Source: Thermoplasmata archaeon | GTDB taxonomy: Archaea; Thermoplasmatota; Thermoplasmata; Thermoplasmatales; Thermoplasmataceae | DNA: 34,009 nucleotides | Direction: 5' to 3' | Assembly (NCBI GenBank): GCA_021820405.1 | Contig: JAKADQ010000005.1 | Location: 1 to 34,009 of the forward strand | Shown: piece after piece, positions 1-34,009 of the stretch | Layout of the letters: every line of letters begins with the position of its first letter | Position numbering within the stretch: the stretch's first letter is position 1 | The notes under the pieces: generated by a model | What the model saw: the letters and a program-made list of their open reading frames with translations, nothing else | Databases searched by the model: none | What the model was told of the DNA's origin: nothing | Made by a program: the position numbers and the translations under genes

Positions 1-18
1 TCACGAAACCAGAAAAAG

Positions 19-312
19 TTAAGGATTTTGACTTATCGCACATTCCTTTATCTTTTTGATCAGTTCTCTCTTATTTGCTTCCATAGGTTCATTCGTATCC
101 CCAAGCTCAATTCTCTTGTCTAGGAAATCCGCATAAATTTTATCAGAATCAGTGTTAAAATGAAGTATACCCTTACTTCTGTAATAAAAGTGCTCAAAGT
201 ATCTCTCTAATTTCTTTTATGTTTCCAACAGTTTCGGGTAAATCATTGAATATAATCCGTTCTTATTGCTTTGAGAGTCTTGATCCGTCAAAATTTTATA
301 TAATTTTCCCAT
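19..312 (-). pseudogene. possible interrupted small gene, unknown function
   Basis: Read on the minus strand from an ATG at 312, one frame stays open to a TAA at 219-217, then continues in the same frame for 65 more codons to a TAA at 21-19. The two pieces (31 and 65 residues) together look protein-like: charged, with few rare residues, e.g. KKLERYFEHFYYRSKG just after the internal stop and a Lys-rich tail ending KKIKECAISQNP. I do not recognise a family. It lies next to and divergent from the M13 peptidase and overlaps that gene's TATA box. It may be a decayed gene, a sequence error, or a chance ORF. Confidence 0.28.
294..303 (+). promoter_or_regulatory. TATA box for the M13 peptidase gene
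   Basis: The A/T run TTTTATATAA is centred about 22 bp upstream of the ATG at 321. This places the transcription start at or very near that codon and supports it over the earlier in-frame start at 219. Confidence 0.45.
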
Positions 313-320
313 ATGAATCA

Positions 321-2312
321 ATGGAAAAGGATGGAAGACAAATAAATGTAAGTGGAAATGAAATAGGTTTTTCTAAATCATATATGGATCTTTCAGTCGA
401 TCCCTATGAGGATTTTTATAATTATTGCAATAAAAAGTGGCTTGAAAGCAATCCAATTCCACCAGACAAGCCCAGCTGGGGGGCATTCCTTCAGCTGAGG
501 GAGATGAATCTGTTAAGGCTTAAAGAGATAGCTGAGGAATGTGCCAGCATCTGCTCTGAAACGGGGACATCAAATAGAGATCTGGTTGGAAGATTCTATA
601 AGTCCGTAATGAATACCTCTGAAATAGAGAAAAGGAAATTCGATCCCGTTAAACCATATATCGGGAGAATAGATTCTGTCAATGAAACTGATGAGATTTT
701 TAAGGAGATTATTGACCTTCATAGGGTTGGAATATTTCCCCTGTTTATCAGCATGTCTGCAGGCGATGAAAAAAACAGTTCAGTCTATGCACTTTATCTG
801 TATCAGGGAGGTCTCACTTTGCCTAACAGGGATTACTATCTTGAGGAGAAATTTGCTGACGTGAGGGCTTATTACAAAGAGTATGTGGTGAAAGCGCTCA
901 GCATGTTTGGATTGGATCACGAAAAATCCGAAAGGGAAGCATCCCTGATTATTGATTTCGAGACCTCCCTGGCTGAGGCCAGCAGGAAGAATGAAGACCT
1001 CAGAGATGCCGAGAAAAACTACAATAAATTCCAAATTGAACAGTTCTGTGAGGAGTATAAGTCGCTGGATTTGAAGAAGTATCTGTCTGGAATTGGTGTG
1101 CCAGGAACAGAATATGTTATCCTTGGACAGCCTGAATTTTTCAGACATATATCAGGCGTAATGGAAAAGGATGATCTGCACCGGTTGAAAGCTTATTTGA
1201 AATGGGCAGTCCTTAACAGCTTCATGCCACTGCTCCATCAGGAGGCCGAGGATCTTCATTTTGATATGTTCATGCGAAAAATAATGGGGCAGAGGGAGAA
1301 GGAAGAACGATGGAAAAAGGCAATTCGCGTGATTGATGAAAACATCGGCGAAGCTCTTGGGCAGCTATACATGGAAAAGTATTTTGGAGAGGAATCCAGG
1401 AAAAGAATGGACACAATGATCAGGGATATAAGGGAGGTGTTCATTGAAAAGATCAGGTCCCTTGAATGGATGAGCGACACAACAAAGGAAAAGGCACTGC
1501 AAAAATTTTCAAAATTCAGGGCAAAAATAGGCGGCCCAGCAAAATTCCGAGATTACTCCTCTATTGAGGTTCTGGAAGATGATTTTGCCGGCAATGTTCT
1601 CAGAGCAAACCATTTCGAGGTTGAGAGGCAGGCAAAGAGGGTAGGCCAGGAAGTCGATAGGGAAGAGTGGGGAATGACTCCATCAACCGTTAACGCTTAC
1701 TTTGATCCAACTAAAAATGAAATAGTATTTCCCGCAGGGATCATTCAGCCTCCGTTTTTTGATCCGAAGGCTGACGATCCGGTAAACTATGGCGGCATAG
1801 GTGGCGTCATATGCCATGAAATTACCCATGGATATGACGATCAGGGGAGGCGTTATGATCAGGACGGCAATATCAGGGACTGGTGGACTGAAGAAGATTC
1901 AGTCAGATTTATGGAGAGGGCAAAGATGATTTCTGATCTCTATGGGAACCTTGAAGTCCTGCCCGGTTTCAAACTGAATGGAAATTTGACACTTGGGGAG
2001 AATATTGCAGACTTTGGGGGTGTGAGCATATCATTTGCCGCACTTCAGAAGCATCTGGAAAAGCATCCAGAACTCAGAAAAGAAATTGACGGTTTTACAC
2101 CTGAACAGCGTTTCTTCATATCCTGGGGTCAGATATGGCGCCAAAATTCACGGGAAGAGATTTCAAAGATGCTGATATCCATAGATCCGCATTCACCAGG
2201 CAAATTTAGAGGCGTGATACCTGTACAGAACCATCCGGAATTTAAAAAGGCCTTTAAATCATCTAAAGGCCTGGAAAAACCCCTTTATGACAGGTCAATT
2301 ACAATATGGTGA
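321..2312 (+). CDS. M13 (neprilysin-type) zinc metallopeptidase
   Basis: A 663-residue protein with the hallmarks of the M13/PepO family: an N-terminal motif VDPYEDFYNY, the NAYFDP segment, the zinc motif HEITH (residues 499-503) and the third zinc ligand in GENIADFGG (E560, with D564). These enzymes cleave oligopeptides. No signal peptide is visible, so it is probably cytoplasmic and processes imported peptides. The frame is open back to 219, but the ATG at 321 is preferred: a TATA box sits about 22 bp upstream, and the extra 34 residues have no family counterpart. ATG 384 is another possible start. The enoyl-CoA hydratase gene follows 34 bp downstream on the same strand and is probably co-transcribed. 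Family call sure, exact start less so. Confidence 0.92.
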   Translation: MEKDGRQINVSGNEIGFSKSYMDLSVDPYEDFYNYCNKKWLESNPIPPDKPSWGAFLQLREMNLLRLKEIAEECASICSETGTSNRDLVGRFYKSVMNTSEIEKRKFDPVKPYIGRIDSVNETDEIFKEIIDLHRVGIFPLFISMSAGDEKNSSVYALYLYQGGLTLPNRDYYLEEKFADVRAYYKEYVVKALSMFGLDHEKSEREASLIIDFETSLAEASRKNEDLRDAEKNYNKFQIEQFCEEYKSLDLKKYLSGIGVPGTEYVILGQPEFFRHISGVMEKDDLHRLKAYLKWAVLNSFMPLLHQEAEDLHFDMFMRKIMGQREKEERWKKAIRVIDENIGEALGQLYMEKYFGEESRKRMDTMIRDIREVFIEKIRSLEWMSDTTKEKALQKFSKFRAKIGGPAKFRDYSSIEVLEDDFAGNVLRANHFEVERQAKRVGQEVDREEWGMTPSTVNAYFDPTKNEIVFPAGIIQPPFFDPKADDPVNYGGIGGVICHEITHGYDDQGRRYDQDGNIRDWWTEEDSVRFMERAKMISDLYGNLEVLPGFKLNGNLTLGENIADFGGVSISFAALQKHLEKHPELRKEIDGFTPEQRFFISWGQIWRQNSREEISKMLISIDPHSPGKFRGVIPVQNHPEFKKAFKSSKGLEKPLYDRSITIW

Positions 2313-2346
2313 AATATACACTTCCCTATTTTAAGGAGGACGGCAA

Positions 2347-3093
2347 ATGTCAATAATCACGGATGAGGAGGGAAGCATTCTTATTGTAAAAATAAACAGG
2401 CCAGAAAAGAGGAATGCCATAGACCTTCAGACTGCAGATGAACTTGAAAGGATATTTTCTGATTTTGAAGAGAATGATAAATTCAGGGTAGGGATCATAT
2501 CAGGAACCGGTGGAAATTTCTGTTCAGGGGCAGATCTAGATGATCTACAGAAACTATCGGAAAGATCTATGAACCCGAACGGTCCCCTGGGTTTTACCAG
2601 AAGGATCATAAAAAAACCGGTTATTGCATCAGTCTCAGGATACGCTGTGGCTGGAGGTTTTGAACTTGCCCTCTGGGCTGATTTCAGAATCTGCGATGAA
2701 ACATCTAAATTTGGTTTCCTTGAAAGAAGGTTTGGTGTGCCGCTCATTGATGGTGGAACACAGAGGCTTCCCCTGATCAGTGGCCTTGGAAATGCTCTGT
2801 ACCTGATAATTACCGGCTCTGTTATAGACGCTCATGAGGCTTTCAGAATGAATATCGTAAATGAGGTATGCCACAATCCTCTTGAAAGATCCATACAACT
2901 GGGAAAGATCATATCTGATTTTCCACAGGACACACTCATAAATGACAGGAGAGCACTTTTCGAAGGCTTTCCCCTTATGGACGGGATGGACAGGGAGGCC
3001 TCTTTAGGTTTGGAAATACTTCATAAGGGAATCCACATACGCGGGGCAGACCAGTTCAGAAAGGGCAGGGAAAGATCAGGAAAGTCCCTTTGA
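2347..3093 (+). CDS. enoyl-CoA hydratase/isomerase (crotonase) family protein
   Basis: A 248-residue crotonase-fold protein. The oxyanion-hole segments are visible as NFCSGADL (57-64) and SGYAVAGGFELA (97-108). Both acids used by true enoyl-CoA hydratases are present: E106 in GGFELA and E126 in FGFLERRFG, followed by the usual GGTQRLP. It would hydrate 2-enoyl-CoA esters in fatty-acid or amino-acid carbon-chain breakdown. A strong Shine-Dalgarno sequence (AAGGAGGA at 2333-2340) lies 6 nt before the ATG, as expected for a second gene in a transcript. A 3-hydroxyacyl-CoA dehydrogenase, the next enzyme of beta-oxidation, is encoded convergently 28 bp away. The substrate cannot be read from sequence. 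Confidence 0.9.
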   Translation: MSIITDEEGSILIVKINRPEKRNAIDLQTADELERIFSDFEENDKFRVGIISGTGGNFCSGADLDDLQKLSERSMNPNGPLGFTRRIIKKPVIASVSGYAVAGGFELALWADFRICDETSKFGFLERRFGVPLIDGGTQRLPLISGLGNALYLIITGSVIDAHEAFRMNIVNEVCHNPLERSIQLGKIISDFPQDTLINDRRALFEGFPLMDGMDREASLGLEILHKGIHIRGADQFRKGRERSGKSL

Positions 3094-3121
3094 AATGTCA
3101 TTTCGAAATGTTATGGGCTAA

Positions 3122-4084
3122 CTATTTTTGTGTTTCCCTATGGTCGTAGAATCCTTTTCCTGACTTGATTCCGATCCATCCGGCATCAACAAGATGTTTC
3201 AACGTCCTGGGGGGCATATAGAAATCTCCAAGATCTCTTCTGAAACTCTCCATAACGTGGTATACAATATCAATACCAACGTAGTCCGCCAGTTCGAAGG
3301 GTCCCATGGGCATTCCCGCTCCCTTTTTCATCCCTATGTCAACAGTTTCGTAATCCGCAACTCCTGATTCGACAACCTTGACTGCTTCAGTAATCATCGG
3401 AATCAAAATTCTGTTTACAACAAAGCCTGGAGATTCCTTTGCCCTTATGGGTACCATCTCATCCCTGTTGTTCCTCTTTCCCTTAAAAAATTCCATCACA
3501 CTTTTTACCACATTTTCGTCTGTCTGAGTGGCAGGAACAATCTCAATAAGTGGCATCAGGTATGCAGGATTGAAGAAATGAATCACTATGGCCTTCTCAG
3601 GATGTTTATAATGGGAAGCCATCTCCGTAATGTTCAGCGATGATGTATTGGATGCCATTATTGCATCATCCTTAAGATAGTCTGAGATTTCATGAAAGAG
3701 TGCGTTTTTTACACCCTGTTCTTCAAAAACAGCCTCTATAACAAGATCACGATCTCTAAAATCGTCAAATGTATCTGTGGTTTTCAAATTTTTCATCAGT
3801 TTATCAACGTCAGGAGGAATTGGGAAGTTTCCTCTTAGTATTTTTTCCTGCTCTCCTGTTAATTTGATACCATATTTTTCCAGCCTTTTAATCTCTCTTT
3901 CAGGTAGATTCCTGACATATTTTTCCATTTCTGCCAGATATTTTTTAACATTCTGTTTCCCTCTTTCTGCAAGTTGCAGATTCTGGTCTTTTAATATCAC
4001 ATCAACACCGTTCAGAATTAGAACTTCCGCTATTCCAGAACCCATTGCACCTGCTCCCACAATTCCTACTTTTTTAATCTCCAT
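3122..4084 (-). CDS. 3-hydroxyacyl-CoA dehydrogenase
   Basis: A 320-residue protein with an N-terminal Rossmann NAD site (GAGAMGSG, 10-17) and a C-terminal helical dimerisation domain. Catalytic residues of the family are present: S148 in NTSSL, H169 in HFFNP, E181 in IEIVPAT and N224 in SPGFVVNRIL; the chain ends in the typical SGKGFYDH. It oxidises L-3-hydroxyacyl-CoA to 3-ketoacyl-CoA with NAD+. Length is near that of stand-alone bacterial HbdH proteins, with a somewhat longer charged stretch around 55-105. Two TATA-like elements lie upstream (about 4103-4113 and 4135-4142); the nearer fits a leaderless start at 4084. It is convergent with the crotonase gene. Confidence 0.93.
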   Translation of the reverse strand: MEIKKVGIVGAGAMGSGIAEVLILNGVDVILKDQNLQLAERGKQNVKKYLAEMEKYVRNLPEREIKRLEKYGIKLTGEQEKILRGNFPIPPDVDKLMKNLKTTDTFDDFRDRDLVIEAVFEEQGVKNALFHEISDYLKDDAIMASNTSSLNITEMASHYKHPEKAIVIHFFNPAYLMPLIEIVPATQTDENVVKSVMEFFKGKRNNRDEMVPIRAKESPGFVVNRILIPMITEAVKVVESGVADYETVDIGMKKGAGMPMGPFELADYVGIDIVYHVMESFRRDLGDFYMPPRTLKHLVDAGWIGIKSGKGFYDHRETQK

Positions 4085-4134
4085 ATGTATAGCATTGTTA
4101 CATGATAAATATCTGTTTTTCCCATAAGGTTGCT

Positions 4135-4142
4135 TTTATAAA
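4135..4142 (-). promoter_or_regulatory. candidate TATA box for the hydroxyacyl-CoA dehydrogenase gene
   Basis: TTTATAAA on the minus strand, about 54 bp before the ATG at 4084, would give a leader of about 27 nt. A second, nearer element (ATATTTATC, 4104-4112) would give a leaderless transcript. The sequence alone does not decide. Confidence 0.3.
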
Positions 4143-4286
4143 GGTATGATTGGAATTCCGAAAAGTGGAGGGAAATTAAAGTTGTAGATGAATTTTACCA
4201 GGTATTGATGTAAATGATATAAGCCGTCAGTAATTTATAGTCCCTTCACAGGAGTTCTATTTGCATAATAAAAAATGACACACTCA

Positions 4287-4298
4287 TTTATATATAAA
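4287..4298 (+). promoter_or_regulatory. TATA box for the DUF998-like gene
   Basis: TTTATATATAAA is a very strong archaeal TATA element. The expected transcription start is about 4317-4320, giving a leader of about 25 nt to the ATG at 4345. Confidence 0.5.
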
Positions 4299-4344
4299 GA
4301 GCTGCCTATGAAAAGTATAAGAAACATTGTTTCAATCAGGTTTA

Positions 4345-4920
4345 ATGAATGAACATTCAGAGAAAAAAATGGGCGCACTACTGATACTGGTTGGCTCGCT
4401 TGAATTCTATTTTCTTACAAATATCGCTGAGTTTATCCAGCCAAGTTACAGTGTGTCGAAAAATTCCATAAGCCATCTGGGAATAGCAACTGATCCCTAT
4501 ATTTTTAATGGCGCGATCATAGTTCTTGGAATTCTAGAGATTATAGGTGGATATTTCTTCAGGAAATATAGCAAAGCCTTCTCTCTATTTATGCTTCTTG
4601 GTGGTATAGGGGCAGCCGGCGTTGGCATATTTAATGAACACTTTGGATATATACATCTGGTATTTGCAGTACTCGCATTTCTGTTTGGATCAGCCGCCTC
4701 ATATATTATACTTTACAAAGAAAGAAAGGCTGTAACTGTGATCTGGGCTATTCTTGGTACCATCTCCATACTGGCTCTCGTACTGTTTGGAATCGGAATT
4801 TTGGGAAAAGACAGTTTCTTTTACCTCGGCCTGGGAGAGGGTGGCATGGAAAGGATGATTCTGATACCGGAGGTGCTCTGGGCTATGAGTTTCACAGCAT
4901 CCGTATTATACCGTGATTAA
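4345..4920 (+). CDS. DUF998-like six-helix membrane protein
   Basis: A 191-residue integral membrane protein with about six hydrophobic segments. The first begins within the first 15 residues, followed by a conserved-looking outer segment (SVSKNSISHLG) typical of the DUF998 family. Function unknown; family members are predicted small membrane proteins without a catalytic assignment. The frame extends upstream to a TTG at 4327, but the ATG at 4345 gives a cleaner N-terminus and fits the TATA box at 4287-4298. It stands alone, divergent from the dehydrogenase gene and convergent with the tRNA gene. Confidence 0.75.
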   Translation: MNEHSEKKMGALLILVGSLEFYFLTNIAEFIQPSYSVSKNSISHLGIATDPYIFNGAIIVLGILEIIGGYFFRKYSKAFSLFMLLGGIGAAGVGIFNEHFGYIHLVFAVLAFLFGSAASYIILYKERKAVTVIWAILGTISILALVLFGIGILGKDSFFYLGLGEGGMERMILIPEVLWAMSFTASVLYRD

Positions 4921-4945
4921 CTATTACCAAAAAACATTTGAATTA

Positions 4946-5018
4946 AGCCACTGGAGGGATTTGAACCCCCGACCTGCTGATTACAAGTCAGCTGCTCTAC
5001 CACCTGAGCTACAGTGGC
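4946..5018 (-). tRNA. tRNA-Thr (anticodon UGU)
   Basis: A full cloverleaf folds on the minus strand. The acceptor stem is GCCACTG (5018-5012) with CAGTGGC (4953-4947); the D arm starts GCTCAGG; the anticodon TGT is at 4985-4983, exactly position 34-36; the T arm has GGTTCAAATC. The discriminator base is U, as is common for archaeal tRNA-Thr. CCA is not encoded and there is no intron. Length 73 nt. Confidence 0.96.
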
Positions 5019-5169
5019 CATAAGGGGTTAATCATTCTTATTAGAAATACTTTAAGACTAAGGCTCATTTGGATATATTATACGAAATATTTTTTACATA
5101 TTGCTTCGCTTATCCATTCATTTTCTGTGAAAATTTTTGGGATTTTTCTCTTGATAGCAATTACAAAAA

Positions 5170-5547
5170 TTAGAGGCTTGCAAAAATAAAGTTGAGGACT
5201 ACACCAGAAATGATATAAAGAATCCCCGCACTTCCATATATTACAGTCATTATGAGTTGCTCTCTGTTAATCTGCGTTATATCATTCTCTTTGAGTGGAG
5301 CCTTGGCGATGAATACATTTTCCAGGTATCTGTTTGCCCCAAAGTCGTAGAACGCTCCAAAAAAAATTATAACTATGCCTAGAAGAACCAGAACTAATGG
5401 AAAAACCTCTGCATAACTTTTTTTGTTTGCAATGAAAAGGATCACAGAGACAACAATCAAAGAAAGAAGAATTGCTAGAACAGGGAGAGTTAGTAGAAAT
5501 CTGGTCCTCCTTACTTCATTCAGCCTGTTATATTCCTCGCCTGCCAT
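5170..5547 (-). CDS. small membrane protein, last gene of the peptide ABC operon
   Basis: A 125-residue protein not assigned to a family. Three hydrophobic segments are visible, at about 18-40, 47-68 and 98-121, with a basic N-terminus (NEVRRTR) and a polar loop around 75-95. Its ATG follows the stop codon of the OppDF ATPase after a single base (TGA-a-ATG), so it is almost certainly translated by coupling with the transporter. That linkage suggests an accessory or stabilising subunit of the importer; this is inference from context only. Confidence 0.72.
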   Translation of the reverse strand: MAGEEYNRLNEVRRTRFLLTLPVLAILLSLIVVSVILFIANKKSYAEVFPLVLVLLGIVIIFFGAFYDFGANRYLENVFIAKAPLKENDITQINREQLIMTVIYGSAGILYIISGVVLNFIFASL

Positions 5548-5548
5548 T

Positions 5549-8005
5549 TCAGTTCTCGTCTTTTAGGTCTCCTTCCTCCAGATTTTCTGCTTCATTCATT
5601 GTGTAGTTTGGCGTTAGCTCGTCCTGAGCGAAATGACACAGGTAATATCTATCCCCCACATCTATCATCTGCGGATCCTGGTCCTTACATATGTCTTTTC
5701 TAAAAACACACCTTCCGTAGAATCTGCATCCCGCCTTTGGATTGATTGCACTGCCTATCTCACCAACAATGGAAAGTTTTCTGTTTACCCATGAAGGATC
5801 TATACTGGGGACTGCGGATATTAGAGCCTTGGTATATGGATGAAGCGGATTACTTATTATTTCCTCAGACTTCCCAAATTCAAGCACTTGCCCAAGGTAC
5901 ATGACAACTATGTAGTCTGAAACATATCTGGCTGATGCTATGTCATGGGAGATATATAGGACCGTTATTCCTTTTTCACTCTTAAGGTCAATCAGGAGAT
6001 TCATTATGTTTGCCCTTATGGAAACGTCGAGCATTGAAATAGGTTCATCTGCAACCAGAAAAGATGGATTCAGCGTTATTGCCCTTGCTATGGACACTCT
6101 CTGCCTTTCACCACCTGAAAGTTCGTGGGGAAACCTTTCTGCATAATTTTCGGGCGGTCTCAAATTTGCTATAGATAACGCATTATAAATCTCGTCTTTA
6201 AGATCAAATTTTTCCCCCTTGGGAGATCCATCGGGTTCCTGAATATTGGAAATACTCTTTATTTCTCTTCTTGCCTGTATCTCCTTGGACTGTATTGCCA
6301 GTGGCTCTCCCACAATATCAAAAACAGACATTTTCGGGTTTATTGAGTCAAATGGATCCTGGAATATTAACTGTGCTTCTTTTCTGTATGTCTTATAGTC
6401 TGAACTATATTTGCTGGCCTTCGATAGATTAACCTGGATAGTCTCTCCGTCATTCCTCACTATCGTGAATTTAATTTCACCCTTTGTAGGCTCAATCGCA
6501 TTAACAAGCAGCCTACCAAGAGTTGTCTTTCCTGATCCACTCTCTCCAACAACTCCAATTATGGTCCCCCTTGGAATTCTCAGGTTGACGTTATCCACTG
6601 CATGCACAATAGGTTTATTTGGTCCTCCAAAGAGGTTTGTGGAAAGTGTTGAATGAACAGTGAAATATTTGGTTAAGCCATCCACTCCCACAAGAGTTTC
6701 ATTCTTATCTCCCGAATCATACCAGGTGCTGTTTTCATCAACATTCTGTGAAGAATTATATAGTTCCTCATTGACCTGGTCAAAGTGGCATAGGGAATAG
6801 TGATTCTGGTCAAGCATTTTTGGTTCTGGTTTCTTCTCGAAGCAGACTTCCTCAGCCATGAAACATCTGTTTGCAAAGTAGCACCCTTTCGGAGGATCTA
6901 TAAGATCTGGAACTGAACCAGGAATGCCTCTAATCCTCCTCTTTGTCATTTCAATTGACGGATAACTGTGCAGGAGGGCATAGGTGTAAGGGTTTCTTGC
7001 TTTGAGAAAGATATCCTCAGGTCTGCCATACTCCATTATTCTTCCTGCATACATAACTGCAACGAAATTGGCTAGCTGGGATACAACGCCAACATCGTGA
7101 GAAATAACGATCATGGACTTTATTGTTCCATTATCCTTCAGGTTCTTCAATTCTTTTATTATTTTGGCCTGTGTGATCACATCCAGACCAGTGGTTGGCT
7201 CGTCGGCTATCACCACCTTAGGTTTAAGTGCCAGAGCCATGGCAATGATTCCCCTCTGTTTCATTCCACCACTTAATTCGTGCGGGTATGAATCAAGAAA
7301 TTTCTTGTTGAATCCAGCAAGCCTGCAGCTCTCCTCTATTCTATTTTTCTCCAGCAGTTTCCTCTTCTGAGTAGCACTCATATTGGGTATCCTGGCTTTT
7401 AAGTCTTCCAGTAGATCCTGATAAATATTCTCCTTGAGCACTTCAAAATCCAGATCTTCCTTCTCCTCTTTCTGTTGAAGAGCTATTTCATAGGCATCTG
7501 CCCTCAGATTGCTTTCATTTATTAAATCTTCATCAGAAAACTCAGAAAGGTCAGCAAATGTTCCATGGATAGCAAAAACTTCTTCAATTTGAGATCTAAT
7601 TGTATGTACAGGATTAAAGGCATTCATTGCTCCCTGAAATATCATAGAGATTTCTTTCCACCTAATTTCAGCGAGCCTCTGATCCAGATCCCTTCTGTAC
7701 TTTTTTCTCATCTTTTTCTCTTTTGGATAATCCTTTGAATTAATGATCTCCTTATCCAGATACTCTATTCGCCCTTCTGTTTCTGCATTTTCTGCCAGTA
7801 GACCAAGCAGGGCTAGGGCAGTAGTCGATTTTCCCGACCCGCTTTCACCTATTAAACCTAAAATCTCGCCTTCTTTCAGGTCAAGATTAACTTGATCCAG
7901 GGCCTGAACCTTTCCATCCATAGTTTTGAAATGAACAGATAGATCTCTGATCTCAATAAGTGTTTTCTTATTCATTACATCAAATTCCTGCTTCTGCAAA
8001 TTCAT
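5549..8005 (-). CDS. fused oligopeptide ABC transporter ATPase (OppD-OppF)
   Basis: An 818-residue protein holding both nucleotide-binding domains of a peptide importer. Domain 1 has Walker A GESGSGKS (53-60), signature LSGGMKQ (244-250), Walker B VVIADEP (264-270) and switch H303. Domain 2 has Walker A GESGSGKT (487-494), signature LSGGERQ (629-635), Walker B VADEP (651-655) and H687. Each ends in an oligopeptide-transporter C-terminal segment with four Cys (375, 381, 388, 406 and 760, 766, 773, 790), a pattern that can bind an iron-sulfur cluster in some OppD proteins. Domain 1 has a charged insert of roughly 50 residues between Q-loop and signature. Most organisms encode OppD and OppF separately. 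The start may be ATG 8005 (ATGA overlap with oppC), TTG 7999 or ATG 7975; the Shine-Dalgarno spacing favours TTG 7999. Confidence 0.94.
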   Translation of the reverse strand: MNLQKQEFDVMNKKTLIEIRDLSVHFKTMDGKVQALDQVNLDLKEGEILGLIGESGSGKSTTALALLGLLAENAETEGRIEYLDKEIINSKDYPKEKKMRKKYRRDLDQRLAEIRWKEISMIFQGAMNAFNPVHTIRSQIEEVFAIHGTFADLSEFSDEDLINESNLRADAYEIALQQKEEKEDLDFEVLKENIYQDLLEDLKARIPNMSATQKRKLLEKNRIEESCRLAGFNKKFLDSYPHELSGGMKQRGIIAMALALKPKVVIADEPTTGLDVITQAKIIKELKNLKDNGTIKSMIVISHDVGVVSQLANFVAVMYAGRIMEYGRPEDIFLKARNPYTYALLHSYPSIEMTKRRIRGIPGSVPDLIDPPKGCYFANRCFMAEEVCFEKKPEPKMLDQNHYSLCHFDQVNEELYNSSQNVDENSTWYDSGDKNETLVGVDGLTKYFTVHSTLSTNLFGGPNKPIVHAVDNVNLRIPRGTIIGVVGESGSGKTTLGRLLVNAIEPTKGEIKFTIVRNDGETIQVNLSKASKYSSDYKTYRKEAQLIFQDPFDSINPKMSVFDIVGEPLAIQSKEIQARREIKSISNIQEPDGSPKGEKFDLKDEIYNALSIANLRPPENYAERFPHELSGGERQRVSIARAITLNPSFLVADEPISMLDVSIRANIMNLLIDLKSEKGITVLYISHDIASARYVSDYIVVMYLGQVLEFGKSEEIISNPLHPYTKALISAVPSIDPSWVNRKLSIVGEIGSAINPKAGCRFYGRCVFRKDICKDQDPQMIDVGDRYYLCHFAQDELTPNYTMNEAENLEEGDLKDEN

Positions 8006-10272
8006 CTCCTCCTGAGTCTTGGATTTACAACCTCATCCATACCACGCGATACGAATATTAGCGAGAATATGAATGCTGACAATGCAATTGCCGGAGGTAT
8101 GATCCACTGGGGTTCTGTTATAAGGTAGAACTCATCCTTCAAAACGGCGTTCAGCATTCCTCCCCATGTGGCAGTATTCAAAGGTGCAAGTCCAAGAAAT
8201 TCCAGGCCAGATACAGCTCCAACTCCTCCACTTATGGATAATGCCAATAGATAAAGAAGTAGCGGCCCAATATTTGGAAGTACGTGTCTTCTCATGATAG
8301 AAGTGTCTCTTGAGCCAAACAGTTTCGCCGCTTCTACAAACGACCTGGATGAGACTCCACGCACAACTCCAATTAAGGTAAATGCCGCAAACGGCCATCC
8401 TGTAAGACTTACAATGAGAATCAGATCAATAAAGTTAGCATTTCCCGGTATCACAGACGAAAGAGCTATCAGCAGCGCAAGAGACGGAACAAGGAATAAG
8501 GCCAGAGACAACGTTTCAATTATCTGGCCACCAAGTCCCCCTTTGTAACCTACATACATGGCAACCGCAAGCGAAATTACTATGGAGAAAAACCCTATGC
8601 TTATTCCGAATATCCAGTCATTATAGAAACTCTGAAGGAATCTGGACCATAGATCAGCCTTGGTGAAGAATGTGGTTCCAAAGGGATAGGATTGTCCTGT
8701 AGGTGTTTTGATCATGGGGGGCAATGGAGCGTAAGAAGATGCAGTTGAACCTATTATGTAGATGTACCCTTCATTTGTCGTAAACGCAATTGCCCCTTTA
8801 CCTGTGTAACTATTAGAGAAATATAGTATGGAGGAAACATTAGTGGGAGTTGGGGAAACCGTGTAACTCCATAGAAAGGCAGTGGCTGAAGAATTGGCTG
8901 AATCATTAAATGATATGGCAACCCCTTTTTGCGATACGAATATAAGCGAATTAGTCACTGAATCATATACACCATGAGTCAGTATATTTCCAGATATGGA
9001 AGAAGAATACGGAACTTCATAAAATACATATCCCTTCAGAGATAGATTATATGCAAGAATCTGAAAATAATTAGCAGACATTCCTATTATATAAGCGGGT
9101 GGCCCATTTCTTCCCTTACTTGTGGAAATCGAATATGTCGCATATGGATAGCTGTAGATCATCTTATGGCTACCATTTTCTATATTTATAGAATAGATAT
9201 CTCTATCATTTGAAATAAGATAAATTGAATTATTAGTCGAAAGTGAGACCTGATAAAATGAAGGAATAATAAGTCCGTTTTGCGTATTTATCTTAGTAAA
9301 ATTATCCTGCCACATTTCTGTGCCATTGTATGTGGAATAAGAAATTACAGACGTGCTGTTGTATATCAGAAATCTCGAATAATTTACGGCTTGTGAAAGA
9401 TAAAGTTGCTTACCATAGAATTTAACGCCGGATATATTTTTCATATTTATTTTGAATGTATGGAAGAGAGAAAAGGGAAAAACGGTAAATTCGTTCATAA
9501 AAATACCTGTTTTATTCTGTGTCATAATATTTATCAGACCATTGGGAAAATCCGCAACTGCATTGAAGCAATACTCAGGCATTGGTGTGGATGGTGAATT
9601 ATCGAAAGCTATGCCGTTAGTTGTTATGTTTCCTACAATCGTTCCGTTCAGTTTTTCGTTATAGAGAAATTTAAAATAAGGTGACTTTTCTTGGCTGTTT
9701 CTGTATTCTATTTCTCCAACCGTAAAGGAATCGTTCGTATATGGAAGAACTACAAATCTATTGATCACTACATCTGTTCCCTGGCTATTAGCTAAAATTC
9801 TTCCGTTAAGTAGATCAAATAGGACTGGTTTTAACATTTTCTCATTACTATTTGTAAAACTAGAGTTATATATCATACCTACCGAACCTAAGGGTGTGCC
9901 TGGCTCACCCAGTCCTACATAGTACAATGCTCCGTCAGAATTTGGGACATACACGGCGCCTTCATATCCTTCAGACTCTACTGATGATGATATCGGGCCA
10001 TAAAAAACTCCACCACTTGTGTGAGTTTCGTTATATAAACTTACATTGGCAATTGGACTGGCAAGGGTTGAATCTATGGCCGGAGCTGACGTGTAGTAGC
10101 CCACATTTCCACCAACATATGGGGCTATCATAGTAACAATCGCAAATGCCAGTAATATGTAAAATCCAGCCCTCCCATATTTACTTTTATAGAATATGGT
10201 GAACTGCTTGTACAATCTCTTCCAATATAATGGAGGATTGATTATTGCATATTTATTTTTCCTATCAGTCAT
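8002..10272 (-). CDS. oligopeptide ABC permease (OppC type) with giant extracytoplasmic domain
   Basis: A 756-residue permease; OppC/DppC proteins are usually about 300. The first helix is at about 35-53, and the transport domain occupies the last 200 residues, with the ATPase-coupling loop around E647 (EAAKLFGS) and five further helices. Between them sit about 490 residues with many N-x-S/T sequons and repeated strand-rich units such as GTEMWQDNF and GYIYIIGS, reminiscent of a PQQ-type beta-propeller. The insert would lie outside the cell, next to the binding protein. The frame opens at GTG 10281, but ATG 10272 is preferred because AGGTG lies 8 nt upstream. It overlaps the ATPase gene by four bases (ATGA) and follows oppB by 21 bp. 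Confidence 0.9.
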   Translation of the reverse strand: MTDRKNKYAIINPPLYWKRLYKQFTIFYKSKYGRAGFYILLAFAIVTMIAPYVGGNVGYYTSAPAIDSTLASPIANVSLYNETHTSGGVFYGPISSSVESEGYEGAVYVPNSDGALYYVGLGEPGTPLGSVGMIYNSSFTNSNEKMLKPVLFDLLNGRILANSQGTDVVINRFVVLPYTNDSFTVGEIEYRNSQEKSPYFKFLYNEKLNGTIVGNITTNGIAFDNSPSTPMPEYCFNAVADFPNGLINIMTQNKTGIFMNEFTVFPFSLFHTFKINMKNISGVKFYGKQLYLSQAVNYSRFLIYNSTSVISYSTYNGTEMWQDNFTKINTQNGLIIPSFYQVSLSTNNSIYLISNDRDIYSINIENGSHKMIYSYPYATYSISTSKGRNGPPAYIIGMSANYFQILAYNLSLKGYVFYEVPYSSSISGNILTHGVYDSVTNSLIFVSQKGVAISFNDSANSSATAFLWSYTVSPTPTNVSSILYFSNSYTGKGAIAFTTNEGYIYIIGSTASSYAPLPPMIKTPTGQSYPFGTTFFTKADLWSRFLQSFYNDWIFGISIGFFSIVISLAVAMYVGYKGGLGGQIIETLSLALFLVPSLALLIALSSVIPGNANFIDLILIVSLTGWPFAAFTLIGVVRGVSSRSFVEAAKLFGSRDTSIMRRHVLPNIGPLLLYLLALSISGGVGAVSGLEFLGLAPLNTATWGGMLNAVLKDEFYLITEPQWIIPPAIALSAFIFSLIFVSRGMDEVVNPRLRRR
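8006..8013 (-). promoter_or_regulatory. Shine-Dalgarno site bearing on the OppDF start
   Basis: AGGAGGAG, which also encodes the last Arg codons of OppC, abuts the ATG at 8005. The GGAGG core is only 2 nt from that ATG but 8 nt from the in-frame TTG at 7999. The spacing argues for initiation at the TTG. Confidence 0.5.
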
Positions 10273-10293
10273 TTTATACACCTAATTAAAACC

Positions 10294-11280
10294 TCAAACC
10301 TTGATCCTTGGATCAAGCCATGCGTGAATGTAGTCAATCATGGAATAAGCCAGTATTGTAAGAAGTGAAATAATAAATGTGGAAGCCTCACTTAGAGGAT
10401 AATCTTCATGCAGAACTGCTTTATAAAGCAACGGACCCATGCCAGGCCAGTTGAATATGATAGCTACAATAAGTGATCCACTCATTAAGAATGCAATTTG
10501 AAGTGCGAGTCTCGTAGTCACAGGTATTACAGCAATACGAGCTGCGTGTTTTCTTAATATGCTTTTTTCCGGAACACCTTTGGCTCTAGCAGTTGTTATA
10601 TGATCCTCGCCGAGAGTTGAAACCATTGCGGCTCTCATTGTGATCATGTGCCCCGCCGTCTCAATCAAGAGCAGGGATATAAAGGGAAGCGCCATATCGT
10701 AAAGCAAAGTTAAGATTGTTGAAAAAGTAGGGTGTTCTATATAGGAAAGAGGAATCTGAGCCTTTATGGGAAACCATCCAAGGGCTACTACAAAGTAAAG
10801 GAAAAGAAAAACTCCTATTATAAAGTAAGGAATTGAGTTCACAATAAGGGATAATGAAAGTATTACCCCCTCTTTCTTTCCACCTCTTATTCTTGAAACC
10901 CATATACCCAGAGGTATTCCTAAGGCAAATGACAGAAGTGAAGTTGATCCTATAAGCACCAGAGTATAAGGAAGGGCCTGTGCAATCTCTGTAGATACCA
11001 GTTCTCCCTGATTAATATAATCTTTTCCCCAGTTAAACGTAAACATCTGGTAAAGGTATGTCTCAAAATCTGTAAGGGAATATTTGCCATTTTGGAGACC
11101 AAGCTGAACAAGTCTATTGTGATATGCTTTAGGATTGACGTAACCTGATCTTGAAACTGTTATAAATAACTCAGCAGGGTTTCCCGGCATGAGTCTGAAC
11201 ACCACAAAGATAATAACCGTCATTATTAGAACCAAAGAAATGTCCTGAATAACCTTCCTAATAAGTAGATATATGTTCAT
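10294..11280 (-). CDS. oligopeptide ABC permease (OppB type)
   Basis: A 328-residue membrane protein of normal OppB/DppB length. It starts with a short cytoplasmic tail and a first helix at about 13-29 that runs into FRLMPGNPAE, a hallmark of this family. The coupling loop is TTARAKGVPEKSILRKHA. About six helices are present. It should form the membrane channel with the OppC-type partner encoded just downstream and be energised by the fused ATPase. The binding-protein gene lies 52 bp upstream on the same strand, so one operon is likely. Confidence 0.94.
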   Translation of the reverse strand: MNIYLLIRKVIQDISLVLIMTVIIFVVFRLMPGNPAELFITVSRSGYVNPKAYHNRLVQLGLQNGKYSLTDFETYLYQMFTFNWGKDYINQGELVSTEIAQALPYTLVLIGSTSLLSFALGIPLGIWVSRIRGGKKEGVILSLSLIVNSIPYFIIGVFLFLYFVVALGWFPIKAQIPLSYIEHPTFSTILTLLYDMALPFISLLLIETAGHMITMRAAMVSTLGEDHITTARAKGVPEKSILRKHAARIAVIPVTTRLALQIAFLMSGSLIVAIIFNWPGMGPLLYKAVLHEDYPLSEASTFIISLLTILAYSMIDYIHAWLDPRIKV

Positions 11281-11332
11281 AATAATCTTCCCTGTTGCTT
11301 AGAACTTAAAAATAAAATGGTATTTAAAAATT

Positions 11333-14300
11333 TTATGCTGTCTTATTCTTCTTTTTGAAGAAAAAGACATATGAAGCAGCTCCAACCACCACAACAACAG
11401 CCACAACTATACCGGCTATAATCAAATCGTCATTATTTGAAGTTGGTGAGGTAACAGGTTTTGTGGGCGATACATAAATCTTTGCCAGACTTACTGTTGG
11501 TTGTATTGTATAGTTGTTGATTGTATTGTTATTCGAATAGATGTTTACTGAAAATGTTGTGTTCTTCAATTCTCCAACAAGCATTGAAGATGAAAGGCTG
11601 CTATTTACCACTGTGAAATTAAACACGGCAAGTCCACTTGAATCTGTCGTGGTCTTGAGCGAGGAAAACTGTATTCCCACAAGGGAACTTGAGTTCACCA
11701 TAACTGTCGCACCTTTGTATGCGTTACTGTTGTACGTAACACTGAAGACTATTTGCCCCTTTTCAAGATCCTGAACTCCATTGGTGTTGTTTTTACTGTA
11801 TACCAGATTCTTCACAGAGTAAGTGGATTTCAGTATTGGCCCATTTATTATGGAAAGGTTTACAGAACCCAAACCTGTACCAGTTTCTGTTGCATGTGGT
11901 TGAGATGCCGATGCGATTACTTGCATTGTTTCGTTATGCACACTGTACGTTGCTCCCGTCGTAGAATTTGTCGCAGTGAATAGAGCACTTAAGTAGGAGA
12001 CAATCTTAAACTCCCAGACAGCCTGACCCTGGGCATTTGTGGTGAGCTGATTGGGGGTTATATTCACAAGGCCTCCATAGCTTGATGAATCACCGATATA
12101 CAGAGTTACTCCACTTGCAGGGCTTGTTCCATTCATTACAGTGAATGTTATGTTACCATACTCATTACCGTTGAAGACGTTTCCATAAGTAAGTGACTGC
12201 TGTACAGTAAGGTTATACTTATCAACTACGCTTACAGAGGAAGTGTTTTTGTATATTGTGGTGTATTCCCAGAACCAGTATAGATAAGTAGCAGCAGAAT
12301 ACGTTGTTGAATAGTTTGTGAATGCGTCTGACAGTGGAATAAGGTCAGTTGCATATCCGGTTGCGATAACTGGGTCTTGTTCTATTATAAGAGAATCCAG
12401 TTCCTTTGCCACGCTTGATGCAACAGCAAAGCTGTCTGTGCTTATTGACTCATTTATGAGTTTGCAGAATAGCTGCTGAACCTGAGCACCAGTGAGCATC
12501 TTACCGTTGACCTCCATTGATGAAAATGGACCAAGGTAGGATTTTGCGGGCACTCCAACAACTGGAGAAAGATGTGCCTGGCAATCCAGAATTGGGTCAC
12601 CTAAGGCAGTACTCTCACCCTCAGAAGCTATTTCAAAGCCGTTGGTTTTGTGATGGCTCAATATGGTACTATCCACATTAGACTGAAGTGTTGTGAAAGC
12701 TTCCTGCTTCAAAACCGTACTAATTCCAAGTTCGTTCCAGTACTGGAATGTCTTTTCAATTGCTGCCACACCTGTTGGATTTTCAGCACCTGTAGTTATC
12801 TGAACTGTAAGAGTAACTGGGTTGCCATTATACAGGAGTTTTCCGGAGGATGAGTATGTCATTCCAGGTATGCTGTCTATCAGGGATTTAGCCTTGGCCA
12901 TGTTGAATGTATATTCAGGAGCACTGGCATTGTAGTACAGAGTATTGCCTGGGTTTATTGGGCTTGAGGATGGATATCCCAAACCATCAAGAATTACCTG
13001 ATTTATGTAGTTGTATGGCACAGAATAGGATAATGCCTGCCTGAATGCAGTTACGTTAAGAGGTGCATCTGCAGTATTCAGCTCCCAGTAACCGTATGCA
13101 CTTGACAATTTCTTATATATGAAACTGTTTGGAGTTGAACTTAGTTGGGGTAGGAAGTTAGGTGGAGGTGCAAGTGTCATGGTGTCAATCTGACCTTTCT
13201 GGAAGGCTGCCACCTCTGAAGAAACTGAGTCGTATATTGGCATATATATCTCATATATTTTTGGAGTAAACTGCCTTAGTCCGCTGGATGCATTTGTATA
13301 TTGGGTGAAATAGTATGGATTCACGTAAAGTGTCTCATGTTCACCTGGAATTATTTGTCCCTGTGGCATTCCAAAGTCATTTGTTACCATGAATGCGCCT
13401 GCTCCAACCATGCCTGGAACCGCACCGGTAGTCGGATTCCATCCAAGATTCCAGCCACAATATCCGTCTCCAGGAATTGCTGTGTTGTGGAACGGGCTCG
13501 ATGTGTTTGATGTGTTTGTGTAGTTAAAATCTCCCTGGCCTGATGTCGTGTAGTCGTGGTGTACCCATATGTGATATGGAAGTATATCACAGGCTAGAAC
13601 ATCTGTGAAAAACAATAGAGTCTTCTGGGTCACAAAGAACTTTACTGACAGATTCCCGTCAGGAATCACATTCACCACATCAGGAAAGTCTCCAAAATAG
13701 CTCTTTATCCTGTAGTTCAAGACAACATCAGCTGATTGCAGGTAGTATTTCTTCATTTTTGTAGGCTTATAGGATTTGTATGTGTGGTTAACTACCTGGC
13801 CATTGTAGCAGAATTCCGTGTAATTAGAAAACGTATATGTCTGGCTGTTATTTGCTGGTGACCAGTCGGTCCATCTTACGTATGGCCTTATGTTTATTGT
13901 ATAAACGTAGGAATAGTTCTGGTAACTGTTTGTGTCTATATTGTATGTCTTGTTTCCGGGGCCAACATGCTGAACTGTGTAACCGGAAGCCATCCATGGA
14001 ACGTTAGTACCGTTCGGAAGAGTCTCAAATAATGCTGTTGCTCCCCATATCTGGCAATCAACAAACGCGTCACAGTATGTGGTCTCATCAAAGGGACTCA
14101 TCGATCCCGCGTTCCCTATCTGTCCTATCTTGAACACACCACCAGTATAATGCGGTTCAGTAGTTGCATTATCTGTCGGATATACCCATGGCGCAGAGGA
14201 AGACGCCTGTGCTTGCACAAGGTCATTGACCTTAAGTTTTCCTCCTAAATTGGCACTTAAAATATTCGTGCTTCTTGCTTTTCCTGTTAGTCCTGAAACG

Positions 14301-14377
14301 TTATCAAGAACCGCAAAAGCGGATCCTACCATTATCAGGGTTAAAAACAGGGCTACCAACATCCTTTTTTTATTCAT
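11333..14377 (-). CDS. large membrane-anchored extracellular solute-binding protein, family 5 (peptides)
   Basis: A 1014-residue surface protein. The N-terminus (MNKKRMLVALFLTLIMVGSA) is a signal sequence. Residues from about 75 to 690 match the SBP family 5 fold used for oligopeptides, e.g. FRQALSYSVPYNYINQ and the FETLPNGT region. Then follow about 240 residues of repetitive Ser/Thr/Asn-rich, Ig-like sequence (units with TTNAQGQAVWEF and TTTDSSGLAVFNF). A C-terminal helix (about 985-1006) with KKKNK after it anchors the chain in the membrane. Usual family length is 500-600, so the C-terminal stalk is the extra part. The ATG at 14377 is preferred over 14386 or TTG 14392 because it starts the signal peptide properly and lies about 27 bp from a TATA box. 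First gene of the importer operon. Confidence 0.93.
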   Translation of the reverse strand: MNKKRMLVALFLTLIMVGSAFAVLDNVSGLTGKARSTNILSANLGGKLKVNDLVQAQASSSAPWVYPTDNATTEPHYTGGVFKIGQIGNAGSMSPFDETTYCDAFVDCQIWGATALFETLPNGTNVPWMASGYTVQHVGPGNKTYNIDTNSYQNYSYVYTINIRPYVRWTDWSPANNSQTYTFSNYTEFCYNGQVVNHTYKSYKPTKMKKYYLQSADVVLNYRIKSYFGDFPDVVNVIPDGNLSVKFFVTQKTLLFFTDVLACDILPYHIWVHHDYTTSGQGDFNYTNTSNTSSPFHNTAIPGDGYCGWNLGWNPTTGAVPGMVGAGAFMVTNDFGMPQGQIIPGEHETLYVNPYYFTQYTNASSGLRQFTPKIYEIYMPIYDSVSSEVAAFQKGQIDTMTLAPPPNFLPQLSSTPNSFIYKKLSSAYGYWELNTADAPLNVTAFRQALSYSVPYNYINQVILDGLGYPSSSPINPGNTLYYNASAPEYTFNMAKAKSLIDSIPGMTYSSSGKLLYNGNPVTLTVQITTGAENPTGVAAIEKTFQYWNELGISTVLKQEAFTTLQSNVDSTILSHHKTNGFEIASEGESTALGDPILDCQAHLSPVVGVPAKSYLGPFSSMEVNGKMLTGAQVQQLFCKLINESISTDSFAVASSVAKELDSLIIEQDPVIATGYATDLIPLSDAFTNYSTTYSAATYLYWFWEYTTIYKNTSSVSVVDKYNLTVQQSLTYGNVFNGNEYGNITFTVMNGTSPASGVTLYIGDSSSYGGLVNITPNQLTTNAQGQAVWEFKIVSYLSALFTATNSTTGATYSVHNETMQVIASASQPHATETGTGLGSVNLSIINGPILKSTYSVKNLVYSKNNTNGVQDLEKGQIVFSVTYNSNAYKGATVMVNSSSLVGIQFSSLKTTTDSSGLAVFNFTVVNSSLSSSMLVGELKNTTFSVNIYSNNNTINNYTIQPTVSLAKIYVSPTKPVTSPTSNNDDLIIAGIVVAVVVVVGAASYVFFFKKKNKTA

Positions 14378-14399
14378 CCAAAACATATTCAAATTATAG

Positions 14400-14407
14400 T
14401 ATTTAAA
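14400..14407 (-). promoter_or_regulatory. TATA box of the peptide importer operon
   Basis: TTTAAATA on the minus strand is centred about 27 bp before the ATG at 14377, giving a leaderless mRNA for the binding protein. Confidence 0.45.
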
Positions 14408-14440
14408 AATTTTTAATTGTAATCCATGTAAATTGAATTA

Positions 14441-14454
14441 TTTTCAATTGAAAA
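14441..14454. repeat. 14-bp perfect palindrome upstream of the importer operon
   Basis: TTTTCAATTGAAAA is self-complementary and lies about 35 bp upstream of the TATA box of the importer operon. It could bind a dimeric regulator, but AT-rich palindromes of this size also arise by chance. The rest of the gap 14387-14635 shows no supportable gene. Confidence 0.3.
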
Positions 14455-14635
14455 AGCATAGACTTTAAGGGCAGTTGAATAATTCTCTCATATTTCATAA
14501 TGCGGTGATGTATATGTCATTGCACATCATGTTGTTAAGAAAAAATTATAGGTTAGACCTGAAAGGAATTTGGAATCATCATATATCCAAAAGGTTGGAG
14601 ATATTTTATCTGGAAAAAATGGTGTTCACCAAAAT

Positions 14636-14890
14636 TTACTCGGTTAGGCCAAGCAGTATGGCTAATTTTTTAAGTAGAAAAATGACCACCTGTAAAATCA
14701 AAGTCACTATGGAGAAAACAAAGCATACATATGCAACCGAACCCTCAATCTGTATAGGCGAGCCAAAGGCAGTTAACTCCTTTGTTGTAATGGAATTGTA
14801 AATGTCAATATATGTTAAATATAATAATAGTGAAACAACTCCGTTTATTATGAAGCCCAAGTAAGTTCGGTTAATTTTAAATTTTGGCAT
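14636..14890 (-). CDS. small two-helix membrane protein, unknown
   Basis: An 84-residue protein with two strong hydrophobic segments (about 11-30 and 54-77) separated by a polar loop (TTKELTAFGSPIQIEG). The family is not recognised. The coding call rests on its promoter: the A/T element TTTTATTATAC is centred about 27 bp before the ATG at 14890, ideal for leaderless transcription. The frame reaches back to a TTG at 14908, but that codon lies between the TATA box and the predicted start. The opposite-strand ORF over the same bases is less credible. Confidence 0.6.
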   Translation of the reverse strand: MPKFKINRTYLGFIINGVVSLLLYLTYIDIYNSITTKELTAFGSPIQIEGSVAYVCFVFSIVTLILQVVIFLLKKLAILLGLTE

Positions 14891-14912
14891 TATCGGAATG
14901 AAAATCAAAAAG

Positions 14913-14923
14913 GTATAATAAAA
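14913..14923 (-). promoter_or_regulatory. TATA box for the small membrane protein
   Basis: TTTTATTATAC on the minus strand, centred about 27 bp from the ATG at 14890, fixes that start codon. Confidence 0.5.
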
Positions 14924-14950
14924 TTTTCCATTGATTGGTTCTGTAAAAAA

Positions 14951-14960
14951 TTATATTAAA
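14951..14960 (+). promoter_or_regulatory. candidate TATA box for hutU
   Basis: TTATATTAAA lies 42-51 bp upstream of the hutU ATG and would give a leader of about 20 nt. Confidence 0.35.
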
Positions 14961-15001
14961 AAATATGAAAAGATTGTTAAACCTAGTTTCATTGGTGTCT
15001 C

Positions 15002-16675
15002 ATGGCAGAAAATAGAGTGATACATGCCCCAAGGGGGAAGCAGCTCAATACAAGAGGATGGCAGCAGGAAGCCGCCTTAAGGCTTTTAATGAACAATCTG
15101 GATCCAGAAGTTGCAAAGGATCCACAGAATCTCATAGTATACGGAGGAAAGGGAAAAGCAGCGAGAACGTGGAGGGATTTTGACGAAATTATTGCAATGC
15201 TGAAGGAACTTTACTCTGATGAGACACTTCTAATTCAGTCAGGAAAACCTGTGGGTGCTTTTAAAACAACGAAGTTTTCTCCCAGAGTACTCATAGTGAA
15301 TGCACAGATCGTACCAAGATGGGCAACTGATGATATTTTCTGGGACCTGGAAAAAAGAGGATTGACTATGTTTGGTCAGATGACAGCCGGAAGCTGGATA
15401 TATATCGGTTCGCAGGGAGTATTGCAAGGTACCTATGAAACGCTCTTTGCGCTTGCCAGAAAGGAGTTTAACCGGCCAGACTTGAAGGGGAAATGGGTAC
15501 TTTCCGCTGGTCTCGGTGAAATGGGCGGAGCGCAACCTCTGGCAATAACCATGAACAACGGTGTTGGAATTATAATCGAGGTTGATCAGGATAAAATTGA
15601 CAGAAGACTCAGGGGAAAATATCTGGACGTACAGGCAAAAGATATAGATGAGGCATTAAGGATTAAGGATGAATACATTCAAAAGAATAAACCGATTTCC
15701 ATCGGCGTTCTTGGAAACGCAGCAACCATTTATGATGATCTGGCAAACAGAGGAATCGTACCTGATGTAGTTACGGACCAGACAGCGGCACACGACCTTA
15801 ATCTTGGATATATTCCAGAGGGATACGATATTAAAACGGCAGAAGAGTTCAGAAACAGTGACATGGAGCAATATATTAAGGAAGTTAGAAAAAGCATAGT
15901 CAAGGAAGTAAGGGCAATTTTAAAATTCAAGGAAATGGGTTCGAAGGTATTTGATTACGGAAATAATCTCAGGACCAGGGCAAAAGAATCAGGCGAAAAC
16001 AGAGCATTTGAAATAACGGGATACGTTCCTGCGTATATAAGAGATCTATTTGCAGTAGGGTCAGGCCCATTCAGATGGGTGGCACTCTCTGGCGAGCCTT
16101 CTGATATTTTTAAGATTGATGACGCCATCACGTATCATCTGGGATACAACGAACATCTTGTACAGTGGCTTAAGCTCGCAAAGGAAAAGGTAAAGTTTCA
16201 GGGGTTGCCTGCAAGAATCTGTTACGCGGCATACGGCGAGAGAGAAAAGATCGGCCAGATAATCAATGATATGGTTCATGATGGAGAATTAGTGGCACCG
16301 GTGGCTATTGGCAGAGATCACCATGATACTGGCTCAGTGGCTTCCCCATTCAGGGAGACAGAGGCGATGAAAGACGGAAGTGATGCAATAGCGGACTGGC
16401 CAATACTAAACGCACTTCTAAATGTAGCATCAGGAGCCACATGGGTTTCTGTACATCACGGAGGTGGTACGGGCATTGGAAATGCAATCCACGCAGGTTT
16501 TGTACTTGTGGCGGATGGTTCCAAAGAGGCTGAAGAAAAGGTTAAGATGGTACTTAATGCAGACCCTGGAATTGGAGTTATAAGGCATGCTGATGCTGGA
16601 TATGAAGGCTCCAAAGAACTAATCAGAAAGGGAGTAAAATTTAAGACACCATATTACGGGTTAGAAGAAAAGTAA
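15002..16675 (+). CDS. hutU: urocanate hydratase
   Basis: A 557-residue protein of the normal urocanase length. It opens with the family's [19 protein letters not shown] and carries the NAD-binding [10 protein letters not shown], the [15 protein letters not shown] segment, the active-site Cys C407 in [13 protein letters not shown], and the late [14 protein letters not shown] motif. It converts urocanate to 4-imidazolone-5-propionate, the second step of histidine breakdown, using tightly bound NAD+. The histidine ammonia-lyase that would supply urocanate is not in this window, so the pathway is dispersed. A T-rich stretch follows the stop codon. Confidence 0.97.
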
Positions 16676-16680
16676 TCCAT

Positions 16681-16692
16681 CCTTTCTTTTTA
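16681..16692 (+). terminator. possible T-rich terminator after hutU
   Basis: The stretch CCTTTCTTTTTA starts six bases after the hutU stop codon. Archaeal RNA polymerase stops at such U-rich runs. The next gene has its own promoter. Confidence 0.3.
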
Positions 16693-16718
16693 CTAAAAGC
16701 AATAAACTATACTGTAAA

Positions 16719-16728
16719 GATTTTAAAA
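16719..16728 (+). promoter_or_regulatory. TATA box for the nucleotidyltransferase gene
   Basis: GATTTTAAAA is centred about 26 bp upstream of the ATG at 16749, consistent with a leaderless transcript. Confidence 0.4.
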
Positions 16729-16748
16729 CCAATTTCTTCTTACCTGTT

Positions 16749-17840
16749 ATGGCACTCAAAGGAGTATTAATGGCTGGAGGAAAGGGCACAAGACTTAGGC
16801 CAATAACCTATGCAATTCCAAAACCTCTGGTTCCCATAGCTGGCCTTCCATGTATAGAATATTCTCTAAGGGCATTTCATGAAGCATCCATTGATGATGT
16901 AATCATAACCACAGGATACAAGTTTGAATCATTAATAAATGGACTTATAAAGCAGGAGAGAAAGGATGGCCAAAAAGTTCTGTTTTCAGTAGAAAGAGAA
17001 CCTGCAGGAACAGCAGGCAGTGTGAAGATTATTGAAAATTTCCTTGACGATACATTTGTGGTTGGAAGCGGAGATGTTTTAGCAGATTTTAATATAATTG
17101 AAGCTCTGGAAAATCATAATAAGAGTGGAAATCTGGTAACAATACTACTTACTGAGGTGGAGGATCCTACCCAATTTGGAATCGTTGAAACGAAGGATGG
17201 AAAGGTAAAGAAATTCCTTGAAAAACCATCAAAGGAAGAGATTTTTTCAAATAAGGTAAATTCAGGAATCTACATTATGGAGCCTGATGTGCTCAAGCAC
17301 ATTCCTGAAGGTGTACAGTATGATTTCGGCAAGGACCTTTTTCCGAAGCTTCTCAAGGAAGGAATCACGATCAATACCTATGAGGCAAAGGGAACCTGGC
17401 TTGACACGGGAAGGCCAAGAGAACTGATCCTTGCCAATCATCTGATCGTCTCAAAATATGGAAAGGAAATGAACCTGGAAAACATTAGGGGAAAAATCAT
17501 AATGAAAGAGGAGCCCATTGGGAATAAATACAGAATAGAGGGTAACTGCTACCTTGGAGAAAACGTAAAAATAGGCGAAAATTCCATAATCAAAAACAGT
17601 ACAATTTATGAAAATGTTACAATCAGCGAGAATGTTACTATTGAAGATTCGATCATATTTGATGGTTGTTCCATAGGGAGCGAAAGTGAAATATCGAAGT
17701 CTGTAGTGATGAAAAGTACCAACATTGGTAAAAAATGCATTCTGTCTAACAGCGCACTCTCCTCGAACCTTAATCTTCAAAACGGTTCAAGAATTTACGA
17801 TGTGAATCTCTCATCAGAGGCGTTAAGCAATTTCGACTGA
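16749..17840 (+). CDS. sugar-1-phosphate nucleotidyltransferase with left-handed beta-helix tail
   Basis: A 363-residue two-domain protein. Residues 1-235 are a nucleotidyltransferase fold: MAGGKGTRLRP near the N-terminus binds the nucleotide phosphates, IPKPLVPIAG supplies the conserved Lys, and GSGDVLADF holds the metal-binding Asp. Residues from about 255 are hexapeptide repeats (GENVKIGENSIIKNS, ENVTISENVTIEDS) of the type found in archaeal bifunctional sugar-1-phosphate nucleotidylyltransferases and GlmU. It should activate a sugar phosphate to a UDP-, dTDP- or GDP-sugar for glycan or glycoprotein synthesis. Which sugar and nucleotide, and whether the tail has acetyltransferase activity, cannot be decided. 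The N-glycosylation sequons in the importer proteins show a possible use. Confidence 0.88.
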   Translation: MALKGVLMAGGKGTRLRPITYAIPKPLVPIAGLPCIEYSLRAFHEASIDDVIITTGYKFESLINGLIKQERKDGQKVLFSVEREPAGTAGSVKIIENFLDDTFVVGSGDVLADFNIIEALENHNKSGNLVTILLTEVEDPTQFGIVETKDGKVKKFLEKPSKEEIFSNKVNSGIYIMEPDVLKHIPEGVQYDFGKDLFPKLLKEGITINTYEAKGTWLDTGRPRELILANHLIVSKYGKEMNLENIRGKIIMKEEPIGNKYRIEGNCYLGENVKIGENSIIKNSTIYENVTISENVTIEDSIIFDGCSIGSESEISKSVVMKSTNIGKKCILSNSALSSNLNLQNGSRIYDVNLSSEALSNFD

Positions 17841-17899
17841 ATAGTATAGAATAAGAAAGAACTTACTTTTTTAAAAATAATGGCCAAAATATCAAATAA

Positions 17900-17918
17900 A
17901 ATTTGCCTAACGCAAATT
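17900..17918. terminator. small inverted repeat between convergent genes
   Basis: AATTTGC and GCAAATT flank a 5-base loop in the 88-bp gap between the nucleotidyltransferase and the coiled-coil gene. It could end transcription from either side. The evidence is the stem alone. Confidence 0.3.
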
Positions 17919-17928
17919 AAAATTATAT

Positions 17929-18816
17929 CTACAGGAATCCTGCTTTCTGCAAGATCAACAGGTCCTCTGTTGTGAGCTGTTCGCCCTTCTTAAATTTCTC
18001 AAAGAGGTCGTTAGCCCTGTCCTGAAGTTCACCCTCTTTTTCCTTCTTTCTTGTTGCCCTGGTCTTAGCTCTGACACCACCGAGCATTTTTTCTATGTCC
18101 CTAAGTTCATTTTTGGCTTTGACAAATTCCTCGTGTTCCTTCTCAGATTCTTTGTTGTATTTTATGAACAGCTCGTGGAATTCATCCGCCTTTTTTCTTG
18201 TCTCGTCAAGTTCCTGAAGACCTTTGTTAATCTCCTCTCCGATGGAATTAATTTTAGCTGAAATCTCGTCGATCTCTTTTTTAAGTTGATCAACTACTTT
18301 TTTCTTTTCATTAACTTTGGCCGAAATCTCCTTTACCTGGTCGTTTTCCTTTATTTCGCTTTCAAGTTTTTCTCTGGATTTTCTTATCTCGTTGGTGAGT
18401 TTCCTGATGTCGAGGACTATCTTCTGTTCATCCTTTTTCTCAAGGGGCTGAGTCTGCTGAACTTTTTCCAATCTTTGCAATTCTTTCTCCTTTCTTCTTA
18501 GTTCCGCAGGGTCAATACCAATAGATTTAACATTATCCTTATTTCGGCGGAGCTCTTTCCTCAGTTCAGAAAATTCCTTATAATGAGCCTCTTTTTCATC
18601 TCTCATTTTTTGTATTTGCTCTATAAGCTGCCCTTTCTCATCTATCTTTTTCATAACAGCTTCGCGCATGCTTTTGGATTTCTGGTTAAGCTTATCTCTT
18701 TCTTCGGCGTAATAATGACTTTCTTGCGAAAGTTCATCTCGCTTCTTTATATGGTCCTCTACCAGATTTCGCAAAATCTCTCTTTTTTGTTCAAGGTCAG
18801 GAAGAACGTCACTCAT
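17929..18816 (-). CDS. long coiled-coil protein (COG1340-like)
   Basis: A 295-residue protein that is almost entirely charged heptad-type helix from about 5 to 270, rich in Lys, Glu, Arg and Leu. It has a break near IGIDPAELRRKEKELQRLEK and a compact C-terminus (ANDLFEKFKKGEQLTTEDLLILQKAGFL). It resembles a widespread archaeal coiled-coil family of unknown role, sometimes mislabelled phosphoserine phosphatase; no phosphatase motif is present here. The C-terminal segment is likely the conserved interaction part. Its TATA box (18838-18844) gives a leaderless start at 18816. pyrF and ftsZ follow at higher coordinates on the same strand but have their own upstream gaps. Confidence 0.82.
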   Translation of the reverse strand: MSDVLPDLEQKREILRNLVEDHIKKRDELSQESHYYAEERDKLNQKSKSMREAVMKKIDEKGQLIEQIQKMRDEKEAHYKEFSELRKELRRNKDNVKSIGIDPAELRRKEKELQRLEKVQQTQPLEKKDEQKIVLDIRKLTNEIRKSREKLESEIKENDQVKEISAKVNEKKKVVDQLKKEIDEISAKINSIGEEINKGLQELDETRKKADEFHELFIKYNKESEKEHEEFVKAKNELRDIEKMLGGVRAKTRATRKKEKEGELQDRANDLFEKFKKGEQLTTEDLLILQKAGFL

Positions 18817-18837
18817 AATGATCAGACATCGCAGTGA

Positions 18838-18844
18838 TTATAAC
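18838..18844 (-). promoter_or_regulatory. TATA box for the coiled-coil gene
   Basis: TTATAAT on the minus strand is centred about 25 bp before the ATG at 18816. The rest of the 174-bp gap up to pyrF shows nothing else I can support. Confidence 0.4.
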
Positions 18845-18990
18845 CCTTATTTTTCCTTATAATATATAACTTTCGTATCGTTTCATTCTCAAAATCCAGC
18901 ATTTTTTCCGGTCCATTATTTCCCTAACTTAGTTTATCTCTGATTTGTCAGACAAATGATCACGTATACATTCACTGTAATGTTCATCTA

Positions 18991-19623
18991 TCATTTTTCT
19001 ATCTGTTGGTTTACAGATCTGACATATGCTTCCGGATTTTGGGCATTGTATATATTTCTCCCAATTATAATGTAGTCGGCTCCATTCATAATGGCAAGAG
19101 ATGGAGAACCACCCTGCGCTCCTATTCCGGGTGAAAATATTTTCAAATTTCCCCTTTTTTTGGCAATTTCCTGAAGGATCCTGTAATCATTGCCGGGGGC
19201 GATTATCCCATATGCAGAAGTATTTTTCAAATCGTTTAAAATTTTCAAATGCAGTGGATTTAGATATCTTTCTGCCCCTTCATTGCTCATTGAGACAACT
19301 CCTATAACTTTAACACCTTCTGAAGCATCTAAGAGTGCCTGAATTGAATCCAAGCCGGGAAAGGCATGAGCTATCACAGCAAATGGGTTTCGCTCGCGGA
19401 TTATTTCCATAATCATTCTGTTCGTATTGGGTATGTCTGCAATTTTTAGGTCACAGATAACATTTCCGAAGTCTGAAAGTTCCCTAATTATATCGACTCC
19501 ACAGGTTAGAATGGTGGGCCAGTTTATCTTTATGGCGAAAATCTCATCACTGAGCCTACTGGCCAGATCTAAAAGTACCCTTCGATCAGTTATGTCCAGG
19601 GATGCAACTATCCTTTTATCCAT
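18991..19623 (-). CDS. pyrF: orotidine 5'-phosphate decarboxylase
   Basis: A 210-residue TIM-barrel enzyme of the archaeal length. The catalytic tetrad is visible: K32 in AIKINWP, and D58, K60 and D63 in CDLKIADIPNT, with D10 early. The phosphate-binding loops are SPGIGAQGG and IIGRNIYNA. It makes UMP from OMP, the last step of pyrimidine synthesis. pyrE, encoding the preceding step, is 2 kb away on the other strand. A TATA-like element (CTTTATAC, about 19639-19646) lies just upstream of the ATG, so the transcript is probably leaderless and separate from ftsZ. Confidence 0.96.
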   Translation of the reverse strand: MDKRIVASLDITDRRVLLDLASRLSDEIFAIKINWPTILTCGVDIIRELSDFGNVICDLKIADIPNTNRMIMEIIRERNPFAVIAHAFPGLDSIQALLDASEGVKVIGVVSMSNEGAERYLNPLHLKILNDLKNTSAYGIIAPGNDYRILQEIAKKRGNLKIFSPGIGAQGGSPSLAIMNGADYIIIGRNIYNAQNPEAYVRSVNQQIEK

Positions 19624-19732
19624 TGAGGTAGAACACCGGTATAAAGATTAAATTTATCATTTTAATGGAAAAATTACTTATCTTTTATAATTCATAGAGT
19701 AAGGAGAAACGGGAAAAATGAAATTCTGATGG

Positions 19733-20815
19733 TTACTGTATTGGATCGATTCCATCATCGTCTTCCCCAAATAGTCTGCCATTCATTCTTTCTCCGGATC
19801 CAATTATATATGGGGAATCGACTCCGGTGAATACGAAGAATATCTTTATGTTGCTTCCCATCTGTTCTTTGTTGTCAATTCCGGCGATTATCTCACAATC
19901 ATCATTCATCATTTCTTGAATCTTTGAAAGGGCTCTGTCAAATTCCTTCATTTTTATATCTCCACCTATAATCCTCATAAGGCATCCCTTTGCCTTAGAT
20001 ATGTCAACATCAATGAGCGGGTTGTTCAGAGCTTTTTCAATGGCAAAATCTATCCGGTTATCACCACCTGTAGAATCTCCTATGGCAATATAAGCGGCCT
20101 TTGATTTTGACAACACCTTTTTCAAATCTTCAAAATCAATATTGATATGGCTCCTTTCGTTTATTGTCCCCACAAGGCCGGTTATTTGCTCCATTATGAA
20201 TCTGTTGGTTATGTCAAAGGATTTCTGAAGATTTGTTTCGGGTGAAATAGCCTTGAGTCTGTCGTTTGGTATTACTATTATTGTGTCTGAATTTTCCGCG
20301 AGTGATGGAAGCCAGTTTTTTGCATTCATCATTTTCGCTTCCCCCTCTTCTTTGAACGGAAGGGTGACGAAGGTGAATACCAGGGCTTTGTTTTCCCTCG
20401 CAAACTTAGCCACAACTGGGGCACTCCCAGTCCCAGTTCCTCCACCTAGAGTCGCAACCAGAAAAATTATGTCAGAATTGGAAGTAGCCTTTTTTAGTAC
20501 TTCCTGCGTATCCATCGCAGCCTCTTTCCCTTTCTCAGGGTCATTTCCGGCACCATACCCGTGCGTTACCTTTTCTCCAATCAGAATCTTTGCATTTGCT
20601 TCCGTTTCCTTTCTCAGATGAGATGCATCCGTATTAATTGCTATAATTGCAGCACCCTGCATACCGCTTCTTTTCAGACTACTGACTGTATTGCATCCTC
20701 CTCCACCACAACCAATTACCCTTATCTTTATTCCAGCAAGTTCTGCCAATTTTTCAATCTCATCTTCCTCTATTACTGTTTCCAATGTGGACACCTGTTC
20801 GACAATTGTCATCAT
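19733..20815 (-). CDS. ftsZ: cell division protein FtsZ
   Basis: A 360-residue tubulin-fold GTPase. The GTP-binding glycine loops are GCGGGGCNT (35-43) and the tubulin signature GGGTGTG (124-130). The synergy loop that completes the active site of the next subunit is NIDFED (225-230). It polymerises at midcell into the division ring. Before the GTPase domain there are about 28 acidic residues. The C-terminus ends GRLFGEDDDGIDPIQ, acidic and short, with no evident FtsA-binding peptide. Two adjacent ATGs (20815, 20812) open the frame. I cannot say with confidence whether it belongs to the archaeal FtsZ1 or FtsZ2 group. The gene is divergent from the SRPBCC-like gene. Confidence 0.95.
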   Translation of the reverse strand: MMTIVEQVSTLETVIEEDEIEKLAELAGIKIRVIGCGGGGCNTVSSLKRSGMQGAAIIAINTDASHLRKETEANAKILIGEKVTHGYGAGNDPEKGKEAAMDTQEVLKKATSNSDIIFLVATLGGGTGTGSAPVVAKFARENKALVFTFVTLPFKEEGEAKMMNAKNWLPSLAENSDTIIVIPNDRLKAISPETNLQKSFDITNRFIMEQITGLVGTINERSHINIDFEDLKKVLSKSKAAYIAIGDSTGGDNRIDFAIEKALNNPLIDVDISKAKGCLMRIIGGDIKMKEFDRALSKIQEMMNDDCEIIAGIDNKEQMGSNIKIFFVFTGVDSPYIIGSGERMNGRLFGEDDDGIDPIQ

Positions 20816-20945
20816 AGTATTTTAATATTTTGCCTCGTGAAGATTAGTTTTAATTTCAATGTGTTCCTTGCATATTTTTTAAATTATTTTAAATCTCAAT
20901 TCTTAGTAAGGTTCAAATATTTACTATCTATAAATAATTGGTTTA

Positions 20946-21530
20946 ATGTTGGAATATAGCACACAGGTGTCCATAAATTTACCTTACGAGAAATTGAATG
21001 AAATAGTTCTTAATCCTGATATATTCCTAAAATCCAATGAATACATATATGCTATAAGTAAGACATCTTCAAATATATATGATATAGTATTTATAATGAA
21101 AAAGATGGGCATAACAAAGAAGTTTTCTGTTAATATTTCTGTTACAAGAATAAGGGATATGATAATTTATCAAAGCACAGAACAATCAAAAGTCTCAATG
21201 AAGTTGGCCGTCACAATCAAAAAAATAGATCAGAAAAAAGCATCAATAAGCGCAGAAGCAAGAGCTGATGCTGGTGTTTTAAGAAATTTATTTGGTAAAT
21301 ATGAATTCAAGGAATTTATAGATAAGTTGTTAAACTACATAGCATCAGACGGAGAAGAGATTCAGTGGAAAGAGGAGGATCCTGGTTTAAACATAACCAA
21401 AGCCGCCTGTCACTTATGTGCTTTTTTTGATCCTAAAAAACTATTCTGCTATGCTGGTTTTATACATATAAAAGACGTGGAAAATCCTGCATGTAAAGGG
21501 GAAAAATTTTCTCCATACAGTTCTAAATAG
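20946..21530 (+). CDS. SRPBCC-like (DUF3211-type) protein with C-terminal four-Cys motif
   Basis: A 194-residue protein. Residues 1-135 have the alternating strands and final long helix of the START/SRPBCC ligand-binding fold (EYSTQVSINLPYEKLNEI at the start; GKYEFKEFIDKLLNYI at the end), similar to archaeal DUF3211 proteins. A tail with four cysteines follows: C155, C158, C168 and C183. This spacing could hold zinc or an iron-sulfur cluster. No catalytic assignment. An A/T element about 26 bp upstream (AATATTTA, near 20916-20923) supports a leaderless start. The gene is divergent from ftsZ with 130 bp between. Confidence 0.72.
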   Translation: MLEYSTQVSINLPYEKLNEIVLNPDIFLKSNEYIYAISKTSSNIYDIVFIMKKMGITKKFSVNISVTRIRDMIIYQSTEQSKVSMKLAVTIKKIDQKKASISAEARADAGVLRNLFGKYEFKEFIDKLLNYIASDGEEIQWKEEDPGLNITKAACHLCAFFDPKKLFCYAGFIHIKDVENPACKGEKFSPYSSK

Positions 21531-21679
21531 GAAAAGAATCCTGCATATCTTTCTCAATCCCTTTAGAATGAAATTATGACATAGAAATGTCCTTATAAGG
21601 AATGCTTCCTGTTTGTTTTATTGAAAAATGAGCCAGTTCATAGTATTAAATTTAATTATCTGCCTGAGAATAACCATAA

Positions 21680-22177
21680 ATGTTAAAAGATCTGCTGATC
21701 AATGAGGGGGCTGTCAAAAAGGGTCATTTTGTACTGACCTCTGGAAAGGAATCAGAATATTACGCTGATATAAAGGATGCATGTGCTCAACCTGAGATTT
21801 TAAGGGAAATTGTTGCAGAGGTTTCAGGGAAAATTAAAGCAGATTCAGTTGCGGGTGTCGAATTAGGCGCAGTACCTATTGTTGTTGCGGTTGCGTATTC
21901 AAAATCAATTCCATATTACATTATCAGGAAAGAATCAAAACATGGAATGAAGAAATTACTCATAGGGAGCGTACGAAAGGACACAGAAGTTGATATTATT
22001 GAAGATGTCGTCACCACTGGTGGGTCTGTTATGAGAGCTGTTGAACTTCTTCGTAAAGAGGGAATGAAAGTAAATAGGGTGATTGCGGTGATAGACAGGG
22101 AGGAAGGTGGAAAGGAACTTTTAAGAGAGAACGGTGTTGAGTTTATCTCCTTACTAAAAATTAAAGATATACTTTAG
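21680..22177 (+). CDS. pyrE: orotate phosphoribosyltransferase
   Basis: A 165-residue type I phosphoribosyltransferase. Conserved parts are the orotate-binding FVLTSGKESEYYADIK, the RKESKHG loop with catalytic Lys, and the PRPP-binding motif VDIIEDVVTTGGS. It converts orotate and PRPP to OMP, which PyrF then decarboxylates. It is shorter than bacterial PyrE (about 210), as is usual in archaea. An A/T element (ATTAAATTTAAT, about 21646-21657) is centred about 28 bp before the ATG. The stop codon overlaps the convergent aIF6 stop by four bases. Confidence 0.95.
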   Translation: MLKDLLINEGAVKKGHFVLTSGKESEYYADIKDACAQPEILREIVAEVSGKIKADSVAGVELGAVPIVVAVAYSKSIPYYIIRKESKHGMKKLLIGSVRKDTEVDIIEDVVTTGGSVMRAVELLRKEGMKVNRVIAVIDREEGGKELLRENGVEFISLLKIKDIL

Positions 22178-22821
22178 GAAAGAACATCATCAATACCACC
22201 AATTTCAATTGAGGTGGTTTTTTCACCGACAAGTATGCCCTTTGTATTCGCTATCAGACTTGCACCCACCATAGGGCTCCCGAAGTTTGCCGTACCTGCA
22301 CTAACGGGGACCTTAAAAATATCTTTGAGTATCTCTATATCATCATCGGAAACCTCTGGGTTAACAATCATTCCCTTGTTTGTGGCTACACTTCCTGAAC
22401 CTACCGTCTGGAATATACCCATTCTCCCTTTTACGGTTTCCACGTTAAGAGCTTCTTCAATCATTTTAACGCTTTTGTTGTCAAAATCTTCGTGGACCAG
22501 AGCACCGTGGTCATTTGCAACTATGTCATTACCCACGGCATTTATAGAATCCTTCAGATAGAGCACTTGTCTGTTTCCAGGATCAAAATCTATTTTCCCC
22601 GAATTTCCTCCGACGATTATGCCATTTGTATTCATTACTGAGAAAACTCCATACATTCCGGATGGATCCATTCTGCTCTCCTGTATCCTTACATCCAGAA
22701 CCTCACTGATGGTTTTTCTGGAAACATTGTCCAGTTGTACGGGCACAATGGCCAGGTCCTCCCATGCCCGGCAATAGAGACCAATAAATTCACTTTCAAA
22801 AATAGAGAATTTTCTTATCAT
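22174..22821 (-). CDS. eif6: translation initiation factor aIF6
   Basis: A 215-residue protein of the IF6 family, a five-fold pseudosymmetric ring that binds the large ribosomal subunit and prevents premature joining of subunits. Repeated units are visible, e.g. NTNGIIVGGN, NDHGALVHED, ATNKGMIVNPEVSDDD and IANTKGILVGEKTT. It is the last gene of the ribosomal operon. The upstream L31e stop and this start are separated by one base (TAA-a-ATG), showing translational coupling, and the L31e-aIF6 order is conserved in archaea. Confidence 0.97.
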   Translation of the reverse strand: MIRKFSIFESEFIGLYCRAWEDLAIVPVQLDNVSRKTISEVLDVRIQESRMDPSGMYGVFSVMNTNGIIVGGNSGKIDFDPGNRQVLYLKDSINAVGNDIVANDHGALVHEDFDNKSVKMIEEALNVETVKGRMGIFQTVGSGSVATNKGMIVNPEVSDDDIEILKDIFKVPVSAGTANFGSPMVGASLIANTKGILVGEKTTSIEIGGIDDVLS

Positions 22822-22822
22822 T

Positions 22823-23089
22823 TTACGGCATCAAAACTTCCGTTTCACCATTTTGAAGTTTCAAAACTTTTACTTTGAAGTTACCAGGTATCTTCGATTT
22901 GCCTCTTTTCCAGATCTCCTCATTAATTTTACCATCGATCCAAACCTGTGAAAGTTCAGTTTTGGTATATCTGGATACATGCTCCCTTATGATCTTTATG
23001 GCCGTATCTGTCCTTCTCTTCTTTGAACTGGCAAAGGCCTTTCTCAAGGGTATATTCATCAATATTTCATTACTCACATCATCTGCCAT
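22823..23089 (-). CDS. rpl31e: ribosomal protein L31e
   Basis: An 88-residue basic protein matching eukaryote/archaeal L31e: IPLRKAFASSKKRRTDTAIK, then IREHVSRYTKTE and VWIDGKINEEIWKRGKSKIP. It sits near the polypeptide exit of the large subunit. The frame extends three codons to a GTG at 23098, but AGGTG at 23100-23096 is the ribosome-binding site for the ATG at 23089, six bases on. That site overlaps the L39e stop codon. Confidence 0.96.
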   Translation of the reverse strand: MADDVSNEILMNIPLRKAFASSKKRRTDTAIKIIREHVSRYTKTELSQVWIDGKINEEIWKRGKSKIPGNFKVKVLKLQNGETEVLMP

Positions 23090-23098
23090 TCGAAACAC

Positions 23099-23254
23099 CT
23101 AAAGTTTTAAATTATTCCTTCTCCAGTTTCTTCTATTTGGGTTCTGAGATACCTTTCTGTCAGTTCTCATTATTACCCATCCAGGCACTCTTCTGTTTTG
23201 TACAGTTTTTTTCATTAATCTGATCTTTCTTCCTGTCTCCTTATTTCTGCTCAT
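23099..23254 (-). CDS. rpl39e: ribosomal protein L39e
   Basis: A 51-residue very basic protein read on the minus strand from an ATG at 23254 to a TAG at 23101-23099. It begins [16 protein letters not shown], has the hallmark [12 protein letters not shown], and ends with [14 protein letters not shown], which matches L39e over its whole length. L39e lines the exit tunnel of the large ribosomal subunit. AGAGGAGAT, inside the end of the PDCD5-family gene, is its ribosome-binding site, and the ATG follows that gene's stop by two bases. It is easy to miss because of its size. Confidence 0.95.
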
Positions 23255-23256
23255 TT

Positions 23257-23598
23257 TTATCTCCTCTCTATATGGGTTTCTCTCTTGGTTTCTGTCATCT
23301 TTGACAGAATCTGTTTAATCTCCTGGTCCGTTATAACTCTGTTTATTCTGCCCATGGTGTATAGCTGAACAAGCTGGTTCTCCACATTGTCAGCTATATC
23401 GGGCCTCACCAATCGGACATTTGCTAATCTCTCTCTGGCTTCAGGGTCAAGTATTTGTCTTAAGATTTGTAATTTTCTTGCCCGCTCAGCTTCCTGCTGG
23501 GCTAGTTCTTCATTTTCAAGTTGAGACTCGCTTTGGGACCTTTGAAGTTCCTCCATTTTTCTTCGTCTGAGTTCCTCAAGTTCTCTGTCCCCTTCCAC
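23257..23598 (-). CDS. PDCD5-family DNA-binding protein
   Basis: A 113-residue protein of the archaeal/eukaryotic PDCD5 (TFAR19) family: a charged N-terminal helix ([17 protein letters not shown]), then a three-helix core ([47 protein letters not shown]). Archaeal members bind double-stranded DNA; the cellular role is unclear. The frame opens at a GTG at 23607, but AGGTGG (23609-23604) is five bases before a second GTG at 23598. That start gives an N-terminus ([10 protein letters not shown]) like those of the family, so it is preferred. Confidence 0.92.
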
Positions 23599-23608
23599 GA
23601 TAACCACC

Positions 23609-24061
23609 TTAAAGATATTTCTTTAACTCGGGTTTTTGTTCTGCAAGTTTTTCCATAACTTTTCTTGATGCCTTATCTAGCATAGCCTGCCCAGATGGAG
23701 TGACAACTCTCCCTTTTTCGGATTTCTTAATAAGTCCAAGTTCCTCCAGCCTGTTAAACATATGTCTTACTATGGATCGGCTTCCCGCTGCTGGATGATA
23801 AGGCTTTGAGCCTCCATCTTTTTTTCCGCCATACTGTTCACTCAATCTCTGTATTCCTATGCCACTGTTAACATACACTTTTCTCAGCGTTGAGGCCAGC
23901 CTTCTGTAGTACCAGTCTTCTTGAGTCCAGCCCTTTTCCCTGTGTACTCCAGATTTGGTATAGAGCGTCCATTCTGGCTCCTCCAGGTTTTTCATTTCAC
24001 CAAACTGCAGTGCAAGTTCATCAACAAGCAGGTCTGCAGGTACTTCTTTGACATTTACCAT
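23609..24061 (-). CDS. rps19e: ribosomal protein S19e
   Basis: A 150-residue protein matching S19e, found in archaea and eukaryotes and required for small-subunit maturation. Landmarks are WYYRRLASTLRKVY, GGKKDGGSKPYHPAAGS and IVRHMFNRLEELGL, a winged-helix-type core. It is the first gene of the operon S19e, PDCD5-type, L39e, L31e, aIF6. A clear TATA box is centred 27-28 bp upstream, so translation is probably leaderless. Confidence 0.97.
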   Translation of the reverse strand: MVNVKEVPADLLVDELALQFGEMKNLEEPEWTLYTKSGVHREKGWTQEDWYYRRLASTLRKVYVNSGIGIQRLSEQYGGKKDGGSKPYHPAAGSRSIVRHMFNRLEELGLIKKSEKGRVVTPSGQAMLDKASRKVMEKLAEQKPELKKYL

Positions 24062-24068
24062 GAATTAT

Positions 24069-24083
24069 CACTCAGTCAGAGTG
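24069..24083. repeat. small inverted repeat in the rps19e core promoter
   Basis: CACTC and GAGTG flank five bases (AGTCA), lying between the TATA box and the predicted start of transcription. A protein bound here would block initiation. It is short and may be chance. Confidence 0.25.
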
Positions 24084-24085
24084 CA

Positions 24086-24093
24086 TTTATATA
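24086..24093 (-). promoter_or_regulatory. TATA box of the S19e/L39e/L31e/aIF6 operon
   Basis: The minus strand reads TGGTATATAAATGC around this site. The TATA core is centred about 27-28 bp before the ATG at 24061, giving a leaderless operon mRNA. Confidence 0.6.
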
Positions 24094-24110
24094 CCATTAA
24101 TAAATTTTCC

Positions 24111-25702
24111 TTATGTTTTTGACTTATCTTCACTGGATAGATATGTGAATATTAATCTAATCAATAATAAACTAAGGAGAAGAGTGATCCCTAGGAATAT
24201 AGAGGGTAGGTCAATTTGGGGAATTGCAAGTATTGCGCCAATAAAGAATGAAACCAATGGCGCAAAAGAACCGGAAATTATGGATATTGAAAATATTAGT
24301 ATCAGTCCGGCTATTCCGCCAAAGGAATAGATATTGATGTTTGTGGTCTCCTTCGGTATCCTGGAAATTATAAACGACAAAGTGACAAATGAGGAAAAGA
24401 AAAAAGCCAGTGCAGCGTCTGCAATTATGAGCACAGCATATATGATATCTCCAAAATTTGCGCCGATCATAACAATAACTATTGGAATAGCGAAGAAAAT
24501 GAATATTATAAGGGATGAAAGTGCCTTAGAGAATATCATCTCAGTTTTTGTAATCAGCCAAATCCTCAAATTTGCAAAACTTTTTCCTTCCATTACAAGA
24601 GACTGAATCGAATAAAAAGAAACTGACAGTGTTGTGAGCAGGAAAATTGCAATATAGGTAAAAAGTGGAGGGAAGTTTCCAAATCTTTTATCAACAAAAA
24701 CCTCCAGAAGTGCGGGAAGACTAAAAAATACCGGAAAGAAAAAGCTTGAAAGGTTTGTAAGATCTCTTGTAGCGAGCTTCAGATCCTTCATGGTCAATGA
24801 TACTATGGAGCTGAACTTCCTGCTATTTTTTCTTTTTATATGCTTATTCTGGAAAGTTGCCATGTTTCGATCGAACAGGTTTTCCAGAATATTCCTGGCA
24901 AGAAAGTAAGCAATGAAAATCGAAAGAATAAGATAAAAGAAACTCCATGAAAAGGATGCAACAATCGAATCCACATTTACATGATTAGTGAAAGCAATAA
25001 AGCCTATATCAAGAACAGGAAACACATAATTTAAGGGATACTGGACTGAGAAGGAAAACAGAAAGATATACCGCGGGAAAAATACTGTAACGTCAAAAAA
25101 TATGAATATGGAGATAAGACCAATCATTTTAAGGGAATTGAAAATACCAGAACCTATTCTTCCACTCCAATTCCCTCTTTGTGAAATGATGGACAGAAAG
25201 GACCCAACGGAAAAGCCCAGAACTATACATGTTGCACCCCAGATCATCTGAATTAACACATTATCCAGGTTTCTGTTAATGTAATAATAAAATACCATGG
25301 GTGGTATATCAAGAAGCATAGTATACACACCAGTGTTTACAAACCAGGAGGCAGGTAAAACCATGCCACTATCCTTAGTGAATAGGAACTTCCCGGGGTC
25401 TATGATCTTTTCATTCTTCAGGGTCTGAATCCACATGAATGAGCCAAAGGTGTTAATCCCAAATTGATAGAGGAATATGGAAAAACCAGTTGCATAGATT
25501 CCTTTGTAGGATACACTTATACCGCTATATGTGATAAGCAATGAAAATAACAGAAAAATGGCACTATAGATAAGGCCAGATCTGAATATGATATGCTGAA
25601 TATAGTTCTTGGAGAATGATCTTTTTTCAAACTCTCTATTAAATCTCTCAGATGATTTTAGTGCCTGGTATCTGTATTCCCTGTTGATTAATGTCGATTC
25701 AT
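24111..25702 (-). CDS. ABC-2 type exporter permease, 5' end apparently frameshifted
   Basis: A membrane protein of about 530 residues with about twelve hydrophobic segments and a polar central loop (KHIKRKNSRKFSSIVSLTMKDLK), the pattern of ABC-2 permeases. From 25700 to 24111 the frame is open. The first 53 residues (starting ESTLINREYRYQALK, then a first helix) look genuine but contain no ATG, GTG or TTG. An ATG at 25702, seven bases after a good Shine-Dalgarno site (AGAGGA), is one base out of frame and meets TAA after four codons. Adding one base after it, e.g. GG for G, gives MESTLINRE. So either one base was lost (mutation or sequence error) or an ATA/ATT codon initiates. Substrate unknown. 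Paired with the ATPase upstream. Confidence 0.75.
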
Positions 25703-25705
25703 AAA

Positions 25706-26485
25706 TTATTCCTCTGATCGAAATAAAGAATCACCTAATTTTTTTGCCCTCTCGAGTATATCCTCTTTTCCCGTTATTTGAAGGAACAACTTTTCCAGAA
25801 AACCTCCCTCTCCCTCTTCATTTAATTCATCCATATTTCCCTCCAGTATTTTTTTCCCCGAATCAAGTATCTGGACTCTGTTACACATTATTTCGGCCAG
25901 ATCGAGTATATGTGTAGAAAATATTACAAAGTGACCATTCTGGATCATTTCCCTTATAACCTCTTTAACAACAATTATAGATGTCGGGTCAAGGCCATTC
26001 AGGGACTCATCTAAAATTAAAACCTCTGGTTTTGAGGAAAGCGCAGAAAGTATGGAGATTTTCTGTTTTGTGCCAAACGACAGCATTCCGATTGGCCTAT
26101 CCATGGTCTCTGTCAGATCAAGTGCATCTGCAATACTGTACTTTATACTCTGATATTCCTCACCGTTAACACCTCTTATCCCGGCATACAGGTCGCAGTA
26201 TTCATTTCCAGTTAAGGTTTCATACAGTACTGGTGTCTCAGGAACATAAGCTATATGTTCCCTGGCAAATTTTTCATAGAACTCAATTTGATTGCCATCA
26301 ATTTTAATGGTTCCAGAATCATACTTGATAATCCCAGAAATTATTCTCAGGGCCGTGGTTTTACCGGATCCATTTGGACCAATCAGGCCTTCAACCAGTC
26401 CACTATGGAACGAAAGATTCAGTTCAGAAAGCCCTATCTTGCTTCCGTATTTTTTTGATATATTTTCAGCTTCAATTTTATTCGT
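25706..26485 (-). CDS. ABC-2 type exporter ATPase without a canonical start codon
   Basis: About 259 residues with a full ABC ATPase: Walker A GPNGSGKT (36-43), signature LSFGTKQ (135-141), Walker B VLILDE (155-160) and switch H192. The first in-frame ATG is at 26104, inside the domain, and would remove Walker A. Upstream of it the frame is open to a TAA at 26508-26506. The family-like N-terminus NKIEAENISKKYG is preceded by ACG (26485) where ATG is expected, and that ACG is about 24 bp from a good TATA box. Candidates are therefore ACG 26485 or ATT 26476. Either non-canonical initiation or a lost start codon (T to C) explains this. It should power the adjacent permease; the cargo is unknown. 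Confidence 0.8.
   Translation of the reverse strand, partial: TNKIEAENISKKYGSKIGLSELNLSFHSGLVEGLIGPNGSGKTTALRIISGIIKYDSGTIKIDGNQIEFYEKFAREHIAYVPETPVLYETLTGNEYCDLYAGIRGVNGEEYQSIKYSIADALDLTETMDRPIGMLSFGTKQKISILSALSSKPEVLILDESLNGLDPTSIIVVKEVIREMIQNGHFVIFSTHILDLAEIMCNRVQILDSGKKILEGNMDELNEEGEGGFLEKLFLQITGKEDILERAKKLGDSLFRSEE
25710..25715 (-). promoter_or_regulatory. Shine-Dalgarno site pointing to a frameshifted permease start
   Basis: AGAGGA, at the end of the ATPase gene, is followed after seven bases by the ATG at 25702. This is ideal spacing and marks the ancestral permease start even though that ATG is now out of frame. Confidence 0.55.
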
Positions 26486-26503
26486 GGTAAAAGAATGTTC
26501 TCG

Positions 26504-26514
26504 AAGTTATAATA
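26504..26514 (-). promoter_or_regulatory. TATA box of the ABC-2 exporter operon
   Basis: TATTATAACTT on the minus strand is centred about 24 bp from the ACG at 26485. In this genome's leaderless pattern the start codon would be expected there. The remaining gap to 26640 shows no gene. Confidence 0.45.
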
Positions 26515-26640
26515 GTTTTCAAAATTACAGATAAGTTCAATACGAAAAGTAAAAATATTTTATAAAACAGTTTCAAAATAAAAATTTCAGACTGATAAAT
26601 GTTCAAGTTTGAAATTGAATTAAAGTTCTCCTGAGTGTCG

Positions 26641-27636
26641 TCAGGTTATATACAAATGTAGATAAGTGTGAAATACGAATCCAACCGTGAAGGTGATTCC
26701 GGCTGCCAGTAATGATAGAAGGGCTGCTCTTGAAGACGATTTAAGTATTGACGTGTTTAAGGCAATTGCGATCAATCCATTGCTTATTGCCTGAACTATT
26801 GCCACTAAGGCTACGGCTATAATTAGGGAAAGAAACCCAAGAGGAAACAGAAATGGTGCTATTGGGAAAATTGCACCAAAAACATATGAAAGTCCGGTTG
26901 TAACGGCAGAATCTTTTGATCTTCCACTCTCTTTCTTTATTACTTCCTTAGTCTCTCCCTCAGATCTTTCTTCTACAATCATTTCTCTTTTGATTGTTGA
27001 TATCCTGAATTCACTTTCTGAGGCCTTGGAAAGATATGCACCTAGCATCATACTAATTGTACCGCCAATGCCAACAACCAGGCCACTCATCGCAATTATA
27101 AAATTGTTCTCAATTATTGCAGTGAGCCCCGCTATTGCTGCAAGAACTTCCACAAGGCCATCACTCATTCCATAAATGAACGACTGAATTTTATCAAGGA
27201 ATTTTTCCTTATTTTCATTCATGTCATTGAAAAGACTCTCGTGGCTGATTTCATCCTCAATTATTCTTGATAGTCCTGCTGATAATTCTTTATCATTTAT
27301 TCTTTTAAGGAAGTTTCTGTATTTAATGATACTTTCGACCTCTCCTCTTTCCATTAAATTTATCGTTAAATTAAGCCCTATTATCCGAGTAAAGATGAGA
27401 AGCAATCTTAGCTTTGTTCTATAAGGATTCAGTATTTTACTGTCATAGCTCAAGTATGAAAGTCTTGAAGCCCAGTAATTGGCGTGATAGTCTTCTACAT
27501 CTGAAAGGCTTTTCAATCTATTTTTTATATTTTCATTCTTAATTCTCAAGGAAAGTTTCCTATAGAATTCCCTGTCTGTGATCTCATCTCTATAAAATTC
27601 CTTGATGAGTTTTATCTCATATCCACTTTCCATCAT
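26641..27636 (-). CDS. ferritin-like/VIT1 fusion, iron or manganese transporter (MbfA type)
   Basis: A 331-residue fusion. Residues 1-140 form a ferritin-like (erythrin) bundle with di-iron ligands at E18, E48 and H51 (EDYH), a Glu in MERGE (E96/E99), and E129 and H132 (DEISH). Residues from about 150 form a VIT1/CCC1-type membrane domain: GMSDGLVEVLAAIAG, then GGTISMMLGAYLSKASESE, and three more hydrophobic segments. In rhizobia, such fusions (MbfA) export iron and protect against peroxide and acid; VIT1 alone carries Fe2+/Mn2+ out of the cytosol. The role here is therefore probably metal efflux. TTG 27654 opens the frame, but ATG 27636 lies 24-29 bp from A/T promoter elements. A 21-bp palindrome lies upstream. 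Confidence 0.88.
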   Translation of the reverse strand: MMESGYEIKLIKEFYRDEITDREFYRKLSLRIKNENIKNRLKSLSDVEDYHANYWASRLSYLSYDSKILNPYRTKLRLLLIFTRIIGLNLTINLMERGEVESIIKYRNFLKRINDKELSAGLSRIIEDEISHESLFNDMNENKEKFLDKIQSFIYGMSDGLVEVLAAIAGLTAIIENNFIIAMSGLVVGIGGTISMMLGAYLSKASESEFRISTIKREMIVEERSEGETKEVIKKESGRSKDSAVTTGLSYVFGAIFPIAPFLFPLGFLSLIIAVALVAIVQAISNGLIAIALNTSILKSSSRAALLSLLAAGITFTVGFVFHTYLHLYIT

Positions 27637-27676
27637 ACGCGTAATCAATTCCAAGATAAATTTTTATGTAATTTTC

Positions 27677-27697
27677 AAATTACGAATTTCGTAATTT
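27677..27697. promoter_or_regulatory. perfect 21-bp palindrome, candidate operator
   Basis: The arms AAATTACGAA and TTCGTAATTT flank a single T. It sits in the divergent gap between the ferritin/VIT1 gene and the aminotransferase gene, directly upstream of the TATA region of the former (about 27657-27669) and 25 bp from the TATA box of the latter (27722-27734). Its size and place fit a dimeric repressor or activator, possibly metal-responsive (inference from the neighbour). Confidence 0.6.
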
Positions 27698-27721
27698 ATC
27701 TTCGATTTTCATTCCATAATC

Positions 27722-27734
27722 TATATATTTATAG
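27722..27734 (+). promoter_or_regulatory. TATA box for the class III aminotransferase gene
   Basis: TATATATTTATAG is centred about 32 bp upstream of the ATG at 27760. The Shine-Dalgarno-like AGGTGA at 27750-27755 would lie at or just inside the 5' end of the RNA. Confidence 0.5.
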
Positions 27735-27759
27735 TCTACATAGATAAATAGGTGATTTT

Positions 27760-29121
27760 ATGCAAGAAAATTATGAAGAAGATTTTAAACCAGGAGTGAA
27801 AATAAAGACTACACCTCCGGGACCTAATGCAAAGAAGATTGTTTTAGATGACGAAAAATATTTGGCTACAAGCACAAAATCTCTTCCAGTTGTGGCAAAG
27901 AGAGGGAAGGGTGTTTATGTGGAGGATGTGGATGATAACGTCTTTATTGATTTCGCAGCAGGAATAAGCGTGAATAATATGGGTCACATACATCCATATA
28001 TTACAGAGAAAGTGCAGGAACAGTTATGGAAGATGTGGCATTTCGCAGGGACAGACTTTTATTATAAAGAACAGGTTGACGCTGCCAGGGCAATTGAAGA
28101 AATTACTCCTGGAAAATTCCCTAAAAAGGTATTTTTTACGAACAGTGGAACGGAAAGTAACGAGGCTGCAATTAAATTCGCTAAGGTGAACAAAAAGAAA
28201 CAACAATTCATCAGCTTCATAGGTGGATTCCATGGAAGATCACAGGGTTCTCTATCCTTCACAGCATCTAAGGGTATACAGAAAAAGTGGCTATTTCCAT
28301 CAATGCCAGGTGTGGAGCACGTCCCATTCCCCAATCCCTACAGGAACGTTTTCGGTATAGACGGGTATGAACATCCGCAGGAATTAACAAATGCTGTAAT
28401 TGATTTTATAGAGAAATATACATTGAAAATGTATATGCCTCCTGAAAACGTGGCCGCAATAATGGTTGAGCCAATTCAGGGGGAGGGCGGATACATTGTA
28501 CCTCCAATGGATTTTCATAAAAAACTTATTAAACTCGCCCATGACAACGATATGCTTCTGATAATGGACGAAGTGCAAGCCGGATTTGGAAGAACAGGTA
28601 AGTGGTTTGCCTCTGAGCATTTCGGAGTTGAGCCTGATATTATTCCTCTCGCAAAAGCCATAGCAAACGGAATTCCAATGGGTGCCGTGGTAATAAAGGC
28701 AGAACTGGACTTCCCGGAGCCAGGCCTTCATTCAAACACCTATGGTGGGAACATCCTTGCATCAGTTTCAAGCATGGCTACCATTGAGGCAATGAAAAAA
28801 GAAAACGCCGTAGAAAACGCCGCAAAGAGGGGAGTTTACCTCAGAAAGAGGCTGGAAGAACTCAAGGAAAAATACGATGTGATTGGTGATGTAAGGGGAA
28901 TAGGGCTGATGCAGGCAGTTGACTTTGTAAAAGACAGAAGAACAAAAGAGCCCTTTGCCAAGTTCAGAGATTCCGTAGAAATGAACGCCTTTAAAAACGG
29001 AGTGATTGTCCTCGGTACAGGAGAAAGCGCAATAAGACTTATCCCGCCCTTAATAATAACAGATCAACAGATAGACGAAGGAATAGATGCCTTCGAAAAG
29101 GGAATAAAACAATCAATGTGA
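27760..29121 (+). CDS. class III PLP aminotransferase (4-aminobutyrate/ornithine type)
   Basis: A 453-residue fold-type I PLP enzyme. The cofactor site is visible: NSGTESNEAAIK (phosphate loop), FIGGFHGRSQGS, D270 in IMDEVQAGFGRTG (pyridine nitrogen), and Schiff-base Lys K299 in DIIPLAKAIANGIPMG. EPIQGEGG is the subgroup hallmark. It moves amino groups between an omega-amino acid and a keto acid. Archaeal relatives include 4-aminobutyrate and ornithine aminotransferases and also amino-acid racemases, so the exact substrate is open. It is divergent from the ferritin/VIT1 gene and overlaps the convergent hjc by nine bases at the 3' end. Confidence 0.9.
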   Translation: MQENYEEDFKPGVKIKTTPPGPNAKKIVLDDEKYLATSTKSLPVVAKRGKGVYVEDVDDNVFIDFAAGISVNNMGHIHPYITEKVQEQLWKMWHFAGTDFYYKEQVDAARAIEEITPGKFPKKVFFTNSGTESNEAAIKFAKVNKKKQQFISFIGGFHGRSQGSLSFTASKGIQKKWLFPSMPGVEHVPFPNPYRNVFGIDGYEHPQELTNAVIDFIEKYTLKMYMPPENVAAIMVEPIQGEGGYIVPPMDFHKKLIKLAHDNDMLLIMDEVQAGFGRTGKWFASEHFGVEPDIIPLAKAIANGIPMGAVVIKAELDFPEPGLHSNTYGGNILASVSSMATIEAMKKENAVENAAKRGVYLRKRLEELKEKYDVIGDVRGIGLMQAVDFVKDRRTKEPFAKFRDSVEMNAFKNGVIVLGTGESAIRLIPPLIITDQQIDEGIDAFEKGIKQSM

Positions 29122-29628
29122 TTCCTTCAAATAGGATAGAAGTTCATGGAGTGGAAGCCCGTTTTTCCATCTCATGACGTAATTTTCATTTCTGCTTATT
29201 TCAATTTCTGGTATTATGGAATATATGTTCCTGAATCTCCCCTTCGGGTCACCTGGCACCTTAAACACTCTCCAGGGATCTCCCTCAGCGTTCTTCAATC
29301 TGAATCCATAAGTAAGAAAAAGGCCGGCACTGTTGCACTTTTCTGCAAGTCTCTCCGCCTGTTCTTGATTCTTCCCCGATGATGATGAAAATGCAAGAAC
29401 ATCATTCACCGAACTTTTTATCTCGATGACGAATGTAATATCAAATCTCACTGCGACCAGGTCTGCACCCTTAGAACCAGCTGCCCTTGTAACATAAAAT
29501 GGGTATTTTTTTAGGTCTTCAAAGGATTCCCTCGCCAGAAAGTCCATCCTTTTTCCTATTCTCTCAATGGTCTTGACGTTGCCTGAAAGAATCGCTACCA
29601 GTTCCCGTTCATATATGCTTCCATTCAA
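29113..29628 (-). CDS. hjc: archaeal Holliday junction resolvase (Hjc family)
   Basis: A 171-residue nuclease of the Hjc family. The N-terminal Glu is in YERELV (E7), followed after a longer than usual spacer by the core TRAAGSKGADLVAV...FVIEIKSS with D56, E69 and K71, the metal-binding D-ExK motif. It cuts four-way DNA junctions in recombination and repair. About 25 extra residues sit between the first motif and the core, and the C-terminal tail of about 40 residues is unassigned. No ATG is available near the N-terminus; the start is TTG 29628, with a TATA-like element (TTTGTATATTG) about 24 bp upstream. Confidence 0.88.
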   Translation of the reverse strand: MNGSIYERELVAILSGNVKTIERIGKRMDFLARESFEDLKKYPFYVTRAAGSKGADLVAVRFDITFVIEIKSSVNDVLAFSSSSGKNQEQAERLAEKCNSAGLFLTYGFRLKNAEGDPWRVFKVPGDPKGRFRNIYSIIPEIEISRNENYVMRWKNGLPLHELLSYLKESH

Positions 29629-29707
29629 TGATGCCTTAGATCATCACAATATACAAATCTTGTTTATTCCATTGATCATATTTAACGAGAGATTTTTTTA
29701 GAGTGGG

Positions 29708-29734
29708 ATTTCACCCATTGGCAATTGGTGAAAT
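29708..29734. repeat. 27-bp nearly perfect dyad, candidate operator
   Basis: ATTTCACC (29708-29715) and GGTGAAAT (29727-29734) form the outer arms, and ATTG/CAAT the inner arms around a central G. Only one base pair is mismatched. The single-base centre rules out a normal RNA hairpin over the whole length and suggests a DNA site for a dimeric protein. Confidence 0.45.
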
Positions 29735-29756
29735 ATGGCTACGTGAATATCAATAA

Positions 29757-29787
29757 ATTTCTATCCGTGTGATTTTAAGATAGAAAT
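29757..29787. repeat. 9-bp stem, 13-nt loop inverted repeat
   Basis: ATTTCTATC and GATAGAAAT are exact complements separated by 13 bases. No gene reads into it from either side, so it is not an obvious terminator. It may be regulatory or part of a small RNA. Confidence 0.35.
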
Positions 29788-29942
29788 AAGTAAGCTGAAG
29801 AATCAATTAAATTCAAGGGATAATTTGAGTTTAAGGAAAAAGCTATGATAACTTTTAAGAGATATCAAAATGAGCAAGTTTTGTGTTCTCAGAACATATA
29901 TAATGTCAAAAATTAAATTATAGTACATTTGTTTATCTAAAT

Positions 29943-31829
29943 ATGGATTATGGAGGAGAATTTGTTTATTTTCCAAGTAATGAAGTGGTAGAACAGAGTA
30001 ATCTGGACTCCTTAAGAAAATTTTTCAATCTAAATAGTCTGGAAGAACTTTATTCATATGCAGATAAAGAGATCGAAAAGTTCTATGAAGGCATAGTAAC
30101 ACACATGGGCATATGGTTCTTCAAAAGATTTGATAGAATAAGGGAATCAGAAGATGGCAAGGAATTCACGAAATGGTTTACCGGAGGTCAAATAAATATA
30201 ACTTTCAACTGTGTTGAAAGGCACAAGCAGAGGAAAAAGGATGCGATAAGATGGGAGAACGAGTCTGGTGATGTGGGTAGCCTTACATTCGAGCAGTTGG
30301 ATGAAAAAACAGGCAAGCTTGCTGGGGCACTTCTCGACATGGGTATTAAGAAGGGAGACAGGGTAGGCATTTTCATGCCAATGATGGCAGAGGCCATTAT
30401 TGCAATGTATGCAATTATGCGCATAGGTGCTGTGGCTGTTCCAATGTTTTCAGGATATGGACGGGAGAGCGTTGACGTTAGGGTTAAGGATGCAGGCATT
30501 AGGTATATTTTCACTGTGGATTCCTATGAAAGAAAGGGTAAAAAAGTAAAAATGGCTGATACAATAAAAGGAATCGAAGGAACTGACCTGATCGTTGCAG
30601 GTGGTGATGGATGGAAATATAATTTTCAAAATCTTTTAGATGGGGGGCATTATGTTAGCAGCGTCCATACGGATTCCGAGGATCCTGCAATCATGCTCTA
30701 TACATCAGGAACTACTGGGAAACCAAAAGGAACGGTACATGTCCATGGCGGAGCTCTCGTTAATATAACTAAGGAGGTTTATTATTATACCGATCTGAAA
30801 CCCGATGGAGTAATTTACTGGATAACCGATCTGGGATGGATGATGGGCCCATGGGAAATAATTGGGGCTAACAGTATTGGGGCCAGTGTTTTCATCTATC
30901 CTGGAGCCGTGGATTATCCCAATATGGAAAGAGTATGGGATATGGTTGAACGAAATCATATTACTGTCCTTGGTCTCTCCCCTACATTTGTAAGAACCGC
31001 AAAATCAAAAGGCGTAACAAGAGCATTCAACGGACTTAAGGCATTTGCATCCACAGGGGAACCATGGGATACTGAGTCCTGGATGTATTTATTCGAAAAA
31101 CTTGGTGGTGGAAAAATACCAATATGTAATGTCTCAGGCGGTACAGACATAATTGGATGTTTTCTAGCATCCACACCGGTTATCCCGCTTAAACCAAGAT
31201 GCCTCTACCGTGGGTTAGGTATGGGTGTAACAGTTCTGTCCCAAGATGGAAAGGAAATAACCAACGAAGTTGGGCTTCTGGCAACCAGAGAGCATCTACC
31301 ATCTATGACAAGGGGAATCTGGAAGAATGACAAAAAATATTTAGACACATACTGGAATCAATTCAAGGGCTACTGGGTTCAGGGAGACTGGGCTATCAGA
31401 GATGAAGAAGGATATTACATACTCCTTGGAAGGGCCGATGATGTAATAAAGATTGCAGGCAAGAGACTCGGTCCAGGAGAAATAGAAGATGCTGCCAATA
31501 GAGTATATGGAGTAATTGAAAGTGCAAGTTTTGGAATCCCTGATCCTATAAAAGGAGAATCCGTTGTCATTTTTTATACTGGAAAAGATGAAGAGAATGT
31601 TAAAAGTGGCATATACAGCCAGGTGGAAAGTTTCCTTGGAAAATCGTTCAGGCCGAAGTACGTTTTCTGCATAGAGTCCCTGCCAAAGACCAAAAATGGA
31701 AAGATTATGAGAAGACTCCTCAAGTCAGCGTTTTTGAACACTGATACAGGAGATGTGACAGGCCTGGACAACGGCGAAATCCTTAATGCTGTAAGAAAAA
31801 TAGGAAATGAAACACTATTTAACAAATAA
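29943..31829 (+). CDS. AMP-forming acyl-CoA synthetase (acetyl-CoA synthetase-like)
   Basis: A 628-residue ANL-superfamily ligase. The AMP-binding loop is YTSGTTGKPKG (253-263). The Acs-like middle part has TDLGWMMGPWEIIG and ASTGEPWDTESW. The hinge region is GYYILLGRADDVIKIAGKRLGPGEIE, and the catalytic C-terminal Lys is K587 in KTKNGKIMRR. It activates a short-chain acid to its CoA ester via an acyl-adenylate, using ATP. Length and motifs fit the acetyl/propionyl-CoA synthetase group, but the chain length accepted cannot be read here. It would feed acids from amino-acid breakdown into central metabolism. A TATA-like element 26 bp upstream supports the start. Confidence 0.9.
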   Translation: MDYGGEFVYFPSNEVVEQSNLDSLRKFFNLNSLEELYSYADKEIEKFYEGIVTHMGIWFFKRFDRIRESEDGKEFTKWFTGGQINITFNCVERHKQRKKDAIRWENESGDVGSLTFEQLDEKTGKLAGALLDMGIKKGDRVGIFMPMMAEAIIAMYAIMRIGAVAVPMFSGYGRESVDVRVKDAGIRYIFTVDSYERKGKKVKMADTIKGIEGTDLIVAGGDGWKYNFQNLLDGGHYVSSVHTDSEDPAIMLYTSGTTGKPKGTVHVHGGALVNITKEVYYYTDLKPDGVIYWITDLGWMMGPWEIIGANSIGASVFIYPGAVDYPNMERVWDMVERNHITVLGLSPTFVRTAKSKGVTRAFNGLKAFASTGEPWDTESWMYLFEKLGGGKIPICNVSGGTDIIGCFLASTPVIPLKPRCLYRGLGMGVTVLSQDGKEITNEVGLLATREHLPSMTRGIWKNDKKYLDTYWNQFKGYWVQGDWAIRDEEGYYILLGRADDVIKIAGKRLGPGEIEDAANRVYGVIESASFGIPDPIKGESVVIFYTGKDEENVKSGIYSQVESFLGKSFRPKYVFCIESLPKTKNGKIMRRLLKSAFLNTDTGDVTGLDNGEILNAVRKIGNETLFNK

Positions 31830-31833
31830 AATT

Positions 31834-31850
31834 TATAAAAAAAATTTATA
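31834..31850 (-). terminator. T-run terminator of the DUF973-like gene
   Basis: On the minus strand, directly after the stop codon, runs of five and eight T occur within a stretch of A/T. This is the usual archaeal termination signal. The convergent ligase gene ends five bases away. Confidence 0.4.
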
Positions 31851-31856
31851 AAAATT

Positions 31857-32603
31857 TTAATAGGGTTCGCCTGAATTCAAACTGGTGAGATTCTCCACAT
31901 CTCCATAGCCTTCCCTGACAACCTTCCACAAATATACGAATGCAAGGCCTATAAGAAGCGAACTGGCGATTCCTAGCACGGATAATGAACCGTATATGCT
32001 GCTGCTAAGAATACTGGTTGTGTTTAAGCTCTTTCCCTGTGAAGATGCCTGAACAATTGATGATACGTTGATTGATTCCACTGCGATATATGATCCGATT
32101 ACCGAGGCAGCAATTCCTAGAATAATCATCAACGAAAATATTCTTCTCTGAATCGATTCGACGATCCCAACACCCATAAGCAAATAGCATAGTCCGAAGG
32201 GTACTAATTCCAAAGGAATTATAAGTGCCAGAAGATCGTTCAATATGCCCCTTGCCATCGTGGCTGACATTGTTGAATTTGCCGTTCCGGTGGCACTCAC
32301 TGAACTAAATACAGTTGCGAATACGACAGAAACAAACACCCAGAATATGATAAAGAGGGAAAGAATAAAAAGCACTATATCAAATGTTAGTAGCCTGTGC
32401 TGTAATTCTCCCATTGCATGCCTCTTCATGAACAACAATATGAATCCTATAAAAACAATAAAAAAGCCAATAGCACCTATTAAAGGAATAATCGATAACA
32501 AAACACCAACTCCTATTAACAGGTAATAAGTTGCAATTGAATCTGATTCTGGCCCCCGATTCAATTTGGTTTGATTTCCATCAGAAGTTTCAACATTCTC
32601 CAT
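31857..32603 (-). CDS. DUF973-like membrane protein
   Basis: A 248-residue integral membrane protein with five to six helices (about 26-59 as one or two segments, 74-97, 122-145, 152-170 and 205-228). The long outer loop contains N-x-S/T sites (NSTMSATMARG, NTTSILSSS). It resembles archaeal DUF973 proteins, which have no known function. The start is well supported: a TATA box (32623-32634) is centred about 26 bp before the ATG at 32603. No operon partner. Confidence 0.68.
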   Translation of the reverse strand: MENVETSDGNQTKLNRGPESDSIATYYLLIGVGVLLSIIPLIGAIGFFIVFIGFILLFMKRHAMGELQHRLLTFDIVLFILSLFIIFWVFVSVVFATVFSSVSATGTANSTMSATMARGILNDLLALIIPLELVPFGLCYLLMGVGIVESIQRRIFSLMIILGIAASVIGSYIAVESINVSSIVQASSQGKSLNTTSILSSSIYGSLSVLGIASSLLIGLAFVYLWKVVREGYGDVENLTSLNSGEPY

Positions 32604-32622
32604 ATATGTATAAAAAAATAAA

Positions 32623-32634
32623 GCATATAAATAT
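32623..32634 (-). promoter_or_regulatory. TATA box for the DUF973-like gene
   Basis: ATATTTATATGC on the minus strand is centred about 26 bp before the ATG at 32603. Confidence 0.5.
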
Positions 32635-32664
32635 ATTGCTCTGATACAAAGGAATAATGTGATA

Positions 32665-33260
32665 TCAGAGTAGTTTCAATATTTCATCTGTGGAAAGTAC
32701 CCTACCAATTCTTTTTAAGACATATTTCACCGAGACGTTATGGCTCTCCTCCGAGACGTCTCCCATGGCATCTGAGACGAATATCTGGTTATAGCCATAT
32801 TCGTAGGCAAACCTTGCAGTGCTTTCAACGCCATATGTTGTTGCAATTCCACAGAGGACAATTGTGTCTATCTTTCTTCGCCTCAGTTGCAGATCCAGTT
32901 CTGTTCCATAAAAGGCGCCCCACTGTCTCTTTTCAATTACTATGTCGCTTTTTGATACATTAAGGTCAGGCATAAAATCTGCCCAGTCATTTTGTATCTG
33001 GCCGCTCCTTATCATCGATGAGTCACTTATGGGGTTCAACGCAATCTCAGGTGTTGGGTTAACATGTAAGGAAACACCTTCATATTCTTTTCACGAAATT
33101 TATTTGCAAGAGTTGATGCATTCCTTATAATTTCTGATGATGGCAGGGGCTTCGTATCCATGGCAGATATCCCCTTTTGAAGATCTATTATGACAAGTGC
33201 AGTCTTTTCTGGTATGAGTTTTTCATTTTCGCCCATGGCCAACAAATCGAAACAAATCAT
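32665..33260 (-). pseudogene. YecD-like isochorismatase-fold hydrolase, frameshifted
   Basis: Two adjacent frames together encode one isochorismatase-family protein of about 198 residues. Frame 1 (from ATG 33260) reads LIPEKTALVIIDLQKGI...NMKVF and then leaves the family. The continuation HVNPTPEIALNPISD...IVIEKRQWGAFYGTELDLQLRRR...IDTIVLCGIATTYGVESTAR lies in another frame. One base missing near 33066-33074 explains the split. The Asp (IDLQKG) and Lys (IEKRQWGAF) of the triad are present, but the usual nucleophile Cys is replaced by Gly (TTYGVEST), as in E. coli YecD, so loss of catalysis is not itself a sign of decay. Substrate unknown. The leaderless TATA box is intact, so the lesion is recent or a sequence error. 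Confidence 0.78.
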
Positions 33261-33280
33261 TTTAAGGTTCTGATTTTCAA

Positions 33281-33290
33281 AAATATAAAT
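33281..33290 (-). promoter_or_regulatory. TATA box for the isochorismatase-like gene
   Basis: ATTTATATTT on the minus strand is centred about 26 bp before the ATG at 33260. This favours that codon over the ATG at 33236. Confidence 0.45.
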
Positions 33291-33323
33291 TTTTTATATG
33301 ATAAAAAGCATGAAATTCGAGTT

Positions 33324-34009
33324 TTAGTTTGAAATTGGATCTTCCCCCCTTATCCCTGTCTCTCTTGATAGTAGTACTCCTATTATGAGCAGTATAGATC
33401 CGAGTACCATCATAATAAGCCATGAAGAAGTAATCGGCAATTTTGATTCTGCTGTCACGAAGTATATTGCAGAAATACCAAAGCTGGCCGGAATTGCAGC
33501 ACCATTATATATGGTACCCATGGCAGTTGTTCTGTGTGTTTTATTAAATATTTCTGCAAGATATGCCGGAATGCTTGAAAATATGGCTGCCTCCACAAAA
33601 GCTATCACGGAAAAGGCCAGAAGTGTTTCAAACAGATTACCTGATACAGTTAAAATATACATGGGATATAGCAACGCAATAAAGACAACAGAGTATACTC
33701 CAAGTGTTACTTTTCTCCTGAATATAAAATAAGCAATAATGCCGCCAATCCAAACGCCAATCAGTGATATCAGATTAATTTCAGCATTGTAATCATCAAT
33801 TATTGGATTGTTAGCAAGGCTTGTGTATAGGTCTCCCAGAAAAGTTGGGTAAAAAGAAAGTGTAACGGTGTTTAAGAGTAATAACCCTGCCACTAGAATA
33901 AAAGAGGAAACAGTGGAATCCAGCTGCTTAAATATACCAGATGCGGGAGTTTTCTCAAATTCGTTATCCTTTTCCATTTCTGTAAATACTTCACTTTCTT
34001 TCGTGAAGA
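33324..34009 (-). CDS. major facilitator superfamily transporter, C-terminal half (runs off the window)
   Basis: The visible 227 residues are the second half of an MFS carrier. They comprise a charged cytoplasmic loop and about six helices (for example at SSFILVAGLLLLNTV, LIGVWIGGIIAYFIF and SSWLIMMVLGSILLIIG). The helix 10-11 region (IPAYLAEIFNKTHRTTAMG) resembles metabolite:proton symporters. An ATG at 33977 exists, but the frame stays open through the window edge (FTKESEVFTE precedes it), so the gene continues to the right and would total about 12 helices. Substrate unknown; many such carriers in this group move organic acids or amino acids. Confidence 0.85.
   Translation of the reverse strand, partial: FTKESEVFTEMEKDNEFEKTPASGIFKQLDSTVSSFILVAGLLLLNTVTLSFYPTFLGDLYTSLANNPIIDDYNAEINLISLIGVWIGGIIAYFIFRRKVTLGVYSVVFIALLYPMYILTVSGNLFETLLAFSVIAFVEAAIFSSIPAYLAEIFNKTHRTTAMGTIYNGAAIPASFGISAIYFVTAESKLPITSSWLIMMVLGSILLIIGVLLSRETGIRGEDPISN

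Follow-up and report, generated by a model that had tools for sequence, protein, structure and literature searches.

A predicted beta-propeller inserted in the OppC permease of a probable peptide-importer operon in Thermoplasmata

OppC-type permease subunits are usually about 280-350 aa long and have a short first outer loop, and neither holds for an OppC-type gene in a 34,009-nucleotide stretch of DNA from a Thermoplasmata archaeon (contig JAKADQ010000005.1, here called the window), whose product has 759 aa and a 484-residue loop. A sequence-only reading of this DNA had described a peptide permease with an outer domain of roughly 490 residues after the first helix, sequon-rich, strand-rich and with propeller-like repeats, standing next to an anchored binding protein. 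The gene is part of a minus-strand operon in the order binding protein, OppB, propeller-OppC, fused OppDF and small protein, with the following features:

11333..14392, minus strand: substrate-binding protein, 1019 aa, SBP_bac_5 (PF00496, 5e-30)
10294..11280, minus strand: OppB permease, 328 aa, normal size (PF00528, 3e-32; NCBIfam Opp2B, 8e-55, below the curated cut-off)
8002..10281, minus strand: OppC-type permease with inserted propeller (predicted), 759 aa from a GTG or 756 aa from the ATG at 10272
10111..10182, minus strand: first transmembrane helix of OppC, residues about 34-57 (hydropathy, model, OppC_N in orthologues)
8659..10110, minus strand: OppC insert, residues 58-541, predicted to be extracellular (AlphaFold, Foldseek, orthologues)
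8005..8652, minus strand: conserved OppC membrane domain, residues 544-759 (PF00528, Foldseek, EAA-type motif)
5549..8005, minus strand: ATPase in which OppD and OppF are fused, 818 aa, with two each of the ABC and oligo_HPY domains
5170..5547, minus strand: small three-helix membrane protein, 125 aa, conserved directly after OppDF

A 4-nt overlap joins the OppC and OppDF genes, and the stop codon of OppDF is followed immediately by the small gene. The ATG at 10272, encoding the Met of codon 4, is the likelier OppC start because orthologues start there. The OppC identity proposed earlier is borne out by a Pfam match to BPD_transp_1 (PF00528) at residues 571-758 (7e-18) and by Foldseek matches of the membrane part to M. 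tuberculosis OppC and E. coli DppC chains in the PDB; an EAA-type motif, VEAAKLFGSRDTSIMRRHVLPN, is read from the sequence at residues 649-670. OppC_N is matched by 16 of the 19 orthologues (E up to 0.1, best 2.9e-4) and weakly, below cut-off, by the window protein (residues 29-56, 0.047). By hydropathy the first helix spans residues 38-56 and the second starts at 557; with the structural model, this places the start of the second helix near residues 544-557, and the measured length of the intervening loop, residues 58-541, is close to that first estimated. Against the curated NCBIfam OppC equivalogs (Opp1C-Opp4C, NikC) the protein scores below every cut-off, the best being Opp4C at 93.8 bits vs 350. 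Small size is a usual and not a defining trait of OppC, and we therefore keep the protein in the Opp/Dpp class as a variant.

Judged from its sequence, the window transporter belongs to the Opp/Dpp class of type I ABC importers, with only the insert and the small protein falling outside that known class. It resembles E. coli DppABCDF/OppBCDF and M. tuberculosis OppABCD/DppABCD (PDB 8z1w, 8z21, 8j5s, 8wd9) in the OppC membrane domain, the EAA-type motif and OppB, and Opp/Dpp-class importers in having two ABC domains with oligo_HPY tails and an SBP_bac_5 binding protein. It differs from these in the propeller of ~484 residues that forms the first outer loop of OppC, in the fusion of OppD to OppF, in a very long tethered binding protein, and in an extra small membrane protein. 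The binding protein has an N-terminal signal-like segment and a C-terminal transmembrane anchor, both read from the sequence, in keeping with the membrane-anchored neighbor expected at the outset.

Independent routes predict that the insert, which lies between helices 1 and 2, folds as a closed beta-propeller with about eight blades. In an AlphaFold model of OppC, built on an alignment of 19 sequences (mean pLDDT 79, pTM 0.65), the insert is all-beta, its strands forming about eight blades, with three to four strands in each, at residues 72-516 (10068-8734). Foldseek comparison of the insert with the PDB returned Sqt1 (2e-10), a designed propeller, Ski8 and BamB (about 1e-8), and some orthologues have propeller-type Pfam matches, both weak (Beta-prop_ACSF4, 8e-5; PQQ_2, 0.009). 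No credible match was found between the insert, or its profile, and PDB sequences. AlphaFold, Foldseek and the orthologue Pfam matches agree on a propeller, which is predicted rather than solved. The sequence-only reading had suggested a structure prediction and a fold search for propellers; the first gave a folded domain, the second matched propellers with E from 1e-8 to 2e-10, and the strand-rich, propeller-like repeats that it had noticed are borne out. The best fold matches are eight-bladed propellers of the BamB/PQQ-like and WD40 types (2yh3, 4zov), with which the insert has a PQQ-like blade motif in common (ISYSTYNGTEMW), although those propellers are soluble or lipid-anchored, whereas that of OppC is inserted in a permease.

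Three features support a location of the insert outside the cell: its position in the TM1-TM2 loop, the basic N-terminus of the protein, and the distribution of N-X-S/T sequons, with 18 in the insert vs 0 in the remaining 275 OppC residues. Composition shuffles predict 8.8 +/- 2.6 sequons in the insert (p = 0.0012), and both the outer placement and the sequon richness claimed earlier are thus upheld. The insert is kept at the same position in 18/18 aligned orthologues, with a length of 438-504 residues, and on the evidence of these alignments is under purifying selection, dN/dS being 0.09 for the insert and 0.03 for the membrane part in the single pair with unsaturated dS. Near relatives are 62-78% identical in the insert vs 93-95% in the membrane part; being far less conserved, the insert may contact something variable. 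Few of its residues are invariant overall, and those that are invariant or nearly so (G290, P340, Y343, G390, G393 and P395) lie in blade-joining loops according to the AlphaFold strand table, and so probably mark one conserved face.

A polar, sequon-rich and fast-evolving domain would also suit a surface scaffold that takes no part in the transport cycle, anchoring the importer to other glycoproteins on these cells, which lack a wall, or shielding the permease from acid. A role at the surface or in adhesion has been discussed for secreted beta-propeller proteins of these archaea (PMC10354927, PMC5498576). However, the propeller is confined to one permease family, and ordinary OppC paralogues of 284-350 aa share the same membranes without it, and we consider a purely structural role rather unlikely.

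The insert profile matches 39 of the 117 genomes of the order, 38 of them strongly, and 12 of its 33 genera; many genomes of the order are without propeller-OppC, and it is also present in further families of the class Thermoplasmata. Cuniculiplasma divulgatum S5 (G009; genome PMC5155288) carries the same propeller-OppC. We consider it highly improbable that the insert was gained sporadically and serves no conserved purpose, or that it is an artefact of annotation or assembly. The split OppC of G042 shows that the gene can be broken by assembly or by decay, but the insert keeps its length and position in 38 genomes of the order and in other members of the class, is under purifying selection and has a confidently predicted fold. 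An artefact was also rejected on finding orthologues in the single-contig genomes G009, G020, G022, G036 and G106, the last presumably Thermoplasma acidophilum. In G042 itself a stop or frameshift interrupts the gene within the propeller (L081 8073-8909 and 9007-10362), reflecting decay or an assembly error. A second propeller-OppC copy in the window's own assembly (G000:C7, L085) was set aside as contamination, since 4.7 kb of it is 97.2% identical in DNA to a genome from a different genus.

The survey of OppC lengths proposed in the sequence-only reading found enlarged OppC to be common in the phylum. Among the 150 OppC_N frames listed for the phylum sample, lengths are bimodal and mostly 284-350 aa, with 44 frames of at least 550 aa and 30 of at least 700 aa, each set including about seven OppB-OppC fusions. 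Six such fusions of 752-815 aa from one family of the phylum (L122, L123, L124, L128, L130 and L134) were rejected as enlarged loops, and an apparent OppB-OppC fusion in G113 is an assembly gap filled with N. A second group of enlarged OppC (730-825 aa), from Aciduliprofundum-like and other genomes, is predicted to be beta-propeller-like, with weaker fold matches (G040 we take to be Aciduliprofundum boonei). Compared by hhalign, the two groups match with E 1e-5, mainly via the shared OppC tail, and with E = 0.041 once this is trimmed. OppB is also enlarged in the second group, to 467-580 aa (L072 5953-7428, L073 7749-9170, L075 8608-10011, L077 9408-11150). Very long binding proteins of 980-1850 aa are encoded beside enlarged OppC genes (L074 9861-14768, L078 9673-14352, L117, L080 14261-18244), and still longer OppC frames of 1059-1106 aa occur in the class (L136 4087-7266, L148).

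Propeller-OppC is thus frequent in its class, yet it appears to have gone undescribed. The first remark, that no characterised peptide importer is known to have such a subunit, agrees with searches of the open-licence PMC literature, in which no paper describing an OppC or other ABC importer permease with a propeller was found, for this family or for the second enlarged group; the architecture is nevertheless not rare, given its presence in 12/33 genera of the order and beyond.

The small three-helix protein has no convincing Pfam family and carries the conserved motifs FFGAxxDFG and INxxQLIMTxIY. At almost all propeller-OppC loci its gene comes after OppDF, and among 395 phylum genomes it is present in 28/28 with a strong propeller-OppC match vs 1/367 without. 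The contig of the lone exception is cut inside OppDF, and OppC is therefore merely missing from that assembly. The p-value for the association (5e-42) overstates the case because the genomes are related, although the pattern spans several families. We propose an accessory role for the small protein, as a subunit dedicated to the importer. A PepT-family ATPase, CSP5_0340, is reported among the proteins of actively growing C. divulgatum cells (PMC7285479), and from gene density could be the OppDF of the propeller operon in that species.

A gene for tricorn, which degrades oligopeptides (PMC5473848), adjoins the operon at 18 loci in 16 genomes, 7 genera and 2 families (including L081 2104-5262, L083 12318-15398, L084 4509-7667 and L096 13976-17095). 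Its identity is backed by PDZ, C1 and S41 domains in genes that were scanned in full. Tricorn is present in 34/38 genomes with propeller-OppC vs 14/79 other genomes, and was not found in the window's own genome, which is 72.5% complete. Opp/Dpp-class importers can carry solutes other than peptides, but the adjacency and co-occurrence of tricorn support peptides as the cargo; we infer this from the family, the tricorn neighbors and the peptidolytic lifestyle of Cuniculiplasma (PMC7285479). Tricorn of Thermoplasma has propellers of its own and is a cytosolic protease, and we claim no kinship between these and the OppC propeller.

The propellers of tricorn and of prolyl peptidases are thought to gate substrate. 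By analogy, the OppC propeller might itself bind or filter peptides, its central channel or top face capturing substrate or admitting only extended peptides. In its favor, peptide binding is common among propellers, tricorn genes lie nearby, and the conserved inter-blade loops suggest one functional face; however, the insert diverges quickly and has few invariant residues, and a second receptor is not needed where the same operon encodes a full SBP_bac_5 binding protein. We regard direct peptide binding as doubtful, with much the same low probability as a surface scaffold.

In the usual description of type I importers, the binding protein docks onto a permease surface that is almost flat. A functional parallel is MalF-P2 of E. 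coli MalFGK2E, where one permease subunit likewise has a folded outer insert and this insert contacts MalE (PMC3150292). MalF-P2 differs in being 181 residues long (91-271), in not being a propeller and in belonging to a different importer class, and we claim no sequence relation between it and the OppC insert. On this analogy, our main reading, to which we assign a probability of roughly one half, is that the propeller keeps the tethered binding protein in place above the pore, in a MalF-P2-like docking role. The rapid divergence of the propeller and its absence from many genomes of the order count against this reading. The propeller would form a platform at the pore mouth that captures, orients or retains the long tethered binding protein, and may limit which molecules get to the pore. 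The small protein would join the same complex as a dedicated accessory subunit, and imported peptides would then be cut by tricorn in the cytosol, where the tricorn gene is present. A more elaborate version, which we think quite unlikely, is that these operons represent a distinct Opp importer subtype, in the genomes sampled restricted to Thermoplasmata, in which the propeller is a second fixed peptide-handling station between binding protein and pore, works with the dedicated small subunit and is tuned to peptides of tricorn length.

Such a role can be tested directly in cultured species, namely Cuniculiplasma divulgatum and probably Thermoplasma acidophilum. The propeller-OppC operon is also the likely context for a protein family that has no Pfam entry. 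A propeller built into the permease and retained throughout an archaeal class, always in company with a small membrane protein that has no name, would represent a new organization of delivery to the pore, and the combination of propeller-OppC, the small protein and a frequent tricorn neighbor in these acid-loving archaea suggests a specialized, undescribed kind of peptide-uptake machine.

Follow-up and report, generated by a model that had tools for sequence, protein, structure and literature searches.

Near-cognate start codons, mainly ACG, as probable translation starts of a 12TM_1-type ABC exporter pair and other genes in Thermoplasmatales

Near-cognate start codons are of a known kind. The infC gene of E. 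coli starts at AUU and is autoregulated through IF3; it resembles the archaeal genes described here in that a near-cognate start is kept in a single gene, and differs from them in its IF3 autoregulation, whereas in the archaeal set ACG predominates. In yeast ALA1, a non-AUG codon serves alongside AUG as an alternative initiator, whereas in the archaeal genes the near-cognate codon appears to be the only plausible start of whole genes, including one for a ribosomal protein. ALA1 (ACG) and GRS1 (TTG) are likewise cases of natural near-cognate initiation, served by factors related to the archaeal ones (PMC2909995). It has been reported that ACG, ATT, CTG, and ATA serve as start codons in yeast, where TTG, CTG, ACG, and ATT reach about half of the ATG level and GTG, ATA, and ATC about 20% (PMC2909995). 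In an E. coli reporter study, ACG gave 0.1–1.5% of the ATG level (PMC6925171), a figure that counts against the main reading given below. Chloroplasts offer a further likeness, with ACG in the DNA at the start position, which is edited to AUG (PMC9845219). For archaea, the portions of a review available to us name only AUG, GUG, and UUG as start codons and describe several initiation factors as common to archaea and eukaryotes (PMC7531240). In the literature searched, which included few subscription papers, no report of an archaeal ACG start was found, and conserved, ACG-led use in archaeal core genes was not met there.

The window, i.e., the whole 34,009-nt stretch of DNA analysed, carries two adjacent minus-strand genes at 25706–26485 and 24111–25706. 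The product of the former matches ABC_tran (PF00005) with 96.2 bits against a Pfam gathering score of 25, and that of the latter matches PF09847 (12TM_1) with 64.6 bits against a gathering score of 33.2; since the two matches fall in partner genes, they form an ABC exporter pair of the 12TM_1 type, consisting of an ATPase and a permease. The genome of the window (G000) is a 72.5% complete metagenome bin of 130 contigs, and several of the genomes compared are also incomplete metagenome bins. Together with G010, G005, and G006, it belongs to Cuniculiplasma or to a genus very near it within the Thermoplasmatales (hereafter, the genus), and these three further genomes carry close orthologues of the permease, 68% identical to that of the window in G010 and 56% in G005 and G006. 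The 12TM_1 (PF09847) exporters of other Thermoplasmatales genera are likewise encoded by an adjacent ATPase and permease, with the permease beginning at the stop codon of the ATPase or close to it; they mostly use ATG, GTG, or TTG starts, whereas the genus of the window has ACG and AUU/AUA.

The permease frame is open from 25730 to its stop codon at 24113–24111 (539 codons, minus strand). An earlier note on this DNA had described it as a frame without a start, which is borne out: counted from the Ile codon ATT at 25706–25704, there is no ATG, GTG, or TTG for 55 codons, the first being TTG at 25541 (index 55); the corresponding index is 38 in G010 and 15 in both G005 and G006, and in none of the four species was an ATG, GTG, or TTG found that could give the full permease N-terminus. 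Over the 45 codons following ATT, a stretch that extends a few codons beyond the first such codon of G010, G000 and G010 show differences of 7/4/24 by codon phase (p = 2e-5); the permease codons upstream of the first ATG/GTG/TTG are thus real coding sequence under protein-level selection. In the four species, an Ile codon is aligned at the ATPase stop codon (ATT/ATT/ATA/ATA), and many other genera have an ATG or TTG overlapping the stop. This Ile codon is the putative permease start, assigned with less certainty than the ACG of the ATPase. The permease start codon is not unique, with ATT versus ATA/GTA at the stop overlap and, in the window, ATA at 25709–25707 as the alternative; it is also not ACG, which counts against the main reading. 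A Shine–Dalgarno-like AGAGG at 25711–25715 precedes the ATT by 4 nt and an off-frame ATG by 8 nt, and is weaker or missing in G005 and G006.

The off-frame ATG lies at 25702–25700 on the minus strand, with CAGAGGAATAATTT just before it, and, as had been claimed, opens only four codons beside the open permease frame (ATG AAT CGA CAT TAA, reading MNRH*, 25688–25702). The same note took it for the permease ATG put one base out of frame, a state that a single missing base would explain. Neither a missing base nor a consensus error survives the comparison, and the ATG is not a damaged start: it arises from conserved Tyr-Glu codons (TAT GAA/GAG) in G000 and G010; it recurs in the 68%-identical G010, where it reads ATG AGT CAA ACC TGA; no ATG stands there in G005 and G006; and the upstream codons are under selection. 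The mini-frame is judged incidental. A functional upstream mini-gene at this ATG was also considered and ruled out, as it is not kept in G005 and G006.

Similarly, the ATPase lacks a normal start, as previously noted; its first ATG/GTG/TTG in the window is ATG at 26104, 127 codons in and past the Walker A motif, and its stop codon is TAA at 25708–25706. ACG stands at the start position in all four species (26485–26483 in the window), three codons before a conserved N-terminal Ile; at roughly this position, TTG, GTG, or ATG is the usual codon in other genera. In G005 and G006, TAA TAA occurs two codons upstream of the ACG. Upstream of the first ATG/GTG/TTG, the ATPases of G000 and G010 differ by 9/7/25 according to codon phase (p = 2.6e-4). 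A TATA-like box, CTATTATAA, is found at 26507–26515 (minus strand), centred 26 nt upstream of the ACG, and would act as the promoter; a box reading CTATTATAA or CTATTTTAG is present at the same spacing in G010, G005, and G006, with a second TATA-like stretch further upstream in G005 and G006. This fixed distance between box and ACG suggests a leaderless ATPase mRNA. The claim that both genes of the exporter share a start defect while their bodies are clean stands as far as the missing normal starts and the clean bodies go; what is found in each gene is a near-cognate codon kept at the expected place.

A survey blind to ACG, covering 1.30 Mb of G006 and 0.98 Mb of G010 (618 orthologue pairs), was made for other genes without ATG, GTG, or TTG. 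Its first filter picked out 65 pairs, in most of which promoter DNA or DNA of the preceding gene had been aligned ahead of a real start, and stricter tests were applied afterwards; four convincing genes have coding sequence conserved before the first ATG/GTG/TTG in both species, namely the exporter ATPase, the exporter permease, the exosome protein Rrp4, and an MFS transporter, all found without looking for ACG. Three of the four (ATPase, Rrp4, and MFS) have ACG at the start position in both G006 and G010. A wider pass over 559 pairs, 517 of which have a shared canonical codon near the N-terminus, brought in two more genes that show ACG in both genomes, those of ribosomal protein eL43 and of a second ABC ATPase; these two are not an unbiased sample because they were chosen from a list displaying ACG/ACG columns, whereas Rrp4, MFS, and the exporter genes are free of this bias. 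Gene names other than those of the exporter are readings of translations, not database results. The second ABC ATPase and the following cases concern G006 and G010 only. One-sided comparison yielded further genes. The putative gene for ATP synthase subunit D shows ACG in G006 (contig C14, around minus-strand index 238491) at the position of an ATG in G010 (C17, around 2663). The same comparison gave, each after a GGTGG or GGTGGT-like sequence, a reductase with GTG/ATT at its start (G006 C10/G010 C19) and FolD with CTG/TTG (C12/C6); an EamA-type transporter has ATC/ATC (C12/C20) after a sequence of the same GGTGG or GGTGGT-like form, which resembles a Shine–Dalgarno element.

The ACG codons are conserved to considerable depth, in counts that come from related sequences and are not independent. 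Rrp4 has ACG in 11 of 11 species of the genus, with a Shine–Dalgarno-like GTGAT upstream, and other genera mostly have ATG in that column, a few showing TTG instead, or an ATG displaced downstream by one codon. Within the genus, certain Rrp4 genes additionally contain an in-frame GTG, placed either two or three codons ahead of the ACG or seven codons after it; the upstream GTG is excluded as the start in four species because an in-frame TAA directly precedes the ACG there. For eL43, ACG is present in exactly the exporter-bearing species (G000, G005, G006, and G010); the eight remaining members of the genus have ATG, and the Shine–Dalgarno region is similar between the two groups. The MFS transporter has ACG in all eight species of the genus in which it was compared and an in-frame ACG in 19 of 22 sequences from two families of the order; most of its sequences contain no ATG/GTG/TTG in the open N-terminal stretch, and three of those with ACG outside the genus also have a canonical codon nearby. 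Orthologues from another family (f3; L230–L233) likewise carry an in-frame ACG close to the N-terminus, with a different spacing to the conserved body. In Rrp4 and MFS, the start-position ACG never changes to ACA, ACC, or ACT within the genus; by comparison, none of the columns with conserved fourfold codons is invariant (0/46 in Rrp4, 0/109 in MFS), and internal Thr/Thr columns keep ACG as ACG in only 62 of 432 cases. Since the start-position ACG is invariant while conserved fourfold codons vary, an ordinary Thr codon is unlikely.

With a probability that we put at a little over three in four, both exporter genes are intact, and their translation begins at near-cognate codons through the ordinary initiator Met-tRNA, as part of a wider Thermoplasmatales use of such codons. 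On this reading, the ATPase would be initiated at ACG 26485, probably on a leaderless mRNA, and the permease, probably through termination–reinitiation, at AUU 25706, which lies at the stop codon of the ATPase and is AUA in two relatives. Direct decoding of the near-cognate codons by Met-tRNAi, with insertion of Met, would be the simplest account, and near-cognate codons, mainly ACG, would be in wider use in the Cuniculiplasma lineage and in other Thermoplasmatales. The state of the two genes looks like an overlooked mode of translation start rather than a sequencing error or a broken gene. Chances are about even for the further proposal that ACG is a genuine Thermoplasmatales start codon selected in particular genes (Rrp4 and MFS and, in one subclade, eL43 and the exporter) to serve as an inherently weak start that the levels of initiation factors might adjust; that a weak start codon lowers or tunes expression is a guess. 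Gene calling uses AUG, GUG, and UUG only, and if ACG and AUH do start Rrp4 and a ribosomal-protein gene, many archaeal proteins would be annotated too short or missed, and the choice of start codon by archaeal initiation factors would be looser, or set gene by gene, in a eukaryote-like manner.

Several other explanations have to be set against near-cognate initiation. The permease might have no start of its own and be made as an ATPase–permease fusion through a programmed −1 frameshift late in the ATPase gene, which we regard as improbable. In all four species, the permease frame already runs open some ten codons ahead of the ATPase stop, but the similarity in that stretch is largely imposed by the overlapping ATPase codons; no classical slippery heptamer was seen by eye in the four overlap sequences, an inspection that an unusual site could escape; separate permease starts overlap the ATPase stop in other genera; and the start of the ATPase would be left unaccounted for. 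Somewhat more improbable is C-to-U RNA editing, by which ACG would become AUG before translation, the permease needing a separate explanation. We know of no mRNA editing of this start-codon type in archaea. Among the non-NTG start codons observed, ACG is the most frequent, and there is a chloroplast precedent at the rpl2, psbL, and ndhD start codons (PMC9845219), yet editing of the chloroplast type would account neither for ATT/ATA in the permease nor for the other archaeal cases with ATT, ATC, and CTG.

ATG, GTG, and TTG codons are present inside both genes, so that shorter proteins might be translated from them; this is highly unlikely, however, as the positions of these codons differ from species to species, the codons upstream of them are under selection in both genes, and a downstream start in the ATPase of the window would remove Walker A. 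Sequencing or assembly error, recent inactivation, or phase variation has a probability close to negligible. G000 is an incomplete metagenome bin and another gene of the window appears frameshifted, but the exporter is in the same state, with intact bodies, in four separately assembled genomes whose permeases are 56–68% identical; the same arrangement in four species, together with selection on the upstream codons, contradicts the loss of a base, recent inactivation, and pseudogene status. Neither a repeat tract nor a length variant supports phase switching, and a pseudogene or phase-variable gene was rejected on these grounds. The earlier note had left a choice between very recent silencing, phase-like switching, and unusual initiation; only the last is upheld. 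The other window gene, which is isochorismatase-like (32665–33293, minus strand), is split over two overlapping frames, 33036–33293 and 32665–33090; it is one intact frame in G010 and a single matching frame in G006, and judging from these frames the split is a frameshift in the G000 genome or its assembly.

Regarding the tRNAs that might serve near-cognate initiation, no initiator tRNA gene turned up in the parts of G006 and G010 that were examined, so an altered initiator may exist. A special initiator-like tRNA for ACG was considered and rejected, the tRNA-Thr(CGT) being nearly identical to tRNA-Thr(TGT). In the fourth G010 contig scanned, ARAGORN reports a tRNA-Met(CAT) of 90 bases at 31909–31998, with an apparent intron after the anticodon.

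Follow-up and report, generated by a model that had tools for sequence, protein, structure and literature searches.

The window analysed here, a stretch of 34,009 nucleotides that forms contig C92 of its source assembly (1.35 Mb in 130 contigs, 72.5% complete), carries on its minus strand the gene for an ABC transporter ATPase with the following features.

25706–26485, minus strand: gene of the ABC ATPase (PF00005), taken to begin at ACG and ending at TAA; intact frame with its N-terminal part under purifying selection
26506–26508, minus strand: in-frame TAA stop upstream of the ACG
26483–26485, minus strand: proposed ATPase start codon ACG, which precedes Walker A by 35 aa and is invariant in the four gene-carrying members of the genus
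26357–26380, minus strand: Walker A motif GPNGSGKT
25708–25706, minus strand: ATPase stop codon TAA, end of the frame

The frame opens after the upstream TAA and continues CTT CGA GAA CAT TCT TTT ACC ACG AAT AAA ATT GAA. An earlier note on this DNA had claimed that no ATG, GTG or TTG precedes Walker A in frame, and this proved correct: the first such codon is the ATG at 26104, 127 codons past the ACG and well beyond the motif. The note had also described the gene as otherwise intact, in agreement with a PF00005 profile score of 96.3 bits (Pfam cut-off 25), the presence of Walker A (GPNGSGKTT in the translated frame) and a frame that runs unbroken to the TAA.

That note was limited to the ATPase and overlooked the same anomaly in the permease gene directly downstream, which is laid out as follows.

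24111–25724, minus strand: gene of the 12TM_1 permease (PF09847), taken to begin at ATT; its first ATG, GTG or TTG is the TTG at 25541
25722–25724, minus strand: proposed permease start ATT; relative to the RYxALK motif it stands at −17 aa, within the −15 to −17 aa at which relatives begin
25730–25735, minus strand: GGTGAT, a Shine-Dalgarno sequence inside the ATPase gene; its GGTGA begins at −11 from the ATT and is conserved in 4/4 carriers

The PF09847 profile scores 64.6 bits on the permease, against a Pfam cut-off of 33.2, and the frame opens after the TGA within GGTGAT, with 24–27 bases of the ATPase gene still to come. At the permease's family position none of the four carriers shows a canonical codon; all have an identical ATT there, whose conservation is partly shared with the ATPase, as the A of the ATT also lies within an ATPase Leu codon. 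The complement of the anti-Shine-Dalgarno sequence, GGTGAT, occurs in each of the four, at the modal spacing: among 115 starts of this genus that abut another gene, GGTGA occurs between −15 and −4 in 13, versus 2 in a control interval, most commonly at −11 (6) and then at −9 (5). The 16S tail, GGATCACCTCC, could be read in G005, G006 and G010 and looks normal.

All 12 genomes of the genus were searched for orthologues of the ATPase, and four carry it: the source genome (G000), G010 (75% identity to the source copy), and G006 and G005 (66%). In the other eight, no close homologue of the ATPase or the permease was found. The comparison of the same locus in relatives, which the earlier note had proposed, gave a uniform picture, with ACG at the homologous position in 4/4 carriers and ATG in none. 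The codon preceding it differs among the four species (ACC, ATT, AAT, AGT), and in G005 and G006 an in-frame TAA lies two codons upstream of the ACG. Loci L001 and L009 have no canonical start at all before Walker A; L010 has GTG codons at −19 and −5 aa, while in L011 a GTG lies at −5 aa, all too late for the conserved first strand. Both frames are intact, conserved, and without ATG, GTG or TTG at the family start position in the four species.

Synonymous sites are saturated across the three lineages. Only 21 of 166 fourfold columns have an identical third base in all of them, and 2 of 14 Thr columns show the same codon throughout; ACG is also the rarest Thr codon (989/7974). The invariant ACG is notable given these near-randomised third bases, although a single column alone is weak evidence, and the four species represent no more than three lineages, G005 and G006 being close, and possibly one ancestral event. 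For ATPase codons 2–120, pS is 0.68 and pN 0.20 between G000 and G010, and between this pair and G005/G006 pS is 0.63–0.74 and pN 0.23–0.28. Low pN together with high pS ahead of any canonical start codon indicates that the N-terminal part of the ATPase is selected as protein.

Relatives in other genera provide a reference for where such genes begin. Of 62 loci collected, one was set aside for lack of the ATPase and two because they were cut off by contig ends, leaving 59 evaluable. In every one, the region −30 to −50 aa relative to Walker A contains an ATG, GTG or TTG; none of the four species has such a codon at the family position. In 57 of the 59 the canonical codon falls between −33 and −37, and the ACG of the four species, at −35, thus lies at the family start place, as the earlier note had supposed. 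These 57 codons comprise 22 TTG, 20 ATG and 15 GTG, so that TTG or GTG is found in 37/57, counts that are not independent since nine of the non-ATG cases come from one genus (g10). Some ATG occurs within −30 to −50 aa in 27/59. Background shares of ATG starts, obtained by a conserved-column method, were 90/112 in G020, 89/111 in G036 and 46/54 in G073, and 80–85% among the genes sampled in genera g10 and g1; within the present genus the figure was 228/274, with ATG preferred where several candidates were possible. Weak start codons therefore seem, on these comparisons, to be customary in this ATPase family. Among permease relatives from other genera, 25/26 have ATG, GTG or TTG 15–17 aa before RYxALK, and the start usually overlaps the ATPase stop in an ATGA or TTGA arrangement. 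One locus outside the genus, L056 (G015:C28), has CTG at the permease start place (GCA TTC CTG ATC), with the next ATG 12 residues on.

Upstream of the ATPase a promoter-like element is present.

26507–26520, minus strand: promoter-like GAAAACTATTATAA, with TTATAA spanning −27 to −22 relative to the ACG

TTATAA stands at −27 from the ACG in both G000 and G010, and in 159 intergenic regions upstream of conserved starts in the genus its matches peak at the same position (6/19 matches). All four species conserve AACTATT[AT]TA[AG] (AACTATTWTAR) at the same distance from the ACG, and all have C or T directly before its A. No Shine-Dalgarno sequence was seen before the ATPase start. The earlier note had described a leaderless-like arrangement with a TATA box about 24 bp before the ACG; the element is indeed there, at −27 to −22, but a trained 14-base promoter matrix does not single the site out, scoring −35 and −15 equally in L001 and favouring −17 in L009, L010 and L011. 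Leaderless transcription of the ATPase mRNA is plausible from this arrangement. It would be surprising in combination with ACG, which is expected to be very weak on a leaderless mRNA because in a haloarchaeon a UUG start was reportedly inactive on mRNA with a very short leader (PMC4574771). As a separate observation, an ATG 20 nt before the ACG in L010 and L011 opens a 12-codon out-of-frame reading frame over the ATPase start, possibly by chance.

We screened starts across 1.06 Mb sampled from G000, G005, G006 and G010, which yielded 140 orthologue groups comprising 218 reciprocal pairs, and flagged any group with no canonical start over at least 15 aligned residues. Four groups were flagged and 136 were not. 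On inspection, one flagged group (G005_C9/G010_C8) proved to be a frame overlapping the end of the upstream gene, with its own ATG further in, and another, a 71-aa frame whose N-terminus we take to be that of L39e, likewise keeps a canonical start, its true ATG lying further in. With these, 138/140 groups keep a canonical start, and the ATPase and permease, adjacent genes, are the only ones among the 140 sampled groups truly without one.

The initiation machinery offers no sign of a general change. aIF1 was found in 9 of the 12 genomes, including all four carriers, where it begins with ATG and is near-identical in sequence. An initiator tRNA with a CAU anticodon was found in G000, G005, G010, G002 and G009; the pattern search gave no match in G006, and a CGT pattern match in G010 (L195) proved to be no tRNA. 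Altered machinery was accordingly rejected as a cause, and the use of non-canonical starts seems to be gene-specific, because aIF1, the initiator tRNA and the 16S tail look normal where found.

We propose, with a probability of roughly three in four, that this two-gene ABC-2-type exporter operon is translated from conserved weak near-cognate codons: the ATPase from ACG, probably on a leaderless mRNA, and the permease from AUU preceded by a Shine-Dalgarno sequence. RNA polymerase would start at or near the A of the ACG, so that the mRNA would open directly with this codon. The usual initiator Met-tRNA (CAU) would decode both this codon and the permease AUU inefficiently and insert Met; its middle mismatch with ACG would yield few ATPase molecules. 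GGUGA inside the ATPase gene would place ribosomes at the permease AUU, which has a third-base mismatch with the initiator tRNA. Both exporter subunits would be scarce, and might rise jointly when initiation is less stringent (aIF1/aIF2). With Met replacing the coded first residue, the expected N-termini are (M)NKIEAENISK for the ATPase and (M)SIRGIIYESTLINR for the permease. It is from sequence that we infer the codon used, the leaderless transcript, the N-terminal Met and a purpose in low output and perhaps stringency control. More tentatively, ACG and AUU may be selected archaeal starts that put both subunits under one stringency control, rising only when aIF1/aIF2 discrimination is relaxed, with the ACG working on a leaderless mRNA unaided by any Shine-Dalgarno sequence; we consider this fuller version possible, but on balance doubtful. 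A counterpoint is that aIF1, which is reported to make initiation complexes on non-AUG mRNA less stable (PMC6237735), is present and conserved in the carriers.

The earlier note had left two options. A true non-AUG start, at the ACG or the following ATT, is supported, and of the two codons the ACG is favoured on three grounds: its distance from the TATA element, the pyrimidine directly before its A, and its agreement with the family start position. Were the ATPase instead to begin at the ATT or ATC three codons later, the mRNA would have a leader of about 9 nt and the ACG would stay untranslated. That Ile codon is present in all four species, and AUU is a known bacterial start (infC), but the codon varies between ATT and ATC whereas the ACG is invariant, TTATAA would sit at −36, no Shine-Dalgarno sequence is seen before the Ile codon, and many relatives begin 1–5 codons ahead of the matching residue, so that we regard this start as unlikely. 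The other option, a single T-to-C loss of the start, is rejected by the finding of ACG in four separately assembled species whose synonymous sites are saturated between three lineages. A decaying operon would fit the absence of close homologues of either gene from 8 of the 12 genus members; the intact frames and low pN show neither the relaxed selection nor the broken frame expected of pseudogenes, and an identical ACG in four independently assembled genomes rules out a sequencing error. Lost starts, by either route, are thus very improbable.

Two further possibilities invoke recoding. The permease might be made as an ATPase-permease fusion, through −1 frameshifting near the ATPase stop, rather than from its ATT. 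Its frame is −1 relative to that of the ATPase and opens 8–9 codons ahead of the ATPase stop, and the internal Shine-Dalgarno sequence may act as a stimulator, as such sequences can in frameshifting. Nevertheless, the in-frame X XXY YYZ heptamer of programmed −1 frameshifting is absent in 4/4 species, the ATT stands where the family starts, a place mostly taken in relatives by ATGA- or TTGA-type overlaps, and a fusion leaves the ATPase start unexplained; we think it improbable. Ribosomes might also enter the ATPase frame from an upstream AUG or UUG by frameshifting, given that one common other frame has ATG (L010, L011) or TTG (L009) at −20, but L001 lacks a start at −20, the overlapping frame that does have a start in this locus ends at +5, and by eye no common slip run precedes the conserved first strand. 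Editing of the ACG to AUG has a precedent in the C-to-U change of ACG in chloroplasts (PMC9845219), but C to U cannot make AUG from the permease ATT. Upstream entry and editing together strike us as highly unlikely.

Initiation of the ATPase at ACG and the permease at AUU would have partial parallels elsewhere. The bacterial infC gene starts with AUU, an arrangement that underlies autocontrol by IF3 and limits expression; this start is said to have been described by Butler in 1987. The exporter shares with infC a near-cognate start limiting expression, but differs in being an archaeal transporter, in involving two consecutive genes, in using ACG besides AUU, and in having neither a known regulator nor an indicated role in initiation control. 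Viral and mammalian genes also use ACG, the same near-cognate codon, but depend on scanning 40S ribosomes, unlike what is probably a leaderless archaeal mRNA here. The leaderless mRNAs of Saccharolobus, Haloferax and Thermoplasma likewise have a TATA-like box about 27 nt upstream, and the ATPase has no Shine-Dalgarno sequence that we could see; yet a review of archaeal initiation gives AUG, GUG and UUG as the starts in all mRNA types, leaderless ones included (PMC7531240), whereas the ATPase has ACG. Operons of an ABC-2-type ATPase and a 12TM_1 permease (PF00005, PF09847) in relatives share gene order, motifs and start positions with ours but use ATG, GTG or TTG, usually with an overlapping permease start, in contrast to the ACG and ATT of the four species.

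Searches of one open-access library turned up no report of an archaeal ACG start, which does not prove its absence from print. Conserved near-cognate initiation as such is already known, and the present case would be a further form of it rather than a new system. Gene finders commonly consider AUG, GUG and UUG only, and if our reading is true, intact archaeal genes may be mis-started or overlooked in annotation. The conserved ACG/AUU pair would then also be a natural substrate for testing how aIF1 and aIF2 discriminate between start codons, also where the mRNA is leaderless.

The neighbourhood of the exporter is also conserved. In the four species (26485–22174 in the window) it lies directly upstream of genes which, from their sequences, we take to encode eS19, a PDCD5-like protein, L31e and aIF6. 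An exporter upstream of eS19 was not found in the other eight members of the genus (the flank being short in G001 and G002), and in those exporter-less members with an upstream flank eS19 is preceded by other genes. Elsewhere in the window, at 5549–8005, an 818-aa frame seems to fuse two oligopeptide-transporter ATPases, its halves presumably DppD- and DppF-like.
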